A DNA stretch of 43,358 bases, from contig VBFI01000041.1 in the NCBI GenBank assembly GCA_005889275.1, forward strand, positions 1 to 43,358, read 5' to 3'. Source of the stretch: Chloroflexota bacterium (GTDB taxonomy: Bacteria; Chloroflexota; Limnocylindria; P2-11E). A program made the translations under genes and the position numbers. This document shows positions 1 through 43,358 of the stretch, piece by piece. The notes under the pieces are model-generated. The model saw only the letters and a program-made list of their open reading frames with translations. It had not been told where the DNA came from and searched no databases. Each line of letters opens with the position of its first letter. Position 1 is the stretch's first letter.

Positions 1-1804
1 TCAGAAACGCCAGGATCCGCTCGAGCGCGTCGTCCTGGTTTGCCCGCTTCGTGAAGCCGTGGCCTTCGTCGGGATAGACGACGTACTCGACTTGTCGTCC
101 GAGCGCGCGGAGTCGCTCGACGACCTGATCCGACTCGAGCTTGGGAACGCGTGGGTCGTTCTCGCCCTGCAGGACGAGGAGCGGGCACCGTATCCGGTCG
201 ACGTACGTGATCGGTGATCGCGCGACGAGACGGTCGCGATCATCGGGCAGCTTGCCGATCCACCGATCGAGGAAGCGGCGCCAGTTCGGCTGGGCGTTCT
301 CCAGCATGGTCACGAGGTTCGCGACACCGAAGACGTCGACCGCGCAGCGCCAGACGTCCGGCATCTGCGTGACGCAGGTGAGGGCGGCAAACCCACCGTA
401 CGATCCGCCCACGACGGCGAGGCGGCGCCGGTCGAAGCGCGCTTGGGCGCGCATCCATTCGGTGACCGCTCGAAGGTCACGAAGGTCGATCCCGCCCCAG
501 TCCTTGTGGATCGCGACCTGCCACGCCCGGCCGTAGCCGGTCGAGCCGTGGATGTTCGGGACCACGAGCGCGACGCCACGCTGCACCAGCGCCATGTCGT
601 CGGGCGTGAGGATCGGACGCGATTGTCCTTCCGGACCGCCGTGCGGGACGAGGACCGCCGGGACCGGGCCGTCGGTGCGGCGCGGCCAGTAGACGAAGCA
701 GGGGATCGGCCCGTCGGCGGCCGGGATGCGGACGAGCTCAGGCTCGACGAGCTCGTCCGGAGTGACTCCGCGCGTCGTCGTGAGGACCATCCGGTTCTCA
801 CCGGACCGCGTGTCGAGCGTCCAGATCTCCCACGGCTCGCGCGCGGCCTGGCGCGTGTACGCCACGACGCCACCGTCCGCGGAGACGACGAGGTCGCCAC
901 ACACGCCGGCGAGATCGTGCTCGCGGATCGGCCCCTCGCGCCGCCAGCGCAGCTTCGAGTACCCGTCGTCGTTCACCGACCAGGCCTGGACGGCCCCGTC
1001 CGCCGAGGAGACGGCGAGCTCGACGTCCCAGTCGGGTGAGTCGATCCGCTCGCGGGCGCCGGTCCTGGGATCGAGCGCGGCCAGGTAGAGGTGCTCGCTT
1101 CCATCGTCGGTGATCTCGACGACGCGGCCGTCGGAGAGCCAGCCCGCGGGAACGTGCTGGACGTCCTCGCGATGCGTCGTGACCTCACGGGCCACGCCTG
1201 TCCACGTGTCGACGACGAGCAGATCCTGCGTCGTGTTGTCGAGGACCCGCATCACCAGGAGCTCGCGGCCGTCCGGCGACCAGCCGCCCACGACGTGCCA
1301 CGCCGGCGCGGCGACGAGGACCCGCTCGTCGCCACCGGCGGTCGGCGCGACCACCACGTCCATGTCGGCGGCCGCGCGCGCGTTCGACGAGAACGCGACG
1401 TAGCGCCCGTTCGGCGACGAGGCGTTCCACGAGAGGAGCCGCTGGACCTTCCCGTCGGGATCGACGGAGAGCGGCGCGACCGGTCCATCCGGATGGCGGA
1501 CGTAGAGCTGGTGTCGCTCGGTCCCGCCACGGTCGGCGGCGCCGACGAGCTCGCCGCTCGCGCTCCAGCACAGGCTGCGCAAGGCGCCGCCCGCGAGCGC
1601 GAGCGCCGGCGCCGGTTCGCCGCCGCGCGCCGGGATCGTGAAGGCCTCGAACGTTCCGGCGCCGCGGTCGGAGATGAACGCGGCGACGCGGGCGTCAGGG
1701 GAGAGCGCGACGACGGAGCGGCAGGCGAAGCGCCGGGTCGTATGGGGAACCGCCGCCAGCCGCTCGCGGACGCGAAAATCGGCGAGCGGTCGGCGGGACG
1801 GCAT
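1..1804 (-). CDS. S9 family prolyl oligopeptidase-like serine peptidase (3' end outside window)
   Basis: The gene enters from the right and runs off the left edge, leaving 601 codons. Residues 1 to about 350 look like the WD40-type beta-propeller of S9 peptidases, with repeated 'SPDGR'-like turns. The rest is an alpha/beta-hydrolase domain. It carries the HGGPEGQ oxyanion loop, the nucleophile motif GGSYGG (Ser at about residue 468, codon 403..401), an acidic 'END' turn, and the catalytic His in YPDEGHGF just before the edge. The family cleaves short peptides in the cytoplasm; an acylaminoacyl-peptidase-type activity is possible but cannot be read from sequence. No signal peptide is visible (MPSRRPLADF start). 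The ATG at 1804 sits 8 nt after a TAGCAT box and has no Shine-Dalgarno, so the mRNA may be leaderless. A second S9 peptidase lies at 31889-33886. Confidence 0.9.
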   Translation of the reverse strand, partial: MPSRRPLADFRVRERLAAVPHTTRRFACRSVVALSPDARVAAFISDRGAGTFEAFTIPARGGEPAPALALAGGALRSLCWSASGELVGAADRGGTERHQLYVRHPDGPVAPLSVDPDGKVQRLLSWNASSPNGRYVAFSSNARAAADMDVVVAPTAGGDERVLVAAPAWHVVGGWSPDGRELLVMRVLDNTTQDLLVVDTWTGVAREVTTHREDVQHVPAGWLSDGRVVEITDDGSEHLYLAALDPRTGARERIDSPDWDVELAVSSADGAVQAWSVNDDGYSKLRWRREGPIREHDLAGVCGDLVVSADGGVVAYTRQAAREPWEIWTLDTRSGENRMVLTTTRGVTPDELVEPELVRIPAADGPIPCFVYWPRRTDGPVPAVLVPHGGPEGQSRPILTPDDMALVQRGVALVVPNIHGSTGYGRAWQVAIHKDWGGIDLRDLRAVTEWMRAQARFDRRRLAVVGGSYGGFAALTCVTQMPDVWRCAVDVFGVANLVTMLENAQPNWRRFLDRWIGKLPDDRDRLVARSPITYVDRIRCPLLVLQGENDPRVPKLESDQVVERLRALGRQVEYVVYPDEGHGFTKRANQDDALERILAFL

Positions 1805-1812
1805 CGGCCGGG

Positions 1813-1818
1813 ATGCTA
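1813..1818 (-). promoter_or_regulatory. Putative -10 box of a leaderless promoter (S9 peptidase)
   Basis: TAGCAT read on the minus strand ends 8 nt before the ATG at 1804. It lies in the 18-bp gap after the DUF72 stop codon. I see no convincing -35 box or Shine-Dalgarno. The same hexamer with the same 8-nt spacing precedes the gene at 19158. Confidence 0.5.
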
Positions 1819-1822
1819 GGGC

Positions 1823-2713
1823 TCAATCGCGCAGCAGCGCGGCGAGCTCGGCCGCGTTGCTCACGGCCTTGTCGCCGTAGCAGTTGTTCATGAGCAGATG
1901 GATCTCCTTGGCGTCCTCGGCCATCTCCTGGATCTTGGGGACCCACGCCGCGAGCTCTGGTTTGGAGTAGAGGTAGTCGAACCGCTCGGCCGCCGTGAGC
2001 CCGGGCTTCTTCCAGTTCTCCGCGTTGCGGCCGTGGAAGCGAACGATGACCAGGTCGTCGTTCGTCACCGCGGTCACCGGGGGGATGCTCGATGGAAAGC
2101 CCTGCGGCTCGTCGACGACCGTGTAGGTGAGCCCGTGGTCGCCGAGGAACCTCAGCGTCTCCTCGCGGTTGCGCTCGCTCATCCAGGTCGCGTTGCGGAA
2201 CTCGACGGCGAGGCGGTCGTCGGGGAGGAGCTCCCGCGCGTGAAGGATCTCGTCCTTGTTCGCGCGCGAGATGGCGAACCACTCGGGATATTGGAGCAGG
2301 ATCGCGCCGAGCTTCCCGGCTTTTCGGAGGGGCTCGAGGCCGACCCAGTAGCGTGCGAAGAGCTCGTCGCGCGCGTCCTTCGGGAAGTCCTTCGGATAGA
2401 TGCGGCGCTTCGCCAGCGTTTCCGCGGGAAGCGCTTCGCGGATGTCCTTCGGGAGCCGCTTCGGGTCGGTGTGGTGCGTCGTGATCGTCGCGAAGGCCTT
2501 GAAGTTCATCACGAACTCTTCGGGCGTCCGCTCGGCCCAGAGCTGGGCTTGTTTCTGCGATGGGAGAGCGTAGTAGGAGGCGTCGTTCTCGACGATCGGG
2601 AAGCGCTCGGCGTAGTAGCGGAGCCGTTTATCGGCGTCGTCCTTCACGCGTTCGGGATACCAGCCGGATTCGATGAGCGTGGGGTCGGTCCACGAGCAGG
2701 TCCCGACGAGCAG
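1823..2713 (-). CDS. DUF72 family protein with probable CTG start
   Basis: This is a DUF72 protein (TIM-barrel-like fold, biochemical role unknown), about 296 aa if started at the CTG at 2713. The conserved N-terminal strand 'LLVGTCSW' and the following 'SGWYPE' are encoded upstream of the first standard start, a GTG at 2647. That GTG would remove a segment the family always has; compare 'LRVGTSGW' in the second DUF72 at 29230. Reading back in frame from 2647 I find no ATG, GTG or TTG before the upstream gene, so CTG at 2713 is the best start. The ATC at codon 2725, which follows an AGAGGAAG stretch, is a weaker alternative. Family hallmarks are 'LLQYPEWF', 'LAVEFRNATW' and 'VIVRFHGRN'. It lies 25 bp downstream of the WecA-like gene and is probably cotranscribed with it. 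Confidence 0.85.
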   Translation of the reverse strand: MLVGTCSWTDPTLIESGWYPERVKDDADKRLRYYAERFPIVENDASYYALPSQKQAQLWAERTPEEFVMNFKAFATITTHHTDPKRLPKDIREALPAETLAKRRIYPKDFPKDARDELFARYWVGLEPLRKAGKLGAILLQYPEWFAISRANKDEILHARELLPDDRLAVEFRNATWMSERNREETLRFLGDHGLTYTVVDEPQGFPSSIPPVTAVTNDDLVIVRFHGRNAENWKKPGLTAAERFDYLYSKPELAAWVPKIQEMAEDAKEIHLLMNNCYGDKAVSNAAELAALLRD

Positions 2714-2738
2714 CTTCGCCTTGGCCTTGCGGGTCCGG

Positions 2739-3848
2739 CTAGAAGCGATCGGCTTCCTCTCGGTAGAGGCTCGGGTCGAGCTCCTCGGCCTTCGCGCTCC
2801 GCTGCGCGAGCGCCATGACCGCCACGCCCAGGAGGATCGCGAGGGCGACGAAGCTCGCGAGCTGCGCCCGCCCGCTGGTTACGAACGCGAGCGTGCCGAG
2901 GATCGCCGTCATCCCGTAGATGAAGAGGACGGCCTGCTGGTGCGTGAGCCCCACGTCGAGGAGGCGGTGATGGAAGTGGCCGCGGTCAGGCGCGTAGGGC
3001 GGGCGGCCGGAGAGCATGCGCCGAACGAGCACATAGAAGGTATCGATGATCGGGACGCCGAGGACGAGCAGCGCCGCCGCGACCTTCGCCGTTCCGAAGA
3101 TCGACAGGACCGCCAGCATCGTGCCGAGGAACGCGACCCCGGTCGTTCCGAGGAAGAGGCGCGCGGGGTGGAAGTTGAAGAGCAGGAACCCGGCGATCGC
3201 GCCCGCGAGCGTAAAGCCCATCCACGCGACGAACGGCTCGGCGACCTGCGGGAGCAGCGCCAGCCCGCCAAGGGTGACCGCGGCGATCGCGGCGACGCCG
3301 GCCGCGAGTCCGTCGAGCCCGTCGATGAAGTTGAGCGCGACGTTCATGCCGACGATCCAGAACATCGTGAACGCGACGGCGACCGGGAACGCCAGCTCCA
3401 CGAGTCGGTCGGAGAGCGGGTCGTTCACGAAGTCGATGTGGATACCGGCGAGGACGATGACCGCGGCGACCAGCCCGAGGCCGAGAAGCTGCCACCGCGC
3501 GCGAAGCTCGAACAGGTCGTCGACGAGCCCGATGCCCACGCCGAGAAGCGCGGCGATCGCGGTCAGGGTGAAGCGCGGCGAGCGCACCTCCTCGGGGATG
3601 AGGAAGGGACCGCCGGAAAGACGGTCGACGACCCAGAAGCTCGCGATCGCGACACCGAAGGCGACGGCGATCGCGAGTCCGCCGGGACGCGGGATCGGGC
3701 GCGGGTGCACGCGGCGTCCCCCTGGCACGTCGAGCATTCCGAAACGCCGCGCGAAGATGCCGACGAGCGGCGTCGCAATCGCGGCGAGCGCGAACGCGAG
3801 AATCGTCGAACCCACCAGGAGAATCGTCGTGGAGGACACCGCGGGCAC
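2739..3848 (-). CDS. Glycosyltransferase 4 family (MraY/WecA-like) undecaprenyl-phosphate sugar-1-phosphate transferase
   Basis: A polytopic membrane enzyme of the PNPT family, 369 aa, with about 10-11 hydrophobic segments. It would transfer a UDP-sugar phosphate to undecaprenyl phosphate, starting a cell-wall or surface polysaccharide. Visible motifs are 'GLVDDL' (paired Asp), 'NFIDGLDGLAAG' (Asp-rich Mg/UDP loop) and 'GHFHHRLLD' (cytoplasmic His loop). The usual F-x-G-D-x-G motif reads FLGTTG, so the Asp is replaced by Thr; I remember this variant from Chloroflexota. The GTG at 3848 is preceded by AGGAG with 7-nt spacing. The frame stays open upstream to 4025, but that stretch looks non-coding (Arg-rich, low complexity). 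It is divergent from the DUF4242 gene across 191 bp. WecA/TagO-like is more likely than MraY. Confidence 0.87.
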   Translation of the reverse strand: MPAVSSTTILLVGSTILAFALAAIATPLVGIFARRFGMLDVPGGRRVHPRPIPRPGGLAIAVAFGVAIASFWVVDRLSGGPFLIPEEVRSPRFTLTAIAALLGVGIGLVDDLFELRARWQLLGLGLVAAVIVLAGIHIDFVNDPLSDRLVELAFPVAVAFTMFWIVGMNVALNFIDGLDGLAAGVAAIAAVTLGGLALLPQVAEPFVAWMGFTLAGAIAGFLLFNFHPARLFLGTTGVAFLGTMLAVLSIFGTAKVAAALLVLGVPIIDTFYVLVRRMLSGRPPYAPDRGHFHHRLLDVGLTHQQAVLFIYGMTAILGTLAFVTSGRAQLASFVALAILLGVAVMALAQRSAKAEELDPSLYREEADRF

Positions 3849-3943
3849 GATAACGCTCCTGCGGCAAGTGCCATTCCAGGTCCTCGCCTCCAAGACGCGC
3901 GGCGACGCCCCTGCCCGGCAGGCGCCTTGGGCGGGTCTTTGGT

Positions 3944-3958
3944 GTGACGTCGCGTCAC
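3944..3958. promoter_or_regulatory. Inverted repeat in the divergent 191-bp intergenic region (possible operator)
   Basis: A perfect 6-bp dyad with a 3-bp centre, GTGACG-TCG-CGTCAC, sits in the 3849-4039 gap between the minus-strand transferase and the plus-strand DUF4242 gene. It is placed where a dimeric regulator could act on either promoter. The rest of the gap holds a possible -10 (TAACCT near 3999-4004) and the AAGGAG ribosome-binding site of the plus gene at 4025-4030. No regulator is encoded next to it. Confidence 0.35.
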
Positions 3959-4039
3959 GCCCCTCGCGGCGGCTCCTCGTAGGTGGACGGCTGGCAGCTA
4001 ACCTAGAAAGAGGTCTTCGGATCAAAGGAGAGCGAGACG

Positions 4040-4294
4040 ATGCCGCTGTTCATGGACGTGCACCACAAGGCACCCGAGGGAACCAAGGCGACGGACGTCG
4101 CGGACGCGCATATGGCCGACGTGAAGACGCAGGGCAAGTACGGCGTGCAGTACCTCCGTTACTGGTTCGACGAGAAAAACAGGAAGATCTTCTGCCTGGT
4201 GGACGCGCCGAACGCCGAGGCGGCCAATCGAGTTCACAAAGAGGCGCATGGCCTGGTCGCGGACGAGATCTATCCGGTGACCGAGGGCTTCTAG
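4040..4294 (+). CDS. DUF4242 (SCO4226-type nickel-binding) small protein
   Basis: An 84-aa protein of the DUF4242 family, a ferredoxin-like fold; one Streptomyces member binds nickel. It begins [10 protein letters not shown] and contains the family core '[22 protein letters not shown]', in two parts here: '[13 protein letters not shown]' then 'YLRYWFDE'. It continues with '[13 protein letters not shown]' and '[11 protein letters not shown]'. The His residues in the first ten residues and near the C-terminus are the candidate metal ligands. It has one of the clearest Shine-Dalgarno sequences in the window (AAGGAG, 9 nt before ATG). It is monocistronic and converges on upp; the two stop codons share the CTAG at 4291-4294. 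Cytoplasmic; function otherwise unknown. Confidence 0.85.
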
Positions 4295-4929
4295 CCGGTC
4301 CCGAACTGGCGGTCCCCCGCGTCCCCGAGCCCGGGGAGGATGTAGCCCTTGTCGTTCAGACGCTCGTCGAGGGCCGCGATATGGATCGGAACGTCGGGGT
4401 GCGCATCGCTGAGGTGCCGCACCCCTTCGGGCGCGGCGATCAGACCGACGTACTTCACCCGTTTCGCGCCCCACTTTTTCAGGATGTCCACGGTCGCCGT
4501 CGCCGAGCCGCCGGTCGCGAGCATCGGATCGAGGACGAGGCAGACCTGGACGGTCGCCGACGAGGGCAGCTTGTTGTAGTACTCGATCGGTCGTAGCGTC
4601 CGCTCGTCGCGGAAGAGCCCGATGTGCCAGACCTGGGCTTCGGGGATGAGCGCGAGCGCGGCCTGCACCATGCCGATGCCCGCGCGGAGCACGGGAACGA
4701 AACCGACCTTCTCGGCGAGCCGAGCGCCGGTGTAGGGGGCGAGCGGCGTCTTCACCTCCTGCGCGATCGTCGGCAGATCGGCGGTCGCCTCGTAGAGGAG
4801 GAGCGTCGTGAGCTCGGCGACGAGCTCGCGGAAGGCTTTCGGCCCAGTCGCCTCGTCACGAAGGCGGGTCACTTTCTCGAGGACGAGCGGATGCTGCGAG
4901 ACGCGGACCTGCGGCGATGCGTGCTTCAG
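4291..4929 (-). CDS. upp: Uracil phosphoribosyltransferase with probable CTG start
   Basis: Converts uracil plus PRPP to UMP (pyrimidine salvage). The PRPP loop '[10 protein letters not shown]', the motif 'YYNKLP', the '[10 protein letters not shown]' segment and the uracil-binding tail '[17 protein letters not shown]' are all present. The first standard start is a GTG at 4872. It would delete the conserved '[12 protein letters not shown]' region (E. coli Upp begins with an equivalent 'KHPLV' stretch). Extending in frame reaches CTG at 4929, which overlaps the glyA stop as CTGA and mimics the ATGA coupling elsewhere in this operon. It yields 212 aa, against 208 in E. coli. No ATG, GTG or TTG exists between 4872 and that CTG. 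It is the last gene of the prmC-to-upp run. Confidence 0.95.
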
Positions 4930-6185
4930 CGGGCCACTCGCTCCGGCGTGATGCCCGGCACCGGGAAGCGCCGGGTCAGGTCGAGTACCTCGGCTGCGAC
5001 GTCCTTGGCCACCGTCTCGTCCGCCTTCGCAAGGAGGATGCGACCGATGAGCGCACCGATCCGCTCCATCTCTGCTTCCTTCATCCCGCGCGTCGTGATC
5101 GCGGGCGTGCCGATGCGGATCCCCGACGCGATCGCCGGCTTGTTCGGATCGTACGGAATGGTGTTCTTGTTCACCGTGATCCCGACCGCGTCGAGCGCCT
5201 TCTCGGCCTGCTTCCCGGTGAGCCCGACCGGTCGGACGTCCACGAGCATGAGGTGGTTGTCGGTCCCGCCCGAGACGATGCGGAGCCCGGCCTTCGCGAG
5301 CGACGCGGCGAGCGTCCGCGCGTTCGTGCGGATCTGCTTCGCGTAGGCCTTGAACTCGGGGGTCGCGGCCTCCTTCAACATCACCGCTTTCCCGGCGATG
5401 ACGTGCATGAGCGGACCGCCCTGGACGTTGGGGAACACCGCGCTGTCGATCGCCTTCGCGAACTCCGCGTCGGAGAGGATCATCCCTCCGCGCGGTCCGC
5501 GGAGCGTCTTATGCGTCGTCGTGGTGACGATCTGCGCGTGGCCGACGGGCGTGGGATGCTCTCCGGCCGCCACCAGACCCGCGAAGTGGGCCATGTCCAC
5601 GAGCAGGAGCGCCTCAACGGCGTCTGCGATCTGACGGAGACGCGGGAAGTCGAAAATGCGTGGATACGCGGTCGCGCCGGCGACGATCATCTTGGGACGG
5701 TTCTCTTTCGCGAGACGCTCGAGCTCGTCGTAGTCGAGCATCTCGTCTTCCTTACGGACGCCGTATGCGACGAAGTGGTAGAGCTTGCCCGAGAAGTTGA
5801 CCGGCGAGCCGTGCGTGAGATGTCCGCCCTGGTCGAGTGCCAGCCCGAGCACCGTGTCCGTGGGCTTCAGCACGGCGGCGTACGCGGCCATGTTCGCCTG
5901 CGCGCCCGCGTGCGGCTGGACGTTCACGTGGGCTGCGCCGAAGAGCGCCTTCGCACGCTCGATGGCGAGGGACTCCGCGACGTCGACCCACTCGCACCCG
6001 CCGTAATACCGGCGCCCCGGGTAGCCCTCGGCGTACTTGTTCGTCAGGACGCTCCCCACGGCCTCCATGACGGCGGCGCTGGTGTAGTTCTCCGAGGCGA
6101 TGAGCTCGATCTTCTCGACCTGCCGCCGACGCTCGTTCTCGATCGCCGCGTAGATCTCGGGATCGACGCTTTCCATGTGACTCAT
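4926..6185 (-). CDS. glyA: Serine hydroxymethyltransferase
   Basis: A PLP enzyme interconverting serine plus tetrahydrofolate with glycine plus 5,10-methylene-THF; 419 aa, the usual length (E. coli 417). The PLP-binding lysine is in [14 protein letters not shown] (Lys at about residue 226). Other family marks are '[11 protein letters not shown]', '[15 protein letters not shown]', '[11 protein letters not shown]' and 'DNHLMLVD'. The ATG at 6185 overlaps the rpiB stop as ATGA and is preceded by GAGGAGGGG. A second ATG three codons later is possible. Order and overlaps with rpiB and upp indicate one transcript. Cytoplasmic. Confidence 0.98.
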
Positions 6186-6667
6186 GTACCCCTCCTCATA
6201 CCGCGAGAGCGATCCGCAACTATGGGTTCGCCCTTATCCAGCTCCGCGATCTGCTCGCGCCGGCGGGCGTGCCGTCCGCCCTGCGCGCGCGCGCCGAGGT
6301 ACGCGTCCACGATGCTCTTCGCGAGCGACTCGCCGAGAACGCGCTCGCCGAGCGTGAGCAGGTTCACGTCGACGTGCTCGACCGCGTCGCGCGCCGACCA
6401 CTCGTTCTCCACGACCGCCGCTCGGACGCCCGGTATCTTGCTCGCGGCGACGGCCGGGCCGATGCCCGAGCCGCAGAAAAAGAGGCCGCGCTCCACATCG
6501 CCGCGGGCGACCGCGTCGGCGAGCGGCCGGAGGATGAGCGGGTAGTCGTCGTCGGGTGCGGTCTCGGTCCCGAACGCGACGATCGTGTGTCCGGATGCGG
6601 CGAGATGCGCGACGACCGCGGCCTTCAGACGTTGCCCCGCGTGATCCGCGCCGATCCCGATCCTCAA
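6182..6667 (-). CDS. rpiB: Ribose-5-phosphate isomerase B (RpiB/LacAB family)
   Basis: Interconverts ribose-5-phosphate and ribulose-5-phosphate; 161 aa. The start is TTG at 6667, overlapping the tsaC stop as TTGA; the protein then begins at once with the family N-terminus '[10 protein letters not shown]'. The catalytic Cys lies in 'LFFCGSGIG', the phosphate-binding region in '[11 protein letters not shown]', and the active-site His in '[16 protein letters not shown]'. The C-terminal tail after '[10 protein letters not shown]' is Arg-rich and longer than in some homologues. It overlaps glyA by ATGA. RpiB next to glyA and upp is an arrangement I remember from several Gram-positive and Chloroflexota genomes. 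Confidence 0.94.
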
Positions 6668-7356
6668 GCGACGCTCGCGAGCAGCTCGTCGATCTCGGCC
6701 TCGCTGATCGCTCCCTCGCGCAGGATCTTCACCTGATCGGTCGTGCAGTCGACGATCGTCGAGGCGACGCCGCCCGGTGTCGTGCCACCGTCGAGCACGA
6801 GGGCGATCCGGCCATCGAGCTGCGCCATGACCTCCTCCGCCGTGCGCGCGTCGCGCTCGCCGGATCGGTTCGCGCTCGTGACCGGAAGGCCGCCCCCGCT
6901 CGCGGCGATGAGCCGCCGCGCGAGCGGATGGTCGGGAACACGGAATGCCAGCGTCCCGCGGCGCGGCGCGACGAGCACGATCGTGAGCGGCCCCGGCCAG
7001 AAGCGGTGCGCGAGCGCCCGCGCGGCGGGCGTCACGATCGCGCTCGCCTCGAGGTTCGAGGCATCGGAGAGCAGAACCGGGATGCGCTTCTCCTTGGGGC
7101 GATCCTTGGCCCCGTACAGCTTGCGCACGTGCTCCTGACCGGCGGAGAGCCCGTAGACCGTATCGGTGGGGAAAGCCACGAGCTCGCCGCGTGCGAGCGC
7201 GGCCGCGGCCTCCTCCACCGCCCCCGGCGTTTCCGCCGAGAGGAGGCGCGTTTTCACGTCGTGGATGATAGCCGTCCGCACCCCGTGAAGACCCTCCGTC
7301 CAGCGACCATCGCGATCGTTCTCGACGCGCAGATGCCCAGGACGGACGGCGCTCAT
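6664..7356 (-). CDS. tsaC: L-threonylcarbamoyladenylate synthase (Sua5/YwlC/YrdC family)
   Basis: Makes threonylcarbamoyl-AMP from Thr, bicarbonate and ATP for the t6A37 modification of ANN-decoding tRNAs. Seen: 'GELVAFPTDTVYGL', 'KDRPKEKRIPVLL' (KxRxxxK-type substrate loop), 'RFWPGPLTIVL', 'FRVPDHPLARRL' and 'LPVTSANRSGERD'. It lacks the C-terminal Sua5 domain, so it is the short YrdC/YwlC type. The ATG at 7356 overlaps the GNAT stop (ATGA), but the first 25 residues are not family-like. GTG at 7281, with GGAGGG 10 nt upstream, would give about 205 aa and may be the real start. I keep the coupled ATG because ATGA overlaps are the local rule. Confidence 0.9.
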   Translation of the reverse strand: MSAVRPGHLRVENDRDGRWTEGLHGVRTAIIHDVKTRLLSAETPGAVEEAAAALARGELVAFPTDTVYGLSAGQEHVRKLYGAKDRPKEKRIPVLLSDASNLEASAIVTPAARALAHRFWPGPLTIVLVAPRRGTLAFRVPDHPLARRLIAASGGGLPVTSANRSGERDARTAEEVMAQLDGRIALVLDGGTTPGGVASTIVDCTTDQVKILREGAISEAEIDELLASVA

Positions 7357-7811
7357 CGATCGATGGACGAACGCCGGCTCGCTCGCCGAGGTCGCCCTCC
7401 AGATGGGTCGCTGAGCTCGACGGCGATCGTCCGCTGCGCGCCGTACAGGCTCGGGTGATCGCGGGCGAGGACGCGAGCGCGCGCGCCGTAGCGGCGCTCG
7501 ATCGCATCGGCGAAGCCGTTGTCGACGCGGGCGTCGATGACCAGCGTCGCGAATCCGCGGGTACCCAGCTCACGCTCGACGGCCGCGAGGAGCGGCCAGA
7601 CCAGACCCCGCCCGCGATAGGCGGGGTCGATCAGCACGTTGTTCAGAGTCGCGCCTCGCGCGAGCCATCCGGGCGTGGCGACCGCGAAACCGACGAGGCG
7701 GTCCTCCGCGACGAGGGTCCCCACGGCGGCGCGGCCCGCCGCGACCTGCCGGCGCATCTCGGCGCGCGAAAAGGCGCGCGAACGCCACTCCTGTCGTTCG
7801 AGCTCGAGCAT
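7353..7811 (-). CDS. GNAT family N-acetyltransferase
   Basis: A GNAT-fold acetyl-CoA-dependent acyltransferase. The acetyl-CoA loop reads 'YRGRGLVWPLLAAVE' after 'NNVLIDPA'; this is the R/Q-x-x-G-x-G/A motif. The beta-4/beta-5 region is 'GFAVATPGW' to 'TLVIDARVDN', and the tail is 'IERRYGARARVLARDHPSLYG'. The substrate cannot be inferred. The start is uncertain. ATG at 7811 gives 152 aa, but similarity seems to continue upstream ('IAVASGGDAAWRTFGE'), where no standard start exists until a GTG at 7961 inside cspA. Its position next to tsaC invites the idea of a RimI-like role, but the sequence does not show it. Confidence 0.72.
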   Translation of the reverse strand: MLELERQEWRSRAFSRAEMRRQVAAGRAAVGTLVAEDRLVGFAVATPGWLARGATLNNVLIDPAYRGRGLVWPLLAAVERELGTRGFATLVIDARVDNGFADAIERRYGARARVLARDHPSLYGAQRTIAVELSDPSGGRPRRASRRSSIDR

Positions 7812-7878
7812 CCGCTCGCCGAAAGTCCGCCACGCCGCGTCCCCCCCGGACGCGACGGCGATGGCGGGGTCGCGAACG

Positions 7879-8085
7879 CTAGGCGGCGGTGACCTTCTCC
7901 GCGTTCTCTTTGTTGCGGCGCGGGTCCATGGCCTTTTCGTAGCTGACGCTCTGACCTTCATTCAGCGCGTCGAAGCCTGTACCCGTGACCTGCGAGCGGT
8001 GAAAGAAAATCTCGGTCCCATCGGCCTGCTGGATGAACCCGAAACCGCGATCGCCAACCAGCTTCTTGATCGTTCCTGTAGGCAA
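7879..8085 (-). CDS. Cold shock protein (CspA family)
   Basis: A single-domain OB-fold nucleic-acid chaperone of 68 aa. The RNA-binding motifs RNP1 (DRGFGFIQ) and RNP2 (EIFFHRS) are intact; the tail 'AMDPRRNKENAEKVTAA' is typical of a short Csp with a charged end. I choose TTG at 8085 because GGAGG (8091-8095) lies exactly 5 nt upstream, giving MPTGTIKKL. An upstream TTG at 8097 would place the start before that ribosome-binding site. It lies 24 bp downstream of the small zinc-finger-like gene, and the two strong ribosome-binding sites suggest both are highly translated. Confidence 0.95.
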   Translation of the reverse strand: MPTGTIKKLVGDRGFGFIQQADGTEIFFHRSQVTGTGFDALNEGQSVSYEKAMDPRRNKENAEKVTAA

Positions 8086-8109
8086 GTGATCCTCCAAAAG
8101 TGTGCCGGC

Positions 8110-8325
8110 CTAGCCGGCGATGTTGCGTGACCTGGGTTTCGCGATGCGAGGTGCGCCCCAGCGCTGCTCGGGGGGTGGGCTGGGATGCCGGTAATCGTGG
8201 GCCGCTTGCTCGTGCGCCGTGCGGTTCGCGCTCGCTTCGCGGAGCGACTCCATAGACTTCGCGTCCGCGACGTGGAATTGTGCGGAACAGCCGTCGAAAC
8301 GGCAGGGAAACCCGCCTGACCGCAT
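8110..8325 (-). CDS. Small C2H2-type zinc-finger-like protein next to cspA
   Basis: A 71-aa protein. The first half holds Cys8 and Cys13 (C-x4-C) and, 24 residues later, His38 and His43 (H-x4-H), with a further His47. This is the ligand order of a C2H2 zinc finger with an enlarged loop. The second half is Pro/Arg-rich and basic ('PSPPPEQRWG', 'RIAKPRSRN'), suitable for contacting nucleic acid. The ATG at 8325 has an excellent AAGGAG 5-6 nt upstream (8331-8336); an ATG six codons earlier has no such site. It is probably cotranscribed with cspA. I do not recognise a named family. A zinc-binding RNA or DNA accessory protein is my inference. Confidence 0.75.
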   Translation of the reverse strand: MRSGGFPCRFDGCSAQFHVADAKSMESLREASANRTAHEQAAHDYRHPSPPPEQRWGAPRIAKPRSRNIAG

Positions 8326-8408
8326 GGGGACTCCTTCCAACATGCCGACGCGGACGATCCCGTCGGGCGAGGAGCGAACTGCTCTCCATTTGACTGTAGC
8401 ACCCGCAC

Positions 8409-9257
8409 TTAGGCCTCTTGGACGATCACGACCCGCGCGTCGCCGGCGAGATCGTGCACGACATGCGGTCCGCCGCCGACCGAGTGCCGGAGGAGATCGA
8501 CGACCTGGTCGGCAAGGGGCGGGTCGATCTCGAACAGAGCCGCGCCTCCCGGAGCCAGCACGCGCCCCAGACCAGCGGCGGCGCGCCAGATGAGCTCGAG
8601 GCCGTCCTTTCCAGCCGTCAGCGCGACGCGCGGCTCGAACGCGAGCGAGGTCCGGTCGCCGAACAGATGCTCGAACGACACGTCCCGCAAGTAGGGCAGG
8701 TTCGCGACGACCACGTCCAGACGCTCGCCGAGGGGCGCGAGCAGGTCGCCTTGACGAAATTCGACGCGATCGGCGACGCCGTTGTCCTGGGCGTTGACGC
8801 GCGCGACCGCGAGGGCGTCGTCGGAGATGTCGGTCGCGATCACGCGAACCGCGTGCTCGTGAACGGCGAGCGCGACCGCGATCGCGCCCGATCCCGTGCC
8901 GATATCGGCGACCGACAACGCTCGTCCGCGAATGAAGTCGCGGGCGGCGTCGACGAGCGTCTCGGTCTCCGGCCGCGGGATGAGGACGCGGGGATCGACC
9001 GCGAAGCGGAGACCGTAGAACTCCTTGAAGCCGCGTAGGTACGCGACCGGCTCCCCGGCCGCGCGGCGCTCGATGAGCTCGCGGAAACGCCGCATCGCGC
9101 CGTGGGTCATCTCGGTGTCCGGATGGGCGTACAGCGTTTCCTTTGAAATGCCCAGGACATGCGTGAGGAGCACGTCGCTGTCGAGCGCGGCGGTCGCGAC
9201 GCCCGCGGCGCGGAGCACGGTCGCTCCAGCGTCGCGTTCCTCAGCCCACGTCCGCAT
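8409..9257 (-). CDS. prmC: Peptide chain release factor N5-glutamine methyltransferase
   Basis: An SAM-dependent methyltransferase that methylates the GGQ glutamine of release factors; 282 aa. The N-terminal helical domain ('AALDSDVLLTHVLGISKETLYAHPD') is followed by 'YLRGFKEFYGLRFAVDPRVLIPRPETETLV', which is the PrmC signature region quoted here in pieces: 'KEFYGL', 'VLIPRPETE'. The SAM loop is 'VADIGTGSGAIA'. The catalytic motif usually NPPY reads NLPY (Asn at about residue 186); Leu for Pro occurs in some relatives by my recollection. The ATG at 9257 lies 6 nt after a GATACT box and lacks a ribosome-binding site, suggesting a leaderless mRNA. Divergent from the threonine dehydratase gene across only 20 bp. 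Confidence 0.93.
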   Translation of the reverse strand: MRTWAEERDAGATVLRAAGVATAALDSDVLLTHVLGISKETLYAHPDTEMTHGAMRRFRELIERRAAGEPVAYLRGFKEFYGLRFAVDPRVLIPRPETETLVDAARDFIRGRALSVADIGTGSGAIAVALAVHEHAVRVIATDISDDALAVARVNAQDNGVADRVEFRQGDLLAPLGERLDVVVANLPYLRDVSFEHLFGDRTSLAFEPRVALTAGKDGLELIWRAAAGLGRVLAPGGAALFEIDPPLADQVVDLLRHSVGGGPHVVHDLAGDARVVIVQEA

Positions 9258-9277
9258 CGGCGAAGTATCGTCGCGCC
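9258..9277. promoter_or_regulatory. 20-bp bidirectional leaderless promoter between prmC and threonine dehydratase
   Basis: The whole intergenic region is 20 bp. On the plus strand TATCGT (9266-9271) ends 6 nt before GTG 9278. On the minus strand GATACT (9269..9264) ends 6 nt before ATG 9257. The two boxes overlap by four bases and the arrangement is almost symmetric. There is no room for a 5' leader on either side. Confidence 0.55.
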
Positions 9278-10264
9278 GTGCAGCGGGAGACCACCCTCGC
9301 GGACGTCGTCGCGGCACGTCGCGTCGTGGACCGCTATCTCCCGCGCGCGCCACTCGAGCGCTCACCCCTCCTCTCGGACGAGCTCGGCGCCGACGTGCAT
9401 CTCAAGATCGAGACCTTCAAGCCGACACGGACGTTCAAGGTGCGTGGCGCCCTCAACAAGATCGCGTCGCTCGGTCCGGCCGCGCGCGAACGCGGCGTGG
9501 TCGCCGCGTCGGCGGGCAGCCACGCGCAAGGCGTCGCCTACGCGGCGTGGGCAATCGGCGCGCGCGCCACGGTGGTCATGCCACGCGGCGTTCCCGAGAC
9601 GATCGTGCGGTTGTGCGAGGCGTACGGGGCCGACGTCCGGCTCGAGGGCGCGATGTACGACGACACGCTCGCGCTCGCGCACAGAATCGAGCGGGACGAG
9701 GGCAAGACGTTCGTCCATCCGTACGCGGATCCGCTCATCGTCGCCGGCCAGGGAACGATCGGGCTCGAGGTTCTCGAGGACCTGCCCGACGTCGAGCTCG
9801 TCGTCGTCGCGGTCGGCGGCGGCGGTCTCATCGGTGGGATCGCGCTCGCCCTGCGCGCGTCTGGCTCAAAGGCCCGCGTTGTCGGGGTGGAGCCCGAAGG
9901 CGCGGACGCGGTCGGGCGATCGGTCCGCGCGGGTCATCCGGTGACACTCGATCACCCGTTCAGCGTCGCCGACAAGCTCGTCGCCAAGAGCACCGACATG
10001 CTCAACGTCACGCTCGCGTCGCGCTACGTCGATGAGCTCGTCACGGTCGGCGAAGCGGATCTCGAGCGCGCGACCTACGAGTACCTCGATCGGCTGTCGC
10101 TGCTCGTCGAGCCCTCGGGCGCGGCGCCCCTCGCCGCGGTGCGGGCGGGAAAGGTCGATCCGCGGACGAAGCGGACGGTGCTCGTCGTGAGCGGCGGGAA
10201 CGCCACCGCCGAGCTCATCGCGCGGATCACCGGCGAACGCGCGCGCGTCACCGCTCGGGCATGA
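9278..10264 (+). CDS. Threonine/serine dehydratase (PLP fold type II)
   Basis: Deaminates L-threonine to 2-oxobutyrate (and/or serine to pyruvate); 328 aa. The Schiff-base lysine is in 'RTFKVRGALNK' (Lys54). 'ASAGSHAQGVA' binds the substrate carboxylate and 'VGGGGLIGG' binds the PLP phosphate. 'EPSGAAPLAAV' is the C-terminal Ser/Gly motif. There is no C-terminal ACT-like regulatory domain, so it resembles the catabolic TdcB type or a serine/threonine dehydratase, not full-length IlvA. The GTG at 9278 follows a TATCGT box by 6 nt. The downstream yjbQ start overlaps its stop by ATGA, so it heads an operon. Confidence 0.92.
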   Translation: MQRETTLADVVAARRVVDRYLPRAPLERSPLLSDELGADVHLKIETFKPTRTFKVRGALNKIASLGPAARERGVVAASAGSHAQGVAYAAWAIGARATVVMPRGVPETIVRLCEAYGADVRLEGAMYDDTLALAHRIERDEGKTFVHPYADPLIVAGQGTIGLEVLEDLPDVELVVVAVGGGGLIGGIALALRASGSKARVVGVEPEGADAVGRSVRAGHPVTLDHPFSVADKLVAKSTDMLNVTLASRYVDELVTVGEADLERATYEYLDRLSLLVEPSGAAPLAAVRAGKVDPRTKRTVLVVSGGNATAELIARITGERARVTARA

Positions 10265-10668
10265 CCGTCCGGCACGAGCAGATCGACGTGCGGTCATCCC
10301 GCCGCGAGGAGACCATCGACATCACGCCACGTGTGAAGGCAGCCGTCACGCGTTCGAAAATCAAGGACGGAATCGTCGCGGTGACCGTGGCGCACACGAC
10401 CGCTTCGGTCTTCGTCAACGAGAACGCCGATCCGGACGTCCAACGGGACCTCCTCACGGCACTCGAGCGCGCGGTGCCACGCGGCGCGCAGTACGCGCAC
10501 GTCGAAGGGAACGGGCCGGCGCACGTGAAGGCCGTGCTCGTCGGCAATTCGGTGACCCTCGCGGTGCGCGACGGGACCATCGCGCTCGGGACATGGCAAG
10601 GGATCTACATCGCGGAGCTCGATGGTCCACGCGAGAGGAGCGCGACGATCACCGTCATCGGCGATTAG
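10261..10668 (+). CDS. YjbQ family (UPF0047) protein
   Basis: A 135-aa protein of the UPF0047/YjbQ family, a small beta-sandwich with a bound-metal-like site; members have been reported with weak thiamine-phosphate synthase activity. Family marks: 'VTVAHTTASVFVNENADPDV', here shown as 'HTTASVFVNENAD', 'GNGPAHVKAVLVGNS', and the C-terminal 'LGTWQGIYIAELDGPR'. The conserved His residues in 'AHTTAS' and 'AHVKA' are present. ATG overlaps the previous stop (ATGA), implying translational coupling to the dehydratase. It is followed by tldD. The physiological role is not established. Confidence 0.92.
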   Translation: MTVRHEQIDVRSSRREETIDITPRVKAAVTRSKIKDGIVAVTVAHTTASVFVNENADPDVQRDLLTALERAVPRGAQYAHVEGNGPAHVKAVLVGNSVTLAVRDGTIALGTWQGIYIAELDGPRERSATITVIGD

Positions 10669-10720
10669 TCGTACCATCGGATTTCTTCTGGGGAGCGGAG
10701 GTCCGCACATAGCGATCACC

Positions 10721-12124
10721 TTGACGCGACAGCCGTCGGTCAGCGCGCGCGACGCGCAACACGCGCTTCGCACCGCGCTCTCACGTGGTGGCGACTGGGC
10801 CGAGCTCTACTGGGAGCGGCACGAGACGTTGCAGCTCGTCCTCGACGACGGCCGCATCGAGGACGCCATCAGCGGCGTCGATCAGGGCGCCGGCATCCGC
10901 GTCACGAAGGGCGAGCGGACCACCTACGCGAACAGCAACGTCGCGGACGTCGACGACCTCATCGCCCTTGCCGGTCGGGCCGCACGGGGGGTCGCCGAGG
11001 GGGGCGAGCTCCACGAGACATCCGACCCGGCGCCGGACGAGCTGGCGCGCCCCTCGACGGTGGCTATCGACCCCCGCGACGTGGCCGTCGAGCGGAAGGT
11101 CGGCCTGCTGCGCCGCGCCAACGAGGTAGCCCGGGCGCTCGACCCGCGGGTCCAGCAGGTGACCGCGACCTATGCCGAGAGCGTCCAGGACGTGCTCGTG
11201 GCCAATAGCGACGGCCTCCATCGGGCCGACACGCGGGTGCGGCTGAACGTCGCCGTCCACGTGGTGGCGAAGCAGGCAGACGTGCTCGAGTCAGGCTTCG
11301 AGGCGCTTCGCGGCACGGCCGGCTTCGAGATGCTGACCGACGAAGCGGTCGAGCAGGCGGCCAGGGACGCGGCGCGGCGGGCCATCCTCAACGTCGGCGC
11401 CCAGCCCGCACCCGCGGGGACGTACACGGTCGTCCTGTCGAGCGAGGCCGGCGGGACGCTCATCCACGAGTCCGTCGGGCACGGCCTCGAGGCCGACCTG
11501 AACCTGAAGGGTCTCTCGGTGTACTCGGGACGGATCGGCCAGAAGGTCGCGAGCGAGCTCATCACGGTCATCGACGACGGGACGGATCCCAACAAGCGCG
11601 GGACCGCGGCGATGGACGACGAAGGAACGCCGACTCAACGGACGGTGCTCATCGAGAAGGGGATCCTGCGGACGTACCTCTCGGACCGGAAGCACGCCGA
11701 GAAGCTCGGCATCAAGCGAAGCGGAAACGCGCGTCGCGAGTCTTTCCGCTATCTGCCGATCTGCCGGATGACGAACACGATGATCGCTCGCGGCACGTCG
11801 GACCCGGAGAAGATCCTCCGCTCGGTGAAGGACGGCGTGTTCGTGAAGAAGATGGGTGGCGGTCAGGTCGACGTCGTTTCGGGGAACTTCGCGTTCGAGA
11901 TCACCGAGTGCTACCGGATCCGCGACGGCAAGCTGGCGGAGCCGCTCCGCGGCGCGACGCTGGTCGGCCAGGGTCCGAAGCTCATGAGCGAGATCGACAT
12001 GGTCGGGACCGATCTGGGGTACTCGACGGGAACCTGCGGGAAGGATGGGCAGGGCGCGCCCGTCGCCGACGCGCAGCCCACGCTGCGGATCCCCGCGGTC
12101 GTCGTCGGCGGAAAGCTGAAGTGA
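10721..12124 (+). CDS. tldD: Metalloprotease TldD
   Basis: The catalytic subunit of the TldD/TldE heterodimer, a zinc metallopeptidase degrading or processing unfolded and modified peptides inside the complex. It is about 467 aa from TTG at 10721 (E. coli 481). The metal site HESVGHG (His249, Glu250, His254) is intact, with further conserved stretches 'GTAAMDDEGTPTQRT', 'GNARRESF', 'GGQVDVVSGNF' and 'GTCGKDGQG'. The start is uncertain. GGAGG at about 10697-10701 is 20 nt from this TTG and would suit the in-frame ATA at 10709 better. Partner TldE follows after 4 bp. Such pairs process antibiotic peptides in some bacteria, so the following unknown genes matter. Confidence 0.94.
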   Translation: MTRQPSVSARDAQHALRTALSRGGDWAELYWERHETLQLVLDDGRIEDAISGVDQGAGIRVTKGERTTYANSNVADVDDLIALAGRAARGVAEGGELHETSDPAPDELARPSTVAIDPRDVAVERKVGLLRRANEVARALDPRVQQVTATYAESVQDVLVANSDGLHRADTRVRLNVAVHVVAKQADVLESGFEALRGTAGFEMLTDEAVEQAARDAARRAILNVGAQPAPAGTYTVVLSSEAGGTLIHESVGHGLEADLNLKGLSVYSGRIGQKVASELITVIDDGTDPNKRGTAAMDDEGTPTQRTVLIEKGILRTYLSDRKHAEKLGIKRSGNARRESFRYLPICRMTNTMIARGTSDPEKILRSVKDGVFVKKMGGGQVDVVSGNFAFEITECYRIRDGKLAEPLRGATLVGQGPKLMSEIDMVGTDLGYSTGTCGKDGQGAPVADAQPTLRIPAVVVGGKLK

Positions 12125-12128
12125 GCGC

Positions 12129-13481
12129 GTGAGCGAACGGCTCACCAACGAGGCGATCGTCGACACCGCGCTGCAGGCGCTCCGCGACATGGCGATGCCG
12201 CTGGGCGAGGTGTTCCTCCGCGAGGCCCAGTCGGGATCCGTCGAGATCAAGGACGGCGCGATCGAGAGCGTGATCGCGCGCGGCGAGCGGGGCGTGGGCA
12301 TACGGGTCATCGACGAGCAGCGTCTCGGGTTCGCGTACACCAGCGACCTCTCCGCCGACGGCATCCGCGGCTGCGCGGATACGGCACGGCGGATGTCGGC
12401 GGTGACCGAGCGCGACATCGACCTCGTGCTCGCGACGCGCCCACTCGACGACGCCGACCTCGACATCTACCAGGCCGGCATCGTCGACCGCGCGCTCGGC
12501 GAGCGGGGCGCGGTCGCGCTCGCCGTGGAGGAGGCGGCGCGCGCCACCGACGCCCGGGTGACGCAGTTCCGCAAGACGACGTACAGCGACTCCGAGTCCA
12601 CGACGATGATCGCGACGACGGGCGGTGTGCGGGGATCGTTCCGCGAGTCCTACTGCGGGGCGATGACCTCGGCCGTCGCGACCGAGAACGGCGACCGGCA
12701 GATCGGTTATCACGGCGAGGCGGGTCGCCGCTTCGCCGAGCTGGAGCCGAGGCGCATCGGCGAGCGTGCCGCGCGGCGCGCGGCCGAAAAGCTCGGCGCG
12801 AAGCCACTCGCCACGCAGAAGCTTCCGGTCGTGCTCGACCCGTGGATGGCGATGGACCTCCTGCGGGCCATCGGACCGCTGTTCTCGGCCGACAACGTCC
12901 TGAAAGGGCGGAGCCTCTTCGCGAACAAGGTCGGCCAGCGCGTCGCCAACGAGAGGATCACGGTGATCGACGACGCGCGCCGCCCGCGGGGACTGCGAAG
13001 CGCGCCCTTCGACGGTGAGGGGGTCGCGACGACGACGCGAGTGCTCATCGAGGGCGGAACCCTCCGCGGCTACCTCACCTCGCTGAAGACCGCGCGCAAG
13101 CTCGGCCTCGACGCGACCGGCAACGCGCGCCGCGGCGGCTACGGCTCGCCCGCGCGAGTGGGGACGTCGAACCTGTTCATCGACGCGGGCGTCGACGACA
13201 CCGACGCCGCCGTCCGGGGTCTCGACCGCGCCCTCGCGGTCACCTCGCTCCTCAACCTCCACACGATCGATCCCGTCTCCGGCGAGTTCTCGCTCGGTGC
13301 GACCGGCAACTATCTGGAGCGCGGCGAGCGCATCCATCCGGTGCAGGGCATCACGATCGCGGGAAACCTCACCGATCTCTTGAACGCCGTCGTCGGGGTC
13401 GGCTCGGATCTGGTGTTCGGGCCCGGCGGCCTCGGGAGCCCGACGATCGTCATCTCAGAGCTGTCCATCGGAGGGGCATAG
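12129..13481 (+). CDS. pmbA: TldE (PmbA) regulatory subunit of the TldD/TldE protease
   Basis: The non-catalytic homologue of TldD, 450 aa. The region aligned to the HExxxH of TldD reads 'LDPWMAMDLLRAIG', so it has no zinc ligands, as expected for TldE. It keeps the family fold marks 'IKDGAIESV', 'RGVGIRV', 'SADNVLKGRSLFANKVGQRV' (shown in part: 'FANKVGQRV'), 'PFDGEGV' and 'GATGNYLERGE'. The GTG at 12129 lies 4 bp after the tldD stop. With TldD it forms a closed proteolytic chamber that admits only unfolded chains. Cytoplasmic. The next gene starts immediately after its stop. Confidence 0.94.
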   Translation: MSERLTNEAIVDTALQALRDMAMPLGEVFLREAQSGSVEIKDGAIESVIARGERGVGIRVIDEQRLGFAYTSDLSADGIRGCADTARRMSAVTERDIDLVLATRPLDDADLDIYQAGIVDRALGERGAVALAVEEAARATDARVTQFRKTTYSDSESTTMIATTGGVRGSFRESYCGAMTSAVATENGDRQIGYHGEAGRRFAELEPRRIGERAARRAAEKLGAKPLATQKLPVVLDPWMAMDLLRAIGPLFSADNVLKGRSLFANKVGQRVANERITVIDDARRPRGLRSAPFDGEGVATTTRVLIEGGTLRGYLTSLKTARKLGLDATGNARRGGYGSPARVGTSNLFIDAGVDDTDAAVRGLDRALAVTSLLNLHTIDPVSGEFSLGATGNYLERGERIHPVQGITIAGNLTDLLNAVVGVGSDLVFGPGGLGSPTIVISELSIGGA

Positions 13482-14429
13482 GTGGGCTGGCGGTCCCTTC
13501 TGCGCGACGACCCACTCCCCTGGCTCCTCGAAAGACGCGATCCGGCGGTGCGCGCGATGGCCCTGCGGTCGCTCCTCGATCGCTCATCGCGTGACCCGGA
13601 GCTCCGCGAGGCGCAGCAGCGCGCGATGTCGGTGCCTCCGATATCCACGATCATCGGCCGGCAGCGCACCGATGGCGGGTGGCCCGGCCCGACCCTTCAT
13701 GGCCCGAAGTACGAGAGCACGCATTGGGCGAACCTGCTCCTCGTCGAGTACGGCGTCGACCCGGCCGATCCGCGCATCCGTCGCGCGGCGCGACACGTGC
13801 TCGATCAGCTGGGGTCCCCCGAGACCGGGGGCATGGACTGGGTCTTCGGGCGTGACCACGGCGTCTCGTGCTTTGTCGGGAACGCCGTGCGCTACATCGC
13901 GCTCGCAGGCTACGGCGCCGATGCTCGCCTCGAACCCCTCGTGCAGCGTCTGGTGCGCGACTCGAAGAAGTTCGACGCGTCCTGCTTCCTGAACGGCGAG
14001 ATGCCGTGCGCGTGGGGTTACGCGCGGCTCATCTGGGGACTCGCCGCGCTCCCCGAGGGCGCTCGAACGCGCGAGGTCCAACGGACCCTCCGGCGCGGCG
14101 TCGAGTTCCTGCTCTCGTATCGGATGGAGCGTGGCGCGTATCCCACGGATTCGACGCCCAGCCATCTTTGGCGGCAGCTCTCGTTCCCGCTCTTCTACCA
14201 GGCGGACATGCTCTTCGTCCTGCGCGCCATCGACGCGGCCGGCGAGATCGACGACGAGCGCGCGCTGCCGGCGATCGCGTGGCTCCTGTCGCGGCAGGAC
14301 CCGCGGGGACGCTGGGCGGGGCGTTCCCCGTATGCCGACCGGATGCCCTCTCGCGTCGACGCGAGCAAATGGGTCACGCTCCAGGTCTGCACCGTCTTGA
14401 AGCACGCGTTCCCCGAGAACGGCGACTGA
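13482..14429 (+). CDS. Alpha-alpha toroid (prenyltransferase/squalene-cyclase-like repeat) protein of unknown function
   Basis: A 315-aa protein whose repeats resemble the alpha/alpha-barrel of terpenoid cyclases and protein prenyltransferase beta subunits. Repeats begin with 'QRTDGGWPGPTLHGPKYEST' (here 'QRTDGGWPGP') and later 'SRQDPRGRWAGRSPY'. Helical repeats with conserved Trp/Gly lie between ('GGMDWVFGRDHGV', 'CFLNGEMPCAWGYARLIWG'). There is no DxDD or QW-cyclase signature, so a sterol or hopene cyclase is unlikely. GTG at 13482 starts directly after the tldE TAG, and its stop overlaps the next gene as CTGA. Context with TldD/TldE and the papain-like protein suggests a shared, unknown peptide-related role; that is inference. 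No signal peptide. Confidence 0.75.
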   Translation: MGWRSLLRDDPLPWLLERRDPAVRAMALRSLLDRSSRDPELREAQQRAMSVPPISTIIGRQRTDGGWPGPTLHGPKYESTHWANLLLVEYGVDPADPRIRRAARHVLDQLGSPETGGMDWVFGRDHGVSCFVGNAVRYIALAGYGADARLEPLVQRLVRDSKKFDASCFLNGEMPCAWGYARLIWGLAALPEGARTREVQRTLRRGVEFLLSYRMERGAYPTDSTPSHLWRQLSFPLFYQADMLFVLRAIDAAGEIDDERALPAIAWLLSRQDPRGRWAGRSPYADRMPSRVDASKWVTLQVCTVLKHAFPENGD

Positions 14430-15379
14430 CGAAGCGGCGCATCCTCAAGGACATCGCTCGTCTGCGGTTTGGCGAGGGACACGACTGCACCCTGCCCGCG
14501 GCGCTCGCCGCGGCGTCAGGCGCCGAGTACGACTGGCTCCTGGGGTGCTCCGGTGAGGCCTTCCGGACGGGGATCGACGAGGAGACCTGGGATCCGCTGG
14601 CCGCGGCGCCGCGCGGCGAGCGGACCGCGGCCGAGATGGCCCGGGCCGCCGGGATCCGGCTCGATCCGGTGGCGCCGCCGTACGACGAGGAGATGCGCGC
14701 GCTCGTCACGGACCGCATCGCCGAGAGCGTGGACGCGCACCTGCCCCCGCTGGTCCGCGGGCTCGGCGGCCCGCCCGAGTACGGCCTGTTGATCGGCTAC
14801 GACCTCGATGGCCCGGCCTTCTTCGCGCGGACCTTCTTCGACAAGTCGGAAGACGCGCGCCGCGTCGGCTGGGAGGCCTTCGCGGACGCGGAGCGTGGCG
14901 GGATCACCTTCCTCGACCGCGTAACCGCACCGGACCGGGCGGCATCGGTTCGTGAGGGCATCGCGGCGGCGCTCGCGGCCGGCGACGAGAGCGACCAGGC
15001 GCTGGAGTCGTGGGCGGCTGCGCTTCGCGACGACGCGCGCTGGACGGACCCCAAGCATGCCGGCACGGCGGCCTTCGCGGACCACGCCATGCGCACGATC
15101 CTCGTCGACAAACGCCGCGCTGCGGCGCGCTTCCTGCGTTCGGCCCGCGGGATCTTTCCGAGCGCGCCAGGCGGCGACCTGCTCCGTGCGGCGGAGTCCT
15201 ACGGTTACGCGGCCGACGCGGCGACGAAGGGCGGCGTCGGCGAGTTCAATGGTGGCGTCGCGATGCGCTTCATCGACGTGGGCCACCGGCGCGCCTGGGC
15301 CAAGAATCTGGACGCCGTGCGCAACCACGACCGTGAAGGCCGCGAGGCGCTCGGCGCGGCGCGCGCGGGGATGCGGTGA
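14426..15379 (+). CDS. BtrH/papain-like fold hypothetical protein with probable CTG start
   Basis: About 317 aa if started at CTG 14426, which overlaps the preceding stop as CTGA. No ATG, GTG or TTG occurs in frame near the start; the first ATG is about 70 codons further on, past conserved-looking sequence. An N-terminal 'FGEGHDCTLPAALAAAS' resembles the His-Cys entry of BtrH_N/C39-like cysteine hydrolase domains. It is followed by 'YDWLLGCSGEAFR' and a 'GGPPEYGLLIGYDLDG' strand-turn as in that fold. The C-terminal half is helical ('RRAAARFLRSARGIF', 'LLRAAESYGYAADA'). I cannot assign a reaction; an acyl- or peptide-transferring Cys enzyme is a guess. It ends in a GTGA overlap with uppP. Coding potential is high throughout. 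Confidence 0.72.
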   Translation: MTKRRILKDIARLRFGEGHDCTLPAALAAASGAEYDWLLGCSGEAFRTGIDEETWDPLAAAPRGERTAAEMARAAGIRLDPVAPPYDEEMRALVTDRIAESVDAHLPPLVRGLGGPPEYGLLIGYDLDGPAFFARTFFDKSEDARRVGWEAFADAERGGITFLDRVTAPDRAASVREGIAAALAAGDESDQALESWAAALRDDARWTDPKHAGTAAFADHAMRTILVDKRRAAARFLRSARGIFPSAPGGDLLRAAESYGYAADAATKGGVGEFNGGVAMRFIDVGHRRAWAKNLDAVRNHDREGREALGAARAGMR

Positions 15380-16182
15380 GCGACCAGCTCGCCGCCGCGA
15401 TCCTGGGACTCATCCAGGGCCTGACCGAGTTCCTGCCGGTGAGCTCGACCGCCCATCTCATCCTGGCCAGCGATGTCCTGAAGCTCGACGCGACGAAGTT
15501 CGGGCTCTCGTTCGACGTCGCGCTCCACCTCGGGACGGCGCTCGCGGTCCTGCTCTACTTCGCGGGGACCTGGTGGTCGCTCGTCGCGGACCTCGCGCAC
15601 GGCCGATGGCGCATGCCCGGACTGGTCGTCGTCGGCACGCTGCCCGCGGCGGTGGCCGGGGTGCTCCTCGAGGCCGCTGTCGAACGGACGCTCCGGTCAC
15701 CGCTCTACATCGTCATCGGCCTCGTCGTCGGATCGATCGTCTTCGTCGTCGCCGAACGCGTCGCGCACCAGCGCCGCTCGATCGGCGAGCTCGGCTTCGC
15801 CGACGCGGTCTACATGGGGATCGCACAAGCGATCGCGCTGCTCCCGGGCATCTCACGCTCGGGGATCACGATCTCCGCGGGATTGACGCGCGACCTCCAT
15901 CGGGACGAGGCGACGCGGTTCTCGTTCCTTCTCGCCACGCCGGTGATCCTCGGAGCCGGCGCGAAGACCCTGCTCGACGCGCGCAAGGCCGAGGGGCTTT
16001 TCGCCCAGCTCGACGTGGTCGGCATCGGCTTCGTCGTCTCGTTCCTCGCCGGTCTCGCGGCCGTCGCTTTCATGATCCGGTTTCTGCGCACGAACTCGCT
16101 CAACTGGTTCGTCGGGTACCGCCTGATCCTCGCGGCGCTCATCGTGGCCGCGATCGTCGCAGGGGTCCTGCCGACCCAGTAA
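15376..16182 (+). CDS. uppP: Undecaprenyl-diphosphatase UppP (BacA)
   Basis: An integral membrane phosphatase regenerating undecaprenyl phosphate for peptidoglycan synthesis; overexpression of the family gives bacitracin resistance. It has 268 aa with about 8 hydrophobic segments. Signature regions: 'LIQGLTEFLPVSSTAHLIL' (first conserved box, with 'EFLPVSSTAH') and 'LLPGISRSGITISAGL' (second box, with the essential Arg/Ser). The GTG at 15376 overlaps the upstream stop as GTGA. Being coupled to the tldDE/toroid/papain-like genes, it may have been recruited to an existing operon; no direct functional link is evident. About 44 bp separate it from the SDR gene. Confidence 0.96.
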   Translation: MSDQLAAAILGLIQGLTEFLPVSSTAHLILASDVLKLDATKFGLSFDVALHLGTALAVLLYFAGTWWSLVADLAHGRWRMPGLVVVGTLPAAVAGVLLEAAVERTLRSPLYIVIGLVVGSIVFVVAERVAHQRRSIGELGFADAVYMGIAQAIALLPGISRSGITISAGLTRDLHRDEATRFSFLLATPVILGAGAKTLLDARKAEGLFAQLDVVGIGFVVSFLAGLAAVAFMIRFLRTNSLNWFVGYRLILAALIVAAIVAGVLPTQ

Positions 16183-16226
16183 CGGGCGGCACGCGGCGCT
16201 CCGCGCGTCGGTGGCACGATAGGCGT

Positions 16227-17027
16227 GTGGATCTCGGCCTGGGGAGCAAGGTCGCCGTCGTCGCCGCGTCGAGCAAGGGCCTCGGCCGCGCGGTCGCCCT
16301 GGAGTTCGCGCGCGAAGGCGCCCGCGTGGTGATGTGCAGCCGGGACGAGGCCGCGATCCGCTCCGCCGCCGAGAGCGTGCGGGAGAAGACCGGCGCCGAG
16401 GTCGCCTGGACGGTCGCGGACGTCGGCACCGCGGAGGGCTGTGAGCGCCTGGTCCGCTTCGCGGTGGAAAAGTTCGGAACGGTCGACATCCTCGTGTCGA
16501 ACGCGGGTGGGCCGCCGCCCGGACGGTTCGACGACCTCGACGACGCCGCATGGCAGAAAGCGGTCGGGATCACGCTCTTCTCCGCGGTGCGCCTGACACG
16601 TCTCGTGCTGCCGTACATGCGGAAGAGCGGCGGCGGCGCGATCGTCTACATGACGTCGACGACCGTGCGCCAGCCGACCCAGTACCTGAACCTCATCCTC
16701 TCGAATGCGATCCGCGCCGCGGTGCAGGGAATGGCGAAGACGCTGTCGAGCGACCTCGCGAAGGACGGCATTCGCGTGAACTCCGTCCAGCCCGGCCGGA
16801 TCTACACCGAGCGGATCGAGCAGCTCGACGCCGACACGGCGAAGCGCCAGAACACCACCCCGGAGGCCATCCGTGCGCACTACGAGAAGACGGTGATCCC
16901 GATGGGCCGCTACGGGAAGCCCGAAGAGTTCGCCGCGGCGGTCGTGTTCCTCGCGTCGCCGAAGGCCTCCTACATCACCGGGACGTCGCTCCAGGTGGAC
17001 GGCGGCATGCTCATGAGCATGTTCTGA
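16227..17027 (+). CDS. SDR family oxidoreductase lacking the canonical Tyr/Lys pair
   Basis: A Rossmann-fold short-chain dehydrogenase, 266 aa. The cofactor loop is 'VAASSKGLGRAVA' (TGxxxGxG-like, with Ala-Ser in the first positions), then 'DILVSNAGGPPPG' and 'GIRVNSVQPGRIYTERI', ending 'YITGTSLQVDGGM'. Where classical SDRs have YxxxK, the aligned segment is 'LILSNAIRAAVQGMAKTLS', which places Ser and Arg at the Tyr and Lys positions. I recall a divergent FabG-like subfamily with this 'LSNAxR' segment. The catalytic mechanism and substrate are therefore unknown. Basic residues after beta-2 ('MCSRDE') suggest NADP(H). The GTG at 16227 gives the natural N-terminus 'VDLGLGSKVAVV'. Confidence 0.88.
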   Translation: MDLGLGSKVAVVAASSKGLGRAVALEFAREGARVVMCSRDEAAIRSAAESVREKTGAEVAWTVADVGTAEGCERLVRFAVEKFGTVDILVSNAGGPPPGRFDDLDDAAWQKAVGITLFSAVRLTRLVLPYMRKSGGGAIVYMTSTTVRQPTQYLNLILSNAIRAAVQGMAKTLSSDLAKDGIRVNSVQPGRIYTERIEQLDADTAKRQNTTPEAIRAHYEKTVIPMGRYGKPEEFAAAVVFLASPKASYITGTSLQVDGGMLMSMF

Positions 17028-17049
17028 TGCGGCGCGGAGCGGCGCCCCC

Positions 17050-18396
17050 GTGATCGTCACCGAACGGCTCACTCCGGATGTCTTTCGCCTTCCGATCGAG
17101 AAGATCCGCGCCGGCTACAAGAGCGACATCTACTTCGCGCGCACGAAGCTCATCCTCGAGCGAGACGGCCGCCGCGACGGCGTCACGATGCAGATCTTCC
17201 AAAAGCACGCCGACGCCGTGATCGTCGGCACCGACCAGACGCTCGCCATCCTCCATGTCGGCGCGGGCCGGTATCGCGATCGCGCGCGATCGCTCCAGCT
17301 CTTCGAGCGGTACCTCGCGGCCGAGCGGCGCCTGTACACCGCCTGGCTCGCGCTGCCGACGCTCGACTGGTCCGCGTACGAGCCGATCGCGAGAGAGGTC
17401 TACGAGATCTCGCGCGAGCTCGCCTCGCTCTGGGAGCCGGCCTGGCGCGAGCTCACGGTCCGGTCGCTGTTCGACGGGGAGATCGCGGCGCCGTACGAGC
17501 CGGTGATGCACATCGAGGGCGAGTACGCGGCGTTCGCGCACCTCGAGACGCTGTACCTCGGGGCGCTCGCGGAAGGCACGCGGGTCGCGACGAACACGCG
17601 CGACGTCGTCGCCGCGGCCAATGGCAAGCCGGTGATCATGTTCGGTGCGCGGCACCAGACGCACGAGGCGCAGGCCGGTTCGGGCTACGCCGCGTACATC
17701 GGCGGCGCGATCGGCGTCTCGACCGACGAGCAGGGTGAGTGGTGGGGCTCGAAGGGCCTCGGCACGGTCCCCCACGCGCTCATCGCGGTCTACGGCGGGG
17801 ACACCACCGTCGCGACCCTCAAGTTCGACGAGTACATCAACCGGTCCTCCGACGCCGTCGGCCATCTCACGGCGAAGGGCACACCCGAAGGGCACGTGAA
17901 CGTCACCAGCCTCGTCGATTTCCAGAACGACGTCGTGAACACCTCTCTCGGTGTCGCGCACGCGCTCGGCACGCGCCTCTGGGGCGTTCGCGTCGACACG
18001 AGCGAATCGCTCGTGGATCGGGCGATCCTCCGCGAGCTCGAGGAACGCGGCGGGGTCGCCGAAGGCGAGCTCCGCGGGGTCACGCCGCGGCTCGTCGAGC
18101 TCCTTCGTCAGGCGCTCGATCGGCAGGGCTATCCGCACGTCCGCATCGTGGCCTCCGGCGGCTTCGACGCCGAGAAGATCAGGCGCTTCGAGACTCTCGG
18201 CGTGCCCGTCGACGTGTACGGCGTCGGCTCCGCCCTCGTGCACGGGAGCGGCTTCGATCAGACCGCGGACATCGTCCGCGTCGAAGGGCGCCCCCTCGCG
18301 AAGGTCGGCCGTGGCTACATCGACAGCGCTCGCCTGCACGTGGTCGACTGGAGATCCCTCGTGGGCGAGGCGGATTGGGCTCGATCCAGCTCCTGA
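17050..18396 (+). CDS. pncB: Nicotinate phosphoribosyltransferase
   Basis: Makes nicotinate mononucleotide from nicotinate and PRPP (Preiss-Handler NAD salvage); 448 aa. Seen: 'KIRAGYKSDIYFAR', 'LETLYLGAL', 'FGARHQTHEAQAGSGYAAYIGG' (shown in part, 'FGARHQTH'), 'GTVPHALIA', 'SLVDFQNDVVN', 'WGVRVDTSES', 'IVASGGFDAEKI' and 'VPVDVYGVGSALV', all typical of the shorter archaeal/Chloroflexota-type NAPRTases. The catalytic His in the 'RHQTHE' region is present. GTG at 17050, 22 bp after the SDR stop. Its 3' end overlaps the TauE-like gene by 22 bp if that gene starts at TTG 18375, or by CTGA if at CTG 18393. Confidence 0.93.
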   Translation: MIVTERLTPDVFRLPIEKIRAGYKSDIYFARTKLILERDGRRDGVTMQIFQKHADAVIVGTDQTLAILHVGAGRYRDRARSLQLFERYLAAERRLYTAWLALPTLDWSAYEPIAREVYEISRELASLWEPAWRELTVRSLFDGEIAAPYEPVMHIEGEYAAFAHLETLYLGALAEGTRVATNTRDVVAAANGKPVIMFGARHQTHEAQAGSGYAAYIGGAIGVSTDEQGEWWGSKGLGTVPHALIAVYGGDTTVATLKFDEYINRSSDAVGHLTAKGTPEGHVNVTSLVDFQNDVVNTSLGVAHALGTRLWGVRVDTSESLVDRAILRELEERGGVAEGELRGVTPRLVELLRQALDRQGYPHVRIVASGGFDAEKIRRFETLGVPVDVYGVGSALVHGSGFDQTADIVRVEGRPLAKVGRGYIDSARLHVVDWRSLVGEADWARSSS

Positions 18397-19115
18397 CCCT
18401 GGTCGTCGGGCTCGGGATCGCCGGCCTGGCGAAAGGCGCGACCGCCATGGGCCTGCCGCTCATCGCGACGCCGATCCTCGCCTCGGTGTTCGGCCCGAAG
18501 CAGGCGGTCGTCATCATCACGATCCCGATCGTGGTCGCGAACACGCTCCTCGTCGTGCAAGGCTGGCGCGCCTTCGGGTATCTGCGGACGCTCGTCCCGC
18601 TCGTGGCCGCGAACGCGATCGGGACCGTCATCGGCGCGTTGCTCCTCGCTGGCCTCGATCAGAAGACCTTCGCGATCCTGATCACCGCGATGGTCGTGCT
18701 CTTCCTCCTCCGGGGCGACCGCCTCGTCGGCGATCCGGGCGCGCGACGCGCGCGCCTGCTCACGCCGATCGTCGGATTCGTCGGCGGCGTCATGCAGGGC
18801 ACCACCTCGATCTCGAGCCCGGTGATCGGATCGTTCTTCCACGCGATGCGCCTGGCGCCCCGCGAGTACGTGATCACGCTGGCCGCGGTGTTCCAGCTCT
18901 CCTCGATCGTGCAGGTGATCTCGTACTCGGCGCTCGGGCTCTTCACGCCCGAGCTCGTCACCCTCGGGATCCTCGCGTGCATCCCCATGCTCCTGGCCCT
19001 CGGGGCCGGCATCGCCCTGCGCGGCCGGCTCGACCAGGTCCGCTTCCGGCAGGTGATCGTCGCGCTGCTCGTCGCGAGCGTCGCCAATCTGCTCTGGCGG
19101 AGCTTTGTGTCCTAG
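18375..19115 (+). CDS. TauE/SafE family membrane permease
   Basis: A 246-aa polytopic membrane protein of about 7-8 hydrophobic helices, of the TauE/SafE/YfcA (DUF81) family. Members export or import sulfonates, sulfoacetate and other organic anions. The two internal repeats are visible as 'GLGIAGLAKGATAMGLPLIATPIL' (in part 'GLAKGATAMGLPLIATP') and 'IVGFVGGVMQGTTSISSPVIGSF' (in part 'GGVMQGTTSISSP'). TTG at 18375 lies inside pncB. An alternative CTG at 18393 sits in a CTGA overlap with the pncB stop, the form used by three other genes here. The substrate is unknown; coupling to a nicotinate enzyme hints, weakly, at nicotinate or a related acid. Confidence 0.84.
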   Translation: MGSIQLLTLVVGLGIAGLAKGATAMGLPLIATPILASVFGPKQAVVIITIPIVVANTLLVVQGWRAFGYLRTLVPLVAANAIGTVIGALLLAGLDQKTFAILITAMVVLFLLRGDRLVGDPGARRARLLTPIVGFVGGVMQGTTSISSPVIGSFFHAMRLAPREYVITLAAVFQLSSIVQVISYSALGLFTPELVTLGILACIPMLLALGAGIALRGRLDQVRFRQVIVALLVASVANLLWRSFVS

Positions 19116-19143
19116 CCCACGCTCCCAGAGTGACCGAGCGACC

Positions 19144-19149
19144 TAGCAT
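19144..19149 (+). promoter_or_regulatory. Putative -10 box of a leaderless promoter (MBL hydrolase)
   Basis: TAGCAT ends 8 nt before GTG 19158, in the 42-bp gap after the TauE-like gene. Sequence and spacing match the box before the S9 gene at 1804. No Shine-Dalgarno is present. Confidence 0.5.
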
Positions 19150-19157
19150 CAGACGTC

Positions 19158-19817
19158 GTGGAAGTGCTACCCAACGTCCATGCGGTGCGGCTCATCGGCG
19201 CGCAGGCGTACCTCCTGGTGGATCGCGACGAGATCACGCTCGTCGACGCCGGGCACGTCGGCTCGGGCCGGATGCTCCGCGCCTACCTCGCGCGGATCGG
19301 CCGCTCGGTCGAGCACGTCACCCGGATCGTCTGCACGCACGGCCATCCCGATCACATCGGCGGCGTGCACGAGATCTCCGCGTGGTCCGGCGCCGAGGTC
19401 CTGCTCCATCCCGCCGACAGCGAGCGCCTGCGCATCCGGTTCCGTGACGTGATCGCCAACTTCGCGCCCGGTCCGATCGTCGCGCTGCTCACGCGGGCCC
19501 CCGCCCACGCGCGGCCGGTCGTCGACGGGGAGGAGCTACCGGTGTTCGGCGGCCTCCGCGTCTTGCACACGCCGGGACACACCCCAGGCAGCATCTGCCT
19601 CTACTCCCCCGCCGGCCGCTTCGTCATCGTCGGCGATCTCCTGCAGCGGGTGAAGGGCAACGTCGCCCTCCCGAATGCTTTCTTCAGCGACGACATGGAC
19701 GAAGCGCGCAAGTCGATCGCGCGTCTCGCGGCGCTTGACGTGGAGACCATCCTGTTCTCGCACTATCCGCCATATCGGGAGGATTCGCGGAAGGCGCTTC
19801 GGGCGCTCGCGAGCTGA
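19158..19817 (+). CDS. MBL fold metallo-hydrolase
   Basis: A 219-aa metallo-beta-lactamase-fold hydrolase of the glyoxalase II-like group. The di-metal motif HxHxDH is 'CTHGHPDHIGGVHE'. The third His is in 'VLHTPGHTPGSICLY', the bridging Asp in 'FVIVGDLLQ', and the last His in 'ILFSHYPPY'. No signal peptide, so cytoplasmic. It is followed after 9 bp by the large acyl-ligase fusion and then a Nudix gene, so a role in thioester or acyl-derivative turnover is plausible but unproven. GTG at 19158 is preceded by the TAGCAT box and begins the protein at 'VEVLPNVHAVRL', the expected first strand. Confidence 0.9.
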   Translation: MEVLPNVHAVRLIGAQAYLLVDRDEITLVDAGHVGSGRMLRAYLARIGRSVEHVTRIVCTHGHPDHIGGVHEISAWSGAEVLLHPADSERLRIRFRDVIANFAPGPIVALLTRAPAHARPVVDGEELPVFGGLRVLHTPGHTPGSICLYSPAGRFVIVGDLLQRVKGNVALPNAFFSDDMDEARKSIARLAALDVETILFSHYPPYREDSRKALRALAS

Positions 19818-19826
19818 GGGGGAAGG

Positions 19827-22361
19827 GTGGAGACGCTCAACGACGTCCTCGACACGTCCGCGCGGAGGTTCGGGCCCAAGGACGCGTTCATGATCAAACC
19901 GGGCTTCCGGACGCTCACCTGGACGTACCGCGACCTCGCGGACGTGGTCCCGCGCGTGGCGCGGTCCTTTGTCGACTCTGGCGTGCGCAAAGGCGACCGC
20001 GTCATCACGCTCGGCGTGAACCGTCCGGAGTACGGGATCGCGATGCTCGCGCTCCTGCGCATGGGTGCGGTCCTCGTGCCGCTCGACGTCAACTCGACCG
20101 TCGAGTTCGTCCAGAAGATCTGCGCGCGCACGCGCGCGAGCGCGGCGGTCGTGTCGCGGCAGACGCGCGGCCGCGCCGAGGCGCTCGGCATTCCGCTCTT
20201 CGACATGGAGCTCCTCCCCGACGAGGCACGTGCGAAGGAGCCGCTCGAGAAGGCCGACGTCGCGCCTACGGACGTCGCGGAGATCGTGTTCACGTCGGGT
20301 ACGACCGGCGAGCCGAAGGGCTCGATGCTCACACACAACAACATCCTCTCGAACGCGCTCGCGGCGACGGAGATCTTCCCGCTGGGACCGCATCAGCGGC
20401 TGCTCTCGTTCGTTCCGCTCTCCCACATGTTCGAGCAGATGGCCGGGTTCTGGGCGCTCCTGCTCTCGGGCGCTTCGGTGGTCTACCCGACGAGCCGCCA
20501 GCCTTCGGTGGTGCGCCGCACGTTCCGCGAGCGCCACGTGTCGATGATCCTCATCACCCCGGCCGCGGTGCGCTCGCTCTTCATCGCGATCGAGCGGCGC
20601 GCGCAGCAGGAAGGCAAGGGCGAGCTCTTCGAGCGCCTGCGGCGCATCGCGCGGCGCCTTCCGATGGGTCTCCGGCGACTCGTCTTCTTCAGCGTCCACG
20701 GCCAGTTCGGCGGCCGGTTCCGCTACATCGTTTCCGGAGGTGCCGCGCTCGACCCCGCGCTCGGCGAGGCCTGGCGCGAGCTCGGCGTCGAGGTGCTGCA
20801 GGGATACGGCCTCACCGAGACCTCACCGGCCCTTACCTTCAACCGGCTCGACCGCAACCGTTTCGGTTCGGTGGGTGTTCCCATTCCGGGCGTCGACGTG
20901 AAGCTCGCGCCCGACGGCGAGGTGATCGCGCGCGGCCCGAACATCTTCAAGGGCTACTGGGAAAATCCCGAGGCGACCGCGGCGGCGATCGACAGCGCCG
21001 GCTGGTTCCACACCGGCGACCTCGGCCGGTTCGACGAGGACGGCTTCCTCTGGCTCCACGGCCGCAAGAAGGACATGATCGCGCTCCCCGACGGGCTCAA
21101 GGTCTACCCCGAGGACATCGAGAACGTCCTCGCCGCCGACCCACGGATCGAGGCGCTCGCGACTCCGCAGCGTCCCGTCCTCGCGACCGTGGTCGGCCTC
21201 GAGCGTCCCGGCGAGACGCTGCAGGTCCACGCGGTCTTCCTCGAGCCGAAGGAGCGCGCGACGATCGAGCAGATCGTCCGCGACGCGAACGCGAAGCTTT
21301 CGTCCAGCCAGCAGATCCGCGGGTGGACCGTCTGGCCGGAGTCCGAGTTCCCGACCACGCCGACACAGAAGGTGAAGAAGCGCGAGATCATCGAGCGGTT
21401 GCTCGCGATGGGTCGCGGCGAGACGCAGCCGGTCTCGATCGAGGCCGGCCCGGCGCGCCAGCTCACCGAGGTCGAGCAGCTCGTCGCGCAGGTGGGCAAC
21501 GTTCCCCCGGACCACGTCCGTCCAGAGGCACAGCTCTCACAGGACATCGGGCTCGACTCGCTCGCGCGCATCGATCTGCTCGGCGTCATCGAAGAGGAGC
21601 TCGGAACGTACATCGACGATGAGGCGCTGACCGCGGACGCGACGGTCGGCGATCTCGAGCGCATGGTCGCGGCGGCGCGTGACACGCATCGCGACACCGG
21701 CATCTTCGGGTGGCCGCTCAACCCGCTCGTCCGCTCGTTCGGAATCCTCCTCCAGGAGACGCTGCTCTACCCGCTCGTCCACCTCTTCTACCGCGTGCGG
21801 ATCTCGGGGATCGAGAAGCTCGAGCATCTCAAGGGACCGGTGCTGTTCACGCCCAATCACTGCCTGCACTGGGACAACGGGATCATCATCATGGCCATCC
21901 CGCTTCGCTGGCGGTGGCGCCTCGCGGTCGCCGCGGCCGCCGACGACGTCTTCGGCAATCGCCTCAACGGGATCTTCAGCGCGATCCTCGCCAATGCCTT
22001 TCCGCTCGCGCGCGAGGGCGCGATCCGCCGCAGCCTGGAGCTCCTCGGCGCGCGGCTCGACCGGCGGTTCTCCGTGCTCATCTATCCCGAGGGGAAGCTC
22101 ACGATTGGCGGGCCGACACAGCCATTCAAGTCCGGTGCCGGGCTCATCGCCGTCGAAGGCGGCAGCCCGGTCGTGCCGATGAAGCTGAAGATCAACAAGG
22201 TCTCCATCCTCGATCACCTCGACCGCGCGTGGGACCACCAGCGCGAGAACGGCTGGCGCGGGGACGTCGAAGTCGTCTTCGGCGATCCGCTCTACTTCGC
22301 CGCCGGCACGACCCCGACCGAGGCGACGGCCCAGCTCCAGGCGGCTGTCGCGGCGCTCTGA
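19827..22361 (+). CDS. Three-domain fusion: AMP-dependent acyl ligase - acyl carrier protein - lysophospholipid acyltransferase (PlsC)
   Basis: 844 aa. Residues 1 to about 545 are an ANL adenylating enzyme: P-loop 'FTSGTTGEPKGS' (about 154-165), 'GYGLTETSP' (about 325), 'FHTGDLGRFDEDGF' (about 393) and 'TPTQKVKKREI' with the C-terminal Lys. Residues of about 550-615 are a carrier domain with the phosphopantetheine serine in 'DIGLDSLARIDLL' (Ser at about 577). The C-terminal about 210 residues are a PlsC-type acyltransferase: 'NHCLHWDNG' (HxxxxD, His at about 678) and 'IYPEGKLTIGG' (EGT-like, here EGK). It should activate a fatty acid as acyl-AMP, load it on its own carrier, and pass it to a lysolipid. 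This resembles Aas but with an extra carrier and reversed domain order. GTG 19827 follows a GGGGGAAGG ribosome-binding site. Confidence 0.88.
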   Translation: METLNDVLDTSARRFGPKDAFMIKPGFRTLTWTYRDLADVVPRVARSFVDSGVRKGDRVITLGVNRPEYGIAMLALLRMGAVLVPLDVNSTVEFVQKICARTRASAAVVSRQTRGRAEALGIPLFDMELLPDEARAKEPLEKADVAPTDVAEIVFTSGTTGEPKGSMLTHNNILSNALAATEIFPLGPHQRLLSFVPLSHMFEQMAGFWALLLSGASVVYPTSRQPSVVRRTFRERHVSMILITPAAVRSLFIAIERRAQQEGKGELFERLRRIARRLPMGLRRLVFFSVHGQFGGRFRYIVSGGAALDPALGEAWRELGVEVLQGYGLTETSPALTFNRLDRNRFGSVGVPIPGVDVKLAPDGEVIARGPNIFKGYWENPEATAAAIDSAGWFHTGDLGRFDEDGFLWLHGRKKDMIALPDGLKVYPEDIENVLAADPRIEALATPQRPVLATVVGLERPGETLQVHAVFLEPKERATIEQIVRDANAKLSSSQQIRGWTVWPESEFPTTPTQKVKKREIIERLLAMGRGETQPVSIEAGPARQLTEVEQLVAQVGNVPPDHVRPEAQLSQDIGLDSLARIDLLGVIEEELGTYIDDEALTADATVGDLERMVAAARDTHRDTGIFGWPLNPLVRSFGILLQETLLYPLVHLFYRVRISGIEKLEHLKGPVLFTPNHCLHWDNGIIIMAIPLRWRWRLAVAAAADDVFGNRLNGIFSAILANAFPLAREGAIRRSLELLGARLDRRFSVLIYPEGKLTIGGPTQPFKSGAGLIAVEGGSPVVPMKLKINKVSILDHLDRAWDHQRENGWRGDVEVVFGDPLYFAAGTTPTEATAQLQAAVAAL

Positions 22362-22807
22362 TGCGGACCGATCGTGAGGTCGCGGTGTTCATCCGCCGCG
22401 GCGATCGGTTCCTGGTCATGCATCGCGCGCTCGACCGCTACTGGCACGTCGTCGCGGGTGTCGTCGAGACGGGCGAAACGTTCGCCGCGGCCGCGAGGCG
22501 CGAGCTGCGGGAGGAGACCGGCCTCGACGCGGAGGTGACCGACCTCGAGATGCCGCAGAGCTACGCGGTCCCCACGGAGATGAGCGCCGAGTACGGATCG
22601 GGGGTCGAAGCGGTCGCGGTCCAAAACTTCGGCATCGTCGTGCCGGGCGACTGGGAGCCGGTCCTCAACGAGGAGCACGACGAGTACCGGTGGCTGGGGC
22701 TCGCCGACGCGATCGCGATCGTGCGCTGGCCCGAGACCATGGAGATCATCGCGACGCTCGCGCGCCCCGCGCTCGAGACCTCCGGACCAGGATCCGCGGA
22801 GCGGTGA
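22361..22807 (+). CDS. Nudix hydrolase
   Basis: A 148-aa pyrophosphohydrolase of the Nudix superfamily. The Nudix box G-x5-E-x7-REUxEExGU is complete: 'GVVETGETFAAAARRELREETGLD', seen in two halves here as 'GVVETGETFAAAA' and 'RRELREETGLD'. The start 'REVAVFIRRGDRFLVMHR' and the late 'EEHDEYRWLGLADAIAIVRWPE' resemble the NudB/MutT-like dihydroneopterin-triphosphate or general NTP group; the substrate is not decidable. ATG overlaps the fusion gene stop as TGATG. Its 3' end overlaps the convergent Ntn-hydrolase gene by 62 bp, the longest overlap in the window. Confidence 0.92.
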   Translation: MRTDREVAVFIRRGDRFLVMHRALDRYWHVVAGVVETGETFAAAARRELREETGLDAEVTDLEMPQSYAVPTEMSAEYGSGVEAVAVQNFGIVVPGDWEPVLNEEHDEYRWLGLADAIAIVRWPETMEIIATLARPALETSGPGSAER

Positions 22808-23690
22808 GCGGCTCGCGCATCCCGGCTGTGAGCCACGCGTAGCGGCGACCCTCGCGGTTGGTCGCCGCGGCATGCACGCCGCGCGCGGTCAGGACGACGA
22901 TGTTGAACGCCGCGTCGTCGAGGGCGTTCGCGTCGCCGATCGCGGCGCGCGCGGCCATGTCCGCGGGCATGCCCTGCGCGAGGCGATCGACCGCGGTCTT
23001 CGCGGTGACGCCGCGGATGGCGAGCTCGCCGAAGCCCGTGCAGGCGGCCGCGCCGTAGCGCGAGTCGCAGAAGTTGCCCGCGCCGATCACCGGCGAATCG
23101 CCCACCCGGCCCGGGTACTTGTAGGCCCATCCGCTCGTCGTCACGGCGGAGGCGACGTTTCCCTTGGCGTCGACCGCGAGGAAGTTCACCGTGCCGCGCT
23201 CCTCGCCGACGGTCTTCCGGACGACGGGGAGTAGCCGCGCGCGCCGGCGGATCGTGGCCGGAGTCTCGCCCGCTTCGCGGAGCTTTTCGACCCAGAGTGC
23301 GCGGGTCGAGGGGGTGAGGTTCCGCGCACGCTCGGCGCCGATCTCGCCGGCGAAACGCGCGGCGCCCTGGCCGACGATGAAGACGTGCGGGGTCCGCTCC
23401 ATGACCGCGCGCGCGACGCTGATCGGATGGAGGTAGCCGGTGAGCGCCGCGACGGCGCCCGTCCGATGGGTCGTGCCGTCGACGATCGAGGCATCGAGCT
23501 CGACCTGGCCGAGCACGTTCGGCTTTCCGCCGCGTCCGACGCTCGTGTCGGCGGGATCGGCCTCGACGACCTTCGCGCAGGCCTCGACGGCGTCGAGTGC
23601 CGCGCCGCCGCGGGCGAGGATCCGCATTCCCGCGGCAAGCGCGTTCGCCCCGTTGCCGCTCGCGACGATCGTAGCGAGCGGGCGGGGCAC
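22746..23690 (-). CDS. Isoaspartyl peptidase/L-asparaginase family Ntn-hydrolase
   Basis: A 314-aa N-terminal-nucleophile hydrolase, of the glycosylasparaginase/isoaspartyl aminopeptidase family. It is made as a precursor that self-cleaves before the Thr of 'ERGTVNFLAVDAKGNVASA' (in part 'ERGTVNFLAVD'; Thr at about residue 167). Alpha-subunit marks are 'GGAALDAVEACAKVVEADP' and 'VGRGGKPNVLGQVELDASI' (in part 'GGKPNVLGQVELDAS'). Beta-subunit marks are 'TTSGWAYKYPGRVGDSPVIGAG' (in part 'KYPGRVGDSPVIGAG') and 'AACTGFGE'. It cleaves beta-aspartyl or asparaginyl bonds. GTG at 23690 overlaps the upstream stop by one base (TAGTG). The last roughly 20 residues are Arg-rich and overlap the Nudix gene, so the C-terminus may have drifted. 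Confidence 0.9.
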   Translation of the reverse strand: MPRPLATIVASGNGANALAAGMRILARGGAALDAVEACAKVVEADPADTSVGRGGKPNVLGQVELDASIVDGTTHRTGAVAALTGYLHPISVARAVMERTPHVFIVGQGAARFAGEIGAERARNLTPSTRALWVEKLREAGETPATIRRRARLLPVVRKTVGEERGTVNFLAVDAKGNVASAVTTSGWAYKYPGRVGDSPVIGAGNFCDSRYGAAACTGFGELAIRGVTAKTAVDRLAQGMPADMAARAAIGDANALDDAAFNIVVLTARGVHAAATNREGRRYAWLTAGMREPLTAPRILVRRSRARGARASR

Positions 23691-24163
23691 TACCTGCCGG
23701 TCATGCCGCGCACGACGCGAAAGCCGATGCCCTCGCCCTCGTCCGCCGCGAAGGCACGGGCAGCGAGGTCGTCGCCCCGGCGGAGGACGCGGCCGCCCTC
23801 CTCCCAGCTGTTCGTCCACTCCCGTACGGCGCCGAGGTGCTCGAGCGTGCCGGCGAGGCGGGCGGCCTTTTCCCACTCGCGCTCGTCGGGGAGCCGGTAG
23901 ATCCGCCCGGTGCCGAGGGTGAGCCAGCGGCAGTAGGCGACCGCGTCGGCCCAGGAGACGGCCCGGATCGGATCGGCCGGCCGCGCGCGCTGCGCGTCCC
24001 AGCCCCTGGGCGCCGGATGCCCGGTCGCGTCGAGGAACAGCAGGTACTCGCCGACGCTGACCGGCGCCTTGGCGATCGCGAAGACGTTCACGTGCTCGGT
24101 TCGCGGCGGGTCGCCCAGGAGTGCGTCGCCCGCGGGAACGACGACGGCCTCGGGCTCGACCAC
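23690..24163 (-). CDS. Short SUMF1/FGE-sulfatase-modifying-factor-like protein
   Basis: A 157-aa protein with the formylglycine-generating-enzyme (C-type-lectin-like) fold but about half the usual length. It keeps 'VSVGEYLLFLDATGH', 'IRAVSWADAVAYCRWLT', 'GRIYRLPDEREWEKAARL' (in part 'YRLPDEREWEKAAR'), 'AVREWTNSW' and the terminal 'GFRVVRG'. The Ca-binding loops and the 'Cys-Cys' active site of true FGEs are not visible (only one Cys, in 'YCRW'), so sulfatase activation is unlikely. Similar short versions occur in ergothioneine and signal-domain proteins. GTG at 24163 follows a TACCGT box by 7 nt. Cotranscribed with the Ntn-hydrolase (1-base overlap). Substrate unknown. Confidence 0.82.
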   Translation of the reverse strand: MVEPEAVVVPAGDALLGDPPRTEHVNVFAIAKAPVSVGEYLLFLDATGHPAPRGWDAQRARPADPIRAVSWADAVAYCRWLTLGTGRIYRLPDEREWEKAARLAGTLEHLGAVREWTNSWEEGGRVLRRGDDLAARAFAADEGEGIGFRVVRGMTGR

Positions 24164-24170
24164 GGCCGGT

Positions 24171-24176
24171 ACGGTA
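24171..24176 (-). promoter_or_regulatory. Putative -10 box of a leaderless promoter (FGE-like gene)
   Basis: TACCGT on the minus strand ends 7 nt before GTG 24163. No ribosome-binding site is visible. Confidence 0.4.
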
Positions 24177-24217
24177 GTCGCTCAAAGCGAAGGCCTCCCC
24201 CGCCGGGGCCACCACCT

Positions 24218-24249
24218 CCGGGGGAGTACGCGGCCGGGGGAGTACGCGA
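24218..24249. repeat. Two tandem copies of a 16-bp unit
   Basis: CCGGGGGAGTACGCGG at 24218-24233 is followed directly by CCGGGGGAGTACGCGA at 24234-24249, identical in 15 of 16 bases. They lie in the 149-bp stretch between the FGE-like gene start and the small plus-strand frame at 24313. They may be a replication-slippage scar or a pair of binding sites. Nothing else recognisable is in this stretch. Confidence 0.7.
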
Positions 24250-24312
24250 TCGGTAGACGGGCTCACTCCCACGGCCGATGGAGCGGGACGCGCGCCCTGC
24301 CATCTTCTTCGC

Positions 24313-24477
24313 ATGCTCTCTCACACACCGGCGATCTGGAGCGCGCGGCTCGTCACCCCGCCGATCATGGCCCCGGGGACGACGCCGGTGAACGTGATCG
24401 TCCGCGTCGTCTACAACACACTCGATGGCATCGTGAACGACTACTTCGTCGTCACGGCCTCGATGTCCGCGCGCTAG
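24313..24477 (+). CDS. Possible small or remnant ORF, 54 aa
   Basis: An ATG-to-TAG frame with the GC-rich third positions of genuine genes here. The product runs from 'MLSHTPAIWSARL' to 'NDYFVVTASMSAR', with a hydrophobic beta-like stretch 'VNVIVRVVYNTLDGIV'. There is no ribosome-binding site or leaderless -10 box, and I recognise no family. It may be the 3' remnant of a lost gene, because the 24164-24620 region is the least dense part of the window. Confidence 0.25.
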   Translation: MLSHTPAIWSARLVTPPIMAPGTTPVNVIVRVVYNTLDGIVNDYFVVTASMSAR

Positions 24478-24482
24478 ACCCG

Positions 24483-24614
24483 CTAGGGAACGCGCTGCGC
24501 GGGCGCGAGCAGCTTGAAGTCCGCATCCATGGGAACCCCGAAGCTCGTCGCCTCCCTGGTGAAGCTGAGCCCCGACGCGATACGCGAGACCTCCTCGCGG
24601 GCAAGCGCGATCAC
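24483..24614 (-). CDS. Possible small ORF, 43 aa, downstream of the acyl-CoA ligase
   Basis: GTG 24614 lies 6 nt after the ligase stop in the same direction and the frame closes with TAG at 24485..24483. The product, from 'MIALAREEVSRIASGLSF' to 'DFKLLAPAQRVP', has native-looking codon use and an amphipathic first half. No family is recognised and no ribosome-binding site is clear. It could be a true small coupled gene or a gene fragment. Confidence 0.3.
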   Translation of the reverse strand: MIALAREEVSRIASGLSFTREATSFGVPMDADFKLLAPAQRVP

Positions 24615-24620
24615 CAGGGC

Positions 24621-26357
24621 TTAGGCCGGGACAGCGCTCGCGCGCCTCGCCTCGTCCTCCTGGACCAGCTGCCGGCGGAGCGTCTTGCCGATGAGCGTCT
24701 TCGGAAGCGAGTCACGGAACTCGATCTCGTGCGGACGCTTGAACGGCGCGAGTGTCTTCGCGGCGTGCGCGCGTAGCTCGTCCGCCGTGGCCGTCGCGCC
24801 GGGCTTCAGCACGACGAAGGCCTTGACCTCCTCGCCCTTCATGGGGTGCGGCACGCCGATGGCCGCCGCATCCAGGACCGCCGGATGGGTCACCAGGGAC
24901 TCCTCGACCTCGCGCGGATACACCTTGAAGCCGGAGACGATGATCATCTCCTTCTTCCGGTCGACGATCGCGACATACCCGTCTTCGTCCACCGTGGCGA
25001 TGTCCCCGGTGTACAGCCAACCGTCGCGCAGCGTTTGCGCCGTCTCGTCGGGTCGGTGGTAGTACCCGTCCATCAGCTGCGGCCCGCGCAGGATGAGCTC
25101 GCCCGCTTCACCGGGCGGCAGCTCGCGCTCCCCGGTCTCGGCGTCGACGATCTTCGACTCGACGTCGGGGAACGGCACGCCGATCGTGCCGATCTTCTGC
25201 TTGCCCTCCCCGAACAGCGGGTTGCAGTGCGTCACCGGGGCCGCCTCGGTGAGCCCGTAACCCTCGACGAGCTTCGCCCCGGTGAGCTCGACGAACCTGC
25301 GATGCGTCTCGCCGAGGAGCGGCGCCGATCCCGAGATGCACGCCTCGATCGAACGGAGGTCGTACTTCTTCGCGAGCGGCGAGTTGTTGACCGCGTTGTA
25401 GATGCGCGGAGAGCCGCAGAAGAGCTTCGGACGGTGGCGCGCGATGTCTCTCAGCACATGCTCGAGGTCGAACTGCGGCTCGAGGACCATCGCGGCCGCA
25501 CCCTGCACCGCGAGGCTCAGCACGACCGTGAGCCCGTAGACGTGGAAGAAGGGCATGACCGCCATCGCCGTGTCCTGGCCGTCCCGCAGGTTCGTGAACC
25601 AGGAACGGCACTGGAGGGTGTTCGCCACGAGCGCGCGATGCGAGAGCATCGCGCCCTTCGAGACCCCCGTCGTCCCGCCGGTGTACTGGAGCACCGCGAG
25701 GTCCGCGGGCCGCGTGCCGATGTCGAAATGCTCGGCGGGCGCGCCCTGCACACGGGCGAACGCGACCGCGCCGGGATCGCCGGCGAACGGCTGGCGATGC
25801 CCGTCCTTCCGCTCCTTGGCGACGGTGAAGAGCACCCGCAGCAGCGGAGGCATCTCCTCCTTGATGTTCGTCACGATGACGTGCTCCACCCTTGTCCCGG
25901 CGCGCGCGGCCTTCACGACCGGGTACAGCCGCGAGAGCACGACGACGACCCTCGCGCCGGAGTCGGTGAGCTGGTACCCAAGCTCCGGCGCCGTGTAGAG
26001 CGGGTTGCACGGAACGACAACTGCGCCGGCCCGGAGCGCCCCATAGAACGCGATGACGAACTGCGGCACGTTGGGGAGAACGAGCGCGACCCGATCGCCC
26101 TTGGCGACGCCGAGCCTCCGCAGTCCGTTCGCGAAGCGCCAGGCCGCGTCCGAGATCGACCGGTACGAGCGCTTCGCGTTGAAGAAGATCGTCGCGGTGG
26201 CATCGGGGTGGCTCTCGGCTGCGTCGTCGAGAAGCGCCTGCAGCGGCACCGCCGGGTACGCGATCGCCGCGGGCACGCCGGGGTCGTACTGCGACGTCCA
26301 TGGGCGGCCGCGGAGGGGAGCCGGCGCCAGGGCTTCGACCTTGATCCGGTTCGCCAT
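24621..26357 (-). CDS. Long-chain fatty acid--CoA ligase (AMP-binding)
   Basis: A 578-aa ANL-superfamily ligase activating fatty acids to acyl-CoA for beta-oxidation or lipid synthesis. Motifs: P-loop 'YTGGTTGVSKGAML' (about residue 225), 'FFHVYGLT', 'ISGSAPLLGETHRRF', 'VEGYGLTEAAPVTHCNP' (about 365), 'GWLYTGDIATVDEDGYVAIVDRKKEMII' (in part 'LYTGDIATVDEDGY' and 'DRKKEMI'), and the C-terminal catalytic Lys in 'LPKTLIGKTLRR'. It resembles FadD. ATG at 26357 has only weak upstream purines. It is downstream of the acyl-CoA dehydrogenase gene, across a 115-bp gap with two dyads. Likely membrane-associated in the cytoplasm. Confidence 0.94.
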   Translation of the reverse strand: MANRIKVEALAPAPLRGRPWTSQYDPGVPAAIAYPAVPLQALLDDAAESHPDATATIFFNAKRSYRSISDAAWRFANGLRRLGVAKGDRVALVLPNVPQFVIAFYGALRAGAVVVPCNPLYTAPELGYQLTDSGARVVVVLSRLYPVVKAARAGTRVEHVIVTNIKEEMPPLLRVLFTVAKERKDGHRQPFAGDPGAVAFARVQGAPAEHFDIGTRPADLAVLQYTGGTTGVSKGAMLSHRALVANTLQCRSWFTNLRDGQDTAMAVMPFFHVYGLTVVLSLAVQGAAAMVLEPQFDLEHVLRDIARHRPKLFCGSPRIYNAVNNSPLAKKYDLRSIEACISGSAPLLGETHRRFVELTGAKLVEGYGLTEAAPVTHCNPLFGEGKQKIGTIGVPFPDVESKIVDAETGERELPPGEAGELILRGPQLMDGYYHRPDETAQTLRDGWLYTGDIATVDEDGYVAIVDRKKEMIIVSGFKVYPREVEESLVTHPAVLDAAAIGVPHPMKGEEVKAFVVLKPGATATADELRAHAAKTLAPFKRPHEIEFRDSLPKTLIGKTLRRQLVQEDEARRASAVPA

Positions 26358-26372
26358 CTAGTTCTTGCTCAA

Positions 26373-26391
26373 TCTCTGGCTTCGCCAGAGA
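26373..26391. terminator. Hairpin, 8-bp perfect stem with 3-nt loop
   Basis: TCTCTGGC-TTC-GCCAGAGA lies 82 bp after the acyl-CoA dehydrogenase stop and 15 bp before the ligase ATG (minus-strand sense). No T-run follows, so it may be an attenuator or mRNA stabiliser and not a simple terminator. It is the strongest dyad in the 26358-26472 gap. Confidence 0.4.
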
Positions 26392-26431
26392 CGCGCTCAA
26401 GGCTGATCGACTCGCTCCTCGCGTGCAGGGG

Positions 26432-26443
26432 CAGGGGCCCCTG
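26432..26443. repeat. 12-bp perfect palindrome CAGGGGCCCCTG
   Basis: It is located in the 115-bp gap between the acyl-CoA dehydrogenase and acyl-CoA ligase genes. It could be an operator half-pair or a chance GC-rich palindrome; its flanks are also G/C-rich. It lies next to two genes of one pathway, where a FadR-like regulator site would be expected, but it does not match a regulator motif I know. Confidence 0.3.
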
Positions 26444-26472
26444 GGCGCGAAGCGCACCGCTCGTCGCTCGTT

Positions 26473-27621
26473 TCATTGTTTGAGCAGCTCCTCGGCGATG
26501 ATCATCCGCTGCACCTCGCTCGTTCCCTCGTAGATCCGCAGGATCCGCGCGTCGCGATAGGCGCGCTCGACGGGCGAGTCCTTCATGTAGCCCATCCCCC
26601 CATGGATCTGCAGGACGCGGTCGACGACCCGACTCGCCATCTCCGATGCGTAGACCTTCGTCATCGCCGCCTCGAGCGAGGCGCGCTTGCCCTGGTCCAT
26701 CTTCCACGCGGCGTCGTAGACCATGAGCCGCGCGGCGTGGATCTCCACCGCGGAGTCCGCGAGCATCCATTGGATCGCCTGATTCGACGCGATCGGCTTG
26801 CCGAACTGCTGCCGCCGCTTGCTGTGCGCGACCGCGAGCTCGAGCAGGAACTCGCTCGACCCGACGGCGCCCGCGGCGAGTGAGATGCGGCCGATGTCGA
26901 GCGCGCCGAGCGCCGTGCGAAAGCCCGCGCCGACCTGGCCGCCGAGCACGTTCGCCTCGGGGACCTCGCAGTCCTCGAAGACGAGCTCCCCGGTGTAGGA
27001 GCCGCGCAGGCCCATCTTCTCGTCGACCTTGCCGACGCGGAACCCCTTGAAGCCCTTCTCGACGATGAACCCGGTGATGCCGCCACGGGCGCCCTTCGCG
27101 CGATCGTTCGCCGCGTACATCACGACGACGTCGGCGATCGGTCCGTTCGTGACCCAGATTTTCGTTCCGTTGACGATCCAGCACCCATTCCGGTAGGTCG
27201 CGGTCGTCTGGATCGACGCGGCGTCCGAACCGCTCGATGGCTCCGTCAGCGAGAACGCGGCGATGCGCTTACCGGCGCAGAGATCGGGGAGGTACTTGCG
27301 CTTCTGCTCTTCGGTGCCGCCCAGGAAGATCGACATGGACCCGATCGAGGTGTGCGCGCCCACGATGTTCGAGAACGCGGCGCTGGTGCGACCGAACTGC
27401 TCGAGCGCGAGGCAGTACCCGAGGTCGCCCGCGGCGGCGCCGCCGTACTCCTCGGGGAAGGGAAGCCCGAAGAAGCCGAGCTCGCCCATCTCGCGGAGCA
27501 CCTCCGGCGGGATCTTGTCGCTCTCCTCGACCTGCTGCTCAAGAGGCCGCAGGCGCGTCTCCACGAAATCGCGCACGGTGCGCGCGAGCAGCCGCAGCTC
27601 CTCGGGGACCTCGAAATCCAC
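26473..27621 (-). CDS. Acyl-CoA dehydrogenase
   Basis: A 382-aa FAD flavoenzyme introducing the trans-2,3 double bond into acyl-CoA. Signatures: 'AFSLTEPSSGSDAASIQTTA' (in part 'SLTEPSSGSDAAS'), 'NGTKIWVTNG', 'KRRQQFGKPIASNQAIQW' and 'QIHGGMGYMKDSPVERAYRDARI' (in part 'QIHGGMGYMKDSPVER'). The catalytic base Glu is in 'RIYEGTSEVQRMII'. Family length is normal (about 380). GTG at 27621 has a strong GGGGAGG 4 nt upstream. It is probably the first gene of an operon with the acyl-CoA ligase. Electrons would pass to ETF (not in this window). Chain-length specificity is not readable. Confidence 0.96.
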   Translation of the reverse strand: MDFEVPEELRLLARTVRDFVETRLRPLEQQVEESDKIPPEVLREMGELGFFGLPFPEEYGGAAAGDLGYCLALEQFGRTSAAFSNIVGAHTSIGSMSIFLGGTEEQKRKYLPDLCAGKRIAAFSLTEPSSGSDAASIQTTATYRNGCWIVNGTKIWVTNGPIADVVVMYAANDRAKGARGGITGFIVEKGFKGFRVGKVDEKMGLRGSYTGELVFEDCEVPEANVLGGQVGAGFRTALGALDIGRISLAAGAVGSSEFLLELAVAHSKRRQQFGKPIASNQAIQWMLADSAVEIHAARLMVYDAAWKMDQGKRASLEAAMTKVYASEMASRVVDRVLQIHGGMGYMKDSPVERAYRDARILRIYEGTSEVQRMIIAEELLKQ

Positions 27622-27653
27622 GTGCCCTCCCCGTTTCGACGCGAACGATACGA

Positions 27654-28340
27654 CTAGGCCTCGCCCACGTGGATGGTCGCGACGCCGAACGTGAGCCGTT
27701 CGAAGCGAACGCGCGCGAAACCAGCGTCGCGGAGCACGCGCGCGAACTGCTCGGGCTCGGGGAACCGTTCGATCGAGGCCGGCAGGTACCGGTACGCCTC
27801 GGGCGTTGAGCCGAACGCGCGGGCGATCAGCGGTGCCCCCAGATGCAGGTAGACGAGATGGACGCCGCGGACGAGCCGGTTCGCGGGGAGCGAGAGCTCG
27901 ACGATGACCGCGCGCCCGCCGGGACGGAGGACGCGGCGCATCTCGGACGCGCCCCGCGCGAGGTCGCCGAAGTTCCGGACGGCGAATCCCGCGACCACGG
28001 CGTCGAAGATCGCATCGGCGAAGGGAAGCGCCTCGGCGCTCGCGATGACGTACTCCAGACGCTCACCGCCGGGACGTCGGCGCGCGCGCTCCAGCATCCC
28101 GCCCGCGAGGTCGAGCGCGACCACCGGTCTCGCTCCGGCCGCCGATGCCGCGAGCGCGAGATCGCCGGTACCCGCCCCGACATCGAGGACGCTGCCCCCC
28201 GGGACGAGACGTCCGAGAGCGCGCCTGCGCCACGAGACGTCCTGCCCGAACGAGAGCACCCGGTTCAGGACGTCGTAGCGGCGCGCGATGCCGTCGAACA
28301 TCGAAGTGATCTCGCGGTCGTGGTCGTTTGAGCGGCTCAT
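27654..28340 (-). CDS. menG: Demethylmenaquinone (ubiquinone/menaquinone) methyltransferase
   Basis: A 228-aa SAM-dependent methyltransferase of the UbiE/MenG family, C-methylating demethylmenaquinone. The N-terminal signature 'MFDGIARRYDVLNRVLSFGQDVSWRRRA' is present in pieces: 'MFDGIARRYDVLNRVLSFG'. The SAM loop is 'VLDVGAGTGDLALAA', and the second signature is 'ASAEALPFADAIFDAV' then 'GFAVRNFGDLARG'. 'VIVELSLPANRL' and 'YRYLPASIERFPEPEQF' complete the family. It is shorter than E. coli UbiE (251). ATG at 28340 lies 6 nt after the TAGCGT of a palindromic bidirectional promoter. Menaquinone is more likely than ubiquinone given the inferred phylum. Confidence 0.95.
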   Translation of the reverse strand: MSRSNDHDREITSMFDGIARRYDVLNRVLSFGQDVSWRRRALGRLVPGGSVLDVGAGTGDLALAASAAGARPVVALDLAGGMLERARRRPGGERLEYVIASAEALPFADAIFDAVVAGFAVRNFGDLARGASEMRRVLRPGGRAVIVELSLPANRLVRGVHLVYLHLGAPLIARAFGSTPEAYRYLPASIERFPEPEQFARVLRDAGFARVRFERLTFGVATIHVGEA

Positions 28341-28343
28341 TGC

Positions 28344-28359
28344 CTCACGCTAGCGTGAG
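28344..28359. promoter_or_regulatory. 16-bp perfect palindrome forming back-to-back -10 boxes (menG / membrane protein)
   Basis: CTCACGCTAGCGTGAG contains TAGCGT on both strands. On the plus strand it ends 8 nt before ATG 28365, with TTGAGC (28328-28333) a perfect 17 bp upstream as a -35. On the minus strand it ends 6 nt before the menG ATG at 28340. Both transcripts would be leaderless or nearly so. A dimeric repressor could cover both promoters at once. Confidence 0.6.
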
Positions 28360-28364
28360 CCCCG

Positions 28365-28403
28365 ATGGGAACGGCGCTCTTCGTCTACGACCTCTTCGCG
28401 TAG
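28365..28403 (+). CDS. 12-codon leader ORF, or 5' end of the membrane protein gene interrupted by TAG
   Basis: ATG GGA to GCG TAG encodes MGTALFVYDLFA and stops directly before, and in frame with, the GTG start of the membrane protein at 28404. The ATG is the one positioned by the -10 box. If codon 13 were not TAG, the product would read on smoothly into the first membrane helix. So it is either a leader peptide with stop/restart at TAG-GTG, or a nonsense mutation or base error in the true first exon of the gene. Confidence 0.45.
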   Translation: MGTALFVYDLFA

Positions 28404-29216
28404 GTGGCTATCGCGACGCTCCCGATCGTGCTGGCGGTCGTGCTCACCGAGCTCGCGGTCGGCGGCGCGGTCGTGCAGTGGTACGTCGACCGCGCCGGGC
28501 GCGCCCCCGCGGGGTTCCTCAAGCTCGTGAGCTTCGTCGACATCGGAGCGATCGCCGCGGCCCTCGCGCTCGTTCCGACGTTTCCGCGGGGAGACCTCGC
28601 GGAGCGGGCCGGCATCGACACGGGTCCCCTCAGCGCGTTCTCCCAGGTCCTCGTCGTCGTCCTGGTGCTCGCGGTCATCCAGCTGGCGACCTCGTTCCTG
28701 CCTTCCCGTGGGCTGCGCGTCGCGTCCGGGGTCCTCGCCTCGGTCGTCGGGGCGATCGCGCTCGGCATCGTCGCCCTGGCGCGGCCCGCCGCCGCGTCGC
28801 CCTACGACCCGCTCGGCATCGTCGCGCTCCCCCTCGGCGCGATCGCGCTCGGCGGCTCGGACGGCGCGATGCTCCTCGGCCACTGGTACCTCGTCACGCC
28901 GAAGCTCTCGCCGGGGCCGCTGCGCCGCGCGGCGCTCCTCGTCGTCTCGGGGGTCGCGCTCCAGCTCGTCCTGGTGGCGATCGTCGCGCTCCGCGGTGAC
29001 CTCACCGGGACGTGGGAGACCGGGCTCTCGGTCGCGCTCGCGCTGCGCGTCGGAGTCGGGCTGCTCATGACGCTCGTCGTCGCGCTCGCGGCGTGGTGGA
29101 CGGCCGGTATGAACACACAGTCCTCGACGGGCCTGCTCTACGTCGGGCTTGGCTGCGTCATCGCTGGAGAGGTGTCCGCGCGGGTGATCTTCTTCCTGAC
29201 GGGCGTGCCGCTCTAG
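28404..29216 (+). CDS. Multi-pass membrane protein of unknown function
   Basis: A 270-aa protein with about 8 hydrophobic segments. A distinctive central motif is 'GGSDGAMLLGHWYLVTPKLSPGPLRR' (in part 'AMLLGHWYLVTPKLS'), with an intramembrane His/Trp/Tyr group. An acidic-aromatic pair occurs early ('LTELAVGGAVVQWYVDR'). I do not recognise a named family, but the His-containing helix suggests quinone, haem or metal contact. The neighbour menG (quinone synthesis) shares its promoter. The start is uncertain: GTG 28404 follows the TAG of the 12-codon frame; the real N-terminus may be at 28365. Cytoplasmic-membrane location. Confidence 0.78.
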   Translation: MAIATLPIVLAVVLTELAVGGAVVQWYVDRAGRAPAGFLKLVSFVDIGAIAAALALVPTFPRGDLAERAGIDTGPLSAFSQVLVVVLVLAVIQLATSFLPSRGLRVASGVLASVVGAIALGIVALARPAAASPYDPLGIVALPLGAIALGGSDGAMLLGHWYLVTPKLSPGPLRRAALLVVSGVALQLVLVAIVALRGDLTGTWETGLSVALALRVGVGLLMTLVVALAAWWTAGMNTQSSTGLLYVGLGCVIAGEVSARVIFFLTGVPL

Positions 29217-29229
29217 GAGAGCGGAGTCT

Positions 29230-29961
29230 ATGAGCGAGCTCCGCGTCGGGACGTCCGGTTGGCAATACCGGCACTGGAAGGGACGCTTCTATCCGAAGGA
29301 TCTGCCGACGGCGAAGTGGCTCGGTTACTACACGACGTACTTCGACACCGTCGAGCTCAACAACTCCTTCTACCGGCAGCCGGAGCGCAGGACGTTCGAG
29401 CGCTGGCGTCGTGCGGTGCCCGGCGACTTCCGGTTCGCGGTGAAGCTGAATCGCTTCATCACCCACGTGAAGCGGCTCAAGGTCGAGCGCGAGAGCATCG
29501 AGCGCTCCTACGGGACCCTCGCGGGCCTCGGGCCGAAGGCCGCCGTGGTGCTCGTCCAGCTCCCGCCGCGCATGAAGTTCGACGAGGAGCGTGCGGAGCG
29601 CTTCTTCAAGCAGGTCGCGCCGCGACGGCGGCGGCACGCGCTCGAGCCGCGCGATGCCTCGTGGTTCACCGACGCCGCGCTCGCGTTCATGCGGCGGCGG
29701 GGCATCGCGCTCGTCATCGGGGAGACCCAGCACTGGCCGACCCACGTCGCGGTCACCGCCGACTTCGTCTACCTCCGCTTCCATGGCCCGGAGCGACGCT
29801 ACGGGTCGAGCTACACCGACGAGACGCTCGGCGAGTGGGCGCGGCGCATCAATGAGTGGCGCCGCGAGGGCCGCGACGTGTTCGCGTACTTCAACAACGA
29901 CGAGCTGGGCTACGCGCCGCGGAACGCCCTCCGGCTCCGGGAGCTGGCCGAGCGCCGCTAG
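29230..29961 (+). CDS. DUF72 family protein (second copy)
   Basis: A 243-aa DUF72 protein with the full N-terminus 'LRVGTSGWQYRHWKGRFYP', 'YFDTVELNNSFYRQPER', 'VLVQLPPRMKFD', the core 'HALEPRDASWF', 'VYLRFHGPERRYGSSY' and 'VFAYFNNDELGYAPRNAL'. It matches the typical 'YFNNDxxGxA' ending better than the first copy at 1823-2713, which ends 'LLMNNCYGDKAV'. The two are therefore different DUF72 subgroups and not a recent duplication. ATG at 29230 with GGAG nearby, 13 bp after the membrane protein stop, so likely cotranscribed. Proposed roles in the family (nuclease or Fe-S related) are unproven. Confidence 0.9.
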   Translation: MSELRVGTSGWQYRHWKGRFYPKDLPTAKWLGYYTTYFDTVELNNSFYRQPERRTFERWRRAVPGDFRFAVKLNRFITHVKRLKVERESIERSYGTLAGLGPKAAVVLVQLPPRMKFDEERAERFFKQVAPRRRRHALEPRDASWFTDAALAFMRRRGIALVIGETQHWPTHVAVTADFVYLRFHGPERRYGSSYTDETLGEWARRINEWRREGRDVFAYFNNDELGYAPRNALRLRELAERR

Positions 29962-30055
29962 TGTCGCGAGCGCAACACCGCCGACGTTCGCCGGCCAGCG
30001 GTGGCCGAGGCCGCCAGACGTCAGCCTCCGCGCATCACGAGATGGGAGGACGACG

Positions 30056-30223
30056 ATGCTGAGGCTGTGGCAGCTGATCGCGATGGCGGCGAGTGACGCG
30101 GCGCGGGCCGAGCAGCTCGCGACTCTGGCCCCCTCCCAGCGGGCGCTCTGCGCCGATTCCTTCGAGCTCTTCGAGCGTCCGCGCGACGACGTGGCGGATG
30201 GATTCGAGCGGGCCGCGGCTTAA
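30056..30223 (+). CDS. Small hypothetical protein, 55 aa
   Basis: ATG 30056 is preceded by GGGAGG with 6-nt spacing, one of the best ribosome-binding sites in the window, so translation is likely. The product begins 'MLRLWQLIAMAASDAARAE' and ends 'ERPRDDVADGFERAAA'. It is one amphipathic N-terminal helix followed by an acidic tail, with a single Cys in 'ALCADSFELF'. No family is recognised. Its stop shares TTAA with the stop of the convergent membrane protein gene at 30220-30223. Confidence 0.6.
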   Translation: MLRLWQLIAMAASDAARAEQLATLAPSQRALCADSFELFERPRDDVADGFERAAA

Positions 30224-30720
30224 CGCGTGACGGCGCGCCTGCGCGGCAGACGACGCTCGCGGGGCTCGTCCTCGGGCTCTTCCCACTCGCGCTCGCTGTA
30301 GAGGTTCGCCGAGACCGACGCATCGGCGAGGAGCACGACAAGCCCCGCGACCGCGACGAGGAACGGCGCGGGGGCCGCGGCGGCGGCCGCGATGTCGGTC
30401 GAGCGGATGAGCGCCGAGCCGCCGTAAAGGATGAGCGCGACGAGCGCGGCGACGAGATCGAGACGCGCGAGTCCGCGCTCCTCGGCGGGCGTGTCGACGT
30501 ATTCGGCTATCGCCGCGAGCATCGCGATCGCGCAGACGACCGCGGTCGCGATCGTGAGCCAGTAGGCCACGATCACGAAGCCGTTCGTCGATGTGGATCC
30601 CCAGGCGAACCAGGCCATCAGGTCCGCGAGGGTGACCCCGATCCCGATCCCAACCGCGATGAACGCGAGCGCCGGGCGCGGGGCGAAGCCAAAGCGGCGT
30701 CCCTGGAAGAGCTCTTTCAC
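30220..30720 (-). CDS. Four-helix membrane protein, DUF2231-like
   Basis: A 166-aa protein with four hydrophobic helices ('LAFIAVGIGIGVTLADLMAWFAW', 'IATAVVCAIAMLAAIAEYV', 'LDLVAALVALILYGGSALI' and 'PFLVAVAGLVVLLADASVS', each a fragment of a helix). A charged cytoplasmic tail follows: 'REWEEPEDEPRERRLPRRR'. The layout (helix with Asp, turn 'DTPAEERGLARLD', two more helices) resembles DUF2231 membrane proteins, but the match is from memory and moderate. GTG at 30720 is 10 nt after TAGCAT. The gene after it in direction is convergent; the small CC-HH-C protein gene lies upstream on the same strand. Function unknown. Confidence 0.7.
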   Translation of the reverse strand: MKELFQGRRFGFAPRPALAFIAVGIGIGVTLADLMAWFAWGSTSTNGFVIVAYWLTIATAVVCAIAMLAAIAEYVDTPAEERGLARLDLVAALVALILYGGSALIRSTDIAAAAAAPAPFLVAVAGLVVLLADASVSANLYSEREWEEPEDEPRERRLPRRRAVTR

Positions 30721-30730
30721 GGGCCTGCCA

Positions 30731-30736
30731 ATGCTA
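30731..30736 (-). promoter_or_regulatory. Putative -10 box of a leaderless or short-leader promoter (membrane protein)
   Basis: TAGCAT on the minus strand ends 10 nt before GTG 30720. Its spacing is the longest in the set of similar boxes. Confidence 0.4.
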
Positions 30737-30769
30737 GCGGCGCGGAGGACCCTCCGGCGGTTTCGTCAC

Positions 30770-30901
30770 TCAGCAGCCGGGCTCCCCGTGGTGACCGCAG
30801 CAACCCTGTCGGAGCGTCGCCCGGAGCACGAGATTCCGGGCCGTGACGGCGAGACGACCCGGAAGGGGAATGTCGCTTCGCCGGAAGTTCTCGACGAACA
30901 T
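30770..30901 (-). CDS. 43-aa small protein with C-terminal CCGHHGEPGC motif
   Basis: ATG 30901 to TGA 30770. The protein has an N-terminal 'MFVENFRRSDIPLPGRL', a short amphipathic basic helix 'AVTARNLVLRATLRQG', and ends in Cys-Cys-Gly-His-His-Gly-Glu-Pro-Gly-Cys. Three Cys and two His in ten residues suggest metal binding, or a cysteine-based terminal tag. I remember similar 'CCGN(H/Y)G(E/Q)PGC' endings in short unannotated proteins of actinobacteria and Chloroflexota. Codon third positions are GC-biased as in true genes. No Shine-Dalgarno is seen; a possible -10 (GATAGT) lies about 37 nt upstream, overlapping the divergent promoter of the 30949 gene. Too short for most gene finders. Confidence 0.68.
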   Translation of the reverse strand: MFVENFRRSDIPLPGRLAVTARNLVLRATLRQGCCGHHGEPGC

Positions 30902-30936
30902 CGCGAGCGAGCCGCGGGCTCGGCGGTCCACGTTCG

Positions 30937-30942
30937 TACTAT
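30937..30942 (+). promoter_or_regulatory. Putative -10 box of a leaderless promoter (139-aa protein)
   Basis: TACTAT ends 6 nt before ATG 30949. The same bases, read on the minus strand, give GATAGT for the small gene at 30901. Confidence 0.55.
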
Positions 30943-30948
30943 CGCGCG

Positions 30949-31368
30949 ATGGCCGACGATCCGCGCGGGAAGGAGCCGGCGCTCAGCGTCGACCAGATCG
31001 CCCAGCTCCTTCCGGGGACCGGCGAGCTCATGGCGTCGGTCGGGATCGCCTGGTGGAAGTGCGCGTACGCGGCGCGGGGCGGCAACTGGGACCTCGCGGC
31101 GTACTTCGCGCGCCGGGTCCGCGGGCTCCAGCGGAAGCTCGCCGTGGTCCGGCCGAAGTACGCCCAGGATCTCGCGGCGTTCGAGGAGGATCTCCTCGCG
31201 CCGCTGCTCTCGGCGCTGGACGCACACGACGGACCGGTCTTCGAGCGCGTTTTCGCGGCGGCGACCGACCGCGCGAACGAGCTGCACGTCAAATGGGCGA
31301 AGCCGTACATCAAGTGGGTGCTGCCCGGCGAGGCCCCGTCCGATCTGGAGCTCGGGCCGGCCGATTAG
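30949..31368 (+). CDS. Conserved hypothetical protein, 139 aa
   Basis: A soluble, mostly helical 139-aa protein rich in aromatic residues: 'GIAWWKCAYAARGGNWDLAAYFARRVRGLQRKLAVVRPKYAQDL' (in part 'WWKCAYAARGGNWDLAAYF') and 'ANELHVKWAKPYIKWVLP'. I recall an uncharacterised bacterial family with the 'GNWxLAxY' and 'PYIxWxLP' segments, function unknown. ATG 30949 lies 6 nt after TACTAT and has no ribosome-binding site, so it is probably leaderless. It converges on the GNAT gene, sharing TTAG for both stop codons. No membrane segment or signal peptide. Confidence 0.75.
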   Translation: MADDPRGKEPALSVDQIAQLLPGTGELMASVGIAWWKCAYAARGGNWDLAAYFARRVRGLQRKLAVVRPKYAQDLAAFEEDLLAPLLSALDAHDGPVFERVFAAATDRANELHVKWAKPYIKWVLPGEAPSDLELGPAD

Positions 31369-31883
31369 CGGAGCGCCGCGGTGTCGAGCCAGCCATAGCC
31401 GACCTCCACGTAGCCCTCGCCCAGGCCCGGCATGAGGAGCGGCTTCTCCCGAACGGCACGACCGCCAAGACGCTCGTAGAACCCTCGGCCGATGCCGTTC
31501 TCGCGAAGGACCCAGATGAGCAGCGTGGTCATGCCATTCCGCGCCAGATGTCGCGCGGACTCGCGGATGAGCTCGCGGCCGAGCCCCTTGCGCTGGTGTT
31601 CTGGCAGCACGTAGATCGCGCCGACCTCGCCCTGGTAGTCGGGATCGTGGCCGCGTTCTGGCCCTCCGACGGCGAACCCGACGACGCGCCCGTCCGCTTC
31701 GGCGACGAAACAGAACTCCGCACCGCCCAGATCGCGGAGGCGCTGCCGGCGCTGCTCGATGTGGGGGCTCATCGCGTCCAGCGCCGCATCGGGCAGCTGA
31801 CCGCGATACGTGGCGTGCCACGTCGCGATGCGCACGCGCTCGATCGCCTCCGCGTCGTCCACCGTGGCGGGCCGAACGCTCAA
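31365..31883 (-). CDS. GNAT family N-acetyltransferase (second copy)
   Basis: A 172-aa GNAT protein: 'SVRPATVDDAEAIERVRIATWHATYRG' N-terminus (in part 'VRPATVDDAEAIERVR'), 'FCFVAEADGRVVGFAVGGPER', then the acetyl-CoA site 'IYVLPEHQRKGLGRELIRES', and 'GRGFYERLGGRAV'. The substrate is unknown; the order resembles small-molecule or antibiotic acetyltransferases of the 'WHxxYRG' subgroup. TTG at 31883 begins the protein exactly at the conserved 'LSVRP' and lies 5 nt after the S9 peptidase stop, so the two genes are cotranscribed. It is unrelated in sequence to the GNAT at 7353. Confidence 0.88.
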   Translation of the reverse strand: MSVRPATVDDAEAIERVRIATWHATYRGQLPDAALDAMSPHIEQRRQRLRDLGGAEFCFVAEADGRVVGFAVGGPERGHDPDYQGEVGAIYVLPEHQRKGLGRELIRESARHLARNGMTTLLIWVLRENGIGRGFYERLGGRAVREKPLLMPGLGEGYVEVGYGWLDTAALR

Positions 31884-31888
31884 CGACC

Positions 31889-33886
31889 CTAGGGGTGCGC
31901 GTCGAACCAGTTGGCGATGCGCTCGCAATGATCGACACGGTGTCTCGGCTGTCCACCGCGCGTCAGGTCGTGATTGTCCTCGGGATAGCGCACGAAGACG
32001 GCCTCCTTGCCGAGCACCTTGAGCGCCGTGAAGAGCTGCTCGGCCTGCTCGATCGGACAGCGAAGGTCGCGCTCGGCGTGGAGGATGAGGAGCGGCGTCT
32101 TTACGTTCGTCACGTAGGTGAGCGGCGAGCGCTCGACGAGCTTCTGCTGGTCACGCCACGGCGTCGCGTCGCCCATCTCGTGCTCCCAGAAGTGCCAGCC
32201 GATGTCGCTCGTCCCGAATGCCGAGATGTTGTTCGAGATGCTCCGCTGCGTGACCGCGGCCCGGAAGCGGTCGGTGTGGCCGACGATCCAGTTCGTCATG
32301 AACCCGCCGTAGCTCCCGCCGGTGACGTAGATCCGATCCTCGTCGATCCAGCCGAGCGACCGCGCGTGGTCGACGCCGGCCATGAGGTCCACGTAATCCT
32401 TGCCGCCCCAGTCCCCGACGCACGCTTCCACGAACCGCTCGCCGTACGCGTGGCTGCCCCGCGGATTGGTGAAGAGGACCGCATAGCCGCGGCCCGCGAG
32501 GACCTGGAACTCGTGGAAGAACGAGTAGCCGTACGCGGTGTGCGGCCCGCCGTGTATTTCGAGCACGAGCGGCCACCGTTTCGCCGGATCGAACCCGCGG
32601 GGCCGCAGGAGCCATCCCTCGATCTGCCAACCGTCCGCGCCGGAGAACTCGACGCGCTCCGGCGCCGCGACGTAGCGTGCGCCGAGGAGGTCGTCGTTGA
32701 GGCACGACACTTTGCGGATCGGGCCGCCGCGCTCGGCGACGCCGACGTCGCCCGGGTCGGTCGCTGTCGCGACGACGGCCGCGAAGCGCCGTCGTGCCCG
32801 GTCGAGCGACCACGACACGACCTGATGCGCGCCGAGCGTCTCGGCGCGGACGTCGCCGCCGCGCTTCGCGCACGAGTACGCGTTCGCGGTCCCTTGATCG
32901 GAGCCGAGGAAGAGGATGCGGCCATCGTCGGTCCAGGCAGGCGGCAGCGTCTGCGCCTGGCCACGGATGTCGCTGATCACGGCCGACCCGACCGTGCGGT
33001 CCCAATCCGCGAGAAGATCGCGGCCCGGGCCGCCGGCGGCCGGGTACGCCCAGAGGTGGACGTTCCGCGCGGCCGAGCCGATCGCCTCGGCGACTCCGTA
33101 GCAGGTGATCGTGTCGCCGTCCGGCGACCACGACGGATTGCCGTAGCTGCCGCGTCCGTCGGTGACGCGCCGCACCTTGCCCGCGAGCGTCGTCACGTGG
33201 ATGTCGGCGACGGTGTTGAGATCGCGTTGGTCGGTGCGATTGGACACAAAAGCGATCTCGGCGCCGTCCGGCGAGAACTCCGGCTGGCCGTCGTCCCAGT
33301 CCCCCGCGGTGAGCGGCCGCGGGGCGGATCCGTCGAGCGCCGCGAGCCAGACGTGCTTGCGCCTGCCGTCGAAGAGCCCGCCCTCGTCCGACTTGTACCG
33401 TGCGCGGTCGTAGACGCGGATCGCCTCCGGCTCGTCCTGCTCCTTCGGGTCGCGCACCACGAAGGCCACCCGCGACCCATCGGGCGACCACACCAGATCG
33501 GAGCAGTCGTCCGCGAAGGTCGTGAGCTGGCGGGCCTCGGCGCCACCCTGCGCCTGCACGTAGACGTTCCGGGGCGCGCGCTTCTTTCCCTTCGCGGGCT
33601 CGCCGCGGTCCGACAGGAACGCGAGGTTCCGTCCGTCCGGGGACCAGCGCGGCGACGAATCCTGACCGACGCCCGAGGTGATCTGACTCGCCGACTCGCT
33701 TTCGTCGAACGGGACGAGCCAGATAGCGCCCCGGTACCCGTCGCGGGCGTCGTTGACGACCTTCACCGCGTAGGCGACGCGAGCCCCGTCGGGCGAGATC
33801 TGCGCATCCGTCAGGAAGCGGAACTCGTAAAGATCAGTGGATGTCAGTGGGGGAAGCGACGAAGACAACGCGGCGTATCGTGCCAT
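31889..33886 (-). CDS. S9 family prolyl oligopeptidase-like peptidase
   Basis: A 665-aa two-domain serine peptidase. Residues 20 to about 390 form a beta-propeller with repeats 'SPDGARVAYAV', 'WSPDGRNLAFLSD', 'WSPDGSRVAFVV', 'FSPDGAEIAFVSN' and 'WSPDGDTITCYG'. Residues of about 400-665 are the alpha/beta-hydrolase: 'LVLEIHGGPHTAYG', nucleophile 'VTGGSYGGFMTNW' (Ser at about 525), Asp in 'LHAERDLRCP' and His in 'YPEDNHDL'. It looks like an acylaminoacyl-peptidase or S9C member. The ATG at 33886 is only 2 bp from the divergent ATG of the molybdoenzyme. Downstream in-frame TTG (33868) or CTG (33847) would also keep the conserved 'TSTDLYEFRFL'. Cytoplasmic. Confidence 0.93.
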   Translation of the reverse strand: MARYAALSSSLPPLTSTDLYEFRFLTDAQISPDGARVAYAVKVVNDARDGYRGAIWLVPFDESESASQITSGVGQDSSPRWSPDGRNLAFLSDRGEPAKGKKRAPRNVYVQAQGGAEARQLTTFADDCSDLVWSPDGSRVAFVVRDPKEQDEPEAIRVYDRARYKSDEGGLFDGRRKHVWLAALDGSAPRPLTAGDWDDGQPEFSPDGAEIAFVSNRTDQRDLNTVADIHVTTLAGKVRRVTDGRGSYGNPSWSPDGDTITCYGVAEAIGSAARNVHLWAYPAAGGPGRDLLADWDRTVGSAVISDIRGQAQTLPPAWTDDGRILFLGSDQGTANAYSCAKRGGDVRAETLGAHQVVSWSLDRARRRFAAVVATATDPGDVGVAERGGPIRKVSCLNDDLLGARYVAAPERVEFSGADGWQIEGWLLRPRGFDPAKRWPLVLEIHGGPHTAYGYSFFHEFQVLAGRGYAVLFTNPRGSHAYGERFVEACVGDWGGKDYVDLMAGVDHARSLGWIDEDRIYVTGGSYGGFMTNWIVGHTDRFRAAVTQRSISNNISAFGTSDIGWHFWEHEMGDATPWRDQQKLVERSPLTYVTNVKTPLLILHAERDLRCPIEQAEQLFTALKVLGKEAVFVRYPEDNHDLTRGGQPRHRVDHCERIANWFDAHP
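33876..33881 (+). promoter_or_regulatory. Putative -10 box of a leaderless promoter (molybdoenzyme), inside the S9 peptidase 5' end
   Basis: TATCGT ends 7 nt before ATG 33889, the same hexamer as at 9266-9271. If the S9 gene starts at 33886 this promoter lies within its coding sequence. Confidence 0.45.
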
Positions 33887-33888
33887 AC

Positions 33889-35427
33889 ATGAGCCGGTTC
33901 GACCGGCGGGCGCGCACCGGACTGCTCGTCGGAGCCCTCGCGATGTTCTTCGCCCTCGACGTCGCGTTCCTCTTGAGCATGGCGGGGCTGCCGTTCGTGG
34001 CCGACAGCCTCGGCCAGGCGATCATCGACGTCCTCCCGGGCTTCATCTCGATCCCGCTCATCGAAGCGCTGCACCAGTGGGCGAAGATCCTGCTCGGCAT
34101 CGGCGTGCTCGTGCTCTTCGAGATCGACGGCGCGGTGACGGGTCTCCTCGCGGCGGCACCCGGACGCCGCGACCGCGCGGTCATCGCGATCGGGCTCCTT
34201 CCCTGGGTCGCCGCGTACGTGCTCGCGCGGGTGTTCGCCGCCGAGCGCATCGAGCCGGTCACGAGCTTCATCGACGCGGCCGGAGGCGCGCTGGTCTTCC
34301 TTCTCGGGCTGGCCTTCCTCCTGCCGTCCGCGCTCGCGGGGCAAGAGGCCGCGTCGCCGTCGCGGCGGCGCGCCCTCGTCGCCACGGCCGCGCTCGCCGC
34401 TCTCGCGGGGATCGCCGCGCTGCCGCTGTCGCGGATCACCGGTTTCGGGGCGACCAACCTCGGCAACGCGCCGACCGCCGCGCGCCGGCTGCGGACGCGC
34501 GCCGACCTCGCGCCCGCCGATCCGGCGGTCGATGCGATCGCGGGGATCACCCCGCGCATCACCGCGAATGAGGATCACTACACCGTGGACACGACGCTCG
34601 TGAAGCCGCGCGTGGACGTCGCCAGCTGGGCGCTCGAGATCAAGGGGCAGGTCGAGTCGCCGTTCTCGATCACCTACGACCAGCTCCTCGATCTCGAGGC
34701 GGTCGAGCAGGCGCACACGCTCGAGTGCATCTCGAACTACGTCGGCGGCGACCTCATCTCGACGGCGGTGTGGACCGGCGTGCCGCTCCGCGATCTGTTG
34801 AACCGCGCCCAGGTCAAGGCGACCGCCTACGACGTGGTGTTCACGTCGGTCGACGGGTACACCGACTCCATCCCGATCGCCAAGGCGATGGAGGAGCGCA
34901 CGCTCGTCGCGTACCTCATGAATGGGAAGACCGTGCCGCAGGATCACGGCTATCCCGCACGCATGCTCGTTCCGAACATCTACGGCATGAAGAACGTCAA
35001 GTGGATGCGGACCATCGAGGTCGTGGACTACGACTTCCGCGGGTACTGGATGCAGCAAGGGTGGTCCGACAGCGCGGTCGTGAACACGAACTCACGGATC
35101 GACGTTCCCGGGCGGACCGTCCACTGGACCGGCGGCGAGGTCACCGTGGCCGGGATCGCCTTCGCCGGGAGCCGCGGCATCTCCAAGGTGGAGCTCTCGA
35201 TGGACGGCGCGAAGACCTGGCAGCCGGCGAGCCTTGAAGCGGCGCTGGCCCCGCTCACCTGGCGCCGCTGGAGCTTCCGGTGGTCCCCCTCGGGCGCCGG
35301 CAAGCTGAAGCTCCTGGTGCGCTCGACGGACGGCGCCGGCAACACCGAGACGCCGGTGCCTCGGGACCCCTACCCGGACGGCGCGACCGGCTACGACGCC
35401 GTCGACGTGGACGTCGCCCGGGGCTAG
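33889..35427 (+). CDS. Membrane-anchored sulfite-oxidase-type molybdopterin oxidoreductase
   Basis: 512 aa from ATG 33889 (an ATG at 33841 is also in frame). Residues 1 to about 180 hold about five membrane helices ('TGLLVGALAMFFALDVAFLLSMAG', 'ILLGIGVLVLFEIDGAVTGLLAA', in part). The periplasm-facing remainder carries the Mo-cofactor domain: 'DVASWALEIKGQV', the Mo-ligand Cys in 'LECISNYVGGDLI' (Cys at about 280), 'GYTDSIPIAKAM', 'VPQDHGYPARMLVPNIYGMKNVKWM' (in part 'HGYPARMLVPNIYGMKNVKW'), then a C-terminal dimerisation-like domain 'ISKVELSMDGAKTWQPA'. Sulfite or another small oxyanion is the expected donor; no haem domain is present, so a separate electron partner is needed. Converges on the cyclase gene, sharing CTAG. 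Confidence 0.9.
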   Translation: MSRFDRRARTGLLVGALAMFFALDVAFLLSMAGLPFVADSLGQAIIDVLPGFISIPLIEALHQWAKILLGIGVLVLFEIDGAVTGLLAAAPGRRDRAVIAIGLLPWVAAYVLARVFAAERIEPVTSFIDAAGGALVFLLGLAFLLPSALAGQEAASPSRRRALVATAALAALAGIAALPLSRITGFGATNLGNAPTAARRLRTRADLAPADPAVDAIAGITPRITANEDHYTVDTTLVKPRVDVASWALEIKGQVESPFSITYDQLLDLEAVEQAHTLECISNYVGGDLISTAVWTGVPLRDLLNRAQVKATAYDVVFTSVDGYTDSIPIAKAMEERTLVAYLMNGKTVPQDHGYPARMLVPNIYGMKNVKWMRTIEVVDYDFRGYWMQQGWSDSAVVNTNSRIDVPGRTVHWTGGEVTVAGIAFAGSRGISKVELSMDGAKTWQPASLEAALAPLTWRRWSFRWSPSGAGKLKLLVRSTDGAGNTETPVPRDPYPDGATGYDAVDVDVARG

Positions 35428-36299
35428 TCGGGCGCGACGCGCGGCGGCGGGAACGTGGCGACGAGATCCGCGGCCTCGACCTGAAAGAGCGCCTCGGGCT
35501 TGGGGATGCCCGCGAGGGGAAAAAGGCCGAGGCCGCGGAGCGCGACTCCCTCGGCGAGCGTCTCCGCGACGCAGTCCCGCGCGACCGCCGAGAGCAGGAT
35601 CTGACCGCCGTGCCCCGCCTGGCACACGCGCGCCGCGGTGTGCACGGCGATCCCCACGTATCCGGTCTCGGTGAGGGTCGGGCGGCCGGTGTGGATCCCG
35701 ATGCGGACGCGCACCTCCAGCTTCTTGCCCGACGATCGCTTCCGGAGCGCGCGCTGGATCGCGAGCGCCGCGTCGAGCGCGCGCATCGGCTCGCGGAAGA
35801 CGCCGAAGAACTCGTCCGCACGCGCGTCGACCTCGTGGCCGTCCGCGTCGCTGACGGCCTTCCGGATGAGCGTACGGATGTCGCGGAGCAGCGCCGCGTA
35901 CCGATCGCCGAGCCGCTGCGTCAGGCGCGTCGACCCCTCGATGTCGGTGAAGAGGAACGACACGGTCCCCTTCGGCAGCATCGCGACGCTCGTCGCGCGG
36001 GCCTGGATCTCGCCCTGCTGGCGCTCCTTGCGGAGCTGCCCGTCGAAGAAGCCGAGCGGAACGATGTTGTACTTCTTCGCCGCGCGAAGCAGGCGCTGGC
36101 GGGCCCGTTCGCGCGCGGCGGAGTCCTCGAAACTCGTCTGTTCGAAGCGGGCGAGGGCGTTCCGCACGTGCGCCGCGTCGTTGATCGGAAGGCGCCTTTG
36201 CCCCCTCGAATCGACGTAGGCGAACGAGCTATCCGGCAAGCGCGCACGGGTCTGGGAATCGAGCACTGCCACCGCTTCGGTCTCCTCGGAGAGACCCAT
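35424..36299 (-). CDS. Class III nucleotide cyclase with N-terminal DUF6582-like region
   Basis: 291 aa. Residues of about 20-80 ('LPDSSFAYVDSRGQRRLPI', 'NDAAHVRNALARFEQTSFE' and 'RLLRAAKKYNI') match a small domain I remember, often seen in phage structural and capsid-maturation proteins (DUF6582-like). Residues of about 105-270 are an adenylate/guanylate cyclase catalytic domain: metal Asp119 in 'FLFTDIEGSTRL', second metal Asp162 in 'DARADEFFGVF' (Gly of the usual GD is Ala), and the Gly-rich 'GIHTGRPTLTETGYVGIAVH' (in part 'IHTGRPTLTETGY'). Such proteins make cAMP from a soluble, dimeric enzyme. ATG at 36299; divergent from the RusA-like gene across 26 bp. Regulation through the N-terminal region is inferred. 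Confidence 0.86.
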   Translation of the reverse strand: MGLSEETEAVAVLDSQTRARLPDSSFAYVDSRGQRRLPINDAAHVRNALARFEQTSFEDSAARERARQRLLRAAKKYNIVPLGFFDGQLRKERQQGEIQARATSVAMLPKGTVSFLFTDIEGSTRLTQRLGDRYAALLRDIRTLIRKAVSDADGHEVDARADEFFGVFREPMRALDAALAIQRALRKRSSGKKLEVRVRIGIHTGRPTLTETGYVGIAVHTAARVCQAGHGGQILLSAVARDCVAETLAEGVALRGLGLFPLAGIPKPEALFQVEAADLVATFPPPRVAPD

Positions 36300-36313
36300 G
36301 GTAACGATGGCGC

Positions 36314-36319
36314 TACGCT
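36314..36319 (+). promoter_or_regulatory. Putative -10 box of a leaderless promoter (RusA-like gene / muropeptide operon)
   Basis: TACGCT ends 6 nt before GTG 36326 and would drive the long downstream operon. No clear -35 is seen; that region lies in the cyclase 5' end. Confidence 0.45.
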
Positions 36320-36325
36320 CGCGCC

Positions 36326-36718
36326 GTGGCGAAACGTCGCTTCACGTTCTCGGCGACGCTGCCGCCGTACGCCCCGCCGCGGAACGAGTGGCGGCGTCGC
36401 GTCCACGCGGCGGTGCTCGAGTCCCAGGCCGGCCGCGGCGTCGGCTACAGCGAGAACGACCGCCTCGAGGTCCGCATCGAGCTCTACCTCGGCAGTCGTC
36501 CGCTCGCGATGCTCGACATCGAGGAGCGCGTGAACGACGTCGTCGACGCGCTCGGCGGATACATCGCCGGCCCGCGCAGCGAGCGCCGCATCGCGCCGAT
36601 CGTTCCGAACCCGGACCAGATCCGCCGGATCATTCTCGAGAAGTCCACCCGCGTTCCGCGCGGCCGTCCGCTCGGGCAGATCACGCTCGCGCGGTATCGC
36701 CGGCGGCGGAGGGGATGA
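36326..36718 (+). CDS. RusA-like small protein
   Basis: A 130-aa basic protein with a beta-strand entry 'RFTFSATLPPYAPPRNEWRR', then 'LEVRIELYLGSRPLAMLDIEERVNDVVDALGGYI' (in part 'LDIEERVNDVVDALGG'). This resembles the D-x-D...Lys/Asp-Ala-Leu-Gly core of RusA-type Holliday-junction resolvases. The usual second DD is not obvious, and the tail is Arg-rich ('YRRRRRG'), so nuclease activity is doubtful. GTG 36326 sits 6 nt after TACGCT. Its stop overlaps nagZ as ATGA, so it heads the muropeptide operon. RusA is usually a phage function; here nothing else is phage-like. The assignment is tentative. Confidence 0.55.
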   Translation: MAKRRFTFSATLPPYAPPRNEWRRRVHAAVLESQAGRGVGYSENDRLEVRIELYLGSRPLAMLDIEERVNDVVDALGGYIAGPRSERRIAPIVPNPDQIRRIILEKSTRVPRGRPLGQITLARYRRRRRG

Positions 36719-38208
36719 CCCGACTCGGGACCGGCGCCCTCGTCTGGGCGGGCTTCGACGGCCCGACCGTCCCGGGCCCGCTGCTGGACGCGATCGGAGA
36801 CGGGCGCATCGGGGGACTGCTCCTCTTCGCCTTTCGCGGGAACGTGCGCTCGAAGGCGCAGGTCCGCGCGATGCTCGGCGAGGCGCAGGAGGCCGCGCGC
36901 CGCGGCGGACTGCCGCCGGTCCCGGTCGCGGTCGATCAGGAGGGTGGCTCAGTCGTCCGGATCGGGTATCGCGCGGTGTTCCCGAGCGCGATGGCCATCG
37001 CCGCCACCGGCGACCCGCGGAATGCCGAGCTCGCGGCGCGCGCGGTCGCCCTGGGCCTGCTCGCGGACGGGATCACCGTGAATCACGCGCCGGTCTGCGA
37101 CGTGAACGTGGAGCCGCGCAATCCGGTCATCGGCACACGATCGTTCAGCGACGATCCCGACCGGGTCGCGGAGTTCGCGGCGGCCTGGGTCCGCGGATCC
37201 GAGAGCGCTGGGGTCGCCACGACGCCCAAGCACTTTCCGGGGCACGGCGCCACGTCGCTCGACTCGCACTTCACACGACCGGATGTGGACGCCGATCGCG
37301 CGACCCTCGATCGACGAGAGCTCGCGCCGTTCCGAGCCGCCTTCACGGCTGGCGCGGCCATGGTGATGACCGCGCACGTCCGCTACCGGGTGCTCGACCC
37401 GAGCGCTCCGGCGACGATCTCGCGTCCGATCCTCACCGACCTGCTCCGCGGCGAGCTCGGCTTCGCGGGACTGTGCGTGACCGATTCGCTCGACATGAAC
37501 GGGATCGCCGACGTCCCGGTGGAGGAGGTCGTGGTGACCGGTGTCGAGGCGGGTGTCGACGCGATGATGGTGACCTCCGGTCTCGAACGGCAGCTCGCCG
37601 CGGCGGCGTGGATCGCCGAGCGCGTACGCCCGGAACGCATCCGCGAGGCCCTTGGCAGGGCGGAGCGTTTTCGCGAGCGGTTCGCACGGGACCTGCCAAA
37701 GGGCGACGTCGACGACGAGCCCGCACGGAGGCTCGCGCGCGAGATCGCTCAGGCGGCGATCACCCACGTTGGCCCGCCCCTCGGGCGACTCGATCCGCCG
37801 ATCCGCGTCGCCTACCTCGCCCCGAAGACCGTTTCGCCCGTCGAAGAGCTCGCCGACCCGGCGGGCGCCCTCGAGGCCGCGCTCCACGCGCGCTTCGGCG
37901 CCGAGGTCGCGTTCACCCGCGATGGCACCGCGCCGGAGGGCGACGGGACGCTCGTCGTGTGCTCGACGAACGCGCACCTGCACGAGGCGCAAGCGGCCCG
38001 CGTGCGGCAGCTCCTTGCGCACGGTGGCGTGCTTTGCGCGACCCGGAGCCCGTACGACGCCGCGCTTGTCCCCGAGCAGTCGGCGCTCCTCTCTTATGCC
38101 GATGTGCCGGTGTCCCTCGATGCCCTCGCGGCGGTCCTCGCGGGCGAGCGCAGGGCGAGCGGACGCCTCCCGGTCCGCCTGCCGAGCGCCATGGAGCTCG
38201 TGACCTGA
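36715..38208 (+). CDS. nagZ: Beta-N-acetylhexosaminidase NagZ (GH3)
   Basis: 497 aa. It releases GlcNAc from GlcNAc-(anhydro)MurNAc-peptides in muropeptide recycling. The N-terminal TIM barrel has 'VPVAVDQEGGSVVRI', the His-Asp dyad loop 'KHFPGHGATSLDSHF' (Lys172-His173) and the nucleophile Asp in 'VTDSLDMNGIAD' (Asp257). Residues of about 330-497 are the GH3 C-terminal alpha/beta domain ('VAYLAPKTVSPVEELADP'), as in Bacillus-type two-domain NagZ. No signal peptide, so it acts in the cytoplasm. ATG 36715 overlaps the upstream stop as ATGA, and its own stop overlaps the next gene as CTGA. Confidence 0.94.
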   Translation: MTRLGTGALVWAGFDGPTVPGPLLDAIGDGRIGGLLLFAFRGNVRSKAQVRAMLGEAQEAARRGGLPPVPVAVDQEGGSVVRIGYRAVFPSAMAIAATGDPRNAELAARAVALGLLADGITVNHAPVCDVNVEPRNPVIGTRSFSDDPDRVAEFAAAWVRGSESAGVATTPKHFPGHGATSLDSHFTRPDVDADRATLDRRELAPFRAAFTAGAAMVMTAHVRYRVLDPSAPATISRPILTDLLRGELGFAGLCVTDSLDMNGIADVPVEEVVVTGVEAGVDAMMVTSGLERQLAAAAWIAERVRPERIREALGRAERFRERFARDLPKGDVDDEPARRLAREIAQAAITHVGPPLGRLDPPIRVAYLAPKTVSPVEELADPAGALEAALHARFGAEVAFTRDGTAPEGDGTLVVCSTNAHLHEAQAARVRQLLAHGGVLCATRSPYDAALVPEQSALLSYADVPVSLDALAAVLAGERRASGRLPVRLPSAMELVT

Positions 38209-39236
38209 GCGCGCCGGCCTCGACCGAGCGCGCGAGGGCGATCGTCGACGCGGCGATCGGCAGCCTCTGCACGGGCGCGGTCGTTCGCGTCGAGCGCTCC
38301 GGCTCGGTCGACACGTACGCCGCGGGATCGTTGTGTCCCGACCCGGCCGCCGGCCCCGATAGGCCGTGCACCGCCGAGTCGCTCTTCGATCTCGCCTCGC
38401 TCACGAAGCTCGCGACGACCGCGCTCGTCCTTTCGTTCGTGCGCGACCGGACCCTCTCTCTGGACATGCCGTTTCGCGAGCTGCTGCCGGACTTTCGAGG
38501 CGGGGCGAAGGACCGGGTGACGCTCCTGCAGGTGCTCACCCACACCGCGGGCCTCGCCTGGTGGAAGCCGCTCTGGAAAGAGGCCGAGTCGCCAGAGGAG
38601 CTCATCTGGCTCGCCGCGAAGGAGCCGCTGGCGCAGGACGTTGGCGAGTTCCGCTACAGCGATCTCGGTTACATCATGCTCACCGCCGGTCTCGCCCGAG
38701 CAGGTGAGGCTCCCTTCCGCGACCTCGTGCACGAGCGGATCCTCGGTGTCGTCGAAGCCGAGCGAACGGATTTCGGGCCGCGGCCACGCGAGGAATGCGC
38801 CGCCACGGAAGAGGACCGCGAGTGGCGGCATAAGCGGCTTCGCGGCGAGGTCCACGACGAGAACGCCTACGCGATGGGCGGCGTGTCCGGACACGCGGGA
38901 CTCTTCGGGACCGCGGCGGATGTCGCCGGACTCATGCGCGTGTACCGGGACGGCGCGGTGATCGGCAACGAGCTCGCGTCGCTCGCGCGGACCGAGCACT
39001 ACAAAGGCGGCGACGTGCGGCGCGGGATCGGTCTGGTCCTCCGTCCACCGAACGATCTGCCCTTCTTCAGCGAAGACGCCTTCGGGCACACCGGGTTCAC
39101 CGGGACGAGCGCGTGGGTGGATCCGACGAAGGAGCTGACGCTCGTCGTGCTGACGAACCGCGTCTACTTCGGGCGCACGAACGACACCGAGCTCTACCGG
39201 TTCCGCGTCGCCGTCTACGAAGCGCTCTCGCGCTAG
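38205..39236 (+). CDS. Beta-lactamase-fold serine hydrolase in the muropeptide operon, probable CTG start
   Basis: A 343-aa class C beta-lactamase/esterase-like enzyme. S-x-x-K is 'LASLTKLATTA' (Ser65, Lys68), the YxN-like motif is 'YSDLGYIML' (Asp in place of Asn), and the KTG-equivalent is 'FGHTGFTGTSAW'. The start is CTG 38205, overlapping the nagZ stop as CTGA. No ATG, GTG or TTG lies near; the next TTG is about 40 codons in, past the first strand ('AVVRVERSG'). In the Bacillus muropeptide-rescue operon, nagZ is followed by the amidase gene amiE, which by my recollection has this fold. A MurNAc-L-Ala amidase role is therefore my favoured inference; a D,D-peptidase or esterase remains possible. 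No signal peptide. Confidence 0.83.
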   Translation: MSAPASTERARAIVDAAIGSLCTGAVVRVERSGSVDTYAAGSLCPDPAAGPDRPCTAESLFDLASLTKLATTALVLSFVRDRTLSLDMPFRELLPDFRGGAKDRVTLLQVLTHTAGLAWWKPLWKEAESPEELIWLAAKEPLAQDVGEFRYSDLGYIMLTAGLARAGEAPFRDLVHERILGVVEAERTDFGPRPREECAATEEDREWRHKRLRGEVHDENAYAMGGVSGHAGLFGTAADVAGLMRVYRDGAVIGNELASLARTEHYKGGDVRRGIGLVLRPPNDLPFFSEDAFGHTGFTGTSAWVDPTKELTLVVLTNRVYFGRTNDTELYRFRVAVYEALSR

Positions 39237-39253
39237 CGGGTCACAATCTCACC

Positions 39254-40360
39254 GTGATCGCCGTCGGGATGATGTCCGGAACGTCGGCGGACGGGATCGA
39301 CATCGCCGCGATCCAGATCGACGACGCGCCGAAGCCGCACGTCCGCATCCTGCCGCGACGAGCGCACTACGACTATTCGCCGGAGCTCCGCGAGCAGGTG
39401 CTCCGCGCGGCTGCCGGGGAGACCATGACCGCGTACGAGCTGGCCGCGCTGCACGGCGCGCTCGGCGACGCGTACGCGACCGCGGCATGTGACTTCATCC
39501 CGGGTCTCGGGACGAAACCCGATCTCATCGCGCTGCACGGACAGACCGTCGCGCACCTCGCACGACAGGCCACGCTGCAGATCGGGGACGCCGCTCGCGT
39601 CGCCATTCGCACCGGGATCCCCACGATCGACGACTTCCGCAGCGCGGACATGGCCGTCGGTGGCGAAGGCGCGCCGCTCGTTCCGTTCGGCGACCACGTC
39701 CTGTTCGCCGATCGCGCGCCGATCGCCCTGCTGAACCTGGGGGGCATCGCGAACCTCACGCTGCTGCCGACCGATCGCGCCGAGGACGTCATCGCGTTCG
39801 ACACGGGGCCCGCGAACATCATCAGCGATCTCATCGCGCGACGAAGCGGGCAGCAGTTCGACGCCGCGGGCGGCGGCGCCGCGCGCGGTCGCGTCGACGA
39901 GGATGCCCTCCGCTGGGCGCTCTCCCACCCGTACTTCGGCCGACGCGCCCCCAAGAGCACCGGGCGCGAGGACTTCGGACAGGCCTTCGCCGATCAGCTC
40001 GCCGACCGCGTCGCGCAACGCGGCGGCACGCACGACGACGTCCTGGCGACCGCGGTCGCGCTCACCGCCCGCACGGTCGCGGGCGCGCTCGCGCACGAGA
40101 CGCCGAAGAGCGTCCGCTGGCGCGAGCTCGCGATCGCGGGTGGAGGCGCGCAGAACGCGACGCTCGTCGCGCGTCTTGGCGACGCGATCGCGCCGACGGC
40201 TCTTCGGACGACCGACGAGCTCGGCGTCCCGTCCGCGTCCCGCGAGGCGGTCGCCTTCGCGATCATGGGTGCCTTCCGCATGTGGGGCCGCGCGAACACG
40301 CTGCCGAGCGCGACGGGGGCGTCGCGCGCCACGTCGGGTGGAGCGATCCACCAGCCCTGA
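39254..40360 (+). CDS. anmK: Anhydro-N-acetylmuramic acid kinase
   Basis: 368 aa (E. coli 369). It opens the 1,6-anhydro ring while phosphorylating anhydroMurNAc to MurNAc-6-phosphate, the substrate of MurQ two genes on. Motifs: 'GMMSGTSADGIDIAAI' (ATP phosphate-binding strand), 'IALHGQTVAHL', 'IDDFRSADMAVGGEGAPLVPF' (in part 'FRSADMAVGGEGAPLVPF'), 'LNLGGIANLTLL', 'FDTGPANIISDLI' and the C-terminal 'IAGGGAQNATL'. GTG 39254, 17 bp after the hydrolase stop, gives the expected N-terminus. Its presence implies lytic-transglycosylase products reach the cytoplasm. It ends in a TGATG overlap with the sugar kinase. Confidence 0.95.
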   Translation: MIAVGMMSGTSADGIDIAAIQIDDAPKPHVRILPRRAHYDYSPELREQVLRAAAGETMTAYELAALHGALGDAYATAACDFIPGLGTKPDLIALHGQTVAHLARQATLQIGDAARVAIRTGIPTIDDFRSADMAVGGEGAPLVPFGDHVLFADRAPIALLNLGGIANLTLLPTDRAEDVIAFDTGPANIISDLIARRSGQQFDAAGGGAARGRVDEDALRWALSHPYFGRRAPKSTGREDFGQAFADQLADRVAQRGGTHDDVLATAVALTARTVAGALAHETPKSVRWRELAIAGGGAQNATLVARLGDAIAPTALRTTDELGVPSASREAVAFAIMGAFRMWGRANTLPSATGASRATSGGAIHQP

Positions 40361-41268
40361 TGGCCGGACCGGTCGTCGTCGGTATCGACGCCGGCGCCTC
40401 GAAGACGCGCGCGTTCGCGGTCGACCGTTCCGGCGCGGTGATCGGCCGTGGCGCGGGCGGTGGCGCGAACCTCCTGTCCTCGCCCGATCCCGCCGGTTCG
40501 ATCGGCGCCGCGCTCGCCGAGTCGCTCGCGGGCGCGTCGGCGGAAGCGGTCGTGCTCTCCTGCGCGGGCGGCGATCGCGACGCGGACCGCGAGCGGGGCC
40601 GGGCCATCCTCGCGCAGCTCGTCGGACCGGCGACGCGGGTCGACGTCACCGGCGACGGAGTCGCCGCCCTCTACGCGGGCAACCCCGCGGGATGCGGCGT
40701 CGTGCTCATCTCGGGCACCGGGTCGATCGCTTTCGGCCGGAACGAGGAAGGCGACGAGCGGCGCGCCGGCGGATGGGGCTACCTGATCGGCGACGAGGGG
40801 TCGGCGGTGTGGCTCGGCCTCGAGGGCCTGCGCGCGGCGGCCCACCACACCGACGGCCGCGGCGCCGCGACGGCCATCACCGCGCACGTGCTCCGCGAGC
40901 TGGGCGTGGCGGCTTTCATGGACGTCCTCGCGCACCTCTACGGCAGGCCGCATCCCGCGCCCGCGGTCCTCGCCGCGACGCGCGCCGTCGCTCGAGCCGC
41001 GGCGGACGCGGACGCGATCGCCGTATCGATCGTTCGTCGTGGAGCCCATGCGCTCGCGCGGGCGGCCTCCGTCGTGGCCGTCGAGCTGCGCCTCGAGAGC
41101 GGCCCGGTGTACCTCGCGGGGGGCGCGTTCGAGTCGCTGCCTTCGCTCGAGCGTGCCGTCCGGAGCGAGCTGCTCGGGATGATGCCTCGGGCGACGGTCG
41201 AGCCGGTGAGCGAGGAGCCGGCGATGGGCGCGGCGCGTCTGGCGATGCGACTCGCGTGGGGACCCTGA
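40360..41268 (+). CDS. BadF/BadG/BcrA/BcrD ATPase-family N-acetylglucosamine (MurK-like) kinase
   Basis: A 302-aa ASKHA-fold kinase. Phosphate-1 loop 'GIDAGASKTRAFAVD', phosphate-2 loop 'GVVLISGTGSIAFGRNEEG', 'GWGYLIGDEGSAVWLG' typical of GlcNAc kinases, and adenosine loop 'VYLAGGAFESL'. Lying between anmK and murQ, it may phosphorylate GlcNAc released by NagZ. Alternatively, as in the clostridial MurK, it may phosphorylate both GlcNAc and MurNAc; the second option would supply MurQ with MurNAc that anmK cannot use. ATG overlaps the anmK stop as TGATG and its stop overlaps murQ the same way. Cytoplasmic. Confidence 0.9.
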   Translation: MAGPVVVGIDAGASKTRAFAVDRSGAVIGRGAGGGANLLSSPDPAGSIGAALAESLAGASAEAVVLSCAGGDRDADRERGRAILAQLVGPATRVDVTGDGVAALYAGNPAGCGVVLISGTGSIAFGRNEEGDERRAGGWGYLIGDEGSAVWLGLEGLRAAAHHTDGRGAATAITAHVLRELGVAAFMDVLAHLYGRPHPAPAVLAATRAVARAAADADAIAVSIVRRGAHALARAASVVAVELRLESGPVYLAGGAFESLPSLERAVRSELLGMMPRATVEPVSEEPAMGAARLAMRLAWGP

Positions 41269-42077
41269 TGGAGCGGCCGACCGAGTCCCGGAACCCGCGG
41301 GCGAAGAACCTCTCGGCGCTCCCGACACGAGAGATCCTCGAGCTCCTGAACGACGAGGACGCGACGGTCCCCGCGGCGGTCCGCGGGGCCATTCCGGCGA
41401 TCGAGCGCGCCGTCGACCTCGTCGTCCCCGCGCTGCGCGGCGGTCATCGCCTCCTCTATCTCGGAGCCGGCACGAGCGGCCGCCTCGGCGTGCTCGACGC
41501 GAGCGAGATGCCGCCGACGTTCGGCGTCGACCCTGAGGTCGTCGTCGGGATCATCGCCGGTGGCGACCATGCCCTGCGCCTGTCGATCGAGGGCGCGGAG
41601 GACCAGGGCTGGGCGGGGATCCGCGATCTCGGCGACCACCTGCGGCCGGGCGACGTCGTCGTCGGGATCTCGGCGAGCGGCCGCGCACCGTACGTCGTGG
41701 ACGCGGTCGCGAGCGCGAAGGCCAAGCTCGGTGCTGCCGCGACCGTGGGCGTCACCTGCACCCCGGGATCGGCCCTCGCGCGCGCCGTCGACGTCGCGAT
41801 CGTCGTGGAGGTCGGGCCCGAGGTGATCGCAGGGTCAAGCCGCATGAAGGCGGGGACCGCGACGAAGCTCGTCCTGAACATGCTGTCGACCACCGCGATG
41901 GTGAAACTCGGACGCACCCGCGACGATCTCATGGTCGATCTCCGCGCCACGAACGAAAAGCTGCGGCAGCGCGCCATCCGGATGGTGCAGGACGAGGCCC
42001 GCGTGACGGCGGAGGACGCCGAAGCCCGCCTCGTCCGCGCGGGGTGGCACGTGCGCGCCGCGATCGACGGTCGGTGA
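41268..42077 (+). CDS. murQ: N-acetylmuramic acid 6-phosphate etherase
   Basis: 269 aa (E. coli 298). Cleaves the lactyl ether of MurNAc-6-phosphate to GlcNAc-6-phosphate and D-lactate. The SIS domain shows 'YLGAGTSGRLGVLDASEMPPTFG' (in part 'GAGTSGRLGVLDASEMPPTF', with the first catalytic Glu), 'LSIEGAEDQGW' (second Glu), 'VVGISASGRAPYV' and 'GSSRMKAGTATKLVLNM' (in part 'SSRMKAGTATK'). The C-terminal helical part is shortened. It is missing roughly 25-30 residues compared with E. coli, mostly at the C-terminus. ATG overlaps as TGATG; the stop overlaps chbG as GTGA. With AnmK it completes the anhydroMurNAc route to GlcNAc-6-phosphate. Confidence 0.96.
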   Translation: MERPTESRNPRAKNLSALPTREILELLNDEDATVPAAVRGAIPAIERAVDLVVPALRGGHRLLYLGAGTSGRLGVLDASEMPPTFGVDPEVVVGIIAGGDHALRLSIEGAEDQGWAGIRDLGDHLRPGDVVVGISASGRAPYVVDAVASAKAKLGAAATVGVTCTPGSALARAVDVAIVVEVGPEVIAGSSRMKAGTATKLVLNMLSTTAMVKLGRTRDDLMVDLRATNEKLRQRAIRMVQDEARVTAEDAEARLVRAGWHVRAAIDGR

Positions 42078-42835
42078 CGCGCAGGCTCATCGTCAACGCG
42101 GACGACTTTGGCCGATCCGTCGGGGTCGACGACGGCATCATGCGGGCCCATCGGAATGGCATCGTGACGAGCGCGACGCTCATGACGAACGCTCCCGCGA
42201 CCACGCACGCCGCGAAGTTCGCGCGCGAGACGGCGGCGCTCGACGTCGGCGTGCATCTCGTCGTGACGTACGAGCGGCCGCTCTCGGATCCGGCAACAGT
42301 TCCGTCGCTCGTCCGCGACGACGGCTCGTTCCCCCGTCCGGACGAGCTCCTCGCACGCGACCTGGATCGCGAGGAGGCGCTTCGTGAGTACCGCGCGCAG
42401 TACGCGCGAGCCCGCGAGCTGATCGGGCGTGAGCCGACGCACCTCGATACCCACCACTGGGTGCACGACCACCCGGCGCTGCGCTGGGCGATCCGCGCGC
42501 TCGCGGGCGAGACGGGCGCGGCGGCGCGGACCCACGACCCGAGGCAGCGTGACGAGTTCCGCGCAGCCGGCATCCGCACCCCCGATCACTTCATCCGCGG
42601 CTTCCAGCACCCCGGTCACATCGACGTCGGCGCGCTCGTCGCGATCCTCGAATCGCTCGAGGACGGCGTGAGCGAGCTCATGTGCCACCCCGGCGAGCCG
42701 GACGCGGATCTCGTCGCCACGTCCGCGTACGCGCGCGAGCGCCCCATCGAGCTCGCGACGCTGACCGACCCGCGGGTACGCCGCGCGCTGGAACGCGGCG
42801 GCATCGAGCTCGTCACGTTCGCGGCGGCGAGGTGA
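42074..42835 (+). CDS. chbG: ChbG/YdjC-family carbohydrate deacetylase
   Basis: A 253-aa deacetylase of the YdjC/ChbG family, removing an N-acetyl group from chito-oligosaccharides or related sugars. The metal site is visible: 'LIVNADDFGRSVGVDDGI' (Asp-Asp-Phe-Gly), 'LDVGVHLVVTYE' (His), 'THLDTHHWVHDHPAL' (His cluster), and 'MCHPGEPD' near the C-terminus. In this operon a GlcNAc- or muropeptide-derived sugar is the natural candidate substrate; the exact acceptor is not known. GTG 42074 overlaps murQ (GTGA) and the stop overlaps the next gene (GTGA). Confidence 0.9.
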   Translation: MTRRLIVNADDFGRSVGVDDGIMRAHRNGIVTSATLMTNAPATTHAAKFARETAALDVGVHLVVTYERPLSDPATVPSLVRDDGSFPRPDELLARDLDREEALREYRAQYARARELIGREPTHLDTHHWVHDHPALRWAIRALAGETGAAARTHDPRQRDEFRAAGIRTPDHFIRGFQHPGHIDVGALVAILESLEDGVSELMCHPGEPDADLVATSAYARERPIELATLTDPRVRRALERGGIELVTFAAAR

Positions 42836-43358
42836 ACGCGCGCGAACGAGTGACGCGGGCGCTCCGCGGCGAGGCGACCGACCGTGTTCCCTTCGCCGTG
42901 TGGCGGCACTTCTTCCCTGACGAGAACGAGGGCGCGGCGAAGCTCGCCGAAACGACCATCGCGTTCACGCGCCGCCACCGCCTCGATCTCGTGAAGTACA
43001 ACCCGCGTGCGCATTACCACGCCGAGCCATGGGGCACGCGGTACCGCTACCGCGCCGACGGGCACCCCGTGCTCGCGCGCTACGGACTCCCGAACGACGA
43101 GCCCTGGAAGCGGATCGGTCCGGTGTCGCTCGATGCCCCGGCCTTCCGAGAGCTGCTCGCCGGCCTTCGCCTGGTGCGCACGGTGCTTCCCGACGTTCCG
43201 GTCCTCGCGACGATCTTCACGCCGCTCGGTGTGCTCGAGCGCATCGCCGGAAAGGAGCGTGTGCTCCTCGACATCGAACGCCGCCCGGACGAGGTGCTCG
43301 CCGCTCTCGCCGCGGTGGCCGAGACGTTCGCGGCGCTCGCCGCGGCGTGCGTCCAGGT
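42832..43358 (+). CDS. Uroporphyrinogen decarboxylase (UroD)-family protein, 3' end outside window
   Basis: The first 175 codons of a UroD-superfamily (PF01208) protein. It begins 'MNARERVTRALRGEATDRVPFAVWRHF' (in part 'RVTRALRGEATDRVPFAVW'), with the N-terminal DRVP and Trp-x-His typical of the family. It continues 'LDLVKYNPRAHYHAEPWG' and 'VLATIFTPLGVLERIAG'. The family covers both haem UroD and corrinoid methyltransferases; this N-terminus, without the UroD 'RPVWMMRQAGR', points to the methyltransferase/unknown group. GTG 42832 overlaps chbG as GTGA, so it is coupled to the muropeptide operon. Its role there is unknown. Confidence 0.82.
   Translation, partial: MNARERVTRALRGEATDRVPFAVWRHFFPDENEGAAKLAETTIAFTRRHRLDLVKYNPRAHYHAEPWGTRYRYRADGHPVLARYGLPNDEPWKRIGPVSLDAPAFRELLAGLRLVRTVLPDVPVLATIFTPLGVLERIAGKERVLLDIERRPDEVLAALAAVAETFAALAAACVQ

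Follow-up and report, generated by a model that had tools for sequence, protein, structure and literature searches.

Is the short open frame on the minus strand at 30773–30901 a gene, and does that gene end at the TGA (30770–30772) that closes the frame? The frame lies in the window, by which we mean the whole 43,358-nucleotide stretch of Chloroflexota DNA analysed here. It reads MFVENF...CCGHHGEPGC*, and its product up to the TGA is MFVENFRRSDIPLPGRLAVTARNLVLRATLRQGCCGHHGEPGC. The first-pass annotation, which gave no strand, had described it as a complete small gene, and such a frame is present and far from chance. Homologues with an open frame and the same tail were found in nine of ten sampled genomes of the same genus (E 1e-15 to 1e-20). 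Across these nine genus members the median dN/dS was ~0.23, and divergence reached 0.447 at the third codon position compared with 0.175 and 0.133 at the other two. The small gene is thus real and under purifying selection. GC content by codon position was 0.74/0.57/0.80, a third-position bias weaker than that of the neighbouring genes (0.89–0.93). The gap was also said to be too short for ordinary gene callers, which is doubtful, as the frame takes up 162 nt of its 228 nt.

Both ends of the gene had to be revised. A GTG at 30931, ten codons 5′ of the ATG chosen at first, is common to the nine same-genus genomes in a gap-free alignment, and the bases preceding it are the same in eight of the nine. 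Judging from this alignment, the gene most likely starts at the GTG, with the ATG internal. The open frame as first described therefore stands, but its start does not, and its stop appears to be a recoded codon. With TGA read as U, the product has 65 residues, VDRRARGSLAMFVENFRRSDIPLPGRLAVTARNLVLRATLRQGCCGHHGEPGC-U-VTKPPEGPPRR, and would be encoded at 30734..30931 on the minus strand, with a TAG stop at 30734–30736; the GTG start and the tail are kept in the nine genus members, and the gene belongs to a family of 202 loci. The conserved tail CCGHHGEPGC corresponds to residues 44–53 (30773..30802, minus strand). The UGA (30770..30772, minus strand) would supply selenocysteine as residue 54 and complete a vicinal Cys-Sec pair (GCU).

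The size of the family was investigated with a DNA pattern for the tail, which required neither a stop nor the body. The search of a public genome collection returned at least 117 loci. The matches listed came from Chloroflexota, Actinomycetota (Coriobacteriia, Thermoleophilia and Acidimicrobiia), Desulfobacterota and Nitrospirota, along with one record labelled Armatimonadetes and one Syntrophomonadaceae. At least 119 in-frame matches were listed, and all lay in open frames with the same body, though the pattern had asked for none; a stop directly followed GEPGC in 114 of 119 in-frame matches listed. The consensus was RPSxxxFFxNLxxPMPLxxKLxLxxRNNxIKIxxRQxCCGHxGEPGC, in which Asn 15, Pro 22 and Asn 33 each occur in about 90% of members. 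The tail residues C, C, G, G, P, G and C were invariant in 113 aligned members and likewise in 155; most of these residues were required by the pattern search, though not by the BLAST-based searches. Profile searches placed the family in 45 of 300 genomes of Chloroflexota (the phylum of the window) and seven of 148 of Nitrospirota. For three further phyla, each specified by one of its genomes, the counts were 21 of 197 (Desulfobia genome), 34 of 246 (Coriobacteriia genome) and one of 199 (Syntrophomonadaceae genome). The frequency is roughly 5–15% of sampled Chloroflexota, Actinomycetota, Desulfobacterota and Nitrospirota genomes. Homologues across phyla bear out the earlier suggestion of a widespread, unannotated micro-protein with a conserved Cys/His tail, whose undoing would have been a lack of relatives preserving the frame and C-terminal motif. 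Some loci carry tandem copies of the gene, each with its own TGA (L056 367–890, L068 4715–5236 and L070 1232–1656). A tblastn search of phage and plasmid sequences gave no match. The single match on a viral contig was a chance CCGHHGQPG within another frame, with the body absent, and a viral or mobile origin of the family has no support.

The codon after GEPGC was then counted at 202 distinct loci: TGA occurred in 194, TGT in five, TGC in three, and TAA and TAG in none. TGA makes up 41% of stops in the neighbouring genes at the same loci, and the probability of 194 TGA codons arising by chance is ~10^-81 (log10 P = −80.6) given local stop usage. Sixty-six of the TGA loci have neighbours that use TGA in under 35% of cases, and TAA and TAG are still absent after GEPGC there. 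The second stop, after the extension, was TAG at 80 loci, TGA at 75 and TAA at 38. The members first taken for forms with an extra tail carry Cys at the UGA position, GEPGC-C-EGSSAKPHSHGS, and this alternation of UGA and Cys at the same position is, on the sequences compared, the classical Sec/Cys exchange. The Cys-form members from Dehalococcoidia (L065, L079, L087, L097 and L172) have His-containing extensions, and most of them adjoin 2-oxoacid:ferredoxin oxidoreductase genes.

These counts bear on the reading that the locus encodes a 53-residue Cys-tail protein truly ending at the UGA, followed by a terminator or a regulatory hairpin. The frame up to the UGA is complete and conserved, and the extension is short (median 12 residues; 0–4 residues in 37 of 194), as this reading would have it. 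However, it does not account for the lack of TAA and TAG in 202 loci, least of all at the 66 loci with low TGA usage nearby, or for the Cys that some members hold at the same position. It also conflicts with coding constraint past the UGA, measured in one Chloroflexota clade with the extension MTKDEARAAGLI (divergence by codon position 0.12, 0.15 and 0.36), the extension elsewhere being too short for this test. A true stop is further opposed by a hairpin that lies at a fixed distance, has a SECIS-type loop and is not enriched in the Cys forms. We regard a true stop as highly improbable.

The hairpin came to light in the search for a terminator. It lies 12–15 nt past the TGA in many members, and its loop is of the type GGTC or GTN. 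The bacterial SECIS model calls for a stem of 4 bp or more, a loop of 3–9 nt that has a G in the first two positions, and a UGA–loop distance of 16–37 nt (PMC13188914). In the window the candidate element, CGGAG-GGUC-CUCCG (30743..30756, minus strand), fits this model, with its apical loop 18 nt after the UGA. A model-fitting hairpin with a stem of at least 6 bp was found in 69% of 193 TGA members vs. 13.5% of shuffles. The same test on the eight Cys members gave 12.5% vs. 10.6% of shuffles, i.e., no enrichment. The loop lies 17–22 nt from the UGA in most TGA members, and 175 of 193 have a G in the first two loop positions. Compensatory changes were seen among 18 sequences from the window's family and its order-level relatives, where three of five stem pairs had changed on both sides and none was broken, while the loop GGTC was invariant. 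The 45-nt stretch in the window is not unusually stable by folding energy (z 0.81), and consequently the comparative evidence carries the SECIS claim. The downstream palindrome had also been considered as a regulon-wide operator; this idea was dropped (20 sites vs. 14 in the reversed control), and the palindrome was later recognised as the SECIS-type hairpin.

The genome of the window encodes a tRNA-Sec with anticodon UCA (G000 contig 4, 21496–21588), as do all 19 other carrier genomes checked. SelA, SelB and SelD were not found in the neighbourhood of this tRNA-Sec, where they were sought. Of the 42 TGA-form carriers sampled in Chloroflexota, 38 had a tRNA-Sec match at E no higher than 1e-10. 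The four carriers without a strong match (E above 1e-10; G101, G152, G208 and G599) are perhaps incomplete MAGs or losses to filtering. G134, a Cys-form genome, likewise had no strong match. A tRNA-Sec was also present in twenty checked genomes without a detected family member, and the gene is absent from most genomes that have one; the tRNA-Sec is therefore permissive rather than predictive. Genome-wide co-occurrence with the Rfam tRNA-Sec model was discarded as weak evidence, given that the model matches other tRNAs, in control genomes too, and that most sampled Chloroflexota have tRNA-Sec. Anticodons were therefore checked singly.

Several features that serve as criteria for bacterial selenoproteins are found at these loci: an in-frame UGA where homologues have Cys (TGA 194, Cys 8, other stops 0), a SECIS hairpin just 3′ of the UGA, tRNA-Sec in the genome and, in one clade, coding conservation past the UGA. 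Because the UGA/Cys exchange, the SECIS-type hairpin and the tRNA-Sec point the same way, the TGA that follows GEPGC almost certainly encodes selenocysteine, which would make the product a selenoprotein. Another possibility starts from the same decoding and holds that the 53-residue truncated and the 65-residue Sec forms both matter, with selenium supply deciding between them and the gene acting partly as a gauge of selenium or stress. The position of the UGA near the end suits this, since truncation spares the body and three Cys, but inefficiency is a general trait of Sec insertion and does not imply a function, and we consider such a dual role improbable.

Searches of Pfam, NCBIfam and the PDB with the truncated protein returned no relative. 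The curated selenoprotein models of NCBIfam 20.0 were matched by none of 113 truncated and 19 full-length members, Sec included. The 2026 table of 119 prokaryotic selenoprotein families contains no CCGxxGxPGCU or GCU motif (PMC13188914), the deep-Sep additions hold no family with CCGxxGxPGCU (PMC12013277), and nothing was found for the tail strings in open full texts. The family is thus apparently undescribed, in the sense of being absent from these databases, both papers and open full texts. The KCU-star selenoprotein (DUF466/YbdD, NF033934) is similarly small with a C-terminal Cys-Sec (CU) pair (PMC13188914), but there is no NCBIfam or Pfam match between the two, and ours has CCG[HN]xG[EQ]PGCU and an extension. 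A CU motif is likewise shared with the Cys-Cys-COOH selenoprotein SaoC (NF040734) and the double selenoprotein MbdU (NF045648), for both of which a metal or organometal context has been proposed (PMC13188914), although neither matches in sequence. The CC/Se motif family selenoprotein (NF041239) takes its name from a CC motif and Sec; its motif is CxxU, and it gives no match. The CCG domain (PF02754) shares the letters CCG, and membership was rejected: weak matches occurred in three of 113 members (best E 0.0094, not above the gathering score), and our protein is shorter than the domain. The C(P)XCG zinc-finger micro-proteins (e.g., PMC10716476) are also very small and contain Cys, but our family lacks their pair of CxxC knuckles and has Sec. 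Selenoproteins are systematically mis-annotated where UGA is read as a stop, and standard gene calls appear to cost this whole family its active residue and its end in many environmental genomes. If confirmed, the family would add a widespread selenoprotein whose compact tail combines Cys-Cys and Cys-Sec, account for part of the selenium demand in uncultured Chloroflexota and Actinomycetota, and provide a simple system for testing what a bare Cys-Sec pair does.

AlphaFold2 predicted two helices in the body, at residues 9–18 (30878..30907, minus strand) and residues 23–40 (30812..30865, minus strand), of which the second is basic and includes Asn 33, conserved at ~90%. Beyond helix 2, the tail was predicted to be unstructured. 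Confidence was modest and too low for a fold search (mean pLDDT 68.5); a second prediction, for a Desulfobacterota member, had the same topology (pLDDT 63.4). A median net charge of +6 makes the body basic, and its amphipathicity is only slightly above shuffles (mean z 0.84). The protein's short length and conserved C-terminal Cys tail would fit the precursor of a ribosomally made, modified peptide whose core is rich in Cys. The body is nevertheless conserved like a folded domain (with both Asn 33 and Pro 22 close to 90%) and no recurrent modifying enzyme or exporter lies alongside, so that a peptide precursor is scarcely credible.

The C-terminus of animal thioredoxin reductase, GCUG, places a vicinal Cys-Sec pair after Gly on a flexible tail, which is reduced by a second thiol pair. 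Our protein has no flavin domain, and we use this as a working analogy rather than as membership. SelB and tRNA-Sec, guided by the hairpin after the UGA, would insert selenocysteine after ...GEPGC. The flexible C-terminal tail on the basic two-helix body would then carry a vicinal Cys-Cys pair and, seven residues after it, a vicinal Cys-Sec pair (CCG[H/N]xG[E/Q]PGCU). By the same analogy, the Cys-Sec pair may cycle between selenylsulphide and thiol/selenol. A cellular disulphide reductase, together with the Cys-Cys pair close by, would re-reduce it, and the reduced tail could in turn reduce oxidised targets under oxidative or photo-oxidative stress. The redox chemistry, the partners and the stress role are inferred. 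For the explanation as a whole, a new small-selenoprotein family with a redox tail in stress repair, we estimate a probability of about 0.8. The narrower proposal, a mini-redoxin acting on its own through a Cys-Cys/Cys-Sec relay tail in the bacterial response to light and oxygen, is tentative, at slightly less than even odds; such a protein would be the working end of thioredoxin reductase without its enzyme.

Gene neighbourhoods were compared at 166 loci, with ~592 kb within 2 kb of the gene set against 608 kb beyond 3.5 kb. Near:far counts, for neighbour clusters picked after the fact from partly related genomes, were 9:0 for pyridine-nucleotide-disulphide oxidoreductase, 8:2 and 7:0 for two PNPOx-type flavoprotein families, 8:0 for class II photolyase, 5:1 for RudS (TudS-DUF1722), 4:0 for rubrerythrin, 5:0 for a sulphite-oxidase/MsrP-type Mo enzyme, 10:1 for LeuD and 9:1 for LeuB. 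Fifteen clusters of four or more loci were near-enriched vs. none far-enriched. RudS strips 4-thiouridine from tRNA and sits in light-responsive operons (PMC11417400), and superoxide damages isopropylmalate isomerase in E. coli (PMC9576991). By guilt by association, the common thread of the recurrent neighbours would be oxidative or photo-oxidative damage. A role as a small thiol/selenol redox protein in such stress is suggested because redox and photodamage genes recur as neighbours in several phyla, and we give a redox-stress role for the selenoprotein an even chance. Loci with a photolyase neighbour come from Nitrospirota, Desulfobacterota and Dehalococcoidia, and their arrangements differ. 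A universal operon partner was sought across the loci and none was found; some lineages keep the gene in a leucine operon. In Desulfobacterota and Nitrospirota a small PNPOx-type flavoprotein lies directly 5′ of the selenoprotein (L148 1547–1933, L133 3411–3794 and L221 4757–5173). It fell below the Pfam cut-off where scanned and is probably co-transcribed with the selenoprotein gene. Pfam tallies also hinted at a connection with an Fe-S carrier (Mrp), but this proved mistaken: the gene next door encodes a different membrane protein.

The strongest rival to a redox role is soft metal or metalloid binding, in which the selenoprotein tail (Cys, Cys, His, Cys and Sec, often with His-rich ends) would bind, buffer or pass on the ligand without redox catalysis. 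The tail is rich in ligands, 27 of 155 members start with MC, 11 others have at least three His near the N-terminus, 36 of 194 extensions contain at least three His, and known CU-motif selenoproteins include the metal-binding MbdU and SaoC (PMC13188914). The His-rich ends are nonetheless a minority, and 47 of 155 members have Asn at position 47. There is also no recurrent metal transporter or metal regulator alongside, the recurrent neighbours being redox and photodamage genes, and we consider metal binding unlikely. The initial guess of a metal-binding or redox protein fits the tail as far as it went; it missed that the tail appears to run on through the UGA as selenocysteine and a short extension.

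Before the GTG start stands gcgatagtacgaac, which all nine genus members share exactly or almost exactly and which recurs in several family members. The motif gcgatagtacgaacGTG, or variants of it differing by one to three bases, was found in all nine genus members and in several family members. This recurrence suggests a putative −10 element, GATAGT (30938..30943, minus strand), six bases before the GTG, with a leaderless start. The divergent gene at 30949 could use the reverse complement of this element. A short conserved element, gatagtac / gtactatc, lies between the two divergent genes at 30932–30948 and could be a symmetric bidirectional promoter, with both genes leaderless. The divergent gene (30949–31368, plus strand) encodes a 139-residue protein, kept across the genus and the family, that had no Pfam match. 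Directly 3′ of the selenoprotein gene, 30220–30720 (minus strand) encodes a 166-residue protein, also without a Pfam match, which is kept as a neighbour in 13 loci of the family-level lineage. Further along the window, the product of 33841–35427 (plus strand) has a molybdopterin-dependent oxidoreductase domain after a ~240-residue N-terminal part that, judging by its sequence, is probably membrane-embedded. Similar Mo domains recur near the selenoprotein gene at other loci.
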